Made by a program: the position numbers and the translations under genes. From contig JAAYCO010000073.1 in the NCBI GenBank assembly GCA_012729725.1, positions 1 through 51,569 on the forward strand: a stretch of DNA of 51,569 nt, in the 5' to 3' direction. Source of the DNA: Planctomycetota bacterium (GTDB taxonomy: Bacteria; Planctomycetota; Phycisphaerae; SM23-33). This document shows positions 1-51,569 of this stretch, one piece after another (the first letter of the stretch is position 1; each line of letters starts with the position of its first letter). The notes below the pieces were generated by a model, which saw only the letters and a list, made by a program, of their open reading frames with translations, was not told the origin of the DNA and searched no databases.

Positions 1-70
1 GAGGAGCGGCGGGCGATTTTGGAGGCGGTTCTATTGAACCGAACATTGAACGCCACAAGTCTTGTAACGA

Positions 71-106
71 CAAAGAGAAAGCCCTTCGACGTTCTCGCCG
101 AAGGGC
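71..106 (-). terminator. Intrinsic terminator downstream of tRNA-Pro
   Basis: An 8-bp inverted repeat (GCCCTTCG at 81-88, CGAAGGGC at 99-106) surrounds a 10-nt loop. Read on the minus strand, the hairpin is followed by a pyrimidine-rich TTTCTCTTTG stretch. It lies 17 nt past the 3' end of the tRNA, so it most likely ends the tRNA transcript. The broken U-tract makes its strength uncertain. Confidence 0.6.
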
Positions 107-122
107 CTATTCTCAAGCAAAG

Positions 123-197
123 TCGGGGCGACAGGATTTGAACCTGCGACTTCCTGGTCCCAAACCAGGCGCTCTAGCCAAGCTGAGCTACGCCCCG
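123..197 (-). tRNA. tRNA-Pro (anticodon TGG)
   Basis: The minus strand folds into a full cloverleaf of 75 nt. The 7-bp acceptor stem is CGGGGCG/CGCCCCG with an A discriminator. The anticodon arm is CCTGG/CCAGG around the loop TTTGGGA, which gives anticodon TGG for proline CCA and wobble CCN codons. The T-arm carries the standard GGTTCAAATCC loop. No CCA end is encoded, because the bases after the discriminator are CT, so CCA must be added by nucleotidyltransferase. The gene stands alone, with its own promoter upstream and its own terminator downstream. Confidence 0.97.
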
Positions 198-212
198 TGC
201 TACGGCCCGGCC

Positions 213-242
213 ATTGTCGCAGGAAAACCAAGAAAAGGTCAA
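213..242 (-). promoter_or_regulatory. Sigma70-type promoter of tRNA-Pro
   Basis: On the minus strand a TTGACC -35 box (242-237) and a GACAAT -10 box (218-213) are separated by 18 nt. The predicted start, near 206, is about 9 nt before the mature tRNA 5' end, as expected for a tRNA gene. Box matches and position agree; no experiment supports it. Confidence 0.6.
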
Positions 243-391
243 GCCGCAAATGACGTTTCGATAGTGGTATCCGTCACATACTGTTGAACATCTCGAACCG
301 TCAGTCAGATCGTCTGAAACCATCTGTTGAGCACGCGGCTGGGGGTGATTATCATGCCCGCTGCCTAATCAGGATCAGAGGTTAAACCTAT

Positions 392-1996
392 ATGTCGCTC
401 AAAAGTTGGCTTACTAGTGCTTATGTCAGGAACTACCCGCGCACCCCAGCCGCCGGAGGATCGGTAAAGCTTGAGTCTGCGCTGAACGAAAAGTCGGCCT
501 TCCAACTGGTCCTGCGAAACGAAGGCGACGGCGAGCCAATCGACGTCGAGGCAGGCGTCGCCGACGGCGGGCCGTTCAATGTGCAAATCCGCCGAGTGGG
601 ATATGTGCCGGTCGCGCATTTCAATACGCCCGTCGAGGGGCTCCAGGACTGCGAAGGACTCGACTATCTGCCGGGGCTGGCGCCTGATCCACTCTTTGAC
701 GAAACATCCATCAAATTGCCAGCCCGCGAAACGCATTCGTTCTGGATAACGCTTCATCCAAAGCGAACCATCAAGCCCGGCAGACACAAGGTGGCGATCT
801 TCCTGAAGGCGGGCGGCAAGGTCTTCAGAACCCATGCCGTGGCTGTGAAGGTGCATGATGTGAAACTCCGGCCCCGCGAAGATTTCGCAATCACGCACTG
901 GTTCTACACCGATGCGATAATCGACTGGTACAAGACCGACGGATACGACGAACGCTTCTGGAAACTGCTGCCGATCTACCTGAAAAATCTGGTTGGCCAC
1001 GGCCAGGATACTCTTCTGACGCCACTTTTCACGCCTCCGCTGGATGGCGTCAAAACGCCGTGCCAATTGCTGAAGGTTGGGAAGGTCGGGCCGCACAAAT
1101 ACCGTTTCGACTTCACCGACGTCAAGCGGTTCATCGCGATCGCCCGGCAGTGCGGCATCAGGCATTTCGAATGGTGTCACCTGGCGACGCAGTGGGGGGC
1201 CAGGTTCGCCATCAACGTTTACGAGGGCCAGGGCAGGGACCGAAAGCTGTTGTGGAAGCCGCAAACGAAGGCGACAAGCAACACATACAAGCAGTTTCTA
1301 TCGCAGCTCATGCCCCGGCTGCACGATTGCATGAAGAGCGAGGGCGTGCTGAATTCGAGCTTCTTCCATCTGTCCGACGAGCCTCACGGCAAAGACCAGT
1401 TGGCGAGCTATCTGGCCCTTCGCAAGTACCTCGCCGGCATTGCGCCTTGGATGAAGATCATGGACGCAATGAGTGACATCGACTTCGCCGCTGCCGGCGC
1501 TGTGGACACCCCGGTCGCCGGCGAGGGCGTGGCCAAGGAATTCCTCGCCTCTGGATGCCCGTGTTGGGTGTACTATTGCTGCGGGCCGAGGGGCAAGTAT
1601 CTGAATCATCTTCTGGACACGCCGCTGGCGAAGATTGCGATGCACGGCGTGCTGCTGTACCGCTTTCCGTTCAAGGGCTTCCTGCACTGGGGCTACAACT
1701 ACTGGTATCGGCGGGGCGTTAATGAGTTGATAGACCCGTTTACGGTCAGTGACGCTGGTTTCTGGCCGGTCTGGCCGTATGGCGACACGTTCCTTGTCTA
1801 TCCCGGGCCTGAGGGTCCCATAGACTCGATTCGATGGGAAGTCATGGGCATGGCGTTTGGCGACTATCAGCTTCTGCAGACTCTCGGCGTGGACCGCGAC
1901 GACGAACTGCTTGGCGAGATCAAAGACTTCGCCGAGTTCCCCAAGTCGCCCGAATGGCGAATGAACCTTCGGCGCAAGCTGTTTGCCCGGCGATAG
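392..1996 (+). CDS. DUF4091-domain glycoside-hydrolase-like protein
   Basis: This 534-residue protein has a beta-rich N-terminal part (about 1-160), a TIM-barrel-like middle, and a C-terminal segment typical of DUF4091 (PF13320). That segment contains GDTFLVYPGPEGPIDSIRWE followed by a GDYQLL helix. DUF4091 proteins occur in glycan-degrading bacteria and are thought to be glycosidases, but few have a proven substrate. No signal peptide is visible, so a cytoplasmic or non-classical location is likely. The start ATG follows a modest GAGG at long spacing. The gene stands alone, converging on apgM with 19 nt between the stop codons. An imperfect hairpin at 1990-2022 in that gap may help end both transcripts. 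Confidence 0.75.
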   Translation: MSLKSWLTSAYVRNYPRTPAAGGSVKLESALNEKSAFQLVLRNEGDGEPIDVEAGVADGGPFNVQIRRVGYVPVAHFNTPVEGLQDCEGLDYLPGLAPDPLFDETSIKLPARETHSFWITLHPKRTIKPGRHKVAIFLKAGGKVFRTHAVAVKVHDVKLRPREDFAITHWFYTDAIIDWYKTDGYDERFWKLLPIYLKNLVGHGQDTLLTPLFTPPLDGVKTPCQLLKVGKVGPHKYRFDFTDVKRFIAIARQCGIRHFEWCHLATQWGARFAINVYEGQGRDRKLLWKPQTKATSNTYKQFLSQLMPRLHDCMKSEGVLNSSFFHLSDEPHGKDQLASYLALRKYLAGIAPWMKIMDAMSDIDFAAAGAVDTPVAGEGVAKEFLASGCPCWVYYCCGPRGKYLNHLLDTPLAKIAMHGVLLYRFPFKGFLHWGYNYWYRRGVNELIDPFTVSDAGFWPVWPYGDTFLVYPGPEGPIDSIRWEVMGMAFGDYQLLQTLGVDRDDELLGEIKDFAEFPKSPEWRMNLRRKLFARR

Positions 1997-2015
1997 CGGC
2001 TGCGTTCGCCGCGAC

Positions 2016-3203
2016 CTATCGCACCTTCAGGAAGAACTCCATCAATTCATGCCCAGCCTGGACGTGCAGGTCCGCTGCCGCGGCGTTCTGCTCGTTGAAC
2101 GAGTCATGAACAATGCTCTCGATGCGTTTGCCGGCGATGGCGAACGGGACGGCGTCGCCGGTGTGAGTGCGAAGACGGCAAGGCGTCGGATGGTCGGGCA
2201 GAACGAGAATTCGCCAGTCATCGCCCTCTGCCTTGAGCCGCTCAAGAACGGGGCCGATGATGTGATGGTCGATGGACTCGAGGGCAGAAACCTTGGCCTT
2301 GATGTCGGCATTGTGCCCGGCCTCGTCCGGGGCCTCGACGTGCACGCAGATCAGGTCCAGGCGGTCCAGAGCGGCGACGGCGGCGGCGCCTTTGCCGGCG
2401 TAGTTGGTGTCGTAATAGCCCGTGGCGCCGGGCACGGCGATAACCTCCCACCCGATCAACCTGGCGATTCCTCGCACAAGGTCCACCGCGGTAATCGCCC
2501 CTGCCGAGATGTTGAACCGCTGGCGGAACGACGGCAATTGCGGCAGCTTGCCTTGGCCCCACAGCCATATGTTGGTGGCGGGGTTATCGCCAAGGTCGCG
2601 TCGCACCGTGTTCACGTCGTGGTTATCAAGCACGGCCCTGCTTCGCGCCATCAGCGTGCGCAGCATGTCGGCGCCCTGACCGGCGGGCAGATGCGGCTCG
2701 ACGGCCTGGCCGATGATGTCGTGCGGGGCGGCCGTGCGAACGTCGCAATCGCCTTTGAAGGTCATCAAATGCCGGTAGCCCACGCCGGGGTAGAACCGTA
2801 TGTGCGGGCCGGCAAGCTGGTGGTTCAGTTCCTCAATCAGAGCCGCTGCCTCTTCGGAGGAAATGTGGCCCGCCGAGTAGTCTTCCATGACGCCATCGAC
2901 GATCGTCACGAGATTGCATCGGAAGACCCACTCGTCACTGGAAATCTGCAGGCCCTGGGCAGCGGCCTCGAGCGGCGCGCGGCCGGTGTAGTGCTTGCGC
3001 GGGTCGTACCCGAGAACCGACAGAATCGCCACATCCGAGCCGCACGGCATGCCGGTCGGCACGTTTCGAACCGTGCCAAACTTCCCATTCCTGGCGATCC
3101 AGTCGAGGTTGGGCATTCTCGCTGCAGCGAGGGGGGTTCTGCCGCCAAGTTCCTCAATGGGTTCGTCGGCGGCGCCGTCGGGAATTATCAGGGCGTATTT
3201 CAT
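2016..3203 (-). CDS. apgM: ApgM-type cofactor-independent phosphoglycerate mutase or homoserine-kinase analogue
   Basis: This 395-residue protein belongs to the alkaline-phosphatase superfamily, archaeal-type phosphoglycerate mutase branch. The N-terminal IIPDGAADEP supplies the metal-binding Asp, and GSDVAILSVLGYDP (about 55-68) holds the phospho-acceptor Ser56. The C-terminal metal ligands are seen in VEAPDEAGHNAD and LPDHPTP. The family interconverts 2- and 3-phosphoglycerate. When it sits next to hom it has been proposed as a stand-in homoserine kinase. Here it starts 20 nt after the hom stop on the same strand, so it is almost certainly co-transcribed with hom, and no thrB is present in the window. 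The fold is certain. The choice between the two activities is inference. Confidence 0.85.
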   Translation of the reverse strand: MKYALIIPDGAADEPIEELGGRTPLAAARMPNLDWIARNGKFGTVRNVPTGMPCGSDVAILSVLGYDPRKHYTGRAPLEAAAQGLQISSDEWVFRCNLVTIVDGVMEDYSAGHISSEEAAALIEELNHQLAGPHIRFYPGVGYRHLMTFKGDCDVRTAAPHDIIGQAVEPHLPAGQGADMLRTLMARSRAVLDNHDVNTVRRDLGDNPATNIWLWGQGKLPQLPSFRQRFNISAGAITAVDLVRGIARLIGWEVIAVPGATGYYDTNYAGKGAAAVAALDRLDLICVHVEAPDEAGHNADIKAKVSALESIDHHIIGPVLERLKAEGDDWRILVLPDHPTPCRLRTHTGDAVPFAIAGKRIESIVHDSFNEQNAAAADLHVQAGHELMEFFLKVR

Positions 3204-3223
3204 AGGTTCCGTCCCTCAGGATG

Positions 3224-4546
3224 CTACAGATGTTCCGGGTGCTCATCCACGATGCTCAAGCAAACGCTCTTGCCCGTGACGACGTCCAGTGCGTCCACCT
3301 GGTCAAGCGCCTTTCGGATTGCGCCCTCGCTGGCCTTGGCGGTAGTGATAACCACGGGCACGTGGGTGCTTTGTGCCGGCGCTTCTCGCTGAAGCACGCT
3401 GCTGATGCTTATGCCCATCTTGCCAAGTATAGTTGCGATGTACGCAAACACGCCGGGACGGTCCACCGCCAGGATGCGGATGTAGTACCTGCTGGTGATT
3501 TCGTCGATCGGCAGTTGCCTTGCAGGTTCGTTCAGGTCCGGCCAGATTCGAAGCTGGTCGAACTGCCGCTTTGCATTGCCCATGGCCACCGAGGCCAGAT
3601 CAGCAGCCACGGCGGAGGCAGTCGGCAGGCCGCCCGCGCCGCGTCCGTAGTACATGGTGTGTCCGTTGGCGTGGCCGTACACGCTGACGGCGTTGAACGG
3701 CCCGCAGACCCATGCAAGCGGGTGCTCCTGCGAAATGAACGCGGGGCGAACGCGAAGACTCAGGCCGTTTTCCTGCCTCTGGGCGATCGCCAGCAGCTTG
3801 ACGACGTATCCAAGCTCGCGGCCGTACGCAACGTCGCGAAGGTCCAGCTTGTCGATTCCCTGCACCGGAATAAGCTTGAAGTCCACCTTCTGGTTGAACG
3901 CCAGCGCCGCCAGAATCGCAAGTTTATGGGCGGAATCGACGCCGGTGACGTCCAGCGTCGGATCGGCCTCGGCAAGGCCCGTCTGCTGCGCCTCGGCGAG
4001 GGCGGCGGCGTAAGACTGGCCGTGGCGAATCATCGCGGTGAGAATGTGGTTGCACGTGCCGTTCACTATGCCGTACATCGCGTCGATGCGGTTGGCGATA
4101 AGCCCGTCGCACAGCGCGCGAATGATCGGAATTCCGCCAGCGCAACTTGCCTCGAAAGCCATGCAGACGCCGTTCTTTCGGGCCAGCGCGTAAAGCTCGT
4201 TACCGTGCTGGGCGAGCAGCGCCTTGTTGGCGGTGACGACGTTCTTTCCGGCGTTCAGCGCCTTTTCAATGAAGCTTCGGGCGATGGTCGTGCCGCCGAT
4301 AAGTTCGGCAACCACGCCGACCTTCGGATCGTCAAGGGCGTCCTGGAGGCTGGTGCGGTAGAGCTTCTCGTCCAGTCCCAGTTTGCGGGCATTGGCGAAA
4401 TCCAAATCGACAATGTGGCGCAGGTCGAGATTCAGCCCGAGTCGGCGGCTGAGGATTTCGCGATCACGGGTCAACAGCAGGGCAGTGGCGCCTCCGACGG
4501 TACCACAGCCGATAATTGCGACCCCGTATGAAGATACATTGCTCAT
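3224..4546 (-). CDS. hom: Homoserine dehydrogenase
   Basis: The 440-residue enzyme reduces aspartate semialdehyde to homoserine with NAD(P)H, on the threonine/methionine branch. The Rossmann motif GCGTVGG lies at 13-19. The catalytic-domain motifs include TANKALLAQHG, YGIVNGTCNHIL and EADPTLDVTGVDSAHK. A C-terminal ACT domain (YYIRILAVDRPGVFAYIA) suggests allosteric control by threonine, as is usual in this family. The chosen ATG has GGAG six nt upstream; an in-frame ATG eight codons earlier lacks a ribosome site. It is the first gene of a two-gene operon with apgM and is divergent from apt. Confidence 0.95.
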   Translation of the reverse strand: MSNVSSYGVAIIGCGTVGGATALLLTRDREILSRRLGLNLDLRHIVDLDFANARKLGLDEKLYRTSLQDALDDPKVGVVAELIGGTTIARSFIEKALNAGKNVVTANKALLAQHGNELYALARKNGVCMAFEASCAGGIPIIRALCDGLIANRIDAMYGIVNGTCNHILTAMIRHGQSYAAALAEAQQTGLAEADPTLDVTGVDSAHKLAILAALAFNQKVDFKLIPVQGIDKLDLRDVAYGRELGYVVKLLAIAQRQENGLSLRVRPAFISQEHPLAWVCGPFNAVSVYGHANGHTMYYGRGAGGLPTASAVAADLASVAMGNAKRQFDQLRIWPDLNEPARQLPIDEITSRYYIRILAVDRPGVFAYIATILGKMGISISSVLQREAPAQSTHVPVVITTAKASEGAIRKALDQVDALDVVTGKSVCLSIVDEHPEHL

Positions 4547-4570
4547 CTGAGACTCCAATAACAAGGCCAA

Positions 4571-4599
4571 ATGTTACGCCAAGCCGGCAAAAACTTCAA
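4571..4599 (-). promoter_or_regulatory. Candidate promoter of hom-apgM
   Basis: On the minus strand TTGAAG (4599-4594) and TAACAT (4576-4571) are 17 nt apart. The predicted start is near 4564, giving a leader of about 18 nt that contains the GGAG site of hom. No attenuator or leader peptide fits in so short a leader. Confidence 0.45.
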
Positions 4600-4717
4600 G
4601 CGGCACAACTTCCGCCCCGGGTTGCGTGCGTATAAGGTATGGACGTCGAGACTGCCAGATGGCAAAATTGGAGTCCGTGCGCCGGTTAAATGGCAAGCAT
4701 AACCATAGGAGCTTCTG

Positions 4718-5254
4718 ATGCAGGAAACCGAGGCAGCAGTGAAAATCGAGCAATTCATCCGAGATGTGCCGGACTTCCCGGTCAAGGGCGTGATCTTCAA
4801 GGACATCACCCCGCTGATGGGGAATCACAAGGGCATGAAGGCCGCCGTCAGGATGATCCACGACTACTTCAAGGACAGGAAGATCGATTACGTTGTGGGC
4901 ATCGAATCTCGCGGGTTCATCTTCGGTTCATTGCTGGCCGATCGCCTGAGCGCTGGATTCGTACCCGTCCGCAAGCCGGGCAAGCTTCCGTACAAGACCC
5001 TCTCGAAGTCGTACAGCCTCGAGTACGGCACAAACACGATTGAGATTCACACAGACGCCATTCCGGCAGGGGCTCGCGTGCTGATGGTGGACGACCTGCT
5101 TGCGACAGGCGGAACCATGGCGGCTGCGTGCGAGCTTGTAAGGCAGCTCGGCGGGCACATAGTGGGCGTTGGGTTCGTGATCGAGCTGTGTTTCCTGCCA
5201 GGCAGGGCGAAGCTCGAAGGTTATGACGTTCATTCGCTGATAAAGGTGGAGTAG
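4718..5254 (+). CDS. apt: Adenine phosphoribosyltransferase
   Basis: This 178-residue type I phosphoribosyltransferase makes AMP from adenine and PRPP in purine salvage. The PRPP-binding signature VLMVDDLLATGGT lies at 121-133. Family motifs FKDITPLM (27-34), GIESRGFIFG (61-70) and VRKPGKLPY (84-92) are all present. Its length is normal for Apt. AGGAG sits six nt before the ATG. The next gene begins 3 nt after the stop, so the two are probably co-transcribed although no functional link is obvious. Confidence 0.96.
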   Translation: MQETEAAVKIEQFIRDVPDFPVKGVIFKDITPLMGNHKGMKAAVRMIHDYFKDRKIDYVVGIESRGFIFGSLLADRLSAGFVPVRKPGKLPYKTLSKSYSLEYGTNTIEIHTDAIPAGARVLMVDDLLATGGTMAAACELVRQLGGHIVGVGFVIELCFLPGRAKLEGYDVHSLIKVE

Positions 5255-5257
5255 TAA

Positions 5258-5905
5258 ATGGCGGCTTACGTAATCGAGCGCGCGGGCGGAACCGTCAGTT
5301 TAACCGGCCAGGAGTGGCTCGGCGCCAACGTCGCCCTTGTAGAGCAGTTCCCATGGTTCACCGGCGGCGTGAAAGAGAATACGCAGGCCCGGGCGCTTTA
5401 CGATGACCAGGCCCTCTACCTTCAGTTTCACTGCTCCGATTCGCATATTTCCGCACAGGCGAGAGAGTTGAACGGCCCAGTGTGCCGCGACAGTTGCGTG
5501 GAGTTCTTCGCCTCGCCGCATCCGGACCTGCGAGAGCACTACTTCAACTTCGAGGCCAACTGCTGCGGCGCGTTTCATCTGGGTTTCGCGGCCGACAGGC
5601 TCAAACGGCAGTTGATTGACGCGGCTGCGGCGAAAGCCATCCAAGTGGTTTCGTCCATTGACGCGCCAACGAAGGACGAGCAGGCCGAAGACAAATCATG
5701 GTGGCTCGCAGCCAGAATTCCATTCGCGGTTGTCGCCGAGATGGCCGCAATGCCGATCGCGCCGCGAAAGGGCGACCGCTGGCGAGGAAACATGTATCGT
5801 TGCGGCGGCGTGACGAATCCGCAGTATGCGTGCTGGAATTGGATCGATCTGCCAAAGCCCGACTTCCACACCCCGAAGTTCTTCGGCGAGATGGTATTCG
5901 GTTAG
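5258..5905 (+). CDS. CBM9-like carbohydrate-binding domain protein
   Basis: The protein has 215 residues and consists of one beta-sandwich domain resembling family 9 carbohydrate-binding modules. Visible hallmarks are ARALYDDQALYLQFHCSD, the segment SCVEFFASP followed by YFNFEANCCGA, and a late WRGNMYRCGG. Such modules are normally attached to xylanases. Here the module is free-standing, with neither signal peptide nor catalytic domain, so its role is unclear. The ribosome site GGTGGAG overlaps the end of apt. The same domain type occurs widely in planctomycete genomes as stand-alone proteins. Confidence 0.65.
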   Translation: MAAYVIERAGGTVSLTGQEWLGANVALVEQFPWFTGGVKENTQARALYDDQALYLQFHCSDSHISAQARELNGPVCRDSCVEFFASPHPDLREHYFNFEANCCGAFHLGFAADRLKRQLIDAAAAKAIQVVSSIDAPTKDEQAEDKSWWLAARIPFAVVAEMAAMPIAPRKGDRWRGNMYRCGGVTNPQYACWNWIDLPKPDFHTPKFFGEMVFG

Positions 5906-5918
5906 AAGCGCCGGCGGC

Positions 5919-6803
5919 TCACTTGCCGCTGCCGTAGACCTTCACCTGCACGGTTGGGGCGGCTGCCTTGACCTGCTCGCTGATCGCCGCCAGGTCGCCG
6001 TCATCAATCGCGCCTGCCGAGGGACTTGCGGTTCTGCGGGCGACGGTGTGAATCTGGATCGTCCGTATTTGTGCGCCGCCCTCGAGCAGCTTGCCGATGT
6101 TGCGGCAGTAGGCGTCGATCTCGCTTTGCGGCGGCAACTGGCCGTCGATTTTGAACAGCAGTGTCTGGATGACTATTTCCCGCTGCCGGGCCGATTCAAG
6201 TATGTTGTCCAGCACGCGCTTCAGCGTCACCCCGCCGATGGGGTTGTTCACCCGGCGGAAGAAATCGTCGGTGCCGCAATCGAGCTTGGCCCATATTTCG
6301 CCGTTGTTCCTGTCCATGATGGCCAGTGCGCGTTGCACCCTTGGCTGATGCAGCAGCGTGGCGTTGGTGATGAGCACCAGCTTGACTGACGGCGGTCCCA
6401 TGCGTTCTCTGACTAGCGCCGCCGCCGAAACCGCCTGGGCGAAATCGGGGCATATCGTCGGCTCACCGTCGCCGCTGAATGCAATGTCGTTCACCCGGCG
6501 AAGCGCCTGCGCCACGTTGGCGAATCTTGGTTCCTGCCATATCCTGCCGCTGTTGGCTTCATCGAGCGCGAGCGTCAGCTCCTCGGTGAACAGCTTGATG
6601 TCGATAGATTCCCTGCTGCACGCTCCGCTGCGGTCAACCTGGCAGTAAAGGCATCCAAAATTGCAGAACTGGTCGTGATTGAGGTTCACTCCGATGCTCA
6701 GTCCTTCCGCCCGGCGCGAAACCACTGGGTAGACATATCGGCAGTTTCGCCAGAGGCGTGGATGATCGGCGAACGGATTAATCGGCGTAGACTTCTTGTT
6801 CAT
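5919..6803 (-). CDS. Radical SAM protein (COG0731-like)
   Basis: This 294-residue protein carries the radical SAM cluster motif CNFGCLYC with Cys47, Cys51 and Cys54 (CX3CX2C). It is followed by FSGDGEPT, matching the SAM-binding GGE region. The motif order and the FSGDGEPT and ITNATLL segments resemble the TYW1-like/COG0731 group of Fe-S oxidoreductases, which lack a TYW1 flavodoxin domain. The substrate is unknown. It is the last gene of a minus-strand block with the TPR protein and homocysteine methyltransferase, separated from the latter by 33 nt. It converges closely on the CBM9-like gene. Confidence 0.85.
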   Translation of the reverse strand: MNKKSTPINPFADHPRLWRNCRYVYPVVSRRAEGLSIGVNLNHDQFCNFGCLYCQVDRSGACSRESIDIKLFTEELTLALDEANSGRIWQEPRFANVAQALRRVNDIAFSGDGEPTICPDFAQAVSAAALVRERMGPPSVKLVLITNATLLHQPRVQRALAIMDRNNGEIWAKLDCGTDDFFRRVNNPIGGVTLKRVLDNILESARQREIVIQTLLFKIDGQLPPQSEIDAYCRNIGKLLEGGAQIRTIQIHTVARRTASPSAGAIDDGDLAAISEQVKAAAPTVQVKVYGSGK

Positions 6804-6836
6804 TGCCCTATTTCTACATCAGGCGTGGCCAAAGGT

Positions 6837-7721
6837 TCAAGTTCGTGCCGCCGACTTGTCGGCCAGGATCTTCTTGACCTGCCTGATGTGCTCGGGCGTT
6901 GTTCCGCAGCAGCCGCCGATGAAAGATGCGCCCGCCTGCACCAGCGCCGGCGCATAAGCGGCGAACTGGGCGGGGGCCATGGGAAAGACGGTCTTGCGGT
7001 CGACGACTATGGGCAGGCCGGCGTTTGGCTTGATCCATATCGGCAGGTCGCAGGCTTCCTTCAGCATGCCGGCCACCTTGACGTAGTTGTCCGGCCCGGC
7101 GCCGCAGTTTGCTCCCACTGCCGAGGCGGACATGGACACGGCAGCGGCAGCAAGATCCGACGGCTTGTCGCCCATCATGGTGCAAGTGCCGTCAGGCCCG
7201 GATGCGAAGGTCATGGATGCTATCACCGGAAGGTCGGTGGCGTCCTTCACCGCGCGAAGCGCGATGCGAAGCTCTTCAAGCTCCTGGAACGATTCAAGCA
7301 CAATGGCGTCCGCGCCGCCCCAGGCAAGCGCCTCTGCCGCTTCTCGAAACGCGGCGAAGATTTCCTCCACGGGCGTATCACCCATCATGACGACCTTGCC
7401 CGTGGGGCCCATCGAGGCGAAAACCTTTACGTCGCTCCCGGCGGCCCGCTTGCTTATCTGCACGCCCTGTTCGGCCAGTTGCGCCGTCTGCTGCGCCAGG
7501 CCGTGGGATGACAACATGATGCGGTTCGCGCCGAAGGTGTTGGTGATTATCACCTCGCTGCCGGCGCGCACGTACCCCTGGGCCACCGACGCGACCGCCT
7601 CGGGGTTCTTCCAATTCCACAACTCCGGCATGCAGCCGGCGGGCAGACCAAGCTTCTGGAACTCGGTGCCCCAGGCGCCGTCGGTAACTTTTACACTACT
7701 GGCGAATTCTGTGAAGTTCAT
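6837..7721 (-). CDS. Homocysteine S-methyltransferase family protein
   Basis: The 294-residue protein is a single BHMT/MetH-N-type TIM barrel, which transfers a methyl group to homocysteine or a related thiol. The zinc ligands are visible: Cys206 in GANCGAG and Cys271-Cys272 in GGCCGTTPEH. The N-terminal DGAWGTEFQ and the NTFGAN motif are also typical. The corrinoid, folate-binding and reactivation domains of full MetH are absent, so it is either a stand-alone methyltransferase (S-methylmethionine or betaine type) or one half of a split enzyme. The methyl donor cannot be told from sequence. It lies between a TPR gene and a radical SAM gene on the same strand. Confidence 0.88.
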   Translation of the reverse strand: MNFTEFASSVKVTDGAWGTEFQKLGLPAGCMPELWNWKNPEAVASVAQGYVRAGSEVIITNTFGANRIMLSSHGLAQQTAQLAEQGVQISKRAAGSDVKVFASMGPTGKVVMMGDTPVEEIFAAFREAAEALAWGGADAIVLESFQELEELRIALRAVKDATDLPVIASMTFASGPDGTCTMMGDKPSDLAAAAVSMSASAVGANCGAGPDNYVKVAGMLKEACDLPIWIKPNAGLPIVVDRKTVFPMAPAQFAAYAPALVQAGASFIGGCCGTTPEHIRQVKKILADKSAART

Positions 7722-7774
7722 TCGGTGTATCCTTGCTCATAAGGATATGCTCAATCGGGCTTTCTGGCAACTGC

Positions 7775-8788
7775 TCAGCGGCGCGCATCGTGCTTGCGAA
7801 GCCGGCAAAGCCGCTCAAGAAGCACCTGGGCGTCGGGGTCATCGCTATCCAGATGCACTGCCTGGCCGGCGGCTGCAATTGCATCTTCAAGAACCTGCGG
7901 GTCGAACGAGGCTCGCCAGGCGGCGTAGAGGATCTCCGCGAGCAGCTTGTTCGCGGCGGAGCTTTGCGGGTTAAGCTTGAGGGCCGCGTTGCACGCCGCT
8001 GCCGCCTGACCCAGCCTGTCGGCGCGGGCGGCGGTGATTGCGGCGTTGTACTGCGCGGCGAAGTCGTTGGGGCTCTTGTGCGCAAACGTTGCGAATGCGT
8101 CGGCGGCGCCGGTGTCGTCCCCAAGATCCATCAGCACCTCGCCCAAGGCGGCGTAAGGATGCGCAAGATGCGGCGCAAGGCGGGTCACTTCCTTCCACTC
8201 GTCGCGAGCCTCAGCCAGCCGGCCCTGCGACTGGCAAAGCGTGGCCAGGTTGTAACGCGCCTCGACAAAGTCGGGATGTTCCGCAACGAGTTTCAGCAAA
8301 GTCTGTCGCGAATCTTCAACGCAGCCCAGCCTGCTTTGGGCGACCGACAGATTGAACAGCGTGGTGCGATCGCCCGGCGAGAGCTTCAGAATGCTTTCAT
8401 AGACGGGGACGGCTTCGGTGTGCCTCCCTGCTGCGACAAGGGCGACGGCAAGTCCCTTTTTCGCGTCAGGATTCTCCGGAAACATCACGGTGGCGACGCC
8501 GAAGCATGAGATCGCGCAGGAGTAGTTGCGATTTGCCAGTGCAAGATCGCCAGCCGCCAGCCACCTCGCCGGGTCGGCAAAGCCCTTGCGACAGGCGGCG
8601 GCGAATGATTCCTTCAACAGATCAAGAACCTTCGCCAGCGGGCGGGCGTTCTTGTTATTCGGGCCGGCAGCTATAATAACGTTCGTTGGCGAGCCTTCGC
8701 CCGCGGCGGCTTCCCGTATTTGGCGCGGGCAGAGCCCCAACAACGCGGCGATCACGGCAGCGGCGCAGATGACCTTGATGCGGTTCAT
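7775..8788 (-). CDS. Exported TPR-repeat protein
   Basis: A 337-residue protein starts with a signal-peptide-like segment (positive MNRIK, then a hydrophobic run to about 18, possible cleavage after AAA near 29). From about 55 onward it is made of 34-residue tetratricopeptide units, seen in repeats such as NPDAKKGLAVALVAAGR, DRTTLFNLSVAQSRLG and FVEARYNLATLCQSQGR. TPR arrays bind partner proteins, and no enzymatic motif is present. A periplasmic scaffold role is inferred. It is the first gene of the minus-strand block and is divergent from the MFS transporter. Confidence 0.75.
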   Translation of the reverse strand: MNRIKVICAAAVIAALLGLCPRQIREAAAGEGSPTNVIIAAGPNNKNARPLAKVLDLLKESFAAACRKGFADPARWLAAGDLALANRNYSCAISCFGVATVMFPENPDAKKGLAVALVAAGRHTEAVPVYESILKLSPGDRTTLFNLSVAQSRLGCVEDSRQTLLKLVAEHPDFVEARYNLATLCQSQGRLAEARDEWKEVTRLAPHLAHPYAALGEVLMDLGDDTGAADAFATFAHKSPNDFAAQYNAAITAARADRLGQAAAACNAALKLNPQSSAANKLLAEILYAAWRASFDPQVLEDAIAAAGQAVHLDSDDPDAQVLLERLCRLRKHDARR

Positions 8789-8912
8789 GGCGGAATTCTA
8801 TCATTGGCGGACCGTCGCCGAAAGTGCCGGGCCGCTGCCGCAATCGCGGCTGTTGCTTTGTTCGATGCAATAGGGTAACTGTGGCGTCGGTAACAGCGTC
8901 ACAATGTGATAA

Positions 8913-10490
8913 ATGTCCTGGCGAAGCAAAACTTACGATGAACTGCCCGCGCTTTCACTAAGAGGCGTCGAGCTGCGCAAGGCTCTGCGCCTGACCACCA
9001 TCGCCTGGATGTACGGCGTGGTGTGGCAGTCTTTCACCACGGGCAGCCACGTCAAGATATTCGCCCAGATGCTGGGATTTACCGACCGGGCGTTTGGCGT
9101 TCTGACGGCAGTGCCGTTCATCGCCACGTTCGGACAGTTGCTGGCTGCCCTGATGATCGAGCGCAGCGGGCTCAAGAAATTCCAGTTCCTCTACTGCGGC
9201 ACCATCCACCGGATGCTCTGGATAGTGGTCGGGCTTATTCCACTGATAATGCCCGTTCCAAGCCGGCTGGCGGTGGCAAGCACGCTGGTGCTTCTTCTTG
9301 CAAGCTGGTTCATGAATTCGATCTCCACGCCCGCATGGTATGTGTGGATGAGCGACATGATTCCCAAGCGCATACGGGGAAGATATTTCGCCAACCGCGC
9401 CCTTTACAGCAGGCCCTTCGCCATCACGTCGGCGATTCTGCTGGGCGTTGTCCTGGACGTTGTTTCGGTCGACGGCGCGGAAACCGCATTGAACCAGCCT
9501 CTTCTGCTGAAGGTGATCTCGGTCATCTTCATTCTGGCCGGTCTCTTCGGAATGATGGACGTCCTTTTGTTCCACAGGGTCCGCGAGGTGATGCCGTCGG
9601 GGCCTGCTTCGGCGCCGGTTGCCGCCAAGCGCCGCCGCGGGTTCTTCTACGAGATGCTGATCGAGCCGCTCAAGGACCGGGTGTTCAGAAACTACGTCGG
9701 GTTTGGCATGACGATCACATTCGCCATGGCCGTACCGGGGTGGTTCTTCTGGCACAACGCGATGGACAACATCGGGCTTAGCAAACTGGCGGTTAACACG
9801 CTGTTTCTGGTTATTTCGCCGGTTCTTGGCCTGATGGGCGCCAAGAGCTGGGGCAGGCTGATAGACCGCTGGGGACGCCGGCCGGTGCTGATACTCGCAA
9901 CCCTGTTAACCATGTTGTCGGTCATGCCCTGGCTGGTGGTGACGAGATACACCCCCGCGCCGCAGTTCATATCCGACTGGGCCAACTGGCTGGTTTATCA
10001 CGTGGGGTTGCTGTTCGGCCAGACCGGCTGGATCGCATGGGGGCCGGACGCCCCGGTTGGCGGTTTCCTGGTGGCGAGCATTGGGGCGTTGTTCGGCGGC
10101 ATTGCGTGGACCGGCGTGGCCTTCGCCCAGACCAACGTGATGCTTGCATTTTCGGATGGGCCGGGCCGAAGCAAATATCTTGCCGCCTCCGGCGTGCTTA
10201 TAAGCCTTGGCGGCATATTTGGCGGGCTGGTCGGCGGCGAGGTGGCCGCCTTCTTCAGTTGGATGCAGACACACCGCTTCGGCCCGTTCCTGTGGACCAA
10301 CTGGCACATCACGTTCCTGCTGAGTTTCATCCTTCGCGGCCTGTCAATCCTGTGGCTCATCAAGATGCCCGACCCCGGCGCGGGCCAGGTGCGGCACATG
10401 TTCCGCACTATCGGCGAGGGCATGTCGTCGTATGTCAGCGGGTGGTTGTTCTGGCCGCTGCGCATCTTCGGCTGGCGCAGAGAGCACTAA
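8913..10490 (+). CDS. MFS transporter
   Basis: The 525-residue protein has about twelve hydrophobic helices. The first half contains an MFS-like loop (WMSDMIPKRIRGRYFANR) and the second half a matching WGRLIDRWGRRPVLI loop. It is longer than the usual 400-450 residues because of loops around helices 6-7 and 9-10. The substrate is not predictable; related planctomycete proteins often sit with sugar genes, but none is adjacent here. No strong ribosome site precedes the ATG. Its stop codon abuts the addA stop with no base between, so the two transcripts must overlap. Confidence 0.85.
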   Translation: MSWRSKTYDELPALSLRGVELRKALRLTTIAWMYGVVWQSFTTGSHVKIFAQMLGFTDRAFGVLTAVPFIATFGQLLAALMIERSGLKKFQFLYCGTIHRMLWIVVGLIPLIMPVPSRLAVASTLVLLLASWFMNSISTPAWYVWMSDMIPKRIRGRYFANRALYSRPFAITSAILLGVVLDVVSVDGAETALNQPLLLKVISVIFILAGLFGMMDVLLFHRVREVMPSGPASAPVAAKRRRGFFYEMLIEPLKDRVFRNYVGFGMTITFAMAVPGWFFWHNAMDNIGLSKLAVNTLFLVISPVLGLMGAKSWGRLIDRWGRRPVLILATLLTMLSVMPWLVVTRYTPAPQFISDWANWLVYHVGLLFGQTGWIAWGPDAPVGGFLVASIGALFGGIAWTGVAFAQTNVMLAFSDGPGRSKYLAASGVLISLGGIFGGLVGGEVAAFFSWMQTHRFGPFLWTNWHITFLLSFILRGLSILWLIKMPDPGAGQVRHMFRTIGEGMSSYVSGWLFWPLRIFGWRREH

Positions 10491-13400
10491 TTAGCCCGGT
10501 AGCCGGCGATTGCACAGTGGGCGGTATATGCACCTGCCACAGCCGCCGCCCTCCGCCTTTGGCCATTGGTTAAGCAGGCCGGCGTTGATAAGGTTCATGG
10601 CGGTTACGCCGGCGCATTCCATTGCCGACTGAAGCTGTCGCGGCGACATCGCAAAGGCGACATCCACGCCGGGGCGAAGGAAGTAAACCAGCGCCTCCGT
10701 CAGGGCCTGTCCCGGATGGAACCGGTCGAGATACCTTTGTGCCGCCAGCGAATAGAGCGTCAACTGTGTAAGGTATCTTTGGGCCGCTTGCGGCGCATCG
10801 GCAGCGCTTACACGGTCGGATTTGTAATCCAGTACGCGCCAGTTGCCGTCGGGGCCGCAAAATAGCAGGTCAATCTTGCCCGTCAACTCAAGCGTTCCGG
10901 CGTCGAGCATGAAATCAAGCTCGGCTGCCCTCTGGCCGTCGCGAATGGAATTCCACAGCGGGTGGCCTTTGAATGCGGCGATCATCGAGTCGAGGTCCGC
11001 GACCAGCCGCTCGTCGGCGTCCTGGGCAGTCATGTTCAGTTCGTTCATCGCGCGAGCCACAAGGGCGTCGGCGCTTTGCGGTGACGCGAAATCAAGCAAC
11101 TGCATGCACATATGCAGGACGGTTCCCGCCGTAGCCGCCTCGAATTTTCCGCCGGTCCCCGGCGATTGCGGCGATTGAACCGGCGCGCGAAGCTCGTGCC
11201 GCCAGCGGTAGAGCATTGGGCAAAGCTCAAAATCGCCAAGAGCGGTAACGCCGATTCGCCGCTTGTGAAGGCCTGGGGCCAGCGGGCCGAGCATTGGCGG
11301 CGGCGCAAGATTGACGTCGGCAAGCGATGAGATTCCCGCAGCCAGTTCGCCCGCCGACCGCGCGGAATTGAGCAGCTTAAGGTTGCCGCTCGCCGGAGCG
11401 GGTTTCGCCGGCGTGGGCCTGATTCTTTGCACTACCGCCTTGAACGGGCCCTGGCCGTAGTCTATGTGAACGTCGCCTCTGTCGATTGCGTCGCGAATGT
11501 TCAGGCGGCAGTCCAGCAGGTCCAGCCAACTGCCGCCCGACCTGAATGCGCCGTCCTTGCGTCGCCAGTCGCCGCCCACCAGGACCAGCATGTCCTCGTG
11601 GCGAGTGGCGCCCACGTACAGAAGCCGGCGGTACTCGTTCTCGGCGTCCAGGTTCTCGCTCTTGCGCGACAGCGTGCAACTGAGCGGCCTGTCGCTGTCG
11701 TCTTTATCATCCTGCTCGTCGTCGATGTCGGCAATCTGAAGAGTCAGGCCCCAGTCTGACCTGTGCAGGAGCTGGTCTTTGCAGCTCTGGGGCTTGGTGT
11801 TCAGGTCGCTCATGAAGACGACGGGAAATTCCAGGCCCTTCGCCTTGTGGATTGTCATAAGTCGAACAACATTATCCGCCTCGGAACTGACTGCTGCCTG
11901 CTCGAACCGCTGCTGGTCTATCACCTGCTGTGTCATCTGCGCGATGAAGTGGGCAAGCGGCATGCGGGCCTCGCCGGCGGCGCGGGCAAGCTCGACCAGC
12001 CGACGCACGTTTCCGGCGGGGCGCTTTCCGTGAAAACGCGACAGCAGCATCGTTTCATAACCCGTCCGCTCAAGGATGCGTTCAATCAGCTCGTCTATTC
12101 GCATTGCATCCTTGCACGCGCGGAGCGATTCAAGCAGGTTCATTGCGAACGAAAGCCTCTGGGCCTGTTCGTCGTCCAGGCCCCTCGGGCGCGACCCAAG
12201 CAGGGCAGGGAAGTACGGCGGCGACGTTGTCGTTGCGATGTGCAGCAGCGCGTTGTCGTCCAGGCCGAACATCGCGCCTCGCAGAGAGCCCATCAGGGCG
12301 ATGTCGTTGTAGGGGTTGTCTATCGCCGAAAGGACGTTAAGCACATCATAAACTTCCTGCTGCTTGAAAAATCCCGTGCCGCCGACGACATAATACGGCA
12401 CGTTGCTCAGCTCAAGCTGCCGCTCGAACACCAGGCTGTTGGTCATGCGCGAAAACAGGATGGCGATGTCGGAGTATTTCGCCGGCCGCCATTTTTCCAG
12501 CGACCTGTCCCAGACAACCCGCTCGCCGTCGGCGACCATTTTCGCTATCCGCTGGGCGGTCACGGTTGCCTGAGCAGCAAGCGCGGTCTCGGCGTTGTAT
12601 ACGGGCGATTCGTCGCTGCCGGCAGCCAGCAGAATCTCAACGGACGGCCCGGGCGGCGTTTCACTTCGATGGGCTTGCATCGGGGCGTAGTCGTCAAGCA
12701 GCGGGGCGAAAAGATGGTTCACGAACTCGACTCCGCCCCGGTGCGTGCGGAATGAAAGATCGAGGCTTTCCTGGTTCTGGGGCCCAAGGCTGCGGCAGAG
12801 GGCTTCGAATTCCTCAACCTGCGCGCCCTGGAATCGATAGATGCTCTGCTTTACATCTCCGACGACGAACAGCTTTCCTTCGGCAATGTTAGATTTATCG
12901 TCAGCGCCAAGCAGTGACCGCAGCAGGGCGATGTGGAAGGCGTTGGTGTCCTGCGCCTCGTCAACAAGCAGTTGGCGAATCTGCCCGCCGAGCGGCGAGT
13001 CAGATTTTTCGATCAGCCGCCTGGTGTGCGCGAGGAGGTCCTCGAAGTCCAGCAGTCCCTGCGAACGCTTCTGTCGGGCGTAGATTTCGATTGCCTCCGC
13101 CGTGAGGACCGAAAGCTGCGACAGCGCGTTGGCGCTGGTTTCGTCGAGCTTGTTGAAGTCCTGCTCCCAGCAGACCATGTCCTTGAATCGGTCGCGGATG
13201 GTCTTGATGAGCCCTCGCACCTCGGCAGTGGCGCCCTTGTAGCCCCATTTCTTGTCCGAGCCGCCTGTTGCGTGCAGGCCAGCCAGTTCGGTGGCGATTC
13301 CCTGTCTTCTTGGCCCGTGTTCGTCAACATCCGCGAGCAGTTCGAAAATACGTGCTCGCGTTGCCGCGAGTTTGTCATGGGGATCGTCGCAGACCGCGGA

Positions 13401-14090
13401 TGAAAGCCTGTTGATTTGCGCCTTGAAAAGCGGATCGTGCGCCAGTGCCTTCCACGCCTTGGCCTGGCACTCGATTCTGGCAGCGGACCATTGCTTCCTG
13501 ATGAGGTCGGCATCGGAGTAGGATTGCGGCGGGCAGTTGTTTCGCATCATCATCAGCTTGGTGATGTGCTGGTGCAGCCTGTCGAAGGTCAGCGTCGCCA
13601 GCAGGTCGGCAGCGGGAGAATTCGGCCTGGAAACCGATTCGAGTATCGCCTGCTCGACCGCATCGCTCATCATCGACGAGACGACCAGTTTATCGGCGCA
13701 GACCGCGAAACCAGGATCGAGGCCCGCTTCAACCGCGTGCGCCCGCAGCAGGCCCGAACAGAACGCGTGGATGGTCGAAATTCTGGCTTCGCTAAGCGAT
13801 GCAATCCAGTTGAGCAGCGTCTTTCTTTCTTCGCCGCTCGCGCCGGCCGCGAAATCGGCCAGCGTCTTTCGCACCCGGGCGAGCATTTCCAGGGCCGCCT
13901 TGTCGGTGAACGTCAGCGCGACAAGATCTCGCAGCGGGTCGTCGCCCTGGCTTGTGCGCAGCAGTTCGGCGAACCGGCGGGCGAGCACGAAGGTCTTTCC
14001 GCACCCTGCGCCGCTGCGCAAAGCGATGCTGGTGGCCACCCTGTCCACGGCAGCGGCTCGCTGAGATGGAGTCATTCTTGCGTCACTCAT
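10491..14090 (-). CDS. addA: AddA-type UvrD helicase-nuclease
   Basis: The 1199-residue protein is an SF1A helicase fused to a RecB-type nuclease, the motor subunit for double-strand-break processing. Walker A is GAGCGKT (27-33), motif II LLVDEAQDTN, motif V TIHKAKGLEFPVVF and motif VI LLYVGATRHEDML. The C-terminal PD-(D/E)XK nuclease shows GKIDLLF and VLDYKSD. Four cysteines frame this domain (ELCPMLYRW, then CGRCIYRPLC at the extreme C-terminus), a 4Fe-4S pattern normally described for AddB rather than AddA. It overlaps the end of addB by 8 nt, which suggests translational coupling. Confidence 0.9.
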   Translation of the reverse strand: MSDARMTPSQRAAAVDRVATSIALRSGAGCGKTFVLARRFAELLRTSQGDDPLRDLVALTFTDKAALEMLARVRKTLADFAAGASGEERKTLLNWIASLSEARISTIHAFCSGLLRAHAVEAGLDPGFAVCADKLVVSSMMSDAVEQAILESVSRPNSPAADLLATLTFDRLHQHITKLMMMRNNCPPQSYSDADLIRKQWSAARIECQAKAWKALAHDPLFKAQINRLSSAVCDDPHDKLAATRARIFELLADVDEHGPRRQGIATELAGLHATGGSDKKWGYKGATAEVRGLIKTIRDRFKDMVCWEQDFNKLDETSANALSQLSVLTAEAIEIYARQKRSQGLLDFEDLLAHTRRLIEKSDSPLGGQIRQLLVDEAQDTNAFHIALLRSLLGADDKSNIAEGKLFVVGDVKQSIYRFQGAQVEEFEALCRSLGPQNQESLDLSFRTHRGGVEFVNHLFAPLLDDYAPMQAHRSETPPGPSVEILLAAGSDESPVYNAETALAAQATVTAQRIAKMVADGERVVWDRSLEKWRPAKYSDIAILFSRMTNSLVFERQLELSNVPYYVVGGTGFFKQQEVYDVLNVLSAIDNPYNDIALMGSLRGAMFGLDDNALLHIATTTSPPYFPALLGSRPRGLDDEQAQRLSFAMNLLESLRACKDAMRIDELIERILERTGYETMLLSRFHGKRPAGNVRRLVELARAAGEARMPLAHFIAQMTQQVIDQQRFEQAAVSSEADNVVRLMTIHKAKGLEFPVVFMSDLNTKPQSCKDQLLHRSDWGLTLQIADIDDEQDDKDDSDRPLSCTLSRKSENLDAENEYRRLLYVGATRHEDMLVLVGGDWRRKDGAFRSGGSWLDLLDCRLNIRDAIDRGDVHIDYGQGPFKAVVQRIRPTPAKPAPASGNLKLLNSARSAGELAAGISSLADVNLAPPPMLGPLAPGLHKRRIGVTALGDFELCPMLYRWRHELRAPVQSPQSPGTGGKFEAATAGTVLHMCMQLLDFASPQSADALVARAMNELNMTAQDADERLVADLDSMIAAFKGHPLWNSIRDGQRAAELDFMLDAGTLELTGKIDLLFCGPDGNWRVLDYKSDRVSAADAPQAAQRYLTQLTLYSLAAQRYLDRFHPGQALTEALVYFLRPGVDVAFAMSPRQLQSAMECAGVTAMNLINAGLLNQWPKAEGGGCGRCIYRPLCNRRLPG

Positions 14091-17000
14091 CGTCGTCGCC
14101 CCCCTCGTCGATCGCGCGCAGCTTGACCTCCTGGCGGGCGGGGCTGTAATGGCAGATCATGCGATACGGGCAGTAGGGCGGGCAGGTCTTCATGCCGCCG
14201 CCGATGAACGGGCGGGGCGGGAATTCGCCGCGCTGCATCGCCTGCACAGATTCGCCAACGCGCCTCAGCGACTCGCGCAGGTTGTCGGGGTAAGATCCGT
14301 CAACGGACATGTCGCCCCTGAACTTCCTGATCGCGGCGAACCAGCGCTGCTCGCCGGCGAGCGAATGATACGCGCCGCCCAGGCACGAGCGTCCAAGAAT
14401 GATCTCAGCCGCCAGGGCGTATAGCGGCGCCTGCACGCTTACGCCCTCAAGAATGTGCTGCGAGTGAGGAACTCGCTTCTGCTTGTAATCGACCACCAGA
14501 AGCCCCTCAAGCCCGGCAGCTTCAACATCGTCAACGCGGTCGATCTTTCCGCGCAGCAGGATATCGCCCGACGGCGTTTGGATGGTCACCGGCTCGTCGC
14601 TGCCAGTGGCGTCGCGCAGGTCGTCGCCTTCGGACTTCATGCCGAAGGGCAGCTCGAAGTGGGTCGAGAGAACCTTCATGCCCTCGTGCCGGCGCTGGGT
14701 TTTGAGATAGCCCCACAGGTCGCGCTTCATCTGTTCGAGCTGCACCGGCCAGAGCGGGCCCAGATCCTGCCGGCGCGATTCGATTCGCCGGCATTGGGCC
14801 GCCACCGCCGATTCAAGCTCTGACCTGAGCACATCTTCGGGCACGTCCGCAAGGTCGAACGGGCCGCCGAGGCGGTCCCGGATTTGCTTCATCACGCCGA
14901 ACAGAACGTCGTGGCAGAACCCGCCGCGCCCAACCGGCTCCAGACGGCGTTGCGGCTGTTCGAGCGGGGAAAGGTTCAAAACGTACTGCGCGAAGAACCG
15001 CCAGGGGCACTGGCCATACGTATTAAGTTGGCTGCATGAAAATACCGCGCCGCCGAATCGCTCTTGAAGGGCGCGCTGCAGCGGCGGCTGGTCGATCCAC
15101 CCGTCAAAGGCGTTCCATTCCAGCGGCGTCCAGCGGCGATTGTTGGCGATCAGCCCGGCGCAGATTCTTCGCAGCGAGTGGCCCTCGTGCGCGACCACCC
15201 ACGCCAGGGCGCTTGCGCCGGGGTCGATCTGCGGGTTGAACAGCCCGGCGATGGCGGAGGACATCGCCTCAGATGGCGAGCAGATTTCATCCGCCGGCGG
15301 CACGAACCGCCCGTGCGAGATGCGCGTCACGCGCCCCTCAGAGGCCAGAGCCTCGATGCCGCCCATCGGTCCCAGCAGGTTCTCAAGAAAGCTGCTCATC
15401 TGTGATGCCCTGCCGGATGAGTCTGCCTCCATGAAGCCCACGGTGAGGCTTTCGTCCGCCCGCGAGACGGCAAGATAGAACAGAAGCATCTCGCGAGACG
15501 TCAGGTCGCCGCGAGAGTCAAGCGCCAGGCCCATCGCCGACCACGAGCGCCTGTCGCCTTCGGAAATCAACGCGCCCTCGGCCCCAGAGCGTGGGAACTG
15601 GCCTTCGGTTGCACCCAACAGAATCACATGTTTATATCGTAGTGATCTTGCGTCCAGTGCGTCCATCACGTCCACAACCGCCCCAGGGCTAGGCGGGGGG
15701 CACGAAACCGCGCCAAGCGCCTGGCGCAGCGCGGCGGCGTCGAGCGCCTCTGCCGAAAGATCCCGGCAGATTGATTCAAGCTCGCACAAGGCGCGAAGGT
15801 CGCGTGCGACCAGTTCGTCGTCGCCCATGCCCAGCACCGATTCTCGCACGCCAAGCCGCCCGGCCAGTTCCGACACGTTGGCGGCGCTGAGGGCAAGATC
15901 GAACAACGCCTCAAGCATCTTTCCCGCCGACAAGATGGCCTGTGGCGAGGCCGCCAGCGGGCCGATCTCTATCTGGGCCTGGTCGTCATCCTCCTCGTTG
16001 ACCGCCTGCCGATTGGCGAACCTGCCCGCCGCATCGCTGTATGCCGCTCGCGACTGCACAACGTTGCCCCAGCGAATGATCATCTCCGCCACGGCCGGCG
16101 CGGAGGGGCCAAAATCGCCAAGCGCCGCCGGGTTGAAGTAGCTGCTCTTGATGACCGCCAGCACGTCCTGGTGACGATAATTCGGCGCCAGCGACATGAC
16201 ATCAAGCAGATAACAGATGACGCCCATGCTCGCCAGTGGCTCAGCAGCCGCCGACACCGGCACGCCGCACTGCGTGAAAATGCGGCCAATAGCCGGGCCG
16301 TAGGTCTCCAGGCTGCGAACCACAACAGCAATTTCGCCGGCCTTGGCGCCGTCGAGCAGTAGTCGCTTAGCCACGGTCGCAGCCTGCCGCACCTCGGCGT
16401 CCCTGCTGCACGCGGCGATCAGCCGAAGGTTGTTGCTCGGCGCGACGGTGGGGGCGTCATCCTGAAACACGATGTCGGCCAACTGCCGCGAGATGTCCAT
16501 GCCGGCTTCGGGCTTGATCGCGATCTCTTGCAGGTTCGCCCCGAACTGGCGGCGGATGCCGTTGAGCGTCCGCGCGGTCCATCGCCACATCCTGCTCCTG
16601 CCGTCCTCGTCGTATGGCAGCGTCAGCACGATGTGCGGCCCGCGGCGGCTCATGCCCGCAAGTATCGCAAGCTGGGTCGGCGAGAAATCGATGAACCCGT
16701 CGGCGGCGATTGCATCGGGATGCTGCATCTGAATCTGTTCATCGAGCAGCCGCCGAGCTTCCCACTGAAGGCCGTCGGCGTCGTAGAGGTTGTTGTCCAC
16801 CAAGTGCTGCTGATACGCCTGATACACCTTGAGCAACTCCGCCTGCCGCCCCGTTCTCGCCGCCGCCCTGGCCAACGCCTGAGGCTCGGCCCCGGCCCGC
16901 TTGAGTTCGGCGATGGCGGCGTCCAGCGAGTTCACCAGGCCCGGCGTGTCCGCAAGCGGGCCAAGCAGGCGAAGCTCGCGCCGCTGGTTCAGCAAGGCCA

Positions 17001-17343
17001 CCACGCGGCGGATCAGCAACCTCCGCTGCACCGGCGAGATGACCCTTGCCGCCTTGCCGCCGGCTGCGACGATCCTGCCGGCAAGCGCGCCGAATGTGAT
17101 AACCTCCGGGCGGATGAGTATCCCCGACGACCGGGCCATGATCCTTCGCTTGAGATCGTCGCCCGCGCGTGCGTTGGGCGCCAGCAGCATGCATCTGCCC
17201 GGTGGCAGCGACAGGTAGAAGTCGATGATCGCCGAGGTTTTGCCGCTTGCCGCCGGCCCGCGAAGCACGACCGGACAGCCGCCAGCGCCCCGTATCGCCT
17301 CAAGCATGTTCGAATTGGTCGGCCCGCAGCCCATGCTCCCCAT
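14083..17343 (-). CDS. addB: AddB-type helicase-nuclease subunit
   Basis: About 1086 residues. The inactivated-helicase half begins with the Walker A GPAASGKT. The C-terminal PD-(D/E)XK nuclease has GKIDRVD and LLVVDYKQ. It carries the four-Cys Fe-S set: one in YGQCPWRFFAQY and three in CPPYCPYRMIC. With AddA it should form the end-resecting complex that loads recombinase. The frame stays open upstream to 17685, but that extension runs through the divergent kinase gene and looks unlike protein. I chose the ATG at 17343; 17334 and 17307 are alternatives, and none has a clear ribosome site. It is the first gene of the addB-addA operon. Confidence 0.88.
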   Translation of the reverse strand: MGSMGCGPTNSNMLEAIRGAGGCPVVLRGPAASGKTSAIIDFYLSLPPGRCMLLAPNARAGDDLKRRIMARSSGILIRPEVITFGALAGRIVAAGGKAARVISPVQRRLLIRRVVALLNQRRELRLLGPLADTPGLVNSLDAAIAELKRAGAEPQALARAAARTGRQAELLKVYQAYQQHLVDNNLYDADGLQWEARRLLDEQIQMQHPDAIAADGFIDFSPTQLAILAGMSRRGPHIVLTLPYDEDGRSRMWRWTARTLNGIRRQFGANLQEIAIKPEAGMDISRQLADIVFQDDAPTVAPSNNLRLIAACSRDAEVRQAATVAKRLLLDGAKAGEIAVVVRSLETYGPAIGRIFTQCGVPVSAAAEPLASMGVICYLLDVMSLAPNYRHQDVLAVIKSSYFNPAALGDFGPSAPAVAEMIIRWGNVVQSRAAYSDAAGRFANRQAVNEEDDDQAQIEIGPLAASPQAILSAGKMLEALFDLALSAANVSELAGRLGVRESVLGMGDDELVARDLRALCELESICRDLSAEALDAAALRQALGAVSCPPPSPGAVVDVMDALDARSLRYKHVILLGATEGQFPRSGAEGALISEGDRRSWSAMGLALDSRGDLTSREMLLFYLAVSRADESLTVGFMEADSSGRASQMSSFLENLLGPMGGIEALASEGRVTRISHGRFVPPADEICSPSEAMSSAIAGLFNPQIDPGASALAWVVAHEGHSLRRICAGLIANNRRWTPLEWNAFDGWIDQPPLQRALQERFGGAVFSCSQLNTYGQCPWRFFAQYVLNLSPLEQPQRRLEPVGRGGFCHDVLFGVMKQIRDRLGGPFDLADVPEDVLRSELESAVAAQCRRIESRRQDLGPLWPVQLEQMKRDLWGYLKTQRRHEGMKVLSTHFELPFGMKSEGDDLRDATGSDEPVTIQTPSGDILLRGKIDRVDDVEAAGLEGLLVVDYKQKRVPHSQHILEGVSVQAPLYALAAEIILGRSCLGGAYHSLAGEQRWFAAIRKFRGDMSVDGSYPDNLRESLRRVGESVQAMQRGEFPPRPFIGGGMKTCPPYCPYRMICHYSPARQEVKLRAIDEGGDDDE

Positions 17344-17434
17344 TGTGACAAACTGATGAGCGGTTGCCAATGGTCCCTGCTTATGATATTGATTCGGAAT
17401 CCGGGGCATCGACCCCGCTATGCAAGGAGAAAAC

Positions 17435-18514
17435 ATGAGCATCGAACTCAAGAAGGACTGTGCGTATTCCCTGTTGGTCCCCACCAGCATGGGCGTTCGG
17501 ATCACCCCAGACAACGGCCAGCCCGTGCATTGCAGCACGAGGTTCACCATGCAGGCCACCAGCGCCGAGACAAACGTCGCCAGCGTGGCGTCGTATCTGG
17601 GCCTGAAGGTGAAAGTGCTTACGACGTTCGTCAAGGGCAGCCCCATCGCCAGGTTCATCAAGGACAACCTTGCCGGGCGGCACATGGACTATGAGGGCAA
17701 GGAAGTTGAGCAGGGCGGGCCGTGGGGCTACCGCCACCAGTTCAACATCGCCGACAGCGGCTGCGGAAGCAGGGGCCCCGTCGTCTGCAACGACAGGGCA
17801 GGCGAGGTCGGCAGGACGCTTAACGTCAAGGACTTCGACCTTGATAGAATCTTCGGCAAGGAAGGCGTGCAGATCGTGCATCTTTCGGGCCTGATCGCTG
17901 CGCTTTCGCCCGAGACCAGCAAGTTCTGCCTTGAACTTGCCCGTGCAGCCAAGAAGTACGGCACGCGCATCGCGTTCGACCTGAACTATCGCGCGACGTT
18001 CTGGAAGAACCGCCAGGCTGAGCTTGCCGAGGTGTTCCGCGAAATTTCGTCGGCTGCGGATATCCTGGTTGGCAATGAAGAGGACTTCCAGTTGTGCCTG
18101 GGCATTGAAGGTCCCGAGGCCGGCGGCAAGGATCTCAAGGCCAAGATCGCCAGCTTCAAGGTGATGATCGAGAACGCCAAAAAGGCCTATCCCAACGCCA
18201 CCGTCTTCGCAACAACGCTGCGGGAAGTCGTCAGCACGAACCTGCACCTGTGGGGCGCGATCATGTCGGCAGGCAACGACTGGCACGTCGTCGAGCCCCG
18301 CGAGATCAACGTGCTTGACCGCATCGGCGGCGGCGACGGCTTCGTCGGCGGCATGCTGTACGCCATCCTCCGCGGCTGGGAAGCCTCCAAGTGGGTCCAG
18401 TTCGGTTGGGCCAGCGGCGCACTTGCCACCACGCAGCTTACCGACTACGCCCAGCCCTCCGATGAAGATCAGATCTGGAGCATCTGGAAGGGCAACGCCC
18501 GCGTAAAGCGGTAG
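17435..18514 (+). CDS. PfkB-family carbohydrate kinase
   Basis: The 359-residue ribokinase-type enzyme phosphorylates a sugar or sugar acid with ATP. The second PfkB signature is DRIGGGDGFVGG, with the catalytic base Asp301. The FDLNYRATFW segment and an NEED(F) motif match 2-keto-3-deoxygluconate kinases, so KDG kinase is the best guess, but substrate prediction is weak in this family. AAGGAG lies five nt before the chosen ATG; an upstream in-frame ATG would overlap that site. It is monocistronic, divergent from addB, and followed by a strong hairpin. Confidence 0.85.
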   Translation: MSIELKKDCAYSLLVPTSMGVRITPDNGQPVHCSTRFTMQATSAETNVASVASYLGLKVKVLTTFVKGSPIARFIKDNLAGRHMDYEGKEVEQGGPWGYRHQFNIADSGCGSRGPVVCNDRAGEVGRTLNVKDFDLDRIFGKEGVQIVHLSGLIAALSPETSKFCLELARAAKKYGTRIAFDLNYRATFWKNRQAELAEVFREISSAADILVGNEEDFQLCLGIEGPEAGGKDLKAKIASFKVMIENAKKAYPNATVFATTLREVVSTNLHLWGAIMSAGNDWHVVEPREINVLDRIGGGDGFVGGMLYAILRGWEASKWVQFGWASGALATTQLTDYAQPSDEDQIWSIWKGNARVKR

Positions 18515-18533
18515 TCCAAGTTTCTCGGTGACC

Positions 18534-18561
18534 CTGAGCCTCCGCACTCGCGGGGGCTCAG
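18534..18561 (+). terminator. Strong hairpin after the PfkB kinase
   Basis: A 12-bp stem with one G-U pair (18534-18545 with 18550-18561) closes a 4-nt ACTC loop, 20 nt after the kinase stop codon. No T-run follows on either strand, so this is either a Rho-aided end or a stabilising 3' hairpin rather than a textbook intrinsic terminator. Confidence 0.5.
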
Positions 18562-18640
18562 GTGACATCAATTCATGTATATTCTTTGATAGCCATCGCA
18601 ACGCCAAAGCCCAGCATGGCAATGCGGGGACCTGACTCCA

Positions 18641-18706
18641 CGTCGCGTAGCGACACCTCGCCGTTCTGGTTCGCGCGTAACCATCTCACGCTCATCACGT
18701 TCGCAT
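18641..18706. repeat. Dispersed structured repeat, copy 1
   Basis: About 66 bp matches 20598-20663 in the same orientation at roughly 80% identity. Both copies keep two small dyads: TGGTT...AACCA with a 7-nt loop, and TCGC...GCGA with a 3-nt loop. The repeat overlaps the last codons and the stop of the downstream GNAT gene. The conserved dyads suggest a REP-like or RNA-level element rather than coding sequence. Confidence 0.6.
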
Positions 18707-19291
18707 TCCGCAGGCCTGCGCTGCAAGCCATTCGCATCGCAGCAAGCCATAATGTTCGAGGTCTTCGAGTTTGCCCCATCGGCTCAAATGCTGGCGAAGG
18801 CAGCCTTCGTGCTTCATGCCAATCTTCTGCATCACGCGGCCCGAGGCGGGATTGCGGGACATGTGCTGGCCGAAGATGCGGTTGAGCGCAAGCTCCGCAA
18901 ACCCGAAGCGGACAAGCTCGCGCGCGGCCTCGGTGCAGTAGCCTTTTCCCCAGTAGTCCTTGCCGATCCAGTAACCCAGTTCGCCTCGGCTGTGACTGGT
19001 GCGGAAGCCCATCAGGCTCACGCAGCCGATCAGAGTGCCGTCCTGCAGACAGACCGCCAACGGCAGATTGTTGCCCTTCGCAAAGCCCTCAGCGTGTCCG
19101 GCGATCCACTGCTCGGCGACACCATCGGGATACGGATGCGGCATTGTGGCAGTGGTGTTAGCTATCTCCCATGCCCCCGCCAGCGTTTGAACCCGCGGCC
19201 CGTCGGCAAGCTCAAACGGTCGAAGAATCAGCCGCAGAGTGTTGAGTGTGGGAATACTCCTCATGGTGATGCTGTTTTCGTTAACGCTCAT
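18695..19291 (-). CDS. GNAT acetyltransferase (RimJ/RimL type)
   Basis: The 198-residue N-acetyltransferase has the RimL-type layout: TLRLILRPFELADGPRV near the start, GELGYWIGKDYWGKGYCTEA forming the acetyl-CoA loop, then NPASGRVMQKIGMKHEG. The family acetylates protein N-termini, antibiotics or small amines, and the substrate is unknown here. The chosen ATG overlaps the 3' end of the preceding GNAT gene by 11 nt, so translation is probably coupled. The gene's last codons lie inside dispersed repeat copy 1, so the repeat may have supplied the present stop codon. Confidence 0.85.
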   Translation of the reverse strand: MSVNENSITMRSIPTLNTLRLILRPFELADGPRVQTLAGAWEIANTTATMPHPYPDGVAEQWIAGHAEGFAKGNNLPLAVCLQDGTLIGCVSLMGFRTSHSRGELGYWIGKDYWGKGYCTEAARELVRFGFAELALNRIFGQHMSRNPASGRVMQKIGMKHEGCLRQHLSRWGKLEDLEHYGLLRCEWLAAQACGMRT

Positions 19292-20171
19292 TATGCTCGC
19301 TCTTTCCGTCAAACACATAATGGCCCGAATCCGCCACCGGCACATATCCTATCTTCTGGTAGATGCTGTTTGACGTCGGGTTGGCCAGGTCGGTGTACAG
19401 GCAGCAGAACTCCCGGCCGGCGTCGAGTTGACGCTGGCTGAGTGCAGCCACGCAGGCTGAAGCGTAGCCATGACCGCGGTGCTCCGGCGGCGTGTAGACC
19501 GAGCCAATGCTGATTCCGCGCCTGGTAGGCCGACGGGCTGCCGCCATCGACACTGCACGCGCGCCGTCCTCCCATATGGCAAAGCTGCCATAGGCAACGG
19601 CGTGTTGGGCGGCCTTCATCGCTGCCTGGGCATCCAGCCGTTCGAGGGTGACTTGGGAAAACGCCTCTATCCACTCGGCCAGCAGTTCCAGATCGTCCGC
19701 GCGGGAAACACGAAGTTGGCCCGGCACGCCACGCGGGAACGTCACCTCGCGAAGCTCGTATATTCGCTGGGCCATCTTCAATGCGAAGCCCTTGCCGGTT
19801 CGCTCTGCCCATATCTTCGCGAACGCCAAGGCCGTTGCACTCGGGCCGTGGCATTCCGGCAAGGTGTGGCCGCCGGCCTGTAAGGCCTCGGCAATGACCT
19901 CCAATGCGGCCGTGGCTTGATCCTCCCGATCCGTGCCAATTGCCGGCGCGTACAGCACAACGCCGTGCGGCGGCGTCATGATGGTCGCAGCCTCAAGTCC
20001 GGCCGGGCCAGATACAGTCATCATCACGACCGGCGGATCAGGCGGCTTGTCCGTCGTCGCCAGACGCCCCGCCAGCCCCAGGATCAAGTTGTTGACGGGC
20101 TCTTCTCGCTCCAGCCATTCGCCGGCGGCATCAAGAAAGGCCGCCGCGGTTGCGTAAGTTGTCGCATTCAT
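19281..20171 (-). CDS. GNAT-family acetyltransferase, two-part
   Basis: The 296-residue protein has a C-terminal GNAT fold. The acetyl-CoA-binding loop is RGHGYA at 232-237, followed by TDLANPTSNSIYQKIGYVPV. The N-terminal half (about 1-145) looks like a degenerate second GNAT-like domain. The substrate is unknown. The ATG has AAGGA ten nt upstream. The frame is open further upstream to 20378, but that part looks like the remnant of another gene. It is the first intact gene behind the attenuator-like leader and is coupled to the next GNAT gene. Confidence 0.82.
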   Translation of the reverse strand: MNATTYATAAAFLDAAGEWLEREEPVNNLILGLAGRLATTDKPPDPPVVMMTVSGPAGLEAATIMTPPHGVVLYAPAIGTDREDQATAALEVIAEALQAGGHTLPECHGPSATALAFAKIWAERTGKGFALKMAQRIYELREVTFPRGVPGQLRVSRADDLELLAEWIEAFSQVTLERLDAQAAMKAAQHAVAYGSFAIWEDGARAVSMAAARRPTRRGISIGSVYTPPEHRGHGYASACVAALSQRQLDAGREFCCLYTDLANPTSNSIYQKIGYVPVADSGHYVFDGKSEHNER

Positions 20172-20315
20172 GTCAGTTTCCTTTTCCAGCATGGCGATAT
20201 ATACTGAGATCTTTGAAACGAAGAACCGGGCCACTCGCCAGCCCGTGCCAGTGACGATCTGACGCATTTCGTCCTTCGATACCAGTGCTCTCGTGCCATC
20301 TCTGATTTCATGCCC
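20172..20315 (-). pseudogene. 3' remnant of a SAM-dependent methyltransferase gene
   Basis: Directly upstream of the GNAT start, in the same frame, about 48 codons read like the C-terminal end of a class I methyltransferase: LVSKDEMRQIVTGTGWRV, then a hydrophobic strand ending VYIAMLEKE. The usual stop codon of such a gene is missing, and the frame runs into the GNAT gene. The N-terminal SAM-binding part is absent, replaced upstream by the terminator hairpin. It may be a deletion remnant of a gene once controlled by the leader, or it may be translated as an extension of the GNAT protein. Homology is judged by eye only. Confidence 0.45.
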
Positions 20316-20340
20316 TTTCTCCGAACAAGTTGCAGCGTAT

Positions 20341-20375
20341 ATAAACAAAAAGCCCGTTCCACTCGGAACGGGCTT
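20341..20375 (-). terminator. Intrinsic terminator in the GNAT leader
   Basis: A perfect 11-bp stem (20365-20375 with 20350-20360) closes the loop GAGT. On the minus strand it is followed directly by TTTTGTTTAT, making a textbook intrinsic terminator. It lies about 135-170 nt after the upstream promoter and 170 nt before the GNAT start. Its 5' strand can instead pair with an upstream segment (20413-20421), so it looks like the switchable part of an attenuator. Confidence 0.85.
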
Positions 20376-20404
20376 CATAGGCTTTCCTGGGATGTGCTGC
20401 TTGC

Positions 20405-20509
20405 CTATCGCGGCCCGTTCCTAGCGCAGGCTAGAATCGTGCGCATAGCGCATACGCGCTGCTGGCACGAGCTGGACCTGCGATAGAATTTGGCAGCGAT
20501 CTGCTTCAT
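20405..20509 (-). CDS. Possible leaderless 34-residue leader peptide
   Basis: The predicted transcription start (20509-20510) coincides with an ATG that opens a 34-codon frame ending at TAG (20407-20405). The frame spans P1, P2 and P3 and stops just after the antiterminator strand. The peptide begins MKQIAAKFYRR and is rich in Arg and Cys. With no room for a ribosome site it would need leaderless initiation. A ribosome at its stop would cover the antiterminator, while stalling earlier would free it. The frame could equally be a chance product of a structured RNA. Confidence 0.3.
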   Translation of the reverse strand: MKQIAAKFYRRSSSCQQRVCAMRTILACARNGPR

Positions 20510-20516
20510 GACAAAA

Positions 20517-20546
20517 ATGATATGCCCCATTTTCAAATCTTGTCAA
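20517..20546 (-). promoter_or_regulatory. Strong sigma70-type promoter of the GNAT leader
   Basis: On the minus strand a consensus TTGACA (20546-20541) is followed after 18 nt by TATCAT (20522-20517). The surroundings are AT-rich, unlike most of the window. Start is predicted at 20510-20509. A GCCGGC-AAGAA-GCCGGC inverted repeat (20570-20586) lies just upstream of the -35 box and could be an operator or an upstream terminator remnant. Confidence 0.7.
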
Positions 20547-20597
20547 ATAAATAGTTGCTGTTCTTTTCGGCCGGCAAGAAGCCGGCAAACCAACTGC

Positions 20598-20663
20598 GAT
20601 CGCGCAGCGAAATCTCCCGTTCTGGTTCGCGCAAAACCATCTCACGCTAATCGTGTTCGCGTT
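20598..20663. repeat. Dispersed structured repeat, copy 2
   Basis: This is the partner of 18641-18706, in direct orientation, about 1.9 kb away. The longest exact blocks are CCGTTCTGGTTCGCGC and AACCATCTCACGCT. Differences fall partly in the loops of the two conserved dyads. It sits upstream of the leader promoter, so the two copies bracket the whole GNAT islet. Confidence 0.6.
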
Positions 20664-20834
20664 GTGCATGCATTTGCCGCATGTGCTTTACGCAGGGCGA
20701 AGGGCGAGGTTTGCGGGGGTCCGTCCGGCATGAAGAAACCGTCCAAATGCCTCGTTCCCCAGCTTTTGTAAATCGTATAAGATTGTGCTGTAGCATGGTT
20801 AATGTGATATGCTTTTCAACATGAGAGGAACGAG

Positions 20835-21800
20835 TTGGAACTGAGCATTACGCTAGACGACCCGAGAAAAGCGGGACTGCTGTTCGGACCTAACGATAGG
20901 AATCTGCGCCAGATACGCCAGGCTCTGGAGGTGCAGATATACGCGCGGCAGGGACAGGTTCATCTTGCCGGGCCCGCGGCGTCGGTGTCGAGGGCTGCGG
21001 CCGTCATTGAACACCTGCAACGCGCGCTTCGCCACGAGAGGCCCCTCACGCCGGAACTTGTCGGCGAGGCTATCGGAGAAACCGGAATCAGGGCGGAGCC
21101 CGGCACAACCGACGTTCTGGACGTTTACGTCGCCGGCCAGATGGTCAAGGCAAAGACGCCCGGCCAGAAGCGATACATCGAGGCGGTTCAGACCCACGAC
21201 CTTGTTTTCTGCACAGGCCCGGCTGGCACGGGCAAGACGTACCTTGCCGTCGCCCTGGCTGTGCACATGCTCAAACATCAGCAGGCAAGGCGGCTTGTGC
21301 TGGTTCGCCCGGCAGTGGAAGCCGGCGAAAAGCTCGGATTCCTGCCCGGCGACATGCAGGCGAAGGTGAACCCTTACCTCCGGCCGCTCTTCGACGCGCT
21401 GCACGACATGATGGACTACGACCAGATTCGCCGATTCATGGTCAACGACCTTATAGAGGTGATACCGCTGGCGTTCATGCGAGGCAGAACGCTCAACGAT
21501 TCGGTCATCATCCTCGACGAAGCGCAGAACACCACCGCCAGCCAGATGCTGATGTTCTTGACCAGGATGGGTCACGGGTCCAAAATGATAGTAACCGGCG
21601 ACGATAGCCAGGTGGATCTGCCGCCCGATACTGTCAGCGGGCTGCTTGACGCGAATTGTCGCCTCAAAGGCATGAAGGGTCTGTCGTTCGTCCGGCTGGA
21701 CAAGGTGGACATCGTCCGCCACCGCCTGGTGCAGAGCATAGTCCTGGCTTACGAAAAGGACAGGGCAGTGGACGCCGGGCCCAAAGATGCCGAAGAGTAG
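20835..21800 (+). CDS. phoH: PhoH-like ATPase (YbeZ family)
   Basis: The 321-residue protein has a KH-like N-terminal region (about 15-65) and a PhoH P-loop domain. Walker A is GPAGTGKT at 128-135 and Walker B lies in VIILDEAQNTT. The family acts in RNA metabolism and ribosome maturation, usually with the endonuclease YbeY. The start is a TTG with GAGAGG six nt upstream; the nearby ATG at 20821 is closed after a few codons. The next gene starts 3 nt after its stop, and the order phoH-7TM-HD is conserved in many phyla. Confidence 0.93.
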   Translation: MELSITLDDPRKAGLLFGPNDRNLRQIRQALEVQIYARQGQVHLAGPAASVSRAAAVIEHLQRALRHERPLTPELVGEAIGETGIRAEPGTTDVLDVYVAGQMVKAKTPGQKRYIEAVQTHDLVFCTGPAGTGKTYLAVALAVHMLKHQQARRLVLVRPAVEAGEKLGFLPGDMQAKVNPYLRPLFDALHDMMDYDQIRRFMVNDLIEVIPLAFMRGRTLNDSVIILDEAQNTTASQMLMFLTRMGHGSKMIVTGDDSQVDLPPDTVSGLLDANCRLKGMKGLSFVRLDKVDIVRHRLVQSIVLAYEKDRAVDAGPKDAEE

Positions 21801-21803
21801 ATA

Positions 21804-24155
21804 ATGTGGCCATTGACCAACAAGAAGCGAACCCGGCGCGGCGACGTGCGGCGCGTGGCGATGCCTGCGCAGGCGTCGTTGTGGCGTCGTTTCAGCAATG
21901 CCGGCGGTCCGCTGGGCATGCTCATCGTTGTGCTCTTCTACACGGGCGTGCTGCTGCTTGATCTTTGGCCGGCCGATCCGTTCCCATACCGGGTGGGGCA
22001 GTACATACCGCGAGATATTCAGGCGAGGGTGGATTTCAGCGTGCCCTCGCACAAGAGGACCGAGGAAGAAACCGCCCGCAAGACGCGAGAAACCCCCGCG
22101 ACATTCCAGCTTGACGCCGCCCTTCACGAGCGGATTATCGCCGCGCTGAAGGCAGTGCCTCAGAATCTCGCGCCGGCAACGCGTCCCGCCGACGTCAGCG
22201 AAGAACTGGCCAAGCAGATGAATATCTTCACGCCCGAGGCGCTTGACGCCTGGCGGGCGTATGCCGCGGAAGATCGCAAGGCCCAGTACGAGGCGCAGGT
22301 GGACAAGCTTGGCGCGGAGCTTCTTAACGTAGGCTTCGTTCAGGTGGGCGATCTTGAAGCGCAGTTCTCCCGCAATGCAGACAAGGTCAGGCTCGGAAAC
22401 GCGCTGCATCCAAAGTCGTGCCTCGTCAGCGCCGCGGGCGAGAGGTATCTTCTTGAGAACCGTCTGGCGCGAGTAGTGGAGGTTGTGGACCCTCAGATTC
22501 GCCCCTGCGTTCGCGAGTACCTGCTTGGCATATTCAAGTCGCAATCTCAGCCGCTCTATACCTATGACGCGGCCGCCACGCAGAAAGAAATAGAAACCGC
22601 AATTGAAGCGGTTATGGCCAACCCGCCGCGTGATCCGTATCAGCAGGGCGAGGTGATCGTTCGCAAGCTCAAGGACAAGAACAAACTGGACGAGGGCGAC
22701 ATCCGCCTGCTGGCCGCCGAGCACGAGCACTATCTGGCTGCGGAGGCGTCGAACGGGTGGCGGTCTTGGGGAAGGGTAATCGGCAGGGGCGGCATTATTC
22801 TGCTGGTTGTGCTGCTGATGTCGGCATACGTGTTCAAGTATCGGCGCGACCTGGTGGACAATCCGCTTCGGGCGCTTTCGGTGGCCCTTACGCTGCTGGT
22901 GTTGCTGGGCATCAACAAGGTGATGATCCAGGTGTTCCAGTTGAACCTTTACAGTTCAACGCTTCCGGTGCTGATGGGGGCGTTCGTGCTGACGATTGCC
23001 TACGGCCAGCGATTCGCGCTGGCGATGGGCGGGGCGTTGGCGCTGCTTGTTGTGCTTCAGATGAGGCAGGATCTGGGGATTTTGCTTGTTCATGCAGCCG
23101 CCATCGCCGCGGCGGTTGCGCTTCTTGGCGAGATACGCACCCGCAGCAAGCTTGTAGTTGTTTCGGCAGCAGCGGCGGGTGCGGCGATGCTGTCAATCTG
23201 GGCCAACGGGCTGGCGTCTGGAATACCCTGGTGGCCTTTCGTGCTTATCGCCAGCGGTTGGGCAGTGATGTTCGCGCTGCTGGCGGGCTTTCTGGTGCAG
23301 GGAATACTGCCCTTCATCGAGCGCGCCTTCCGCGTGGCGACCAGCATGACGCTTCTGGAATGGGCCGACGCCAACAAGCCGCTGCTTCGCCGCCTGGCGA
23401 TGGATGCGCCGGGAACATACAACCATTGCCTTCAGCTTGGGGCGATGTGCGAAGCCGCCGCCGACTCGATAGGCGCCCGCGGGCTGCTCGCTCGCGTCGG
23501 CGCGTATTACCACGACATCGGCAAGATCAACAAGCCAGACTACTTCATCGAGAACCAGGGCGCTTCGCCATCAAAGCACGCGAAGCTTTCGCCCGCGATG
23601 AGCCTGCTGATTATCACCGGGCACGTCAAGGACGGCCTGGAGCTTGCCCGCGAGTACGGCCTTCCCGGAGTGTTGCACGAGTTTATTGCGACCCACCATG
23701 GCACGACGCTGGTGCAGTACTTCTACCACGCAGCCACCGAAAAGCGCAAGGCCGAGGCGGAGCGAGCGCCCGACGAGGTCGAATTCCGATATCCGGGGCC
23801 CAAGCCGCATTCTCGCGAGGCGGCAATACTAATGCTGGCCGATGCGGCGGAGTCTTCCGTCAGAACACTTCAGGAGCCGACGCCCGGCAGGATTGAAAAT
23901 CAGGTTCACGCAATGGTCATGCGCCGCCTCATGGACGGTCAGCTTGACGATTGCGAGCTTACCCTCAAGGATGTGCATCGCATCGAGGATTCGCTGGTCA
24001 AGACGCTGGCGGCGATGCATCACACTCGTGTTGCCTACCCGACGCCGCCTGGCCAGACTGCATCCGCAGCCGAGCTGCAGAACAAGCCCGAAGAGCCCGA
24101 GAACGGCAAGGAAAACGGCAAGGACGGCGAAAGCCCTAATCCGCCCCAGGCTTAG
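21804..24155 (+). CDS. PgpH-like 7TM-HD phosphodiesterase
   Basis: A 783-residue membrane protein. One helix (about 37-55) precedes a large extracytoplasmic 7TMR-HDED domain (about 60-310). This is followed by seven or so helices (about 320-510) and a C-terminal HD domain with NHCLQLG and YYHDIGK (near 570), then ATHHGT. In Listeria the homologue PgpH degrades cyclic di-AMP, so the same role is likely, with the outer domain sensing an unknown signal. A short low-complexity acidic tail ends the protein. It is co-transcribed with phoH. The usual downstream ybeY is absent here. Confidence 0.9.
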   Translation: MWPLTNKKRTRRGDVRRVAMPAQASLWRRFSNAGGPLGMLIVVLFYTGVLLLDLWPADPFPYRVGQYIPRDIQARVDFSVPSHKRTEEETARKTRETPATFQLDAALHERIIAALKAVPQNLAPATRPADVSEELAKQMNIFTPEALDAWRAYAAEDRKAQYEAQVDKLGAELLNVGFVQVGDLEAQFSRNADKVRLGNALHPKSCLVSAAGERYLLENRLARVVEVVDPQIRPCVREYLLGIFKSQSQPLYTYDAAATQKEIETAIEAVMANPPRDPYQQGEVIVRKLKDKNKLDEGDIRLLAAEHEHYLAAEASNGWRSWGRVIGRGGIILLVVLLMSAYVFKYRRDLVDNPLRALSVALTLLVLLGINKVMIQVFQLNLYSSTLPVLMGAFVLTIAYGQRFALAMGGALALLVVLQMRQDLGILLVHAAAIAAAVALLGEIRTRSKLVVVSAAAAGAAMLSIWANGLASGIPWWPFVLIASGWAVMFALLAGFLVQGILPFIERAFRVATSMTLLEWADANKPLLRRLAMDAPGTYNHCLQLGAMCEAAADSIGARGLLARVGAYYHDIGKINKPDYFIENQGASPSKHAKLSPAMSLLIITGHVKDGLELAREYGLPGVLHEFIATHHGTTLVQYFYHAATEKRKAEAERAPDEVEFRYPGPKPHSREAAILMLADAAESSVRTLQEPTPGRIENQVHAMVMRRLMDGQLDDCELTLKDVHRIEDSLVKTLAAMHHTRVAYPTPPGQTASAAELQNKPEEPENGKENGKDGESPNPPQA

Positions 24156-24284
24156 CACGCAGCTTGAACCTGATTAAAGCGGGTTGCTCTATTGCCTTAT
24201 CCCAAACGGACGGTATGCTCGTTAAAGTTTCGCACAGGGCATTAGGCGACTTTCGATTCCGCAATGTCAATTGAGGGAACGAGA

Positions 24285-25109
24285 ATGACACAGACAACCC
24301 CGACCTCTTACGAACCCAAGCTAAGCCCCAACGAAGTTTCTCGCACTATCTCGGCCCTCGGAGTAAAGAAGGCCAACACTAAGGCGTACCAGTTGTTCCT
24401 TCTGGCCGTGCTGGCGGGGTTGTACATCAGCATCGGCGGGCATCTTGCCGTGGTTGCCTTCGAGCAGGGCATGGGCAGGATCATTGCCGGGGCGGTGTTC
24501 GGCATCGGCCTGACGCTGGTTGTGATAGCGGGCGCGGAGCTTTTCACCGGCAACGTGACGATGTTCATCGGGGCGGTTACGGGGCTCTACCCGTTCACGC
24601 GGCTGCTCCGAAACTGGGGACTGGTGTACGTGGGCAACTTTGTCGGCAGCTATTTGTGCGCGCTGCTGATATTCAAGTCGGGCCTGCTGGGCGAAGTGGG
24701 CTCGCTTAACAGCGTGGGCAAGATGGCGGTGAGCATCAGCGACGCCAAGATGTCCATCGCATTCTCGCACGCGTTTCTTCGCGGCGTGTTCTGCAATATC
24801 CTGGTCATATTGGCGATTATCCTGGCGTTTTTCGCCAAGGACATCATCTCAAAGATCGTCTGCTGCATATTGCCCATCATGGCGTTCGTCACGGCGGGGT
24901 TCGAGCACTGTGTCGCCAACATGTACCTGGTGCCGTTGGGATTCTTCGCCAAGGGCATGCCGATCGCCGATCAGACAGGGCTTATCGGCCACCTTATTCC
25001 GGTGACGCTGGGCAACATCGTGGGTGGGATTGTGATAATGGTCATTCATCCCAACCGCATACGACAGATTGCGTTGCTCTGGAGCCGGCGCAAGGCGTCA
25101 AGTCAATAA
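24285..25109 (+). CDS. Formate/nitrite transporter (FNT) family channel
   Basis: The 274-residue protein has six hydrophobic helices and the two FNT signatures: LFTGNVTMF after helix 2, and GFEHCVANMYLVPLG, whose His gates the pore of these pentameric anion channels. Formate, nitrite or hydrosulfide could be the substrate; no linked metabolic gene narrows it. The second ATG is chosen because GAGGGA sits six nt before it, whereas the ATG at 24264 has no site. It lies 129 nt after the PgpH-like gene, so it may have its own promoter. Confidence 0.9.
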   Translation: MTQTTPTSYEPKLSPNEVSRTISALGVKKANTKAYQLFLLAVLAGLYISIGGHLAVVAFEQGMGRIIAGAVFGIGLTLVVIAGAELFTGNVTMFIGAVTGLYPFTRLLRNWGLVYVGNFVGSYLCALLIFKSGLLGEVGSLNSVGKMAVSISDAKMSIAFSHAFLRGVFCNILVILAIILAFFAKDIISKIVCCILPIMAFVTAGFEHCVANMYLVPLGFFAKGMPIADQTGLIGHLIPVTLGNIVGGIVIMVIHPNRIRQIALLWSRRKASSQ

Positions 25110-25127
25110 GGCCGGCCTCTTTGGAGG

Positions 25128-26495
25128 CTACTGTATTTCATTGAGGCGATACCCGAAGCCCGGGCCGCGAATTGTGCTCAGGTCCACCTGACCGTTGCGC
25201 CGGCGGTAGAGTCCGGGGTGCACCTTTTCCTGGGCCAGTGACGCATCGGGATAGAACTGCATGGCGTTGGTTTCGACGCCCATAATTGTGCCCGCGTGTG
25301 CAGCCAGAAGGCAGTGGGGAATCTGGGCGAGCATGGGGTTTGTCAAATCCTGAACCATCAGCGTCATGCCGTGGGCCTTGGCCCAGCACATGCTAAGTAG
25401 CGCGCCGGTTTGGGTCTTGCACGTTTTGAGGGCGACGCCGGTCCAGCCCAGCGATCTTCCAAGGCGGATCAGCCGCCAGTTGTGGCAGCTCTCGTCCATG
25501 AACAGCGGCTTGCGGGCGCTGACGCTGTGGACGTCTATCTGGTTGGCCTCGAGGTCGTAGGGGAACGGCTGCTCGACGTACAGAATCATGCCGTAGACGC
25601 GCGGGTTCTCCAGCACAAGGCGGTCGAGGATCTCGTTCACGTAGTCGGGCTCGGTGACCATGCAGTTGAAGTCGGTCGTCAGCCAGTCAACGCCCTCGTC
25701 GATTGCGATCAGGCCAACGTCCACCAGTCGCTGGTAGTCCCACTGCATGTCGTTGCCGCGAAGCTTGACCTTCAGGCAGTTAAGGCCGTCGCGCTTGATC
25801 CAGTCGCGCAGCAGGACGGGGTATCCGTCCTTGGGCTCTGCGCCGGTCAGTTCAGAGGCCGCGATGGGATCCTTGCCGCCCACCAGGTGCCACGCGGGCA
25901 TTTGCCTTGGCGGCTGGGAAACGAAGAAATCCTGCGGGTACTTGCCCCTGAAGCGATCGCTCGAGCCTTGGGCATCGATGAGAAAATCGGCAAGGTCGCG
26001 ATTCATGAACTTCGCGTTGTAAGTTTCATACACGGGCACGTCGTGCAGCATGCCGAAGGCGTCGTGCAATGCGATGTCATACGGCGAGCATGCGACGAGG
26101 GCAGCAAGGTGCGGCATCGGCTCGTGCGAAAGCGCGGCGTTGAACTTGTGGTGAACATTGTCGAGCGTTTGCTTCTGGAAGTCCTCGCCCACCTCCATCG
26201 GGTGGCCGGAGGCGCCAAAGGTGCTCCATTCATCTGCAAGGATAGATGTGAATTCGCGAAGCGCATCCTCTCTGGGCTGATACGCCAGGCTGCTGGGCCA
26301 GACCCACGGCACGCTCAGGGGAGTTTCGCCGGCGCCGGTGGCGGTCTTGCCGTTCTTTCCTTCAACGGTGACCGAAGCCCTGGCGCACGTAATATGCACT
26401 AGCGTCTCGGCGCCGAATTTAAGGGGAACCCGCAGGGTAACAGGAATGAACTTCACGTTTGCGTCACGGACCACAACATCGGTTTGTTTTGTCAT
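25128..26495 (-). CDS. Enolase-superfamily enzyme (MLE-like)
   Basis: The 455-residue enzyme has a capping domain (about 1-220) and a TIM barrel. The active-site residues can be read in order: Lys242 and Lys244 (KVK), Asp275, Glu309 (VEQP), Asp334 (MDES) and Lys357 or Lys360. A KxK base pair plus a later Lys is the pattern of the muconate-lactonizing/dipeptide-epimerase subgroup, although sugar-acid dehydratases cannot be excluded. The protein is longer than most members. GGGAG lies 8-9 nt upstream of the ATG. It is divergent from a carbohydrate-esterase-like gene, suggesting shared control, and converges on the FNT gene. Confidence 0.82.
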   Translation of the reverse strand: MTKQTDVVVRDANVKFIPVTLRVPLKFGAETLVHITCARASVTVEGKNGKTATGAGETPLSVPWVWPSSLAYQPREDALREFTSILADEWSTFGASGHPMEVGEDFQKQTLDNVHHKFNAALSHEPMPHLAALVACSPYDIALHDAFGMLHDVPVYETYNAKFMNRDLADFLIDAQGSSDRFRGKYPQDFFVSQPPRQMPAWHLVGGKDPIAASELTGAEPKDGYPVLLRDWIKRDGLNCLKVKLRGNDMQWDYQRLVDVGLIAIDEGVDWLTTDFNCMVTEPDYVNEILDRLVLENPRVYGMILYVEQPFPYDLEANQIDVHSVSARKPLFMDESCHNWRLIRLGRSLGWTGVALKTCKTQTGALLSMCWAKAHGMTLMVQDLTNPMLAQIPHCLLAAHAGTIMGVETNAMQFYPDASLAQEKVHPGLYRRRNGQVDLSTIRGPGFGYRLNEIQ

Positions 26496-26685
26496 GATAG
26501 CTGCTCCCGGCAACAACATACATGGCGTTGAGGCCGCGGGCAAGAAGAGAAACATACATGCGCCAGCGGGCCGCGCGGATATGCCTTGCAAAACCCGCGC
26601 GCACGATGAACAATCGGGGGTTTGGCGGCCTTGGTGGCGGTCATTCCGGCTGGCCCGACGAGCCGTTCTATTGGAGTGCGGTAAC

Positions 26686-28626
26686 GTGAGTTTTCTTGAA
26701 GTGACCGGCGCCCTCTTGGGCAATTCAGAAATATACAATGTGCAAAGCCAGCTCGAGCGGCATGTTTACGCCAGAAGCGAAGCCGCCTTCAGGGCCGGCG
26801 ACGCGGCTCGGGACGAACTCCACACGGCCCAGGACATTCGCAAGAGGCAGCAGTTCATCCGCAGCCGGTTCATTCAGAGCATCGGCGGCCTTCCGGAGAC
26901 AAGCTCGCCGCTTAACGCAAAGGTGACCGGCGTTGTCAGGGAAAAAGGCTTCAGAATCGAAAAGGTCATCTTCGAGTCGCGCCCCAAGGTATATGTGACG
27001 GCGTGCATGTACATTCCCGACAGTGTTGCCTCTCCCAGCGCCGCGGTGCTGTTCCTCTGCGGCCACGGCGAGCAAGCCAAGGCGTATCACCAGTATCAGC
27101 TTGTTTGCAGGCATCTGGTGAAGGCTGGGCTGATAGTCCTGGCGCAGGATCCGGTGGGGCAGGGTGAGAGATTCAGTTATTACGACGAGAAAAGAAATCT
27201 GCAACTCGTCCAATGGGGCACGTCGGAGCACGAGCACGCGGGCTGCCAGTGCTTCGCCCTTGGCGACGGCATTGCGAGGTACTTCTTGCACGACGCGATG
27301 CGAGGGGTGGACTACCTTGCGTCGCGCCCGGAGGTGGACGCCTCCAGGATCGGCGTTACCGGCAACAGCGGCGGCGGAACGCAGACGAGCATGATGATGA
27401 TGGCGGACAAGCGCATCGCCGCGGCCGCCCCGGGCACGTTCGTCATGAACCGGAAAAGCTACATGTACGCCGGGCAGGCGCAAGACGCCGAGCAGATCTG
27501 GCCGGGCTTCACTCGGCTGGGACTGGATCACGAGGACTTCATCATCGCCATGGCGCCGCGACCCGTGCGAGTGCTGGGCGTTAAGTACGATTTCTTTCCA
27601 ATCGAGGGCGCTCGCAGCACGGTCAAAAGGTGCAAACGCATCTACAAACTGATGGGGGCGCAGCAGAACCTTTCCATGGTCGAAGACGTCAGCAGGCACA
27701 TGTACACACAGAACCTTGCAGTGGCGGCAGCCGAGTTCTTCTCGCAACACCTGCTTGGCAGAAAGGTCACGCCAAGCCAGGAGGGGACGGCGCCAATCGA
27801 ACCCTCTGCCCTGAATTGCACCGAAAAAGGCCAGGTTTCGGCAAGCATCAGGGGCGCCAGGTTCGTGTTTGACGAGAACCTTCAAAGATTCAAGACCTTC
27901 GCGGCAAAGAGGAGCAGGGACAAGGCCCTCAAGTGGCTGCGGCAGAGAATAATGGGCGACAGAACGACGCACCCGACGAATGTGAAAGAAATCTGGAGCG
28001 GCTCATGGGACGGCCTGTGCGCGAGCACCCTGATGTGGTGGACGCAGAGCGGCATTCTTAACGGCGGCCTGCTGTTGCGGGAATCTGGCGAGTCTCAACT
28101 GCCCGTGACCGTCGCGCTATGGGAACGCGGCTGCGATGGAACCCACGAGCACTTCGACTGGGTTTTGAAAACCTGCAAGTCCGGAAGGGCTGTGCTTGTG
28201 GTTGACGTTGTGGGATGGGCGGCGATTCAACCCAACGCCCTCAATCACCGTGACAAGCGGGCGTTTTATGGCACTATTCATCTGCTCAACAACAACCTGA
28301 TGTGGCTTGGCGACAGCCTCACCGCCATGCGGGCCTACGACCTGACGCGGCTGCCGGACGCCATTGCCGAAATACCGGGTGTGACGCCGCGAGGACTTAA
28401 GATTCACACCGAAGGCAGGACCGACGTCTGGGCCGAACTGGCCGGGGCGGTGGACCACAGGCTTGCGGACATCGAAAGCATCAACGGCATGGGCACGTAC
28501 GCCAACTGGGTGTCGTCACGCGAGTACGCCAGCCACGCCATTCACGACTTCCTCATGCCCGGGCTGCTGCAATACTGTGACCTTGACGATCTGCGCAAGT
28601 GGCGAATCAAAGCGCGCAAGCGGTAG
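26686..28626 (+). CDS. Acetyl xylan esterase-like alpha/beta hydrolase
   Basis: About 646 residues from a GTG start preceded by TTGGAG; the frame extends upstream to 26338 without a convincing start. The alpha/beta-hydrolase core (about 60-350) has the nucleophile motif GNSGGG with Ser228, an oxyanion-type LFLCGHGEQ strand and a DPVGQGER segment typical of AXE1-like planctomycete esterases. The C-terminal 250 residues form an extra domain of unknown function. No signal peptide is obvious. The likely role is deacetylation of plant or algal glycans, inferred from the family only. Confidence 0.75.
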   Translation: MSFLEVTGALLGNSEIYNVQSQLERHVYARSEAAFRAGDAARDELHTAQDIRKRQQFIRSRFIQSIGGLPETSSPLNAKVTGVVREKGFRIEKVIFESRPKVYVTACMYIPDSVASPSAAVLFLCGHGEQAKAYHQYQLVCRHLVKAGLIVLAQDPVGQGERFSYYDEKRNLQLVQWGTSEHEHAGCQCFALGDGIARYFLHDAMRGVDYLASRPEVDASRIGVTGNSGGGTQTSMMMMADKRIAAAAPGTFVMNRKSYMYAGQAQDAEQIWPGFTRLGLDHEDFIIAMAPRPVRVLGVKYDFFPIEGARSTVKRCKRIYKLMGAQQNLSMVEDVSRHMYTQNLAVAAAEFFSQHLLGRKVTPSQEGTAPIEPSALNCTEKGQVSASIRGARFVFDENLQRFKTFAAKRSRDKALKWLRQRIMGDRTTHPTNVKEIWSGSWDGLCASTLMWWTQSGILNGGLLLRESGESQLPVTVALWERGCDGTHEHFDWVLKTCKSGRAVLVVDVVGWAAIQPNALNHRDKRAFYGTIHLLNNNLMWLGDSLTAMRAYDLTRLPDAIAEIPGVTPRGLKIHTEGRTDVWAELAGAVDHRLADIESINGMGTYANWVSSREYASHAIHDFLMPGLLQYCDLDDLRKWRIKARKR

Positions 28627-28686
28627 GCGCGCAACGGCGTGCGCCCCTCTTGGAATTAAGATGGTTTCAGCGCACAATGTGCTCAA

Positions 28687-30369
28687 ATGGTTACAGTACT
28701 TCACGCTGCTCCGGCGGCGTTTAACATATCGCACGTAAGGCATGTTCTCGGGGCGACCATCGAGATGCTGTGGCGCATTTCGACCTCGCAGACGTGGTGG
28801 AAAGGCCGGCTTACGGGAAGCGCCCTTGCCACGGCGGGGGCGGCGCTGGCGCTTGGTTCGGCGGGTCGGCCCAGACACAGACCGGCGATTGAATCGGCCC
28901 TGGAGTGGTTGGCGAACACGCAGAATGCCGACGGCGGGTGGGGCGACACGTACAACAGCCCCAGCAACGTCCCGGCGACAATCGCGGCCTGGGTGGCGAT
29001 TTCATCCTGGGAACACGCCGATGGCAAGATCGTGACGGCGGGCAGGCGGGCGGAATCGTTCTTGTCCGACCAATGCGGCGGGCTGGAATCGGCGCATATT
29101 GCAGGCGGTCTTGCGCAGGCGGCCGGCGGTTCGCCAATCGCCGCCGCGACGGCAGCGGCAATGTGCGCGGCAACGGGCATGATCAATCCCCGCGAGTTGA
29201 AGCGGCATCCTGACCAACGCCTGGCATATCGGCTGCTCAAGAACCGACTGATCCATCGGGCCAATCCCGTCGGCCGGATCTTTGACGGCTTGTCGACTCG
29301 GCGCGGTATCGCCGCCCTCGAACAGTATTCGCCAGCCAAGTGTCCGGTATCGACGACCTGCCTGACGATGATCGCCCTTGCGGCGGCGAATCGCCTCGAT
29401 CACCCGGCCATGGATCGATGCGCCGATTTTCTCGCAGGCGTCGCACACGACGAAGGCGGGCTGTCCTCGACGCCTAACATCGCCGTGCGCACAACCGCGC
29501 AGGTAGTAGCCGCCCTCGGCGAAGGCGGCGGCCTTTGCCCGCCTTCAGACCGATGCAACGGTATCGCCAAGTGGCTGCTGAACCGGCAGTCAGACGGCGG
29601 CTGGGGCGCGTGCGACCTGCCGGGCGCTGCGATCAACTGCTACGATACTGCCAATGTGCTGCTGGCTCTTCATGCCCTGCGGGCATTTGATGACGAAGCT
29701 GTCGCCTGTGCGCGTCGCGGAGTGAGATTTCTTCTGTCCGCCACAAATGCCGACGGTGGTGTCGGCCTGGTTGCCGGTGAAGCATCGGCTGCTGATGTCA
29801 CCGCGACGTGCCTTCTGGCAATGGAGCAATGGCGCCCCGTGCTGGGCCGGCCGGAGGTTCAGATCGCGCAGGCATGCGCTCGGATGCGGCGGTTTCTCAA
29901 GACATCGCAACACAATGATGGTTCGTGGGCCTCTTTGCTGGCGGGCAACCAGCTAGAACCGAATACGGAAAACAGGGTTTGGACGACTGCGACGGTGCTT
30001 GCGTCAATGACCCAGATAACCGCCGTTGCCGGAGACTGCGACCTTCCCGCGGCCGCGGGGTTCCTGATCGAGGCGCAGTGGCCTGGCGGCGCATGGGGGC
30101 CTGCCCGAGGCGTTGCGCCGTCGCTTGACGAAACGGCTGTGGCGGTTGGCGCTCTTGCGGGCGTAAGCGGCATCAAAGGCTGCCGAGACGCCGCGATGCG
30201 AGGCGCGCAGTGGCTGACCGAGACTTTCTCGTCCGGCGCCCCGGCCCCGATATTCAGGGACACGGACGGCACGTGGCAGTGCGACGTGAACAATCCTCTG
30301 GTGTTCATGACCTTCGCAATGGGCAGGCTGTGCCGAACCTGGGCCGGCCAGATCGCCGCGGAAGGATAG
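28687..30369 (+). CDS. Squalene-hopene-cyclase-like repeat protein without the DxDD acid
   Basis: A 560-residue (alpha/alpha)6-barrel repeat protein. QW-type motifs occur at QNADGGWG (79-86) and later as QSDGGWG, NADGGVG, HNDGSWAS and QWPGGAWG. In true cyclases the protonating motif is DxDD followed by T-A. Here the equivalent site is N317-C-Y-D320-TANVLLAL, so only the last Asp remains. It is therefore unlikely to cyclise squalene by the normal mechanism and may bind a lipid or act differently. The start at 28687 lacks a ribosome site, and ATG 28765 is an alternative. It follows the esterase by 60 nt. Confidence 0.75.
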   Translation: MVTVLHAAPAAFNISHVRHVLGATIEMLWRISTSQTWWKGRLTGSALATAGAALALGSAGRPRHRPAIESALEWLANTQNADGGWGDTYNSPSNVPATIAAWVAISSWEHADGKIVTAGRRAESFLSDQCGGLESAHIAGGLAQAAGGSPIAAATAAAMCAATGMINPRELKRHPDQRLAYRLLKNRLIHRANPVGRIFDGLSTRRGIAALEQYSPAKCPVSTTCLTMIALAAANRLDHPAMDRCADFLAGVAHDEGGLSSTPNIAVRTTAQVVAALGEGGGLCPPSDRCNGIAKWLLNRQSDGGWGACDLPGAAINCYDTANVLLALHALRAFDDEAVACARRGVRFLLSATNADGGVGLVAGEASAADVTATCLLAMEQWRPVLGRPEVQIAQACARMRRFLKTSQHNDGSWASLLAGNQLEPNTENRVWTTATVLASMTQITAVAGDCDLPAAAGFLIEAQWPGGAWGPARGVAPSLDETAVAVGALAGVSGIKGCRDAAMRGAQWLTETFSSGAPAPIFRDTDGTWQCDVNNPLVFMTFAMGRLCRTWAGQIAAEG

Positions 30370-30485
30370 AGCCGGACGGGCTGCAAACGGTGCTGCAACG
30401 CAGTTCAATGTTCATGACATTGCAAGAATACGGTGACGGCGGGCGGCCTCCTGGCGTATATCTATGACCTGAAGTTCCTAACCTT

Positions 30486-31097
30486 TTGGTGAGTGGCGTG
30501 TCCATACAAGATGGCGAACATCATGGCGAGACCTCGGGCGACGACGTTGCCCGACTGGTTCAGCAGGCCCTGAAGGGCGATTTGAAGGCCTTCGAAGGCC
30601 TCGTTTCACTGTTTCAGCGTCAGGCGAACGCCGTGGTTTACAGGTTGCTTAACAACGTGGATGACGCCATGGAAGTAACTCAGGATGCGTTCGTGAAGGC
30701 TTACGACAAGCTTTCGACGCTTTCCAATCCGCGGCAGTTTGGGCCGTGGCTGATGAGAATTGCGGGCAATCTGGCCCTTAATCGGCGGCGGGCGCGAGCG
30801 CTGAGGACCACCGTGCCAATCGACGCCGGCGACGAAGAGGAACGCGGAAGCTCCATCAAGGATCCATCCGCCTACAGTCCCATGCAGAATGCCTGTGCAA
30901 ACGAGGCTCAGGCCGCCATCGCCGCCGCGCTGGAGGATCTGCCTGAGATTCAGCGCGACGCGCTTGTGATGTTCAGCATCGGAAAGGTTCCGCAGAAGGA
31001 CGTCGCCAAGGCCCTCGGCTGCAGCGTGGAGGCGGTTAAGTGGCACGTATTTTCCGCGAGGAAAAAGTTAAAGGACAAACTCGCCGGGTATCTGTAG
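30486..31097 (+). CDS. ECF-type RNA polymerase sigma factor
   Basis: About 200 residues. The region 2 signature is seen in AFEGLVSLFQRQANAVVYRL and DAMEVTQDAFVKAYDKL. A variable linker follows, then region 4 with LPEIQRDALVMF and the helix-turn-helix KDVAKALGCSVEAVKWHVF. Start codons TTG 30486, GTG 30489 and GTG 30498 are all possible. It directs polymerase to a small regulon, probably including its own operon. It is followed after 44 nt by a membrane anti-sigma candidate. Confidence 0.92.
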   Translation: MVSGVSIQDGEHHGETSGDDVARLVQQALKGDLKAFEGLVSLFQRQANAVVYRLLNNVDDAMEVTQDAFVKAYDKLSTLSNPRQFGPWLMRIAGNLALNRRRARALRTTVPIDAGDEEERGSSIKDPSAYSPMQNACANEAQAAIAAALEDLPEIQRDALVMFSIGKVPQKDVAKALGCSVEAVKWHVFSARKKLKDKLAGYL

Positions 31098-31141
31098 CAA
31101 AACGTCTGGTTACCGCGATACAACAGTTGTAGGATCAAGTA

Positions 31142-31744
31142 ATGGCTCTTGACGAAAACACCGAATTTGAACTGACGCAGTATCTTGACGGGCAGTTGAA
31201 GGGCGCCAGGAAGCGGCGTCTTCAGCGCCGGCTGGATCAGGATCCGCTGCTGCGCCAGGAACTGGCTCGCTACGGCGCTCTTGAGGGGAATCTTGCCGAG
31301 CTTGGCCAGGTGGAGTTTCCCGATGCCGATTGCAGGTTGCAGCGCGAGCGGATCATCGCTTCGCTTGAGCGTCGCAGCCTGCTTGGAAAACCTGCCAGGC
31401 GCCTGACGATTCTTCGCCCTTCATTCGTCTTTTCCGCGGCCACGGCCGCTGCGGCGATAATCGCGGCGGTGATGCTCTGGCCGGCTTTCACCAGTTCAGA
31501 ATCCTCCGGCGGCGCGGCGAAAGTTGAACTTGCGGTGAACGTTGTCCTGCCGGAGCCCCCGAGCAGCGAAGTGGAAAGCGTTATCGTCTTCCGCCAGTTG
31601 CCTCAGGAGGAGTCGCCGCCCCGGGTGGAGCAAGTGCTGATGCAGGGCGAATCGGAGGTTCCGTCCGGAACCATAATTGTTTCAGCAGGGGGCACGTCGC
31701 CGGAAGAGGCCGCCCCGTGGATGTTCGAGTTTTACGAGTTATAA
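31142..31744 (+). CDS. Membrane anti-sigma factor candidate
   Basis: A 200-residue single-pass protein. The cytoplasmic N-terminal helix bundle (1-80) shows the anti-sigma-like pattern LTQYLDGQL...RRLQRRLDQDP and lacks the zinc-binding HxxxCxxC. A transmembrane segment spans about 95-115. A 85-residue periplasmic tail follows. The call rests on this topology and on the position right after the sigma gene; the sequence alone is only weakly diagnostic. Confidence 0.7.
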   Translation: MALDENTEFELTQYLDGQLKGARKRRLQRRLDQDPLLRQELARYGALEGNLAELGQVEFPDADCRLQRERIIASLERRSLLGKPARRLTILRPSFVFSAATAAAAIIAAVMLWPAFTSSESSGGAAKVELAVNVVLPEPPSSEVESVIVFRQLPQEESPPRVEQVLMQGESEVPSGTIIVSAGGTSPEEAAPWMFEFYEL

Positions 31745-31765
31745 ACTCCATTACAGGAGATATTG

Positions 31766-32896
31766 ATGAGAACAACGTTGACCGCACTCATGGTCTGCTC
31801 GATCTTCGCGACGGCCTGGGCTCAGTCGTCGGCGGTTTCTTTGCAGCAGGCGCTGGACCGGCCGCTGGACATGACTCTGGAAGATGCGACCATCGCCGAC
31901 GTGTTCACCACGTTGACGGCCAAAACCGGCATTCGATTCATCGTCGACGAGCAGACCACGGCCTGTCTGCCGTACGGCGATCAAACCCGCGTGGCAGTGC
32001 GACTGCGTAACGTCACGCTGCGACGCGACCTGGCCAGGATGCTTGCGCCGCAGGCCCTGGTGTGGATGATCGAGGGTGACGCGATACGCATTTCGCCGTC
32101 AGACCCGCTTGCCAGAATGTGCCGGCCGGCCAGCCACGATGAACTGCAGGTTCTTGGCAGGCTTCAGGGCCAGCGATTGACAGTCGGCGGGGGCGACATT
32201 GTCGAGCAGCTTCGTCAGCTTACCGGCGTGAAGGAACTGAACATCGTGATGCGCGTGACCGGCGATCGCGCAGCCGCAGCCGCCATTGCCGACAAGGCGC
32301 TGCCGTGCACCGGCGCCGAATGGCTTGACGCTTTCTGCCGCGATCAGTCGTGGACGTGGTATCTCTCGAACGACGAAATCGTTGTCCTTGACCGCAAGGC
32401 CCAGATTGAACGCCAGCTTCAGCAGCACGTCAACCTTCGATACCAGAATGCGGACATAGTCAACGTCCTGCTTGATCTCGCGCGGCAGGGCAGGTTCACG
32501 CTCTCGATGGACCCCGGCGTTATGAACAGCCTGCCGATCGAAGTAAAAACGAACTTCAGCGTGGTGATGTCTAATGTGACCATCGCGCAGGCCCTCGAAG
32601 TGATCAGCGGCGCCAGCGGACTTGATTTTCCCAGAATTGAGGAGGGCGTGCGGGTTATCGCTTCCGAAAACCTTCGTTCATCCCGCAGCGGCAGGCGGAC
32701 GCCGTTCTTTGTGCGCATCACCATGCCGGGCGTTGACGGCGTGAACCTCGACGTTTATATGCGAGCCGACGAATTGCCCCAGAAGCTTGTCGAGCAGATC
32801 CAGGCGCAGAAGACCCGCCTGTTTGAGCTTTACGGCGAAGCTCCTGAAGCTAGCGAGCCCGCGACGGCTGAGCCTTCACAACCCGCTGCGCAGTAA
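31766..32896 (+). CDS. Secreted protein with two STN/secretin-N0-like domains
   Basis: The 376-residue protein starts with a clear signal peptide (cleavage likely after ATAWA near 20). Two STN-like domains are readable. The first has DMTLEDATIADVFTTLTAKTG (about 34-54). The second has NADIVNVLLDLARQGRFTLS (about 227-246) followed by NVTIAQALEVISGASGL. These domains normally head secretins and TonB-dependent transducers, but here no pore or barrel follows. The tail is rich in Ala, Glu and Pro. AGGAG lies six nt before the ATG. It is the third gene of the sigma/anti-sigma operon, and its 3' end overlaps the convergent lipoprotein gene by 47 bp. Confidence 0.7.
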   Translation: MRTTLTALMVCSIFATAWAQSSAVSLQQALDRPLDMTLEDATIADVFTTLTAKTGIRFIVDEQTTACLPYGDQTRVAVRLRNVTLRRDLARMLAPQALVWMIEGDAIRISPSDPLARMCRPASHDELQVLGRLQGQRLTVGGGDIVEQLRQLTGVKELNIVMRVTGDRAAAAAIADKALPCTGAEWLDAFCRDQSWTWYLSNDEIVVLDRKAQIERQLQQHVNLRYQNADIVNVLLDLARQGRFTLSMDPGVMNSLPIEVKTNFSVVMSNVTIAQALEVISGASGLDFPRIEEGVRVIASENLRSSRSGRRTPFFVRITMPGVDGVNLDVYMRADELPQKLVEQIQAQKTRLFELYGEAPEASEPATAEPSQPAAQ

Positions 32897-33452
32897 ACGT
32901 TTTGCCCGTTGCGTAATCGGTGAATTCCACGCGGACGGTTATCTCGTCAACTGTGGGCGGCCTGTTCCACGGACACGTCAGCATGAAGTAGCTGCCCGTA
33001 AAACTGCCCGTCCACAGGGGGCCTGCTTCTTTGGGTGTCAGAACGCATTCGCCAATAAGCGTGTCGGGCGGGGCGGCAAGATCGAACAGCCTAACCGTGA
33101 TCGCCCCCGCGGCCTTGATGACGTGCCCGAACTGATCGATAGGCTCCACATACACGCGAAGGGCGTCGTCGCCTTCCTGATCGTCGGTGTTAACGCCGCT
33201 GCTTCGCCTGCCGATTTCAACCCGCTGAACAAGATAAACGTCCTGGAGTCTCTCGTCGCCGAGGTTCGTCAGCGTTTGCACCTGGTTTTGACACTGTTCG
33301 AGTTGAGATTGCAGCTCGACGATCCGCCTTTGGCTTTGGCCCAGATCGTCGCGCGTGGAAATCAGTTCCCGCCGAATGTCGACGGTTTTATCGGCACAGC
33401 CCGACAGCAGGGCAGTGCCGATTAGCATCGCCCACGCCGCCGAGCGCGTCAT
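32850..33452 (-). CDS. Lipoprotein with coiled coil
   Basis: A 200-residue exported protein with a lipobox LLSGC (Cys19). A coiled-coil stretch (about 28-65, rich in Gln, Leu and Arg) follows, then a beta-rich C-terminal domain (GAITVRLFDLA, VRVEFTDYATGK). No known family is recognised. The start overlaps the stop of clpP by 4 nt (ATGA), so it belongs to the tig-clpP-clpP operon, which is unusual company for an outer lipoprotein. Its last 47 bp overlap the end of the opposing STN gene. Confidence 0.75.
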   Translation of the reverse strand: MTRSAAWAMLIGTALLSGCADKTVDIRRELISTRDDLGQSQRRIVELQSQLEQCQNQVQTLTNLGDERLQDVYLVQRVEIGRRSSGVNTDDQEGDDALRVYVEPIDQFGHVIKAAGAITVRLFDLAAPPDTLIGECVLTPKEAGPLWTGSFTGSYFMLTCPWNRPPTVDEITVRVEFTDYATGKTFTAQRVVKAQPSRAR

Positions 33453-34090
33453 GATGATTTGTCCTCTGCCCTTGGCAGTTGCGCGCCCTCAGGCAGCCGC
33501 TCCAGAATGTGATCGACCACGCCGTAATCCACTGCCTCCTGCGAGTCGAGCCACTTGTTGCGGTCGCAGTCGCGTTCGATCTGCTCGGGCGACTGATTTG
33601 TATCCTTGGCCATCAGATCGTAAAGCCTCTTGCGAAGGCGTATGATCTCGCGAGCCTCGATGTCAAGCTCGGTCGCCGGTCCGGTAAGCGTGCCGCGGAT
33701 GAGGGGCTGGTGTATAAGCACCCTGCTGTTGGGCAGGCAATAACGCTTGCCCTTTTCGCCGCCGCCCAGAAGCACTGCGGCCATCGATGCCGCCATGCCC
33801 ACGCAATAGGTGACGACGGGGCAGCGGATAAACTGCATGGTGTCATAGATCGCCAGCCCGGCGGAGATGCTTCCGCCCGGCGAGTTGATGTACATGCTGA
33901 TGGGCGCTTTGGGGTCGTCGTTGCTGAGATACAGAAGCTGGGCGACGACGACATTGGCGGTATCGTCATCAACCTGGTTGCCCATGAAGATGATGCGGTC
34001 GTTCAGTAGGCGGCTGTACAGGTCGTACACCCGCTCGCCCCGTCCGGTCTTCTCGATGACGAATGGAACCTGGCTCAAGTGGTCGCTCAT
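33449..34090 (-). CDS. clpP: ClpP protease subunit with Asn in the triad
   Basis: The 213-residue protein has the full ClpP fold and the canonical N-terminal segment VIEKTGRGERVYDLYSRLL. Ser102 (GMAASMAA) and His127 (LIHQP) are present. The third triad position, the second Asp of ERDTERDRFL in E. coli, aligns here with Asn178 in ERDCDRNKWL. Listeria ClpP1 has the same kind of change and works best in mixed complexes with ClpP2. A mixed tetradecamer with the neighbouring ClpP is therefore likely. It lies 10 nt downstream of the other clpP. Confidence 0.93.
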   Translation of the reverse strand: MSDHLSQVPFVIEKTGRGERVYDLYSRLLNDRIIFMGNQVDDDTANVVVAQLLYLSNDDPKAPISMYINSPGGSISAGLAIYDTMQFIRCPVVTYCVGMAASMAAVLLGGGEKGKRYCLPNSRVLIHQPLIRGTLTGPATELDIEAREIIRLRKRLYDLMAKDTNQSPEQIERDCDRNKWLDSQEAVDYGVVDHILERLPEGAQLPRAEDKSS

Positions 34091-34100
34091 GGATTGAACC

Positions 34101-34697
34101 TTATTCTTTCTTCTTCTTGCCCGTCTGAAGTATCTCGTCGACTATGCCGTATTCCAGGCCTTCCTTCGGGGTCATGTAGCGGTCGCGTTCTGTCTCTGCC
34201 TGGATAAGCTCGATGCTTCTTCCGGTGTGGTGCGCCATCAACTCGTTGAGCAGCTTCTTGGCCTTGAGGATTTCCTCTGCCTGAATGGCGATGTCGGCGG
34301 CCTGCCCTGTTACGCCGCCCCATGGCTGGTGGATCATGATCTTGCTGTGGGGAAGGGCGTAACGTTTGCCCTTTGTTCCCGCAGCCAGGATCATGGCTGC
34401 GCCGCTGGCCGCCTGACCTACGCAGTAAGTGGCGACGTCGCAACTGAGAAAATTCATGGTGTCGTAAATAGCAAGCGTGTCGTCAACGGCGCCGCCGGGC
34501 GAGTTGATGTAGAGGTTGATGTCCCGCTCGCTCTTGGCCTGCAGCTCGAGAAGCCTCATTATCAGGCCCCCGGCGGTGCTTGGGTTGATCTCGCCCCACA
34601 AGAAGACGATCCGCTCGTCCGCCAGCCTCTCCTCCAGCGTCATCTCTCGCCGCGAGGTGTATTCACGATGCTGACTGCGAATGTCAATTAGGTTCAT
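34101..34697 (-). CDS. clpP: ClpP protease subunit with complete triad
   Basis: The 198-residue serine protease subunit has Ser98 (GQAASGAA), His123 (IMIHQP) and Asp172 (ETERDRYM). Its N-terminal region is shorter and diverges from classical ClpP, resembling the ClpP paralogues of cyanobacteria and planctomycetes. AGGAG precedes the ATG. It follows tig by 33 nt and precedes the second clpP. The two paralogues should form a proteolytic chamber fed by ClpX or ClpC, neither of which is in the window. Confidence 0.93.
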   Translation of the reverse strand: MNLIDIRSQHREYTSRREMTLEERLADERIVFLWGEINPSTAGGLIMRLLELQAKSERDINLYINSPGGAVDDTLAIYDTMNFLSCDVATYCVGQAASGAAMILAAGTKGKRYALPHSKIMIHQPWGGVTGQAADIAIQAEEILKAKKLLNELMAHHTGRSIELIQAETERDRYMTPKEGLEYGIVDEILQTGKKKKE

Positions 34698-34730
34698 CGT
34701 CGCTCCTATTTCCGCGCTCCCGCGGCAATT

Positions 34731-36107
34731 CTACTCTGCCTTGGCCTGATTATCTTCGTCCTCGGCGGGGGCGTCTTCGATATCGGCCTTTTCGAGCAGC
34801 AAATCCAGCGCCTTTTCTTCCCTCATCGACATAAGCAGTTCGTCAATCGAGCCGTCCTGCTCAAGTTCCTGTCGCAAACGCTCCGGGCGGCGGTTGTTCT
34901 GAGATGCCATCAGAGCGATGCGGGAGTTGACCTCGGCGTCGCCCACTTCGATTTCCTTCTCGTCGGCGATCTTGCCAAGGATAAACGAAACCGTCATGTT
35001 CATGCGGGCCTGCTCGGTGGCCTGAGCCTGAAGAGTGGCGATATTCTCGTCGATCTTTTCCTTCGGCGCGCCTTGGTAAAGCAGGTCCATGTACCGGCGG
35101 CGAAGCACGTTTGCGGTGTTTCTCTTTACGGCAGTCTCGGGCAGATCGAACTTCACCGAATCAACCAGGTATTTCACAACTTCGTCGCGCATCTGCTGGC
35201 GGCGCTGATGCTCCAGCCGCTGGGCGAGACGCTCGCGGATGAATTTCTTGAGATCCTCCAGCGATTCGAAGCCGGCGCTGGTGGCGAATTCTTCGTTAAT
35301 CTCGGCCAAGACGCGGTGGCGAACTTCGGACAGCGTGATCTCGACGGTCAGTTCCTTTTCGCGCCACTGCTCGTTGGGATGGGCGTCGGGGGCCTTGACT
35401 TTAAGCGTTGCCGTCTCGCCTGCTCGCTTGCCAGCAAGCTCCTTGCCAAGATCGACCAGCGGAAGGCCGTCCACCTGGCCTGGCGCGACGCGCAGGTACA
35501 GGCCGGGGCGATCGGCGGGCTCGATGCCTTCGCCGGTTATCTTGGCGCCGGCGATAACAATGTCGCCCTCAGCGGCGGCCTCTTCGGTTGTTTCAAACTT
35601 GGCTCGCTCCTGACGAAGCTGCTCGATGTAATCGTCAACAAGCTTTTCGGTCATCTCGACCTTGCGGGCCTTGACCTTGATGCCTTCAAGCTTTGGCAGC
35701 TCGAAATCGGGCACAATCTCCACCTCAAAGCTGTAGGTCATGTCGCCGGATTCGGGCAGTTCGATCTTCTCTACGTCGATGTCGGGTTCACCGATGGTCT
35801 TGAGGCCGGTCTTCTCCAACGCGCCTCCGAGCGACTCGCCGATCATCGCGTTCTTGACATCTCCGGAAACCTCCTTGCCGAATCGCTTTTCAACCAGCCG
35901 CTTCGGCGCTCTTCCGACGCGAAAGCCCGGAATCTGCGCAGAGGTGGACAATTCGCCGAACATCTCTTCAAATTTCGCATCGATCCGCTTGCGAGGCACG
36001 GTTACGACAATCTTTCGCTTCAGGGCGCCAGCCTCTTCGACTGCATACTGGTTTTCGGGCAATTCGGGCTGTTCCTGCTTGTTTTCGTCCTTGGTTTCTT
36101 CCGACAT
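34731..36107 (-). CDS. tig: Trigger factor
   Basis: The 458-residue ribosome-associated chaperone has three domains. The ribosome-binding domain carries the signature GFRVGRAPKRLVEKRFG (61-77). An FKBP-like PPIase domain follows (about 165-250), then the C-terminal chaperone arms. The tail is acidic. Three ATG codons lie in a row at 36113-36107; the last has GGAG at good spacing and is chosen. It heads the tig-clpP-clpP-lipoprotein operon, matching the classical tig-clpP linkage. Confidence 0.93.
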   Translation of the reverse strand: MSEETKDENKQEQPELPENQYAVEEAGALKRKIVVTVPRKRIDAKFEEMFGELSTSAQIPGFRVGRAPKRLVEKRFGKEVSGDVKNAMIGESLGGALEKTGLKTIGEPDIDVEKIELPESGDMTYSFEVEIVPDFELPKLEGIKVKARKVEMTEKLVDDYIEQLRQERAKFETTEEAAAEGDIVIAGAKITGEGIEPADRPGLYLRVAPGQVDGLPLVDLGKELAGKRAGETATLKVKAPDAHPNEQWREKELTVEITLSEVRHRVLAEINEEFATSAGFESLEDLKKFIRERLAQRLEHQRRQQMRDEVVKYLVDSVKFDLPETAVKRNTANVLRRRYMDLLYQGAPKEKIDENIATLQAQATEQARMNMTVSFILGKIADEKEIEVGDAEVNSRIALMASQNNRRPERLRQELEQDGSIDELLMSMREEKALDLLLEKADIEDAPAEDEDNQAKAE

Positions 36108-36245
36108 CATCATCTCCACAACGGAGTTTCGTCGCGACCAGACGCGTACACTCACGCATCCCCGGCGACGTAAATTCTAAGCCGCTAAAACCGTTCCTCG
36201 GCCTATAAAGCGGGCAAACGGCATACCTTAAGCAAAAGGTTTTGA

Positions 36246-36772
36246 TCCGTCAAAGAAATTGCTGTCTTCACCGCCGGCGACGTGTGCGATCCGCTACAGA
36301 GAGCCGAACTGTATAAAGTCTGGTGGGGATGGAGCAATTCATGGGCCGGCGGCGACAGCACCCTGGCCGCCAGCGCGACCGACTATCCTAGCTTCGCGTA
36401 TAACGACCGCCATCAGAACACGCCCACTACGCCGGGCATGTGCGAGCTTCAGGGTCTTAACAAGGCTCTGACATATGACATCACCGTTTATGGTTCTCGC
36501 GGCGTGGTGTCCAACGACCGCGTTAGGAAGTCACCATTGGAGGCGTCTCGCAGAGTTACAACGGTGGCGGGACGGCAGGCGAAGGTTCGGTCACGTTCAA
36601 GGGTGTCGCCGCGAGCGATAGCGGCGTCATCAGAATCGACTTCGTTTGCACCCAGAACTACGGGTATCTCAACGTAATCGACGTAACGGTCGTGCCTGAG
36701 CCCGGAACGATGGTCCTGGCCGGGACGGGTTGTATCACGCTGCTGATCAAGCGATGGCGGAAATTGGTGTAG
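36246..36772 (+). pseudogene. Truncated, frameshifted PEP-CTERM exported protein
   Basis: Two frames together make one protein-like sequence. The first (from about 36246, closed upstream by TGA) reads QRAELYKVWWGW and ends with LTYDITVYGSRG. Around 36500-36530 the reading jumps to another frame (EVTIGGVSQSYNGGGTAG...), which ends with a PEP-CTERM sorting tail: VVPEPGTMVL, a hydrophobic helix and RWRK before TAG. Signal peptide and N-terminus are missing. Such proteins are exported and sorted by exosortase. The gene is clearly broken unless the frameshift is a sequencing error; even then the 5' end is absent. Confidence 0.75.
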
Positions 36773-36869
36773 ATTGTGGACAGCAGGGCGCCGGCATGGC
36801 GCGGTGTCGTGCCGGCGCTCACCTTCTTGTCGTTGATGCAGTCCAGGCAGCGCCAGTAAAGGATGTAAC

Positions 36870-37292
36870 ATGAAACTCAAAACCAGCTCTGTTGGCAGGC
36901 GACTGAGTCAACGAGCGGGATTCACCCTTATCGAGCTTCTGGTTGTCATAGCCATTATTGCACTGCTGATATCGGTGTTGCTGCCGTCGCTGCAAAAGGC
37001 CAAGGCAATGGCGGTTTCGGTGGCGTGCGCCAACCAGATGCGGGCTTACAACGTGGCGATTCAATGCTATGTTACCGAGTACAACCAGATACCCTGGTTC
37101 AGGTTCAGCGACTCCAGCCCTAACGCCGACGACCTGTGGCACAACGTGCTAAAGCCGTGGATCGGCCTGGGCATGACCGAAAACGACGAAGATCGCCGCA
37201 AATGTCCAAGCGGCGAGGCGTGGATCGGATGCCATTACGGCGGCGACAACCCGTCGGAGCGCAGGACGGGCTTCCGAGATGCCGGATCGTGA
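36870..37292 (+). pseudogene. Prepilin-type leader protein, 3' truncated
   Basis: The frame encodes a classic type II prepilin N-terminus: a basic leader, then AGFTLIELLVVIAIIALLIS with the G/F cleavage site, and a helix. The later part (CPSGEAWIGCHYGGDNP) resembles planctomycete pseudopilin-like proteins linked to glycan loci, which usually run over 200 residues. Here the frame ends after 140 codons, within a junction to an unrelated gene. The last 10-15 codons are probably not original. Expression of a short pseudopilin remains possible. Confidence 0.6.
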
Positions 37293-39148
37293 TCGAGGGC
37301 CTGCGCACCCGTGGCCGATACGTGGCGCTGGTCTTCTGGGCGAGCCAGTTGTACCTCGATGAGATTGAAGTCTTCTCCGATGGGCTGAGCTTGCAGGATG
37401 TGGACATCAGCGGCGGGGCGTTCGTCAAGAGCCTGGATGTGTTTCCGTTCGCATCTTTCGCCCGGCTGCATATTGCTCGGGAAGCTTCGCACCCGGTGGC
37501 GCTCGAGCTGCCGGTGGATGTGAGATATAACTGGGCGTCGGGACTTCCGATTTACCTCGATCTGCCTGAGGGCGTTTTACTAAAAGGCCCCCAGCCGGCG
37601 GAGGTTTCGGAAATCGTCGAGGATGGAAACACCTGGCGGCGGCACAAGATTGACAAGGCCAGGGTTCTGTACCTGCAAAGCGAACTGGAGGTTGGAACTG
37701 TAAGGCCGGCAAGAATCGTGTCGCAGGATGTTTCGAGTCAGCCCGGCCGAGAGCAGATGCTCGAGATCGAGACTATATCGATTCCCCGCGCCCCGGTTTC
37801 GAGCAAGCTTCGCACCAGCGTTGCCTTTGCTTTCTTCGCCGACTGGAAGGTATGGCCTGACGCGGTCGGCAACTACAAGCACATGGGCTTCAGCGTCTTT
37901 GCGCCGTTCAGCGAAACAGACATCAGGTGGTTGTTCATGAAGGGCCACTCCCTGACGCCTGAGGCGCTCGAGATGATCAAGCACGCCAAGGCCCAGGGCC
38001 TGGTGGTCGGCGCGTGGATGAGTCCATTCAACAACAATGCGTTGGCTCGCAGCGCCAAGTCAGGCCCGCGGGCAGCGGTTCATCACGGCACTGGTTCGGC
38101 GTCGGCCACCCCGTGTCCGCGCGTCTACATGCGGCCTGAGGGCGAAGGGCCATCCGAAGAGGGTGAAATAGCCCAGGCAAGCATGGCTGCCAAGAGCGGC
38201 GTGGAGTTCTTCCTGTTCGATTCCGAGCCCGACTGGGGCGGCACGATCTGCACGTGCGGCAACTGCGCGAAACTTTGGAGCGAGTTCCTTGAGAAACGAG
38301 GCGCCGCCCCGCGAACTCTCGATGAGGCATGGACGCAGAGCAAGCTTCAGGGCTGGCCGTCCGGAGCGCATTCACGCTTGCTTCAGGAATTCTGGGACGA
38401 ATTCTATGGTCAGCTCTGGGGAGGGTTCCGCAAGTCGATGGCCTCGGCGGCGGAAGGTCGCACCGTGACGATCGGTCTGTACAACTATCCCAAAACATCG
38501 GATTTGAAGCACCAGTACATGGGCGGCAACCACGGCCGATTCGAACCACTGTACAAAGACGGCATAGTCGACTTCGCAGCGCCGGAAAACTACCTGGTGC
38601 GCACGGCGGATTACGGCGAGTTGATGAGGTCGTTCCGCCGCCACCTTCCCGAGTCGTGCCCGATGCACCCGATAGTTTCGTGTGGGGCGGCGGGCATGAT
38701 AGGTTGCGAGAGGTCGGCAACCGATCTCAAGCACCGGCTGTACGAGATATTCTGCAACGGCGGGCAGGGCTACCACGCCTGGAGCATAAGCGGGGCCAGC
38801 GGCGAGGATTTTCGAGCCTTTGCCGAGGTTAATGCCGCCGTGCATCCATATGAGGACATGATAGTGTCCGGCAAGCTGATCGACGCGGGCTGCTTCACTC
38901 CCGGCGATTCGAGTGCGTCAGCCAATGGAATAACCGACGGCAAGCGGGCGCTGGTTCTGATCAGCCGATACGGCAAGAGCAGCCCGGCGAAGGCTATCGT
39001 CAGGATCAACTGCTCGAAGCTGGGTTTTAATGCTGCCAGGCTCTCGCTTGTCGGCCAAACGCGGAATGTTGTTCTCAAGGACGGCGTCATAGTTGCGGAA
39101 TTCGACGGAACGCCGGATGATTTCGTGAAAGTCGTCTGCCTTGAATAG
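37289..39148 (+). CDS. TIM-barrel glycosidase-like protein, 5' truncated
   Basis: From GTG 37289 the frame encodes about 619 residues. The first recognisable part (GRYVALVFWAS...LYLDEIEVF) is the end of a galactose-binding-type domain, so the beginning is missing. The centre has FFLFDSEPDW near 307-316 followed by a CTCGNC cysteine pair, a layout seen in uncharacterised TIM-barrel glycosidases of planctomycetes and Lentisphaerae. The frame is open upstream to 37136, but those codons are out-of-frame prepilin sequence. Whether it is still expressed is uncertain. The catalytic residues cannot be named with confidence. Confidence 0.6.
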   Translation: MIEGLRTRGRYVALVFWASQLYLDEIEVFSDGLSLQDVDISGGAFVKSLDVFPFASFARLHIAREASHPVALELPVDVRYNWASGLPIYLDLPEGVLLKGPQPAEVSEIVEDGNTWRRHKIDKARVLYLQSELEVGTVRPARIVSQDVSSQPGREQMLEIETISIPRAPVSSKLRTSVAFAFFADWKVWPDAVGNYKHMGFSVFAPFSETDIRWLFMKGHSLTPEALEMIKHAKAQGLVVGAWMSPFNNNALARSAKSGPRAAVHHGTGSASATPCPRVYMRPEGEGPSEEGEIAQASMAAKSGVEFFLFDSEPDWGGTICTCGNCAKLWSEFLEKRGAAPRTLDEAWTQSKLQGWPSGAHSRLLQEFWDEFYGQLWGGFRKSMASAAEGRTVTIGLYNYPKTSDLKHQYMGGNHGRFEPLYKDGIVDFAAPENYLVRTADYGELMRSFRRHLPESCPMHPIVSCGAAGMIGCERSATDLKHRLYEIFCNGGQGYHAWSISGASGEDFRAFAEVNAAVHPYEDMIVSGKLIDAGCFTPGDSSASANGITDGKRALVLISRYGKSSPAKAIVRINCSKLGFNAARLSLVGQTRNVVLKDGVIVAEFDGTPDDFVKVVCLE

Positions 39149-39151
39149 CGC

Positions 39152-41113
39152 ATGCAAAATCAAGAGGACATAGTGAATCCGCTCAATACTGATGGAGGAT
39201 TGCAGGAGGTTGCAGTCCAGGACGTTTCGTCGGGCACGCTCAACTGGACGAACGACACGGTTAAAGCCCCTGCCGTGCGCGAGCTGCTGTCGGTGCTTGG
39301 CGCGGAATACCCCGTTGTTCAGGGCGTCGCGGGGAGCGGCTGCGTGGAGCTTGAGGTCGTGCTTGATGCGGGCTCGCCGCTGGTGGTGTCTGCGGATTCC
39401 GGCAGGGCGACTGTAACAGCCGCCGAGCCAAGCCAGATCGCCAGGGGCGTAGGGATATTGCTGTCGCGCCTTTGCGTTGATGGCGAGATCGTCGAACGCA
39501 CCGGCTTCAAGACTCGCGGCGTCATGCTTGATTGTTCTCGCAGTGCGGTGATGAAGCCGTCCTACGTTAAGCAGTACATCACAAGGCTCTCGCTGCTGGG
39601 CTACAACATGGTGATGCTGTACACCAAAGACACCTACAAGCTTCCGGGCGAGGAGTACTTCGGATACCTGCGCGGCGCGTATTCAATGGACGAGATACGC
39701 GAAATCGACGCTCATGCCTCGCGCCTCGGCGTGGAAGTTGTGGCATGCATTCAGGCGCTTGGGCATCTTGAGCCGGTGCTGCGGTGGCCGGCGTACGCGG
39801 ATGTACGCGACACTGTTTCCGTGCTGCACACCGGCGCCGAGCGCACGTACGAGCTTATATCCAAGATGCTTGATTTCTGGTCCCAGGCGCTTGGCAGCAG
39901 GAGAATTCACCTCGGCATGGACGAGTCCTACGGTCTGGGCCGGGGCCGGTTCATGGACGCCAATGGCTACAGGCCGCCGACAGAGCTGTTCAGGAATCAT
40001 CTGGCGAAGGTGCGCGAGCTGTGCCGCCTTCGCAAGCTCAGACCCATAATCTGGTCGGACATGTGCTTCCGCCTGTCGAATTCCGAGATGGACTACTATG
40101 CCGAGCCGTCGGCGTCGGGCTCGCAGGTCCTCGAGCAGATTCCCGAGGACGTTCAACTTGCGTATTGGGACTATTATCACCAGGACGAGGCTTTCTACAT
40201 CCGCCGGTTGAAGGCGCACCAGGCCATAAGTTCCGGCACAATGATGGCTTCGGGAATCTGGACCTGGCCCCAGTTGTGGTACAACCACAGGAAGACCGCC
40301 GACACCGTCGCGCCGTGCATATCGGCGTGCGGCAAGCAGGGCGTCGAGGAAATCCTGTTCACCATGTGGGGCGACGACGGCGCGTGCTGCGACTGGAGTT
40401 CCGCCTGGGCGGGCGCGTGCTACTGTGCCGAGCGCCTGTTCAACGGCAACAACGAACCCGGCGCCGCCCTGATGGAGTCGCGATTCGCAGCTGTCTGCCG
40501 CGGAAACTACGGCGACCACCTTCTTGCCTCGGAGATGTCGGTAGTAAACGATGATGCCGGCCTTCAGGCTTCGGCGGTGCTTTGGGACGACCCGCTTCTG
40601 GGCATTTACTGGAAGGAGCGCCAAGCAGCCGACGGCGACTTCTGGCCTCGCGCGCTGCAGCGATACCGGCGGATAAGCCTGGGCCTTGAGGGCAGACCCG
40701 CCGGCAGCGCCGGCGACCTGACGCACGCAGCCCTGATCGCCGGGTTGCTGGGCAAGAAGATCGAGTTGTCTTGCGAACTGCACCAGGCGTACCGACGGCG
40801 GAGTCCGCGGCTCATCGAGTCCGTCATGAGAATGATTCCCGACATCATAGACATGTACGAGGAGTTGCACTTGTCGTTCCGGCGGCAGTGGCATGATCGC
40901 TGCAAGACGTTCGGGTTCGAGGTTATTCAGGGCCGCCTTGCATCCCTGGCGGCGCGATACCGCGAGTTGCGAATGCGTCTGGGCGAGCTTCTGGCGGGAA
41001 GGATCAACGAAATCGCCGAACTGGATGAAACCATTTCGACGCCAAAGGGGCCGCCGTCGACTCATTTTGAGTCGCTGTCATCGGCATACGTAAATTCAGT
41101 CACCACGCTGTGA
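39152..41113 (+). CDS. GH20 beta-N-acetylhexosaminidase
   Basis: A 653-residue enzyme with a GH20b-like N-terminal domain (about 30-120) and a TIM barrel. The signature Asp257-Glu258 pair in HLGMDESYGLGRGR supplies the assisting Asp and acid Glu of the substrate-assisted mechanism. The GMDESYGLG context resembles the GH20C group, which removes terminal GlcNAc or GalNAc. The start lies 3 nt after the preceding stop. No signal peptide is present, so it should act in the cytoplasm on imported sugars. The GKRP/MurQ-like gene follows after 29 nt, making an amino-sugar operon likely. Confidence 0.85.
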   Translation: MQNQEDIVNPLNTDGGLQEVAVQDVSSGTLNWTNDTVKAPAVRELLSVLGAEYPVVQGVAGSGCVELEVVLDAGSPLVVSADSGRATVTAAEPSQIARGVGILLSRLCVDGEIVERTGFKTRGVMLDCSRSAVMKPSYVKQYITRLSLLGYNMVMLYTKDTYKLPGEEYFGYLRGAYSMDEIREIDAHASRLGVEVVACIQALGHLEPVLRWPAYADVRDTVSVLHTGAERTYELISKMLDFWSQALGSRRIHLGMDESYGLGRGRFMDANGYRPPTELFRNHLAKVRELCRLRKLRPIIWSDMCFRLSNSEMDYYAEPSASGSQVLEQIPEDVQLAYWDYYHQDEAFYIRRLKAHQAISSGTMMASGIWTWPQLWYNHRKTADTVAPCISACGKQGVEEILFTMWGDDGACCDWSSAWAGACYCAERLFNGNNEPGAALMESRFAAVCRGNYGDHLLASEMSVVNDDAGLQASAVLWDDPLLGIYWKERQAADGDFWPRALQRYRRISLGLEGRPAGSAGDLTHAALIAGLLGKKIELSCELHQAYRRRSPRLIESVMRMIPDIIDMYEELHLSFRRQWHDRCKTFGFEVIQGRLASLAARYRELRMRLGELLAGRINEIAELDETISTPKGPPSTHFESLSSAYVNSVTTL

Positions 41114-41142
41114 TCCCGTGTCCCACCATGAAGGCAGTGTAA

Positions 41143-42975
41143 ATGAACCTCCCAAGGGCCAGAGACTTTGTTGAAAAAGAAAAACAGTTTCACCTGGGAT
41201 TCCTGCCCACCGAGCAGTCGAATCCAATCACGGCCCAGCTTTCATCGGCTATCGCAGCCGACGTAAAAACCGGTTTGGACATGCTGCTTGATGTCGACGC
41301 ACGCATGCATGACAAGATGCTCGAAGTGCTGTCGAGCGAGCAGTTCGCCCGCCTGACGTCAGCGATGGTCGAATCGATCCGCGGCGATGGGCGGATCTTC
41401 TTCAGCGGGTGCGGCGCGACGGGCAGGTTGTCCATCCTTCTTGACGCCTGCTGGCGGGGCTTCTGGCAACGACTCGGCCAGCAGCATCCCGACCTGGCGC
41501 GGCGATTCGACTGCGCGGACATGGAGTCGCGATCCGTCAGCGTAATGACCGGCGGAGATCGGGCGCTGATCCGTTCGGTTGAGAATCTCGAAGACTACGC
41601 CTCGCTCGGCAGGCAGCAGATGAAGGAGTGGCGCGTCGGTCCCAGGGACACCGTTGTCGCCATAACCGAAGGCGGCGAAACTTCGTCGGTGCTGGGAACT
41701 GCGCTGGAGGCCGTTGACGCGGGGGCGAAGGTGTTCCTGGCGTTCAACAATCCCGCGGACCTCCTGGCGGCGAAAATCGAGCGATCAAGGCAGGCAATTG
41801 AAAACCCAGCGGTAACGGTGCTTGACTTGTGTTGCGGACCCATGGCCGTGGCGGGATCAACGCGAATGCAGGCCACAACGATTGAACTGCTGATTGCGGG
41901 CGGCGCCCTTGAAACGGCTCTGCACGAGATTCTCAGCGACAAGCTCGACGTAGCGCAGCTTCAGACCGTCAACTCCGCCGGCGGCGCCGCCCGCCGGATG
42001 GCCGGCCAGTTCGCCAACCTCGTTGCCGCACTGCGTAGACCGGAAAACCTGTCCGCCCTGGCCGAGCTTGTGCGGATCGAGCAGAGCGCCTACGAGAGCA
42101 ATGGCCTGGTGACATATCTTGCCGGCGAATACATGTTGGATATTCTTACGGACACGACTGAACGCGCCCCCACCTTCATGTTGCCTCCGTTTCGTAAGAG
42201 TGACGATACGTCCAGCCCGCCTTCGTGGGCGTTCGTCAAAAACCCGCTGCTGGAGACCGTCCCAGCGTGGAGCGCCATGCTTAAACGCCAGCCAAGAGGC
42301 ATTTCGTGGACGCGGGAGATGTATGTGAAGCACGGCGCTGCCGCGTCGATCTGCGACAACCCGCCCCGGCTGGACAATGCGGAAATCTACAGGTTCGACA
42401 TTGGAAACGAAGAAAACGCCGCGAGATGGTCGTCGTCGCATAGCGTCGCCATTGCAGTGCTGGTGGGAGATGAAGTCGCCGCATGCGCAGGCGAATCATC
42501 GGCCTTCTCGGCAGCCACCCGTGCGATGATCGCCGGCAGGGAAGTGCAAACCGTCCTGTTGGCCTTTGGCGCCGAGGCAAAGGCTTGCGAAACATGGCGC
42601 AAAGTGGTTCACATAGCATGCGAACTTCCGCCCACCGCGATCGAGCTATGGCGGCGCATTGCGGTCAAGCTTGTGCTGAACACGCTCTCCACCGCGACAA
42701 TGGCAAGAATGAAGCGGATCTACGGCAACTGGATGGCCTACGCCGAAACCACCAACAAGAAACTGGTGGATAGAGCTGTCCGGCTGATTCGGCAGTTCAC
42801 CGGCCTTAGCTATGAAGATTCATGCGACGAGCTATTCAAAACGCTGGACGCCATTGCCGCCGCCGGGGGCCAGTCCGGCATGCCCACGCCGCCGACCGTG
42901 GCGACCGTCGAGCGAGTTCTTCGCCAAAGGGTGGGGACGGCTTGTCAGGAGCAGCAGCAAAGCCTGACGGTATGA
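41143..42975 (+). CDS. Double-SIS protein of the MurQ/GKRP type
   Basis: The 610-residue protein has two SIS (phosphosugar isomerase) domains, at about 60-260 and 430-580. The first shows FFSGCGATGRLSILLD, the phosphate-binding motif shared by MurNAc-6-phosphate etherase and animal glucokinase regulatory protein. It then shows VAITEGGETSSVLG and NSAGGAARRMAGQ. MurQ has one SIS domain and about 300 residues, so the size and layout fit GKRP-like proteins. Next to GH20, a role in amino-sugar phosphate metabolism or sensing is likely. It is unclear whether it is an enzyme or a regulator. Confidence 0.8.
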   Translation: MNLPRARDFVEKEKQFHLGFLPTEQSNPITAQLSSAIAADVKTGLDMLLDVDARMHDKMLEVLSSEQFARLTSAMVESIRGDGRIFFSGCGATGRLSILLDACWRGFWQRLGQQHPDLARRFDCADMESRSVSVMTGGDRALIRSVENLEDYASLGRQQMKEWRVGPRDTVVAITEGGETSSVLGTALEAVDAGAKVFLAFNNPADLLAAKIERSRQAIENPAVTVLDLCCGPMAVAGSTRMQATTIELLIAGGALETALHEILSDKLDVAQLQTVNSAGGAARRMAGQFANLVAALRRPENLSALAELVRIEQSAYESNGLVTYLAGEYMLDILTDTTERAPTFMLPPFRKSDDTSSPPSWAFVKNPLLETVPAWSAMLKRQPRGISWTREMYVKHGAAASICDNPPRLDNAEIYRFDIGNEENAARWSSSHSVAIAVLVGDEVAACAGESSAFSAATRAMIAGREVQTVLLAFGAEAKACETWRKVVHIACELPPTAIELWRRIAVKLVLNTLSTATMARMKRIYGNWMAYAETTNKKLVDRAVRLIRQFTGLSYEDSCDELFKTLDAIAAAGGQSGMPTPPTVATVERVLRQRVGTACQEQQQSLTV

Positions 42976-43027
42976 ATGGAATCTGCACATCGCAGCCGTC
43001 ACCGTGAGAAGCTTGCAGCACGGCATT

Positions 43028-43525
43028 CTACTGTAACCGCTTGCGGATGTCCTGGATGATGTCTGTTTCGAGCTTGTGGTCTCTGCCCGTGCGCTGCCAC
43101 GATTCCATCTGCTCGGCGGGGAGCGATTCCATTTCGGCGGATGTGTAGTTGGGCACGCTGCTGTAGCTGTCGGTGGCGGCGAGGGCGGTGCGAACGGCTG
43201 CGCCTTGGCGCTGAATGGCGACTTCAAGCGACAACATGGTGTTGCCGTTGCTCCTGGCGACGGTCATGTGGGCAACCTGCCTGGCGGGCGATTTGCCAAT
43301 GATCCGCTCGCCGGGCATGTCCACCGCTCGCACTGCCGTGATCGAGCCGGCGGAAACGTCCGCCTCCTGAACGTCAAAGCCGTACATGGTCAGCGTTTGC
43401 CTGCCCGCCTCGAACGCAGCAGAGGGTTCGACATCGCCGCAGGCGATAAGCCGGCCGGGCGCGGGTTGGTTGCAGCCGACGAACAATGCGGCGGCAAACA
43501 CGACGGTCAACGCCAACGGCCGCAT
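43028..43525 (-). CDS. Small putative lipoprotein
   Basis: A 165-residue protein with a signal sequence and lipobox (ALFVGC, Cys18). The mature part is an alpha/beta domain with no recognised family: AFEAGRQTLTMYGFDVQEAD, a strand-rich middle, and a helix at the C-terminus. It follows guaB on the same strand after 19 nt and may be read from the same transcript. Function unknown. Confidence 0.7.
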   Translation of the reverse strand: MRPLALTVVFAAALFVGCNQPAPGRLIACGDVEPSAAFEAGRQTLTMYGFDVQEADVSAGSITAVRAVDMPGERIIGKSPARQVAHMTVARSNGNTMLSLEVAIQRQGAAVRTALAATDSYSSVPNYTSAEMESLPAEQMESWQRTGRDHKLETDIIQDIRKRLQ

Positions 43526-43544
43526 AATTGCTCCTTTCCGAGCG

Positions 43545-45014
43545 TTACTCTTCGACGGCGTGAAGCGTGGAATAATTCGGCGCTTCGTGAGTAATGACTA
43601 TGTCGTGCGGATGGTTCTCCGCCAGAGACGCAGCCGAAATCAGGATGAACCGGGCCTTCCGCCGCAGTTCTTCAATTGTAGCGGCCCCGCAGTAGCCCAT
43701 GCCCGCTCGCAACCCGCCAACCATCTGGTAAACGAAGTCGCCAAGCCTGCCGCGGTAGGGCACTCGTCCTTCAACTCCCTCGGGCACCAGTTTGTCGCGG
43801 TTGGTGACGCCCTTCTGCGAATAGCGGTCCGCCGAGCCGATGACCATCGCGCCCAAAGAGCCCATGCCTCGATAAGCCTTGAACCGCCTGCCCTTGTAAA
43901 TGACCAGTTGGCCCGGAGATTCATCCAGCCCCGCGAACAGGCTGCCCATCATGACGACCGACGCCCCAGCCGCGATCGCCTTGGTTATGTCGCCGCTGTG
44001 GCGGATGCCGCCATCGGCGATGATTGGAACGCCGTGAATATCGGCAACCTTCGCCGCCTCGCGCACCGCCGTGATCTGAGGCACGCCAACGCCGCTGATG
44101 ACCCGCGTGGTGCAGATCGAGCCCGGCCCGATGCCGACCTTAACGGCGTCGGCGCCTGCGGAAATCAGGTCGGCTGCGCCTTCGCCGGTCGCCACGTTGC
44201 CCGCTATGATCTCGATGTCGTACTTGGCCTTGATGCTCTCGACGGTGCGAATAACGTTGTCGCTGTGTCCGTGGGCCGAATCGACCACGATAACGTCAAC
44301 GTCCTTTTCGATCAGGGCGGCGACGCGTTCAAGATCGTTCACGCCGACACCCGCTCCAACCCGCAGCCGGCCGCGGGAATCTTTGCAGCCCAGCGGGTAC
44401 TGACGCATCTTGTCGATGTCACGCATGGTGATCAGGCCCACAAGCTTGCCCTGGGTGTCGGTGAGCAGGAGCTTCTCGACCTTGTGCCGGTTAAGTATCA
44501 ACTCCGCCTCGTCAAGCGAGGTTTCGGGCCTTGCCGTGACGAGGTTCTTGCTGGTCATCACCTCGCTGATGGTCGTGTCGCTGGAAAGGAACTTCATGTC
44601 CCGCCGGGTGAGTATGCCCACAAGCTTGTCGTTTTCCACCACGATGGGAATGCCCGAGACGTTGTGCTCGGCCATCATTCGTCGGGCGGTGGCGGTAGAT
44701 TCGCTGGGCGGAAGGCGAATCGGATCGTTGATGATGCCGTTCTCGCTGCGCTTAACCTTCTCCACCTCGCGGGCCTGGGCCTCGATGGAGAGATTTTTGT
44801 GGATGATGCCGATGCCGCCTTCCTGGGCCAGCGCTATGGCCAGGGCAGCCTCGGTGACTGTGTCCATCGGCGCCGAGACCAAGGGCACGTTCAGGCGTAT
44901 CTTGCGGGTTATCTGCGTGGAGGTGTCCACATCGCGGGGAACAACCGAACTGCGGGCGGGAACAAGCAGAACGTCATCAAAAGTGATGCCGTCGCCGAAC
45001 AATTTATCTTTCAT
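43545..45014 (-). CDS. guaB: IMP dehydrogenase
   Basis: The 489-residue enzyme converts IMP to XMP with NAD, the committed step of GMP synthesis. The catalytic Cys301 is in [11 protein letters not shown]. The active-site flap and the C-terminal [11 protein letters not shown] are normal. A Bateman module of two CBS domains (about 92-205) is inserted, as usual, and may bind ATP or GTP for control. AAGGAG lies 9 nt before the ATG. The full length and all key residues indicate a working enzyme. Confidence 0.97.
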
Positions 45015-45034
45015 GTGCTATGGCTCCTTGGACG

Positions 45035-45063
45035 ATTATTGATCCCCGAGGCCGTGCAGTCAA
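45035..45063 (-). promoter_or_regulatory. Candidate promoter of guaB
   Basis: On the minus strand TTGACT (45063-45058) and AATAAT (45040-45035) are 17 nt apart. The predicted start, near 45028, leaves a leader of only about 14 nt that just includes the AAGGAG site. The boxes are good; the short leader makes the call moderate. Confidence 0.45.
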
Positions 45064-45086
45064 GACAGGCTTTCAAACATATTGCA

Positions 45087-45983
45087 TTACGACAGCAGGC
45101 TCATAAGCGTCTGGCGGTCGACATCCCATCCTATGGCGACAAAAGCGGTGGGGGCGCGGGACAGACTCGCCGCGGGGCGTTCGGTCAGCCGCCCGCCGGC
45201 AAGCTCAACCATTACGCTGCCGTCGCCGAAGTCGATGTTGCCCTTGAGCCGAAGCAGTTTGTCGCCCAACGTGCGAACGCCCGAGGTGAATTTCGCCCGA
45301 TCCACAGGCGCCACCCGCTCGATAGACACCGAAACGGCGCCGGCCGGCGGCGACTGCGACATGCCGCAACAGCGGCACGAATGCCAAAGGCCTTCAAACC
45401 ATGCCGAGGGCACATCGCAGTGAGAGGTTTGATAAATCGGCGCTGGATTAATTCGCGAGATGATCGCCTCCAGGCGGGCAAGCTCTGCCTGGTCAACAAG
45501 GTCGCACTTGTTGATCAGTATCCCGTCCGCCTGCTGCACCTGCCGCGTCGCCGCTGGCAAAAAGGCCGCTATTCGCGTAAAGGTTGATGCGTCCACAAGG
45601 CACACGTTGGCCTGCGTTCTTAGTCTTCCTTCCAGCGCCGCGGATTCGAAGAGGGCTTCCAGATCGCTGCTTTCGCTCAGTCCGGTGGCCTCGATGATCA
45701 CGGCGTCGGGCTTGACCTCGAAGGCGATTTGCCGCAGGGTCTTCACCGTGTCTGCCTTGATGCACGCACAGAACAGGCTGCCCTTGTTCAGCTCGAACTT
45801 GCTCCACTCGCCCGTCCGGACCAGAGCCCCGTCAACGCCGATATCGCCAAACTCGTTTATCAGCAACGCCAGGCGCTTGTGTTTGAACGACGGTATCTCA
45901 AGCAGCCGATTGAGCAGCGTGGTCTTGCCCGCGCCCAGGTAGCCAGTCAGCAGCCAGGCCGGTATGGAGCCGCATTCGCTCAC
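45087..45983 (-). CDS. CobW/G3E-family GTPase
   Basis: About 298 residues. The G3E GTPase core has Walker A GYLGAGKT, the switch region LINEFGDIGVDGAL and the base-recognition motif NKCD. The metal-binding CxCC of COG0523 proteins is altered to CACI (KGSLFCACI), while extra cysteines appear later in HSCRCCGM. The GTG at 45983 overlaps the previous stop (GTGA) and has AAGGA upstream; ATG 46001 is an alternative. It is coupled to the UroD fusion gene. In such pairs the GTPase may insert a metal or corrinoid into the methyltransferase-like partner. Role inferred. Confidence 0.82.
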   Translation of the reverse strand: MSECGSIPAWLLTGYLGAGKTTLLNRLLEIPSFKHKRLALLINEFGDIGVDGALVRTGEWSKFELNKGSLFCACIKADTVKTLRQIAFEVKPDAVIIEATGLSESSDLEALFESAALEGRLRTQANVCLVDASTFTRIAAFLPAATRQVQQADGILINKCDLVDQAELARLEAIISRINPAPIYQTSHCDVPSAWFEGLWHSCRCCGMSQSPPAGAVSVSIERVAPVDRAKFTSGVRTLGDKLLRLKGNIDFGDGSVMVELAGGRLTERPAASLSRAPTAFVAIGWDVDRQTLMSLLS

Positions 45984-47608
45984 AGAACGTCCTTGATCCA
46001 TTCCTTGATGATTGCTGTTTCGGGAACTCTGCGCGACGATTTAACCTGATACTTCGCCACCACCGCCACGGGCGTCTGCCTTGGCGAAACGCCGTGACGC
46101 AGTATCTCAAGCTCGTCGGTGACCATTCGCACCTCAACCTCGGCGCCGAGTTCGGCGATGGCGGTCTCGACGTTGGCCTGGAGCTTCTGGCACTGCTCGC
46201 CGCCGTCGCCGAGAACCAACACCAGAGCCCGGCGGCGTTGAATTCGCGTGCGAACCTTGTCGTATATCCGCTTTTGAATGGCGGCGACCAGCTCGTCGCG
46301 AGCCGGTATGCGCGACACGAACGTGATTATTCCGTCGATGCAGATGGTCGGCACGTTGCGCACCATCAGCGAGTTCATGAACACCAGCGATTCGCGGTAC
46401 TTGATTTTGTGCTCGCGCCACTCGACGAGGCCCTCGAATTCGGGCGCGACCTTCTTGACCGCCTCCACCATGTACTGGCATGGGGCGCATGCCTCGCTGT
46501 CCAGTGTGATGATGTCCACGATGACGCGGTCGGCCTGGCCGTATTCCCGCATGTCCAGCCCGCACTGCTGGGCCTGCGTGACGGACATCGTGCGGGCGAT
46601 TTCTCGCTTGTACTCATCCTGCACGATCTCGGTGACCGCGCAGAGGTTCTCGGGCGGCACGGCGTATGGCAAATCGCATCCGGGGGCAAGGATAAAGCCG
46701 GTCTGGCCGCCGATGTCCATGCATTCGATCGCGTTCTTCTGCGCGTCGGCGGGCTTGCCAAGCAGCAGAACCGTCGTAAGCTGCAGGTTTCCGCCGAAAC
46801 TCACGCGATGCTTGGTGCAGATCTCCTTCACGACCGTCAGTGGGATGTTCTCGTCCACGCAGACGTTGTCGGGCCGGCAGCGGCACATCACATCCAGGTT
46901 TTGCTGGGCGTGCCCGCACACGAAGAACGAGCCCATCGCGCCCCGCGAGCGGATCGACTCGAACACCGGAAGCGCGTATGGAGTGACGAACTGCTCGAAC
47001 ACGTCCGGGCCGATCTGGCTTGTCATCGGGTCAACCACGGCGACGATGGAGCATCCGGCGTCGAGATAATAGCCTGCCGTCGTGACGGCGACATCGCGGC
47101 AGAACGCCATCAGGCGATGAATGTACGGTTCATCGTCGAACATCTTCAGAAAGATGTCGGTTCCGAGCAAGTGAAGCGCCAGGGTGAACGGGCCGGTTAT
47201 CAGGCCGTAGACCGCCCGATCGGGATGCTTGGAAGAGAGACTCCTCGCGGCGTCCAGGAATTCCTTCAGCCGGCCCTGGTCGGCGCGTGGAACGCGCAAA
47301 TCCTCAAGCGCAACGCCCTGCGACAGAACATGTTTGCTGACCGCGGGTGGATTCTCCTGCGCCCACGTCAGGTCGCAGCCGAGAATCTCCGCCTCAACCT
47401 GAAGGTCGAACGCCACGGGTATGCCGTCAGGATCGTACCGCTGAATCGAGGCGTTGACGCCGTCGATGATGTGCTTTGAGCTCTTGAGATACTCATCCGC
47501 CGCCATGCCAAGCAGCGCTCCGGCGTGACAGCCCACGAATGGAACCCACGGTATACGATCAACAGGCTCGCAGCGCATCGCCTTGAGCACTCTTTCCTTG
47601 CCGGTCAT
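45980..47608 (-). CDS. UroD/MtaA-like protein fused to two thioredoxin-fold domains
   Basis: A 542-residue fusion. Residues 1-345 are a uroporphyrinogen-decarboxylase-fold domain of the MtaA/CmuA methyltransferase branch: Cys231 (FFVCGH) and Cys311 (APGCDLPYAVP) match two zinc ligands, while the usual His of HxCG is Phe229. Residues about 360-450 are a thioredoxin-like domain with CAPC (374-377). Residues about 460-542 resemble the small archaeal-type disulfide proteins (LQANVETAIAELGAEVEV, VKSSRRVPE) but keep only Cys473. GGAGA precedes the ATG. It is coupled to a CobW-type GTPase. Corrinoid methyl transfer with a built-in redox module is inferred. Confidence 0.82.
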   Translation of the reverse strand: MTGKERVLKAMRCEPVDRIPWVPFVGCHAGALLGMAADEYLKSSKHIIDGVNASIQRYDPDGIPVAFDLQVEAEILGCDLTWAQENPPAVSKHVLSQGVALEDLRVPRADQGRLKEFLDAARSLSSKHPDRAVYGLITGPFTLALHLLGTDIFLKMFDDEPYIHRLMAFCRDVAVTTAGYYLDAGCSIVAVVDPMTSQIGPDVFEQFVTPYALPVFESIRSRGAMGSFFVCGHAQQNLDVMCRCRPDNVCVDENIPLTVVKEICTKHRVSFGGNLQLTTVLLLGKPADAQKNAIECMDIGGQTGFILAPGCDLPYAVPPENLCAVTEIVQDEYKREIARTMSVTQAQQCGLDMREYGQADRVIVDIITLDSEACAPCQYMVEAVKKVAPEFEGLVEWREHKIKYRESLVFMNSLMVRNVPTICIDGIITFVSRIPARDELVAAIQKRIYDKVRTRIQRRRALVLVLGDGGEQCQKLQANVETAIAELGAEVEVRMVTDELEILRHGVSPRQTPVAVVAKYQVKSSRRVPETAIIKEWIKDVL

Positions 47609-47621
47609 ACGACTTTCTCCG

Positions 47622-47647
47622 AAAAAAACAAACCCCGTACAGGGGTT
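47622..47647 (-). terminator. Intrinsic terminator abutting the UroD-fusion ribosome site
   Basis: On the minus strand AACCCC (47647-47642) pairs with GGGGTT (47636-47631) around a 5-nt loop, followed by TGTTTTTTT. The T-run ends only a few nt before the GGAGA ribosome site of the gene starting at 47608. A possible extended -10 (TGGTATAAC, 47714-47709 boxed as TATAAC) lies 62 nt upstream, so the hairpin would be inside the gene's own leader. No competing antiterminator was found by eye. Confidence 0.6.
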
Positions 47648-47682
47648 GGGCACACATTCTACGGGCGCCGGCCGAGAATGGC

Positions 47683-47697
47683 CACCCGCTTTTGGGC
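47683..47697 (+). repeat. 15-bp direct repeat, left copy
   Basis: CACCCGCTTTTGGGC occurs here and again at 49704-49718, in the same orientation, 2021 bp apart. The pair brackets a truncated secreted gene and the DUF4143 ATPase. A 15-bp match could occur once by chance in a window of this size. Confidence 0.4.
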
Positions 47698-48199
47698 TGT
47701 AGGGCTGTGTTATACCAAAGTAGTATGTCCGGTCTTGCCAAAGCAGAAGTGTCCGCATTCCGAACGAATTCGGATGGACAGAGACCGGATGGAGATGAGT
47801 CTGCGGAAGTTGTGTCCTGCCAAGGGCGGAGGCAGTTTACCTCAACAAGCGCCTGCCAAACAACCGCCAAAAGTGGCTGGATGGATAACTTCCGCCTGCC
47901 ACCAAAACCAGACCTGACATTGGCCAAAAGGCCATTTCTGTCTGCGCTTGACACCAGGCTGGATCGCGCTTAACGAGTACGTCATACGTCCTTAGCATGA
48001 ATACGATTGCTGCTGGTGGCGGCCTATTCGCCCCTGCTGGCGGCGTCAAGTGGGTCAGGCACAAGGATACGGCGGACAGACCAGCTGCTGGGTATGTCCT
48101 GCACCGCCGACGCAGTTATCCGCAGGCCCCGATGAGCTTGTTCACATTGTCTGAGTCGATGCCAACAACAGCGAAACCGCAACAGAAGGACTTCATGCC
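47698..48199. other. Gene-poor stretch, nothing convincing
   Basis: About 500 bp on the right of the UroD fusion gene. The open frames here (for example 47692-47973 plus, 47559-47954 minus and 47997-48203 plus) have composition and residue patterns unlike real proteins. A small TGGCC-AAAA-GGCCA dyad lies near 47920. The stretch may be debris from the gene whose start survives at 48200. I see no RNA gene. Confidence 0.5.
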
Positions 48200-48367
48200 A
48201 TGAAGAATAGCCGATTGTTCGCAGTGATTGTCGCCTGCTCGCCGCTACTGTGCTGTCCAACACTTGGGCAGCCGGCCGCCCAAAGCAGTGCCACCGCACC
48301 CGGCCAGAATGCAGGTCTGGAAGTGCTCGATGATCGACACACAATACGAGAAGGGCGAACGGAGTAA
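48200..48367 (+). pseudogene. Signal-peptide start of a lost or very short secreted protein
   Basis: A 55-codon frame starts MKNSRLFAVIVACSPLL, a good signal sequence, continues through GQPAAQSSATAPGQNAG and ends after HTIREGRTE. AAGGA precedes the ATG by about 9 nt. The mature part has no fold-like pattern, and the frame stops 52 nt before the convergent ATPase gene. The simplest reading is the 5' stub of an exported protein cut by the ATPase insertion. A genuine small secreted peptide cannot be ruled out. Confidence 0.4.
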
Positions 48368-48418
48368 TGCGGCATCAAAGCGAGTGCTCTTTGTATGGCC
48401 GACGCTCCTCCGTATGGA

Positions 48419-49582
48419 TTACTCCATTGGCGCTGGAGCGTCGGGAACGAGGTTCCTGAGGAACTCCTCGCACGGGACGCAGAGTACTCCGTTGATCTTC
48501 AGACGCTCCTTGCCGCCGTACAGAAGGCAAGCCTTGGCTTGGGGGTAGTCTTCCCGGAATGCCAGCAGCGGCCGGACGTCCTTGCTGGAGACGGTCCGCG
48601 ACCGCTTGACCTCGATGGCCAGGAAGGTGTCCTGCCCGTAGACCACGAAGTCGACCTCCAGGCCGGCCTTGGTCCGCCAGAAATGCAGCGACCGATCCCC
48701 ATTGCTGTATGCGATCCACGCCCGCAGGTGCTGGGCCACCAGGCCTTCCATGCACGCGCCGCCGATCTCCTCGGGAGAGTCCAATGGACCCTTCGGCCGG
48801 AGGGAGCGAAAGACACCGGTGTCCACGTAGTAGAACTTGGGATGCTGCACCAACTGCCGCTGGGCCCGCTTCGAGAAGACCTGCAGCCGGAAGCCCAGGA
48901 GCAAGTCTTCCAAGACCTCAATGAATCCCTCAACCGTCTTGCGATTCACCTGGCATTCGCGGGCCACTTCCGACGTATTCAGCAGCGACGCATGTGACAA
49001 GCTCATCGCTTCCAGGAACCTGGCGAAGTTGCCGACGTTACGGACCAAGCCCTCTGCCTGCACCTCTTCCCGCAGGTAGAGCGCCGCGTAAGACTTCAGG
49101 GTCTGGGCCGGTTCGGCGGAATCGAGCACCAAGGGGAGCATCCCAATCTCCAGGCCGCGTGCGAAATCAAACCGCTTGCCCAGCTCGGCCGCCAGGAAGG
49201 GATGCAGGTTCTTGAGCACCGCCCGGCCGGCCAACAGGTCCGTGCCGCCCCGCTCGAGCTTGCGGGCGCTGGAGCCCGTCAGGATAAACTGGAGCTCCCG
49301 CGTCCCTTGGGTCTCCATCAGACGGTGGACTTCGTCCAGCAGGCCTGGAACCTTCTGGATCTCGTCCACGATGACCGTCTTGGCCTTGGGGCTGCCGGCG
49401 ATCACTTCGCCCAGCCGCTCGGGCCTGGCGAGGAAGGTGCGAAACGCCTCCTGGTCAAGCAGGTCGACGTAGATCGCATCCGGGAATGTCTCCCGCAGCC
49501 AGGTGGACTTGCCCGTGCCCCTGGGGCCAAACAGAAAGAAGCTCTCTTTGGGTGCCTTGAAAAGTCGAAGTATCAGTTCCAT
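48419..49582 (-). CDS. AAA_14/DUF4143 ATPase
   Basis: The 387-residue protein has an N-terminal P-loop ATPase (Walker A GPRGTGKST at 19-27, Walker B TVIVDEIQK, sensor FILTGSSARKL). It then has a winged-helix segment (TSEVARECQVNRKTVEGFIEV) and a C-terminal DUF4143 domain with a nuclease-like core (GLEVDFVV, LAIEVKRSR). These ATPases are widespread, patchily distributed and often mobile; their function is unknown, although links to toxin-antitoxin or restriction-like roles have been suggested. It stands alone and points against its neighbours inside a direct-repeat-bounded islet, which suggests recent gain. Confidence 0.9.
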   Translation of the reverse strand: MELILRLFKAPKESFFLFGPRGTGKSTWLRETFPDAIYVDLLDQEAFRTFLARPERLGEVIAGSPKAKTVIVDEIQKVPGLLDEVHRLMETQGTRELQFILTGSSARKLERGGTDLLAGRAVLKNLHPFLAAELGKRFDFARGLEIGMLPLVLDSAEPAQTLKSYAALYLREEVQAEGLVRNVGNFARFLEAMSLSHASLLNTSEVARECQVNRKTVEGFIEVLEDLLLGFRLQVFSKRAQRQLVQHPKFYYVDTGVFRSLRPKGPLDSPEEIGGACMEGLVAQHLRAWIAYSNGDRSLHFWRTKAGLEVDFVVYGQDTFLAIEVKRSRTVSSKDVRPLLAFREDYPQAKACLLYGGKERLKINGVLCVPCEEFLRNLVPDAPAPME

Positions 49583-49647
49583 AAACGCCGCCTTTTTGGA
49601 GTTATGTCTGCCATTTTATCGGCAAAAGCTTTCCGGGTGCCACAGCA

Positions 49648-49664
49648 AAATCCTGACAGGATTT
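49648..49664. promoter_or_regulatory. 17-bp palindrome upstream of the BioF-like gene
   Basis: AAATCCTG and CAGGATTT flank a single central A. The dyad lies 110 bp before the BioF-like start and 66 bp before the ATPase start on the other strand. It could be a repressor operator for either gene. It does not resemble the BirA operator. No T-run supports termination. Confidence 0.35.
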
Positions 49665-49703
49665 CGCGAGGGCGCGCACGGCCTAACTCCTTCGTGGCCC
49701 AAG

Positions 49704-49718
49704 CACCCGCTTTTGGGC
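49704..49718 (+). repeat. 15-bp direct repeat, right copy
   Basis: This is an exact second copy of the 15-mer at 47683-47697, 57 bp before the BioF-like start. It marks the possible right edge of the ATPase islet. Confidence 0.4.
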
Positions 49719-49774
49719 CGGTTGAAGAGTGTTTTGTCGTTGACCGCGGGGCTGCCGATCCGGAAAGTGGCTTA

Positions 49775-50926
49775 ATGGGAATCTGGGAACAAATGCTACT
49801 GACCCTGCGGCAGCTCAAGCGCGACGACCTGTTGCGCGAGCTGCGGACCATTGAATCTCCCATGGGGCCGCGGGTTACCCTTGGCGGAAGGCAAGTGCTG
49901 TGCTTCTGCGGCAACGACTACCTGTGCCTCGCCAACGACGCCGCGGTCAGAAAAGCAGCGATCGACGCCACAGAGAAGTGGGGCGTTGGGGCAGGGGGTT
50001 CCAGGCTGATTTGCGGCACGCAGAGTCTGCACGCCCAGTTGGAATCTTGCCTGGCCGATTTCAAGCAAACCGAGGCTGCACTGGTCCTTCCGACGGGATG
50101 GATGGCGAATCACGCAGCCGTGTCCGCCCTTGCCGGCGAGGGCGACCTGGTGCTATGCGACAAGCTCAACCACGCCAGCATCATCGACGCCGCCCGCGCT
50201 TGCGGCGCGGTGATGCGAACGTATCCGCACCGCGACGTTCGCCGGCTTGGCTCTTTGCTGGATCGGCTGGGCGGCAAGTTCCGCCGGCGCGTCATCGTGA
50301 CCGACTCCTTGTTCTCGATGGACGGAGATGTTGCCCCGCTGGCGGAGATTGCCGAGCTCAAGCGGCGTTACGACGCGGTGCTGATGATCGACGAGGCTCA
50401 CGCCACGGGCGTGCTTGGTGAAAACGGCAGGGGGGCAGCCCAGATGCTCGGCGTTGAGGATGAAGTGGACGTGACGGTGGGCACTCTATCCAAGGCCTTG
50501 GGCTGTCTTGGCGGCTTCATCGCCGGCCCGGCTGCACTAAGAGACACCATCATCAATAGCGGAAGGGCTTTCATATACACTACGGCATTGCCGGCATGCA
50601 TATGCGCTGCTGCGGCGGCGGCCGTCGATGTCGTTCAAAACCAGCCTCAACGCCGAAGGCATCTGAGCCTGCTTTCGTCGCGACTGCGCGGCGCGTTGAA
50701 AGAATCGGGCATCGACTGCGGCGATTCGGTGTCTCAGATCATCCCCGTGCGGATCGGCGCCGCCGACGCCGCCCTCAACCTCAGCCGGCGGCTGCTGGAC
50801 GCGGGCTTTCTGGTTCCGGCGATTCGCCCGCCGACCGTGCCGCCGAACTCCAGCAGGTTGCGAATCAGCCTGTGCTCGGGCCATACCGAAGCCGATGTGG
50901 ACGAGCTGGCGGCAGCTCTGGGGTAA
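49775..50926 (+). CDS. Alpha-oxoamine synthase, BioF-like (8-amino-7-oxononanoate synthase)
   Basis: A 383-residue PLP enzyme of fold type I. The cofactor Lys240 is in TLSKALGCLGGF. The Asp of MIDEAHATGVLG and the glycine-rich GAGGSRLICGTQ are family hallmarks. BioF condenses pimeloyl-ACP or -CoA with alanine in biotin synthesis; the sister enzyme Kbl acts on threonine breakdown. Residues alone favour BioF, but no other biotin gene is adjacent. The ATG follows a weak GGAAAG. The open frame extends far upstream through the opposing ATPase, which is not coding for this protein. It converges on prfB with 2 nt between stops. Confidence 0.8.
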   Translation: MGIWEQMLLTLRQLKRDDLLRELRTIESPMGPRVTLGGRQVLCFCGNDYLCLANDAAVRKAAIDATEKWGVGAGGSRLICGTQSLHAQLESCLADFKQTEAALVLPTGWMANHAAVSALAGEGDLVLCDKLNHASIIDAARACGAVMRTYPHRDVRRLGSLLDRLGGKFRRRVIVTDSLFSMDGDVAPLAEIAELKRRYDAVLMIDEAHATGVLGENGRGAAQMLGVEDEVDVTVGTLSKALGCLGGFIAGPAALRDTIINSGRAFIYTTALPACICAAAAAAVDVVQNQPQRRRHLSLLSSRLRGALKESGIDCGDSVSQIIPVRIGAADAALNLSRRLLDAGFLVPAIRPPTVPPNSSRLRISLCSGHTEADVDELAAALG

Positions 50927-50928
50927 AC

Positions 50929-51569
50929 CTATTCCTTTGCCTTCTGCCGAAGCGCGGCGTCGATGAATTCCTGAATCTCGCCGTCCAGCACGTCGTCGGT
51001 TTTGCTGCTTTTCAGGTCGGTGCGCTCATCCCGAACCAATTGGTAGGGGTAGAGAACGTAGGACCGAATCTGATACCCGAACGCAATTTCGCCCTTCTGG
51101 CCATATATCTTGGCAAGCTCGGCATCGCGCTTGGCCTGCTCGTGCTGGTAAAGCTTGGCGCCCAGCATCTTTCTAGCCTCGGCGCGATTCTTGTGCTGCG
51201 AACGCTCGTTCTGGCACTGAACAACCAGGCCCGTCGGAATGTGGGTCAGCCGAATCGCGCTGGAAGTCTTGTTGACGTGCTGGCCGCCTGCGCCGCTGGC
51301 GCAGAACGTATCCTCGCGAACGTCGCCGTCCCAGTCGATGTCGATCTCGACCTCTTCGAGTTCCGGCAGAACATCCACGGATGCGAAGCTCGTGTGCCGC
51401 CGCTTCTGCGAATCGAACGGGCTTATGCGCACCAGGCGGTGAACGCCGCGCTCGCAGGAGAGATAGCCGTAAGCGTACGGGCCGGTAACGTGAAATGTTA
51501 CTGAACGAATGCCGGCCTCTTCGCCGTCGACGCGGTCAACCTCGCCGGCCTTGAAGCCGCTGCGTTCGA
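50929..51569 (-). CDS. prfB: Peptide chain release factor 2 (3' part, runs off window)
   Basis: About 213 C-terminal residues are present; the gene continues beyond 51569. The stop-codon-recognising SPF tripeptide ([15 protein letters not shown]) identifies RF2, which reads UGA and UAA. The peptidyl-hydrolysis motif GGQ is in [11 protein letters not shown]. The tail [15 protein letters not shown] is also RF2-like. The 5' region, where many prfB genes have a programmed frameshift, lies outside the window, so that feature cannot be judged. A short in-frame ATG at 51432 is internal, not a start. Confidence 0.96.

Follow-up and report, generated by a model that had tools for sequence, protein, structure and literature searches.

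The region at positions 20341–20546 on the minus strand of the window (the whole stretch analyzed, 51,569 nt from a Planctomycetota bacterium) very probably encodes a ribosome-mediated transcription attenuator and not a ligand riboswitch. This reading, which was derived from sequence comparison and in silico folding, rests on several observations: the supposed three-way junction proved to be a coding frame, the complementarity of its closing stem, P1, equals that of shuffled controls, and a strand in the final codons of the frame that can pair with the terminator is conserved among relatives. The sensor would most likely be a ribosome on a leader ORF of 34 codons. The preliminary description had correctly recognized a folded leader, but had overlooked the ORF inside which the "junction" lies. 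The features of the region are as follows.

20541..20546 (-): -35 box, TTGACA; the sequence TTGAC[ACG] is present in 12 of 13 members
20517..20522 (-): -10 box, TATCAT, 7 nt upstream of the ATG of the leader ORF
20405..20509 (-): leader ORF, 34 codons plus TAG, apparently leaderless, encoding MKQIAAKFYRRSSSCQQRVCAMRTILACARNGPR
20413..20421 (-): antiterminator strand A, GGAACGGGC, within the final codons of the leader ORF
20403..20408 (-): ATAGGC, which can lengthen the antiterminator by pairing with GCCTAT
20377..20382 (-): GCCTAT, the partner of ATAGGC
20365..20373 (-): GCCCGTTCC, the 5′ arm of the terminator (T5) and alternative partner of strand A
about 20341..20376 (-): intrinsic terminator, hairpin plus T-tract
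20168..20311 (-): ORF of 47 codons with the Shine-Dalgarno sequence GGAGAAAGG; its stop codon overlaps the start of the GNAT gene (ATGA)
20175..20288 (-): 38 aa remaining from the C-terminus of a SAM methyltransferase
19281..20171 (-): gene for a GNAT acetyltransferase, located behind the attenuator
18695..19231 (-): second GNAT gene (Acetyltransf_3), start codon provisional

Results

Promoter, terminator, and antiterminator of the window

The promoter consists of TTGACA, an 18-nt spacer, and TATCAT, and it matches the consensus at 11 of 12 positions. It is located at 20546–20517, exactly where the preliminary description had placed it, and it ranks first among the 5 promoter-like sites in 5 kb (chance expectation 1.6). 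The intrinsic terminator with its U-tract was likewise found as described. The same is true for the antiterminator of 9 bp, as strand A is the exact reverse complement of T5, and for its possible extension by ATAGGC/GCCTAT. Reading of the other members by eye showed that this extension is not a general rule. Because the -10 box is so close to the ATG, the transcript should start at the ATG or within a few nucleotides of it, as judged from the spacing.

Identification of 13 members

A BLAST search against 100 relatives revealed one clear homologue (genome G004, Phycisphaerae bacterium PFL33), and a pattern scan revealed a second one (G027). A covariance model built on the window and these two sequences (R1) found G021, G030, G034 (Planctomycetales CSMAG_1454), G070, G060, and G015. 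With a second model (R2), two loci in G037, a second locus in G015, and a locus in G485, which belongs to another class of the phylum, were added, and a third model (R3), run on 22 genomes, led to no further accepted member. The search for homologous leaders that the preliminary description had proposed thus yielded 13 members from 11 genomes. Their distribution is patchy. Members are present in 8 of the 38 genomes of the window's order, and two further orders that were checked each contain only the already known member. In an exact-pattern scan of 84,980 species, a terminator was present in only two of the matches listed, both known members, and a gapped pattern applied to 392 genomes of the phylum gave no new member (locus L239 was inspected). 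Most of the model matches that scored below about 37 bits were ordinary terminators. Two loci with low scores, L285 and L290, were retained only on the basis of a consistent promoter, ORF, and pairing.

The layout is common to all 13 members: a promoter, an ATG located 7–12 nt past the -10 box, an ORF, a strand close to GGARYGGGC in its final codons, and a terminator with a pairing 5′ arm. The ORF has 34–37 codons in 10 members and 33, 34, and 45 codons in the other three, and in every member it stops just short of the terminator. In a test of ten members, its frame was free of stop codons, compared to 16 and 4 stops in the two alternative frames. The probability that all ten frames are open by chance is 2.8e-5 (product over shuffles; the constant location of the ATG and the stop codon does not enter into this value). 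In summary, start, stop, and open frame of a short ORF at the transcript start are conserved, and its translation is predicted.

The sequence of the peptide is not conserved. Between members, the nucleotide identity of the ORF bodies is 31% (a close pair was left out) and that of the spacer downstream of the stop codon is 26%, both near random, whereas strand A, with its ten nucleotides, reaches an identity of 86%. Conservation thus extends to the frame, to both of its ends, and to strand A, but not to the peptide. In two members from the same genus, 11 of 15 codon changes are replacements. The models used to collect the members include strand A and hence favored its retention to some extent; neither the compensatory changes nor the constant distance to the stop codon described below result from this bias.

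Predicted pairing between strand A and the terminator

In each of the 13 members, strand A pairs with T5. The covariation test suggested earlier for the antiterminator revealed two pairs that have changed on both sides, from A-U to G-C in four sequences and from C-G to U-A in three, and the terminator carries matching changes. In a model-fitted alignment of the 13 sequences, none of 500 shuffles and no slid register attained the covariation score of the antiterminator. This alignment places G485 about 4 nt off, and direct reading of its sequence gives full pairing. Covariation is taken here as supporting evidence and not as proof, because related sequences can exceed shuffles without a structure. 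The complementarity to the upstream region amounts to -16 to -22 kcal/mol for the members, compared to -6 to -12 kcal/mol for ordinary terminators from the same searches (12 controls, one of which yielded no duplex). Terminator and antiterminator are thus predicted to be mutually exclusive, as had been claimed, and this arrangement is kept in the 13 members, with compensatory changes.

Taken in isolation, the antiterminator hairpin equals or exceeds the terminator in stability in all 13 members. Folding of ten members with a ribosome at codon 20 and an RNA that ends at the 5′ arm gave probabilities of 0.72–1.0 for the pairing of strand A with T5. When the whole untranslated 5′ part was included, the pairing was weak in two members (0.00 and 0.26), which makes predictions for an RNA without any ribosome uncertain. 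The terminator prevails at equilibrium in the finished full-length RNA of 8 of 10 members, and therefore, antitermination must be kinetic and be chosen during transcription.

The geometry fits a ribosome at the stop codon. The distance from the start of strand A to the end of the stop codon is 17 nt in nine of the ten members tested and 23 nt in one, and T5 starts 21–33 nt past the stop codon (about 30 nt in the window). The footprint of a terminating ribosome is about 26 nt (PMC13236596), so that a ribosome at the stop codon would span strand A and leave T5 outside. A codon-shuffle test gave no support for an anti-antiterminator (segments 1:2, as in trp), an element that is absent from some known attenuators.

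Genes downstream of the putative attenuators

Both GNAT genes that had been claimed downstream of the element were found. Nevertheless, the link to GNATs seems to be secondary, as the gene next to the element was probably one for a SAM methyltransferase in the ancestor, and a remnant of it is still present. The remnant matches the C-terminus of the methyltransferase behind the G070 member with 68% identity (E 1.6e-8). The ORF of 47 codons was apparently left by an internal deletion, which would have reduced the methyltransferase gene to a start and, out of frame, its last approximately 38 codons. Taken together, the remnant and the ORF indicate that the methyltransferase gene was probably deleted internally and that the GNAT gene is now the first intact gene. 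The ancestral operon probably consisted of a SAM methyltransferase and a GNAT.

The members in G004, G021, G030, G034, G070, and G060 are followed by genes for GNATs and for class I SAM methyltransferases, the latter belonging to at least four sequence types. NCBIfam assigned no specific function to these methyltransferases or GNATs, and all matches were far below the cut-off. No intact methyltransferase or GNAT gene lies directly behind the members in G027 and on contig C162 of G037, and the member on contig C142 of G015 precedes aspS.

Several loci deserve a separate description. Downstream of the terminator of L053 (G027), an apparently decayed DUF3795-like ORF (a Cys-rich fragment) was recognized by eye only. 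L292 (G485:C511), from the other class, has the same attenuator layout and precedes a gene for a PLP-dependent aminotransferase-like protein. At L251 (G019:C91), upstream of a methyltransferase gene, strand A is apparently fused to the 3′ arm of the terminator (GAACGGAATGGGCCTTTTTC), as if a deletion between repeats had taken out the 5′ arm and hence the terminator. L260 (G087), upstream of a related methyltransferase gene, has a different leader with an ORF of 58 codons; this ORF ends with GCTCTGA, the terminator behind it contains the complementary sequence TCAGAGC, and this leader may be a parallel attenuator.

Proposed mechanism and signal

The following mechanism is proposed for the window. 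RNA polymerase would start at or next to the ATG, and a ribosome would load on the essentially leaderless 5′ end, as the spacing implies. Sequence and comparison show that strand A (GG AAC GGG C, in the final codons of the ORF) is able to pair with T5. Ribosomes that reach the stop codon would mask strand A, the terminator would form, and transcription would end (OFF). A ribosome held at an earlier position would leave strand A free to pair first with T5, and the polymerase would read into the operon (ON), a step that the folding results support.

The signal was sought in the codon usage of the ORFs. Three members, the two G037 loci and the G015 locus on contig C17, form a sister group with ORFs that end in R-S-G-L-P plus two further residues. 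These ORFs contain 12 His codons, compared to 3.4 expected (z 4.8). One member (L285, G037:C361) precedes hisD, the gene for histidinol dehydrogenase, and the hisD match is below the full-length cut-off because only the first 330 residues are covered. Another member (L290, G015:C17) precedes a gene for ribose-phosphate pyrophosphokinase (PRPP synthetase). Both are likely histidine attenuators in Planctomycetota, as judged from codons and gene context, and the resemblance of the sister group to a histidine attenuator supports the view that the layout is a ribosome sensor. The similar GC-rich terminators of the two groups could have arisen independently.

A classical attenuator that responds to a single amino acid would accordingly be an option for the window's group as well, and Met is weakly enriched in it (p 0.02, uncorrected), while Cys is frequent, though not significantly so. 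However, the codon enrichment test found no dominant regulatory residue in the window's group, so that regulatory codons are present in the sister group (His) only; the enrichment of Lys is due in part to codon 2, and the targets are not biosynthetic genes. This option is therefore regarded as unlikely for the window's group.

Regulatory codons for an amino acid are not needed in attenuators that sense translation inhibitors. Since no clear regulatory codon was found in the window's group, generally slowed translation, e.g., by ribosome-targeting compounds, is the likeliest signal, although this assignment is speculative. A general translation sensor would be in line with the uORFs that precede resistance genes or GNAT/methyltransferase genes (toiL, vmlR, and tlrB). 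It is tentatively suggested, at a confidence short of even, that attenuators with leaderless ORFs form a class in Planctomycetota that lacks a fixed regulatory codon, senses ribosome distress as such, and turns on methyltransferase/GNAT operons whose products act on translation inhibitors.

Alternatively, the locus might be a plain gene for a small protein, or a small RNA, with a terminator of its own, no control of downstream genes, and a complementarity that is a side effect of repeated sequence. In favor of this explanation, a methyltransferase or GNAT gene is no longer found behind several of the members, and the equilibrium folds of the full-length RNA favor the terminator. Yet peptide and leader body are unconserved, while strand A and its partner are conserved with compensatory changes, the association with methyltransferase/GNAT operons is repeated, and the sister members are His-rich, one of them preceding hisD. 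We thus regard this explanation as improbable.

Slightly less probable still is nascent-chain arrest, in which the C-terminal R-N-G-P-R of the leader peptide would hold the ribosome, like R-A-G-P of SecM, and this stall would set expression. Eight of nine ORFs in the window's group, including that of the window, end with RNGPR or a close form directly before the stop codon, and R-x-G-P resembles known arrest motifs (PMC10987492, PMC10951299). However, the motif is replaced by W-N-G-P, R-N-G-S, R-S-G-R, R-S-G-L, or G-D-G-L (the last in G485), and pairing is still kept. The changes therefore track the pairing and not the peptide, and the conservation is more simply explained by RNA pairing. In addition, the codons are held to AGG/TGG AAY/AGC GGG, and a ribosome stalled at R-N-G-P-R would cover strand A. 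The members were found to have neither the conserved motif of a SecM/RAPP-type arrest peptide nor protein-localization genes (sec, yidC) downstream. An R/K-x-R/K macrolide motif is frequent directly before N-G-P-R among the members; it was rejected as the sensor, because a ribosome stalled on it would occupy strand A and because it is absent from the window.

The least probable alternative is a ligand-binding riboswitch, with the junction closed by P1 as an aptamer that governs the choice between antiterminator and terminator: the 180-nt minus-strand RNA has a more stable fold than any of its shuffles (z = -4.7) and its MFE structure contains P1 and the three-way junction, as the preliminary description had it, but the presumed aptamer is coding and unconserved, and the complementarity between ORF and strand A that P1 requires equals that of codon-shuffled controls (Stouffer z 0.11), which deprives the junction of support as a functional element. 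No aptamer conserved in sequence and structure was found among the members. Rfam searches at gathering and relaxed thresholds gave only chance matches in the leader, in agreement with the earlier statement that no known riboswitch class fits. This case illustrates how a short coding frame that has been overlooked can give rise to a predicted junction structure.

Comparison with known systems

Mycobacterial leaderless poly-cysteine ORFs, reportedly described by Canestrari et al. in 2020, are said to mediate amino-acid-responsive attenuation and to act on operon translation. The leaderless regulatory ORF is common to them and the attenuator proposed here, which has no poly-Cys run. A further parallel is the topAI-yjhQ-yjhP operon of Escherichia coli, in which yjhQ encodes a GNAT. 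A PDB search showed yjhP to be a methyltransferase relative (1nkv). The uORF of this operon, toiL, reports translation stress anywhere along its length; it unmasks a ribosome binding site and acts on Rho termination (PMC12121999), in contrast to the pair of intrinsic terminator and antiterminator found here.

In Bacillus subtilis, vmlR (PMC9226507) and yxjB/tlrB (PMC6851288) are resistance genes controlled by a leader ORF and transcription attenuation, and tlrB encodes a methyltransferase (PMC6851288), like the targets of the window's group. The leader ORFs of both have Shine-Dalgarno sequences, whereas the leaders described here are apparently leaderless. Furthermore, vmlR uses an anti-antiterminator (PMC9226507), which is not supported here, and the tlrB leader stalls ribosomes at R-Y-R and has no known antiterminator (PMC6851288).

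No experimentally described case of ribosome-coupled transcription attenuation in Planctomycetota was found in the literature searched, and the attenuators proposed here would extend this mode of regulation to that phylum. They also suggest leaderless leader ORFs as a sensing device in Planctomycetota, and they provide slowed translation as a candidate inducer for uncharacterized methyltransferase/GNAT operons.

A close resemblance in architecture exists to ilvB1 of Mycobacterium tuberculosis and the classical trp and his attenuators (PMC13236596), which likewise combine a uORF with an intrinsic terminator. In these systems, a ribosome at the stop codon masks the antiterminator strand and a stalled ribosome frees it, as proposed here. 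The window's group differs from them in the lack of shared regulatory codons, in the location of the ORF at the 5′ end, and in its occurrence in Planctomycetota with methyltransferase/GNAT targets. Taken together, the comparison provides good support for the view that the element represents a variant of ribosome-mediated transcription attenuation that is new with respect to the known cases.
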